Made by a program: the position numbers and the translations under genes. A model generated the notes under the pieces. That model saw only the letters and a program-made list of their open reading frames with translations, was not told the DNA's origin and did not search any database. This document shows, in pieces, positions 1-5,595 of a stretch of 5,595 nt of DNA (the stretch's first letter is position 1; every line of letters starts with the position of its first letter). The stretch is from Nitrospirota bacterium (GTDB lineage Bacteria > UBA2233), in the NCBI GenBank assembly GCA_011620345.1, contig WOZJ01000034.1:1-5595 (forward strand). Reading direction: 5' to 3'.

Positions 1-39
1 CGTTTGGTTTAAGTTGGGCGTTTTAGGCAACGATCGTCT

Positions 40-60
40 TCAGCGCATTTCGTCTTTCAT
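40..60 (-). CDS. Six-codon open frame (MKDEMR) behind an optimal SD; possible leader peptide or broken cistron
   Basis: An ATG at 60-58 stands 8 nt after a perfect AGGAGG, but the frame reads MKDEMR and stops at TGA (42-40). The other two minus-strand frames also close before the window edge. After the TGA the same frame stays open to base 1 and contains a TTG at 30-28 with no good SD. It could be a regulatory leader peptide, the start of a gene broken by mutation or sequencing error, or an SD used by a start I cannot identify. Coding status is uncertain. Confidence 0.25.
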   Translation of the reverse strand: MKDEMR

Positions 61-68
61 GGGCGAAG

Positions 69-74
69 CCTCCT
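69..74 (-). promoter_or_regulatory. Strong Shine-Dalgarno (AGGAGG) at the operon 3' edge
   Basis: The minus strand reads AATAAAAGGAGG followed by 8 nt and ATG at 60. It is the best SD match in the window and comes 19 bp after the stop of the 91-residue gene. Its quality implies that a translated product was or is encoded here, although only six codons are open. Confidence 0.6.
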
Positions 75-75
75 T

Positions 76-89
76 TTATTGCTTATTGC
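76..89. repeat. 7-bp tandem repeat just ahead of the AGGAGG site
   Basis: TTATTGC occurs twice back to back at 76-82 and 83-89 on the plus strand (GCAATAA twice on the minus strand). It lies between the stop of the 91-residue gene and the AGGAGG at 69-74. The arrangement resembles the 16-bp duplication before the previous gene, with an A/T-rich unit duplicated immediately upstream of an SD. Confidence 0.7.
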
Positions 90-92
90 TTC

Positions 93-368
93 TCATGGCA
101 GCAAAAATCCGTTCAAAACGAGCGGGTTTTGGGGTGCGTTGACATCCAAAAAAGGCGTAAGGAGCACGTCGTCAACGTAGTAAACGAGCCACTCGGCAAA
201 AGGTATATAGTCCATGCTCGGGATGAGCAGGCCATTCAATAGCGTATCGAGGCCGGTGCCGATCAGGTTGGCTGAATCCAATATGGAGCTGAAGCTTGCC
301 TGGATGAGGCTGCCCGAAGCCCCGAGGATGCTTGTCAGCGCCTGGCCGGATGCCGTGAAGACCTCCAT
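93..368 (-). CDS. Unrecognised 91-residue acidic hydrophobic protein, no basic residues
   Basis: I do not recognise this protein. It has 91 residues, eight acidic (E2, D31, D41, D53, E59, D66, D67, D75) and no Lys, Arg, His or Cys; 18 residues are leucine. Residues 1-49 are rich in Ser, Gly, Ala and Leu and could form amphipathic helices. After P50, residues 56-74 are hydrophobic and aromatic around an acidic pair (D66-D67). The tail is Pro/Asn/Leu-rich and ends in LNGFLLP. There is no signal peptide with a basic N-region, no prepilin G-F-T-x-x-E site and no clear membrane span with flanking positive charges. It is probably real: AGGAG lies 5 nt before the ATG, it follows pilC by 32 bp on the same strand, its codon use resembles its neighbours, and no competing gene overlaps it. 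Its place behind pilBTC suggests co-transcription. A role in pilus function or at the cell surface is only inference. Confidence 0.72.
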   Translation of the reverse strand: MEVFTASGQALTSILGASGSLIQASFSSILDSANLIGTGLDTLLNGLLIPSMDYIPFAEWLVYYVDDVLLTPFLDVNAPQNPLVLNGFLLP

Positions 369-373
369 GCGTG

Positions 374-380
374 CTCCTTT
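374..380 (-). promoter_or_regulatory. Strong Shine-Dalgarno of the 91-residue gene
   Basis: AAAGGAG on the minus strand ends 5 nt before the ATG at 368 and follows an A-rich stretch (AATAAAAAA). It is clearly stronger than the sites ahead of pilC (AGGA at 10 nt) or pilB (AGGA at 13 nt). It fixes the start of the small gene and suggests that the protein is made in greater amount than the pilus motor proteins. Confidence 0.7.
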
Positions 381-410
381 TTTATTAGCCTTGGTTTTTA
401 TTAGCCTTGG
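379..410. repeat. Perfect 16-bp tandem duplication across the pilC stop codon
   Basis: On the plus strand, 379-394 and 395-410 are identical (TTTTTATTAGCCTTGG). Read on the minus strand, each unit is CCAAGGCTAATAAAAA. The first unit holds the last codons and TAA stop of pilC; the second repeats them as non-coding spacer and runs straight into AGGAG of the next gene. It looks like a slippage or unequal-exchange duplication that lengthened the intercistronic spacer. Confidence 0.9.
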
Positions 411-1630
411 ATTTGGCTCACCAACTCGCCCACCTTGAAAAGCGGCATGTATATAGAAATGAGGATGAACCCGATGATTCCGCCCATGCCCAAGAGTAGG
501 GCGGGCTCCAAAAGGCTCAACATCGTCTCGATCGCGCTTTCCGTCTCGGACTCGTAGTAGACGTTTATCTTTTGGAGCATTTGATCGAGCGTGCCCGACA
601 TCTCGCCCGCCGCCACCATTTGAACAACCATTCCTGGGAAATGCGGGTCCTTCCCCATCGAAGCGGCTATAGATTCACCTTGGCGTACGCTTTCGGCCAC
701 TCCCAGAATCGCGTCTTTTAACGCGAGGTTGGGGATGGCCCGTGAGCTTGTCTCGAAGCAGCGCATGACGGGCAGGCCGCAGACCAAAAGCGTCCCGAAC
801 GTGTCGGCAAAGCGTGCCAGGCCGGATTTGTGCGCAACGGGCCCGATGGCCGGAAGCTTCAAGGCGAGCCTATGCCAAGCCCGCTTGATACGGGGCACTT
901 TCATGAGCGCGTAGGCCATAACGACAAGCCAGACGAGCACGGCCGCCGAGATGAACGCGTGGTCTCTTAGAGCATGGCTTGCGCCGAGCATAAACTTGGT
1001 GGTCGGGGGCAGGATCGTCACAAAGTCCTTGAACGTGGCCTCGAAGTTCGGGATTACCCAAAGGAGGAACAACAAGATCACACCAAAAGATAAGACGGCC
1101 AGCACGCTCGGGTAAACGATCGCCCCGCGGATCCTGCGCTTGATGGCGATCGCCTTTTCGATGTGGGTGGCCAGCCTGCCTAGTACCCTGCCTAAAATAC
1201 CAGAGCTCTCGCCCGCCTCTACGGTCCCCACGTAGACCTCGTCGAACACTTTGGGATGGGCCCCGAGCGCGTCATGGAGGCTCGCGCCTCCCTCGACCTC
1301 GGCGATGATGTCGGATAGGATCTTGGCGAAGTAAGGGTTGCGCTCTTCTTTCCTGAGCGTGCCAAGCGCGGTCAGAAGCGGCAATCCCGCCTCGATCATG
1401 GCCGCGAGCTGACGGGTGAAGGCAAGTAACTCTTTTGCCTTAACCCGTCCTTTCAAGAAGGGAATGCGGATCTCTCTTTTGAGGAGGCTTGGCTTTTTTT
1501 CCTTGAGCCCTACCAAAAGGAGGCGTTCGTTGTACATCCAGGCCTTGGCGGCCGCCTCGGAGCCTGCCTCGAGGGTCCCATGCTTGAGCTCCCCTTCCTT
1601 CGTCCTTGCGGTGTAGGCGTATACCGGCAT
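401..1630 (-). CDS. pilC: Type IV pilus inner-membrane platform protein PilC (GspF family)
   Basis: This 409-residue polytopic inner-membrane protein sits above the PilB/PilT hexamers and transmits their movement to the pilus base. It starts with the family signature MPVYAYTARTKEGELKHGTLEA. Two T2SSF repeats are visible: GLPLLTALGTL (82-92) with VEAGESSGILGRVLGRL (137-153) in the first, and GLPVMRCFETSS (285-296) with VAAGEMSGTLDQMLQKI (339-355) in the second. Hydrophobic membrane segments lie at about 170-192, 226-244 and 375-397, matching the usual three-helix layout, and the length is normal (about 400). The C-terminus ISIYMPLFKVGELVSQIQG is typical. The start is preceded by AGGA at 10 nt, 21 bp after pilT. 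The TAA stop lies inside a 16-bp tandem duplication. GspF of a secretion system is the alternative; PilT next door favours PilC. Confidence 0.95.
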   Translation of the reverse strand: MPVYAYTARTKEGELKHGTLEAGSEAAAKAWMYNERLLLVGLKEKKPSLLKREIRIPFLKGRVKAKELLAFTRQLAAMIEAGLPLLTALGTLRKEERNPYFAKILSDIIAEVEGGASLHDALGAHPKVFDEVYVGTVEAGESSGILGRVLGRLATHIEKAIAIKRRIRGAIVYPSVLAVLSFGVILLFLLWVIPNFEATFKDFVTILPPTTKFMLGASHALRDHAFISAAVLVWLVVMAYALMKVPRIKRAWHRLALKLPAIGPVAHKSGLARFADTFGTLLVCGLPVMRCFETSSRAIPNLALKDAILGVAESVRQGESIAASMGKDPHFPGMVVQMVAAGEMSGTLDQMLQKINVYYESETESAIETMLSLLEPALLLGMGGIIGFILISIYMPLFKVGELVSQIQG

Positions 1631-1651
1631 GGGCGCTTGTTCCTATGTTTT

Positions 1652-2773
1652 TTAGGACGGCCGGCCCCGAAGAATCGGGCCGTTGTTTTTTGCATTCTTG
1701 AAAAGCTGGAAAGCCCGGTAGAATTCTTCTGTGTCGGAGGCGGCGTACAATGCATCCTCTTCGGAGATCGTGCCCTTTGCGAAGGCCTCGGCGAGCATTT
1801 GGCTCATCGTGACCATCCGGGTTTTTTCCTGGCCCATCTGCATTTGGGAGTAGATCTGGTGGGTCTTGCCCTCCCGGATCAAGTTGCGGACGGCCGGAGT
1901 GGCTATGAGGAACTCGTAGACCATGACCCTGCCTCCGCCTACCTTGGGCAGGAGCCTTTGACAAAGGACGGCGTCGAGGACGAAAGAGAGCTGGGTCCGC
2001 ACCTGGGCTTGCTGGTGAGGCGGGAAGACGTCGATAATGCGGTTAATCGTCTGGACGGCCGAGTTGGTGTGCAGCGTAGAGAATACCATATGCCCCGTCT
2101 CGGCGATGTGCAGCGCGGCCTCGATGCTCTCCAAATCACGCATCTCGCCGATCAGAACGACGTCCGGATCCTCGCGCAGCACGCTCCTTAGCGCCCTTTG
2201 GAAGCTCACGGAGTCTTGACCAATCTCGCGCTGGTTGACGACGGAGCGCCTATGGCGGTGGAGGTACTCTATGGGGTCTTCGATCGTGACGATATGCGCG
2301 CTCTTGGCTTGATTGATGGCGTCGATCATCGAAGCAAGCGTCGTCGACTTCCCTGACCCCGTCGGCCCGGTCACAAGGATAAACCCCTGGGGCTTTAGAG
2401 TCAGCTCCTCTAAGGCTTGGGGCAGCCCAAGGGCGCGAAGCGGCCAAGGCTCGTAGGGAATGAGCCGGATCGCCAGCGCAAGCGAGCCTCGTTGATGGTA
2501 GGCGTTGACACGAAACCTGCCGACGCCTTCAATGCCGAAGGAAAAATCGACCTCCATTTGGGTAGTGAGGGCTTCCCATTTACCGGGGGCATTCACGATG
2601 TCCTTGGCGATAAGCTCGATTTGGGGGGGGGTCAAGGGTGTATATCCTTCAACCTCCAAAAGTGTCCCGTCCACGCGGACCATCGGGGGTACGCCCACGG
2701 TCAGGTGAAGGTCTGAGCCTTTCTTGTCGGCGAGGATCTCTAGGAGGCTTCGTATCGCGATGTCCATGCTCAT
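1652..2773 (-). CDS. pilT: Type IV pilus retraction ATPase PilT
   Basis: This 373-residue cytoplasmic hexameric ATPase drives pilus disassembly and so twitching motility and DNA or phage uptake. The N-terminus is typical: LLEILADKKGSDLHLTVGVPPMVRVDG. The ATPase core has Walker A GPTGSGKS (136-143), the Asp box TIEDPIEY (163-170), VNQREIGQD (179-187), Walker B DPDVVLIGEMRD (202-213) and the His box TGHMVFSTLHTN (226-237). The PilT-specific motif PAVRNLIREGKTHQIYS (293-309), which contains the AIRNLIRE-type helix needed for retraction, separates it from PilB. No cysteine zinc motif is present, as expected. The frame stays open upstream to 2992 inside pilB, but that part is unlike PilT. The ATG at 2773 overlaps the pilB stop as ATGA and begins a normal PilT N-terminus; M3 at 2767 is an alternative. 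No strong SD is visible, so coupling to pilB translation is likely. A nine-C tract occupies codons 48-51. Confidence 0.96.
   Translation of the reverse strand: MSMDIAIRSLLEILADKKGSDLHLTVGVPPMVRVDGTLLEVEGYTPLTPPQIELIAKDIVNAPGKWEALTTQMEVDFSFGIEGVGRFRVNAYHQRGSLALAIRLIPYEPWPLRALGLPQALEELTLKPQGFILVTGPTGSGKSTTLASMIDAINQAKSAHIVTIEDPIEYLHRHRRSVVNQREIGQDSVSFQRALRSVLREDPDVVLIGEMRDLESIEAALHIAETGHMVFSTLHTNSAVQTINRIIDVFPPHQQAQVRTQLSFVLDAVLCQRLLPKVGGGRVMVYEFLIATPAVRNLIREGKTHQIYSQMQMGQEKTRMVTMSQMLAEAFAKGTISEEDALYAASDTEEFYRAFQLFKNAKNNGPILRGRPS
1662..1691 (+). terminator. Terminator-like hairpin plus T-tract, antisense to the operon
   Basis: On the plus strand CGGCC (1662-1666) pairs with GGCCG (1678-1682), and CGA (1668-1670) pairs with TCG (1675-1677), with C1667 bulged and an AGAA loop. 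TTGTTTTTT (1683-1691) follows, which is the form of a Rho-independent terminator. It faces against the genes, at the 3' end of pilT. On the minus strand the same hairpin has no T-tract, so it should not end the pil transcript, although it could mark an RNA-processing or pausing point between pilT and pilC. Confidence 0.4.
2623..2631 (-). repeat. Nine-C homopolymer inside pilT (possible slippage tract)
   Basis: Nine consecutive G's on the plus strand read as C9 in pilT, within ACC CCC CCC CAA (T48, P49, P50, Q51). Loss of one C gives TGA at codon 60; gain of one gives TAA at codon 65. Both are far upstream of the Walker A motif. Tracts of this kind are known substrates for slipped-strand mispairing, but variability is not shown here. 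Confidence 0.6.
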
Positions 2774-4572
2774 CGGTCCGGCATGGTGGATGCGGTGACT
2801 TCTTCGATGCTCGTGAGGCCCGCCTTGGCCTTTTCGAGCCCCATCTGCCTCAGCGTTCGCATTCCGAACCGTCTTGCCTCGCGCTTGACCTCCGTAATAG
2901 GCGCCCGCTCCAAGAACATTTCCCGGATCTCGTCGTTGACGGCGAACACCTCGAAAATCCCTACCCTGCCCAAATACCCTGTATTGAAGCACTTTGGGCA
3001 GCCTTTTGGGCCGAACAGGTTAACGTCTGGAATATCCTTGGGGTCGAACCCCACCTGGATCAGCGCCTTGGAGGGAGGCTTGAGCGGAACCTTGCAATGG
3101 GGACACAGCTTTCTTAGGAGCCGTTGGGCCATTGTTAAAACGACCGAAGAGGCGACTAGGTAGGGCTCTACGTTCATGTTGGTCAGCCTTGCGAGCGCGG
3201 AAGGGGCGTCGTTGGTGTGCAACGTAGAAAGGAGGAGATGGCCCGTGAGGGAGGCCTTGATGGCAATGTCGGCCGTTTCGAAGTCCCGAATTTCGCCCAC
3301 AAGGATAATATCCGGGTCTTGGCGCAGGAACGACCGGATAGCGGAGGCGAACGTTAATTCGATCTCTTCGCGGATCTGCATTTGGTTGATGCCGGGCAAG
3401 TCGAACTCGATCGGGTCCTCGACCGTCATGATGTTGACGGATTCCTTGTTGAGCTCGATGAGCATGCTGTAGAGTGTCGTGGTCTTTCCCGAGCCCGTCG
3501 GGCCGGTCACGAGCACCATCCCTTGAGGGGCGTGGATCGCATGCATTACGGAATCGAGCTCGTCTTGCTCCATGCCGAGCCTTCGGACATCGATCTGGAG
3601 GGCCGCCTTGTCGAGCAGCCGAAGGACGGCTTTTTCTCCGAAGAACGTGGGGACGATGCTCACGCGGATGTCGATGATCCTGCCGGGGCCGAGCGCGTAG
3701 TGGATTCTCCCGTCCTGGGGGAGTCGTTTTTCGGCGATGTCGAGCTGGCTTAAGATCTTGATGCGCGAAACTACCGAACCCGTGATTGGCACAGGAAACG
3801 AGAACGCCTTAACGAGCTTGCCATCGAGCCTGTAGCGCACGCGGAACGTGTCCTCGAAAGGTTCGAAGTGGATATCCGAGGCCCCTGCGGCGATTGCTTT
3901 TCTCAACACGTAATCGACAATGTTGACGACCGCATCGTCCGTTTTTTGCTGGCCTACTGGCAAAACCGCCGCGGCTGGCTTGCGCTGGGATTCGCGCGCT
4001 TCCATGAGTGCCGTGTTGACAAAAATATCGAGGTTTGTGTCGCTTTCTTCGAACCGCCAGATACCCTTGGGTTCTGCATTGAAACGCTCGCGGGTGTAGT
4101 CCCTTAGCTGGATTGGTGGCTTGACGGCAGACTCTTCTTTGAGCGACGGGTAGAGCGCTTCACGACCGGCCCGAACCTGGCTAAAGGTGGCCACGAGCGG
4201 GCGAAAATGGTAATCCGTGGCAAACTCGAGGTCTTTTAGCGTACCGAGAGCCTCGATGTCGGCGACGAGCATCCAGATATCCCGGCCCTCTCTCTTGAGC
4301 GGGACGATGTAGGGGTTGTTCTTAATCAGCTCAGGAGGCAGCATGGTTGAAAGGGAAGCATCCGGGGTGAGGCCGGCTTGTTGCGCCCTTGGCGCGTGGC
4401 TTATTTCGGCCAGAAACGCCGCAAGCTGTTCTTCGCTCGTTTCCCCCAGCGTCAAGACGTGCTCCAAGAGGCTCCCGCCCTTGTGACGTACAAGCCACTC
4501 GGCCTGGCGTACGGCAAGCTCCGAAGCGAGGCCCTTGGAGATCAGCAAATATCCCAAGTCTTTGGTTTGCAT
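2770..4572 (-). CDS. pilB: Type IV pilus extension ATPase PilB (GspE family)
   Basis: This 600-residue cytoplasmic hexameric ATPase powers pilin polymerisation through PilC. Residues 1-140 look like the MshEN/T2SSE N-terminal region: LGYLLISKGL, then GETSEEQLAAFLAE, then LPPELIKNNPYIVPLKREG. A variable linker follows to about 210. The N2 domain (about 211-345) contains GASDIHFEP and RYRLDGKL. The C-terminal ATPase has Walker A GPTGSGKT (357-364), the Asp box TVEDPIEF (383-390), Walker B DPDIILVGEIRD (419-430) and the His box LTGHLLLSTLHTND (442-455). Four cysteines (C490, C493, C525, C528) in CPHC and CPKC form the zinc site typical of PilB/GspE. The ATG is the first possible start, because a TAG lies in frame 18 bases upstream; its SD (AGGA, 13 nt away) is weak. 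The TGA stop overlaps the pilT ATG. GspE is the alternative name, but the adjacent pilT favours a pilus role. Confidence 0.95.
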   Translation of the reverse strand: MQTKDLGYLLISKGLASELAVRQAEWLVRHKGGSLLEHVLTLGETSEEQLAAFLAEISHAPRAQQAGLTPDASLSTMLPPELIKNNPYIVPLKREGRDIWMLVADIEALGTLKDLEFATDYHFRPLVATFSQVRAGREALYPSLKEESAVKPPIQLRDYTRERFNAEPKGIWRFEESDTNLDIFVNTALMEARESQRKPAAAVLPVGQQKTDDAVVNIVDYVLRKAIAAGASDIHFEPFEDTFRVRYRLDGKLVKAFSFPVPITGSVVSRIKILSQLDIAEKRLPQDGRIHYALGPGRIIDIRVSIVPTFFGEKAVLRLLDKAALQIDVRRLGMEQDELDSVMHAIHAPQGMVLVTGPTGSGKTTTLYSMLIELNKESVNIMTVEDPIEFDLPGINQMQIREEIELTFASAIRSFLRQDPDIILVGEIRDFETADIAIKASLTGHLLLSTLHTNDAPSALARLTNMNVEPYLVASSVVLTMAQRLLRKLCPHCKVPLKPPSKALIQVGFDPKDIPDVNLFGPKGCPKCFNTGYLGRVGIFEVFAVNDEIREMFLERAPITEVKREARRFGMRTLRQMGLEKAKAGLTSIEEVTASTMPDR

Positions 4573-4671
4573 CGAGCGTGCGCAATCCTAGCGTTCATAA
4601 AAAGAGCGAAAGTTCAAAGGGGTTTCATGAATGAGCGTGGCACAAGCCCAGTGAGGGGTCAAGGGGGTTTC
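4573..4671. other. aroE-pilB intergenic gap; no clear promoter or terminator
   Basis: These 99 bases are the longest non-coding stretch in the window. No stem with a T-tract is visible in the minus direction, so transcription from aroE could continue into pilB. TTGACC and TTGAAC could pass for -35 boxes, but neither has a TATAAT-like element at 16-18 bp. The gap contains the direct repeat listed separately and the weak pilB SD (AGGA at 4586-4589). Confidence 0.6.
4612..4671. repeat. 15-bp imperfect direct repeat upstream of pilB, 45-bp period
   Basis: GGTCAAGGGGGTTTC at 4657-4671 and GTTCAAAGGGGTTTC at 4612-4626 (plus strand) match at 13 of 15 positions. On the minus strand they read GAAACCCCCTTGACC and GAAACCCCTTTGAAC. 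Both lie in the aroE-pilB gap, the first touching the aroE stop. They could be a pair of regulator sites or the remains of a duplication; the sequence does not decide. Confidence 0.5.
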
Positions 4672-5556
4672 CTAGAGAGCCTTCCTGACGCGCTTTTCGA
4701 GCGCTTCTAAAAGGAGCCGAGGATTTTTTTCGACCTTTTTTCCAAAAAACAGCCAGAAGGCCAAGAGCCCCTGGAACAGGAGCATGGGGAGGCCATTTTG
4801 AATACTCGCCCCGGCCCGCTTGGCCGCCTTGAGGAATGGGGTCAACGGGGGGTGATAGACCAAATCGACGGCCCGGACGGGACGGGACGGATTCCTTGGA
4901 AAGCGGATGTCCAGCCTGCCTCCCCCCATTTCGGCCGAAGCAGCCTGAACGATCCAATCGAACCTCCTCACAAACCCGGGCTCAAGGAGCACGTCTAAAG
5001 GATGGGCCTCTATGATCGTTGGGCCAAGGGCGCTCGCGGCCTCTTTGAGCAACCTGGCACGCTCGAGCGTTCGGTTGGCGATCACAAGAACTCCTGGTCT
5101 TTGCCTTATGAGCCCGCAAGTGACTGCTCGGGCCGCCCCGCCGGCTCCAATGACCAAGATGCGTGACCCCTCGATCGTCGCCCCTCCAAACCCGAAAGCC
5201 AGCGCAGACATGAACCCTTGGGCATCCGTGTTGTGGCCAAGATAGCCCCCACCCACAAGCCGGACGACAGTATTCACGGCCCCGATTGTACGGGCTTCAT
5301 GGCTTAGGACGTCCAGGTGCTCGAGCATGCGTTCTTTGTAAGGGACGGTTACGTTGAACCCGTCGACCCCTAGCTCGTATAGGCCCTCGATTGCCTTCGA
5401 AAACCGCTCCGATGGAACTTCAAACGGGACATAGGAGCCTTTTTCGTGGGCAAGCTCCATGAAGAAGCCCTGCATCCACGGGGAGAGCGATGCGGACACG
5501 GCGCTGCCCAAGATGCCAAGAAACCTGGGTGGAAGGGCGGGCTTTATCCGTGACAA
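4672..5556 (-). CDS. aroE: Shikimate dehydrogenase (NADP+), AroE
   Basis: This 294-residue cytosolic enzyme reduces 3-dehydroshikimate to shikimate with NADPH in the chorismate pathway. Its length is slightly above the usual 270-290. The N-terminal substrate domain shows the SxS shikimate-binding serines (S23, S25 in SLSP), NVTVPYK with catalytic K74, GAVNT (N95) and HNTD with catalytic D111. The NADP domain has the glycine-rich loop GAGGAARA at 137-144 and NRT at 161-163. DLVYHPPLTPFL (231-242) and the late GLPMLLFQG block with Q262 complete the family pattern. The usual NATSxGM segment reads QAASAEM (204-210), an unusual variant. The start is TTG: a TAA lies in frame six bases upstream, no ATG occurs before residue 28, and GGAT sits 5 nt (or GGTAGG 11 nt) ahead. 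It is the first gene of the block and is separated from pilB by 99 bp. Identity is firm; dedication to shikimate rather than quinate is inferred. Confidence 0.95.
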   Translation of the reverse strand: MSRIKPALPPRFLGILGSAVSASLSPWMQGFFMELAHEKGSYVPFEVPSERFSKAIEGLYELGVDGFNVTVPYKERMLEHLDVLSHEARTIGAVNTVVRLVGGGYLGHNTDAQGFMSALAFGFGGATIEGSRILVIGAGGAARAVTCGLIRQRPGVLVIANRTLERARLLKEAASALGPTIIEAHPLDVLLEPGFVRRFDWIVQAASAEMGGGRLDIRFPRNPSRPVRAVDLVYHPPLTPFLKAAKRAGASIQNGLPMLLFQGLLAFWLFFGKKVEKNPRLLLEALEKRVRKAL

Positions 5557-5595
5557 CCTTTATCCGGCCTACCTTTAGGGAAAAACGTACCAAGC

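Follow-up and report, generated by a model that had tools for sequence, protein, structure and literature searches.

A small protein without basic residues encoded behind pilC in the UBA2233 lineage

Accessory parts of type IV pili are badly sampled outside the model phyla. Spc of Geobacter sulfurreducens is a small pilus-locus protein with a proposed role in stabilizing PilA (PMC10232502). TfpY/FimB-like proteins, which have three transmembrane helices and a periplasmic domain, are pilin-specific helpers of pilus assembly (PMC11841053), and EbsA, restricted to cyanobacteria, binds PilB and partners the pilus motor (PMC8092324). Myxobacterial clusters contain pilR/pilS and pilGHI (PMC6060248).

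Here we describe an open reading frame (ORF) of 91 amino acids (aa) at a pilus locus of the GTDB phylum UBA2233 ("Ca. Cutipiota"), for which a published survey lists two genomes, 1.8-1.89 Mb in size, that came from oil-contaminated soil and a tailings pond (PMC11382960). The window, that is, the whole stretch of DNA analyzed, is one entire contig (C56, 5595 bp) of a 1.80-Mb genome that is 97% complete. Among the genomes searched, the only relative in the genus was Nitrospirae bacterium UBA2233 (hereafter UBA2233), with the locus on DDYN01000057.1, and all of the other genomes were no closer to the window's genome than the same domain.

The pilus locus and its continuation in UBA2233

All of the genes in the window (aroE, pilB, pilT, pilC, and the 91-aa ORF) lie on the minus strand (Table 1), and the annotations of PilC, PilT, PilB, and AroE were confirmed with Pfam and NCBIfam profiles. 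The ORF had been placed directly behind pilC in an earlier note on this DNA, and this was correct: the distance from the pilC stop to the ORF start is 32 nucleotides (nt) in the window versus 15 nt in UBA2233, and it is a 16-nt duplication that stretches this gap from 15 to 32 nt. The same note had placed the ORF at the end of a type IV pilus operon, which proved to be an artifact, because the contig merely ends there. In UBA2233, the gene order is aroE-pilB-pilT-pilC-ORF-pilA (N_methyl)-298-aa protein-ABC ATPase-ABC permease-prepilin peptidase, and the cluster continues into pilA and beyond. The 91-aa ORF is the next gene upstream of pilA there and adjoins the pilin gene, and no terminator-like site in the ORF's own direction was found between the two. 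The UBA2233 pilA is an ORF of 229 codons that encodes a full-length pilin matching N_methyl. In the window's genome, pilA falls in an assembly gap, with C56 stopping before pilA and C52 starting at the next gene.

Table 1. Features of the window, with coordinates, strand, and evidence
Feature	Position	Strand	Evidence or remark
91-aa ORF, acidic and basic-free	93..368	-	ORF reading, codon usage, UBA2233 comparison
Residues 62-91 and stop, invariant C-terminal tail, one synonymous change	93..185	-	two-species comparison
Residues 3-48, amphipathic helical segment; fast sequence, hydrophobic pattern kept	225..362	-	moment, replacements, AlphaFold
Shine-Dalgarno (SD) AGGAG, 5 nt 5' of ATG; same in UBA2233	374..378	-	sequence reading and alignment
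Perfect 16-nt tandem duplication at pilC stop; single copy in UBA2233	379..410	.	alignment
pilC, type IV pilus platform protein	401..1630	-	PF00482 4.6e-59; Myxococcus-type PilC and GspF models match, each below cut-off
pilT, retraction ATPase	1652..2767	-	TIGR01420 460.8 bits, above cut-off of 319.1
pilB, assembly ATPase with MshEN domain	2770..4572	-	PF00437 5.1e-131; PF05157; TIGR02538 614 bits, below cut-off of 675.65
aroE, shikimate dehydrogenase	4672..5556	-	PF08501 1.1e-24

Further observations were made at this locus and elsewhere in the window's genome. The absence of pilA (L013:7611-8404 in UBA2233) from the window's assembly (window 1) may result from differences in the pilin among strains of the source population. 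The 298-aa protein (L013:8403-9299) occupies the place of Myxococcus pilG, directly before the ABC transporter pair, and it had no Pfam or NCBIfam match. A second pilC-like gene in the window's genome probably belongs to type II secretion, because it adjoins a pseudopilin-like gene; the two are 56 nt apart, and there is therefore no room for an ORF of this kind.

Gene character, composition, and conservation

The 91-aa ORF is a real, previously undescribed gene, since its codon usage matches that of the genome's own genes. Its codon score was 0.200; pieces of long genes cut to 91 codons averaged 0.204 +/- 0.083 and shadow ORFs averaged -0.043 +/- 0.144, with 97% of the shadow ORFs scoring below the 91-aa ORF. 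In each genome, and in each part of the ORF, the true frame outscored the other five, while the G+C content by codon position (0.55/0.38/0.71) tracked that of pilC (0.58/0.41/0.75). No described small protein behind pilC was found in the literature.

The product starts at an ATG; Lys, Arg, His, and Cys are all absent from it, and its acidic residues are 6 Asp and 2 Glu. Its net charge is -8, and the counts agree with the eight acidic and zero basic residues given originally. Such a composition had also been called rare, and the scan of 506,980 bases of the same genome agreed: of the 79 predicted genes and the 797 mechanical ORFs of 80-120 aa, not one was free of K, R, and H, so that the composition is truly unusual in its own genome. 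The nearest composition in these 507 kb had one basic residue. Within the same 507 kb, the closest match in composition was a pair of neighboring predicted proteins (121 and 99 aa; L095:17199-17900); both have hardly any basic residues and appear to carry signal peptides, and by eye neither is related to the 91-aa protein.

Residues 3-48 form a continuous and significant amphipathic-helix pattern, in which the hydrophobic moment at 100 degrees is 0.313, a value that 0 of 1000 shuffles attained, and the best period is 99 degrees. The profile searches and structure prediction proposed earlier gave no family match and an AlphaFold helix at residues 3-48, which is weak because of its low confidence (pLDDT 56) and the two sequences behind it. 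The two species share the C-terminal tail, YYVDDVLLTPFLDVNAPQNPLVLNGFLLP, without a single difference. Despite its overall hydrophobic character (GRAVY of 0.74, and 0.68 in UBA2233), the protein has no predicted transmembrane segment, since the best 19-residue Kyte-Doolittle mean was only 1.13-1.15. Prepilin and Sec features had been reported as lacking, and indeed there is neither a prepilin motif nor a signal peptide, and no basic residue of the kind the latter would need; a double-glycine leader or export route was not seen either. Identity as a type IV pilin or prepilin, whose N terminus should carry a class III signal (basic leader, G/A, F-T-L-x-E) and a hydrophobic helix, was rejected on the missing basic residue and the lack of any N_methyl or NCBIfam match up to E 1. 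The protein showed no similarity to the UBA2233 pilA product, which does match N_methyl in the same kind of test.

A homologue behind pilC that is likewise basic-free, for which the earlier note suggested looking in related genomes, was found in the one relative. The UBA2233 orthologue has the same place and length, is 84% identical, lacks basic residues, and has a charge of -8; its start, SD, length, and stop are kept, with 0 indels inside the ORF and indels present on both sides. No homologue was found by profile searches against Pfam, NCBIfam, PHROGs, and the PDB, and no credible one in 386 diverse genomes, among which the genus mate was the positive control, or in 249 genomes of three other phyla (47 + 7 + 195). 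The few weak matches in these genome searches were short and partial, and most fell in frames that were themselves short or interrupted. No match came from plasmids, phages, or viral contigs, and a phage or plasmid small protein was rejected because neither these nor PHROGs held relatives. The window's genome contains no second copy of the conserved block elsewhere, and a basic-free small ORF behind pilC was present at 0 of 28 other pilC loci. As far as tested, the gene is an orphan of the UBA2233 lineage within the databases and genomes searched.

The constraint on the ORF could be measured once, because only two sequences exist in total. They differ at 29 nucleotides, with 15 replacements, which gives a dN/dS of 0.62 (Nei-Gojobori) versus 0.14-0.19 for aroE, pilB, pilT, and pilC; allowing for the ratio of 21 transitions to 8 transversions, the value is about 0.9, as an estimate from site fractions. 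A dN/dS near 1 had been named earlier as counting against the finding, and in aggregate the ORF comes close to it. However, the aggregate value misleads, since it averages over an invariant last third and a first two-thirds in which the hydrophobic pattern is kept. From codon 63 to the end there are 0 nonsynonymous changes and 1 synonymous change (for a last third with this few changes, P = 6e-5). All 15 replacements fall within the first 62 codons and 14 of them keep the hydrophobic/polar class, while neutral simulation yielded a mean of 7 class switches (P about 0.001 for <=1); thus, selection on the fast part acts on pattern and not on sequence. In the last third the DNA is conserved as a whole, so substitutions alone do not separate constraint on the protein from constraint on the DNA there.

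With respect to charge, two acidic residues (D41 and D53) disappeared and two others (D13 and D46) arose, or the changes ran the other way, and the net charge is -8 in both species. Under neutral simulation, the absence of any basic residue after 15 replacements had a P value of 0.02-0.07. Selection on charge, as suggested from the single sequence, is therefore plausible: the charge stays at -8, but 2-7% of neutral simulations also end without any basic residue. The evidence for selection directed against basic residues in particular is only suggestive.

Possible functions of the 91-aa protein

Our preferred reading, to which we give a probability of roughly 0.38 with the proposed mechanism included, is that the ORF encodes an accessory protein of the type IV pilus, restricted to this lineage and produced along with PilB, PilT, and PilC. 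A pilus-linked accessory factor was one of three guesses in the earlier note and is the best of them, the evidence for it being position and conservation. In its favor are the same position, length, and charge in UBA2233, the location between pilC and pilA without a terminator-like site before pilA, the second pilC-like gene with no room for such an ORF, the gene-like codons, the invariant last 30 codons, the class kept in 14 of 15 replacements, the helical amphipathicity, and the precedent of lineage-specific pilus factors such as EbsA and Spc. Against it, position is the sole link to the pilus, a comparable ORF is absent from 28 other pilC loci, the constraint comes from two sequences, the AlphaFold model has a pLDDT of 56, and the DNA of the last third is conserved as a whole. 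Mechanistically, the invariant tail would dock on a conserved partner, either PilC or, in the pilin whose gene follows, the N-terminal helix, while the acidic amphipathic stretch would cover a hydrophobic surface or self-associate. As an outcome, the pilin or the platform would stay competent for assembly, an action comparable to that of Spc, the pilin chaperone of Geobacter, or of EbsA, which partners PilB in cyanobacteria, although without descent from either.

If it is a pilus factor, the protein would be one more lineage-restricted part of a machine with a universal core and a rare natural case of a folded or membrane-active protein without any positive charge. The gene is, moreover, a clear and testable marker for a phylum with two genomes. 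It is a genuine orphan and not an exotic system, and the finding is real but modest.

It is somewhat unlikely, in our estimate, that this real small protein has a role unrelated to the pilus and that only chance or regulation puts it on the shared transcript. Orphan genes of small size are frequent, and this one has no known domain and is tied to the pilus by position alone, whereas the placement behind pilC with short spacing has been kept in both species.

An exported or outer-membrane-associated acidic amphipathic peptide, like PorA/PorH or the acidic pore-forming microcins, and located behind pilC through co-regulation for surface life, is distinctly unlikely. To our knowledge, a mycolate envelope is neither known nor expected in phylum UBA2233, and we know of no counterpart of the invariant hydrophobic C-terminal tail among PorA/PorH-type peptides or microcins; the absence of an export route, a double-glycine leader, and a family match also argues against such a peptide. 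On the other hand, the protein is acidic, hydrophobic, amphipathic, and without a presequence, and PorA/PorH-type proteins are short, have no presequence, and have an export mechanism that is yet to be identified (PMC3792995). A phylum-specific pilus component of a new kind, in which an all-acidic amphipathic helix and an invariant hydrophobic tail would serve as a pilin chaperone or as a pilus-delivered extracellular membrane-active protein, we regard as quite improbable.

A small regulator of pilus expression, standing in place of the pilS/pilR found between pilC and pilA of Myxococcus, is very unlikely. The cluster pilB-pilT-pilC-x-pilA-(298 aa)-ABC ATPase-ABC permease-pilD does resemble the Myxococcus order, and a kinase or regulator pair is absent from this position. 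However, the protein has no DNA-binding domain and no basic residue for nucleic acid contact, and, since both genomes have several sigma-54 activators elsewhere, PilR may simply have moved. We regard as hardly credible a conserved 3' block that acts as a DNA or RNA element for pilA within an untranslated frame: about 100 nt are conserved with one change, including 8 nt past the stop, but codon usage is gene-like in both parts of the frame, the hydrophobic class is kept in the fast part, conservation drops soon after the stop, and an RNA element was rejected on nonsignificant folding (z of -0.91 to 0.47) and the absence of an Rfam match.

Comparison with known systems

In Myxococcus, pilS and pilR lie between pilC and pilA, which is where UBA2233 carries the 91-aa ORF. 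The UBA2233 cluster resembles the Myxococcus one, which contains pilGHI and pilD. PorA and PorH form an acidic amphipathic helix. They share with the 91-aa protein a short length and the lack of a presequence (PMC3792995). They are, however, mycomembrane proteins of the actinobacterial Corynebacteriales with about 40-57 residues, and no sequence relation to the 91-aa protein was found.

Genes for TfpY/FimB-like proteins are linked to the pilin gene. These proteins have about 235-245 residues and three transmembrane helices, whereas the product described here has 91 residues and no predicted transmembrane helix; on this length and the low Kyte-Doolittle means, identity with them was rejected. 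EbsA is a phylum-restricted type IV pilus accessory protein, the role proposed here for the 91-aa protein, but it has an alpha+beta roll fold, while the 91-aa protein is predicted to be helical; the latter had no Pfam, NCBIfam, or PDB sequence match. Spc is likewise a small protein of a type IV pilus locus whose gene adjoins the pilin gene, as the ORF does in UBA2233. The Spc gene lies after pilA and serves a truncated pilin, in contrast to the 91-aa ORF, which lies between pilC and pilA next to the gene for a full-length pilin. Overall, in the best-supported reading, the 91-aa protein would resemble EbsA, Spc, and the TfpY-like proteins in its proposed role and not by descent.
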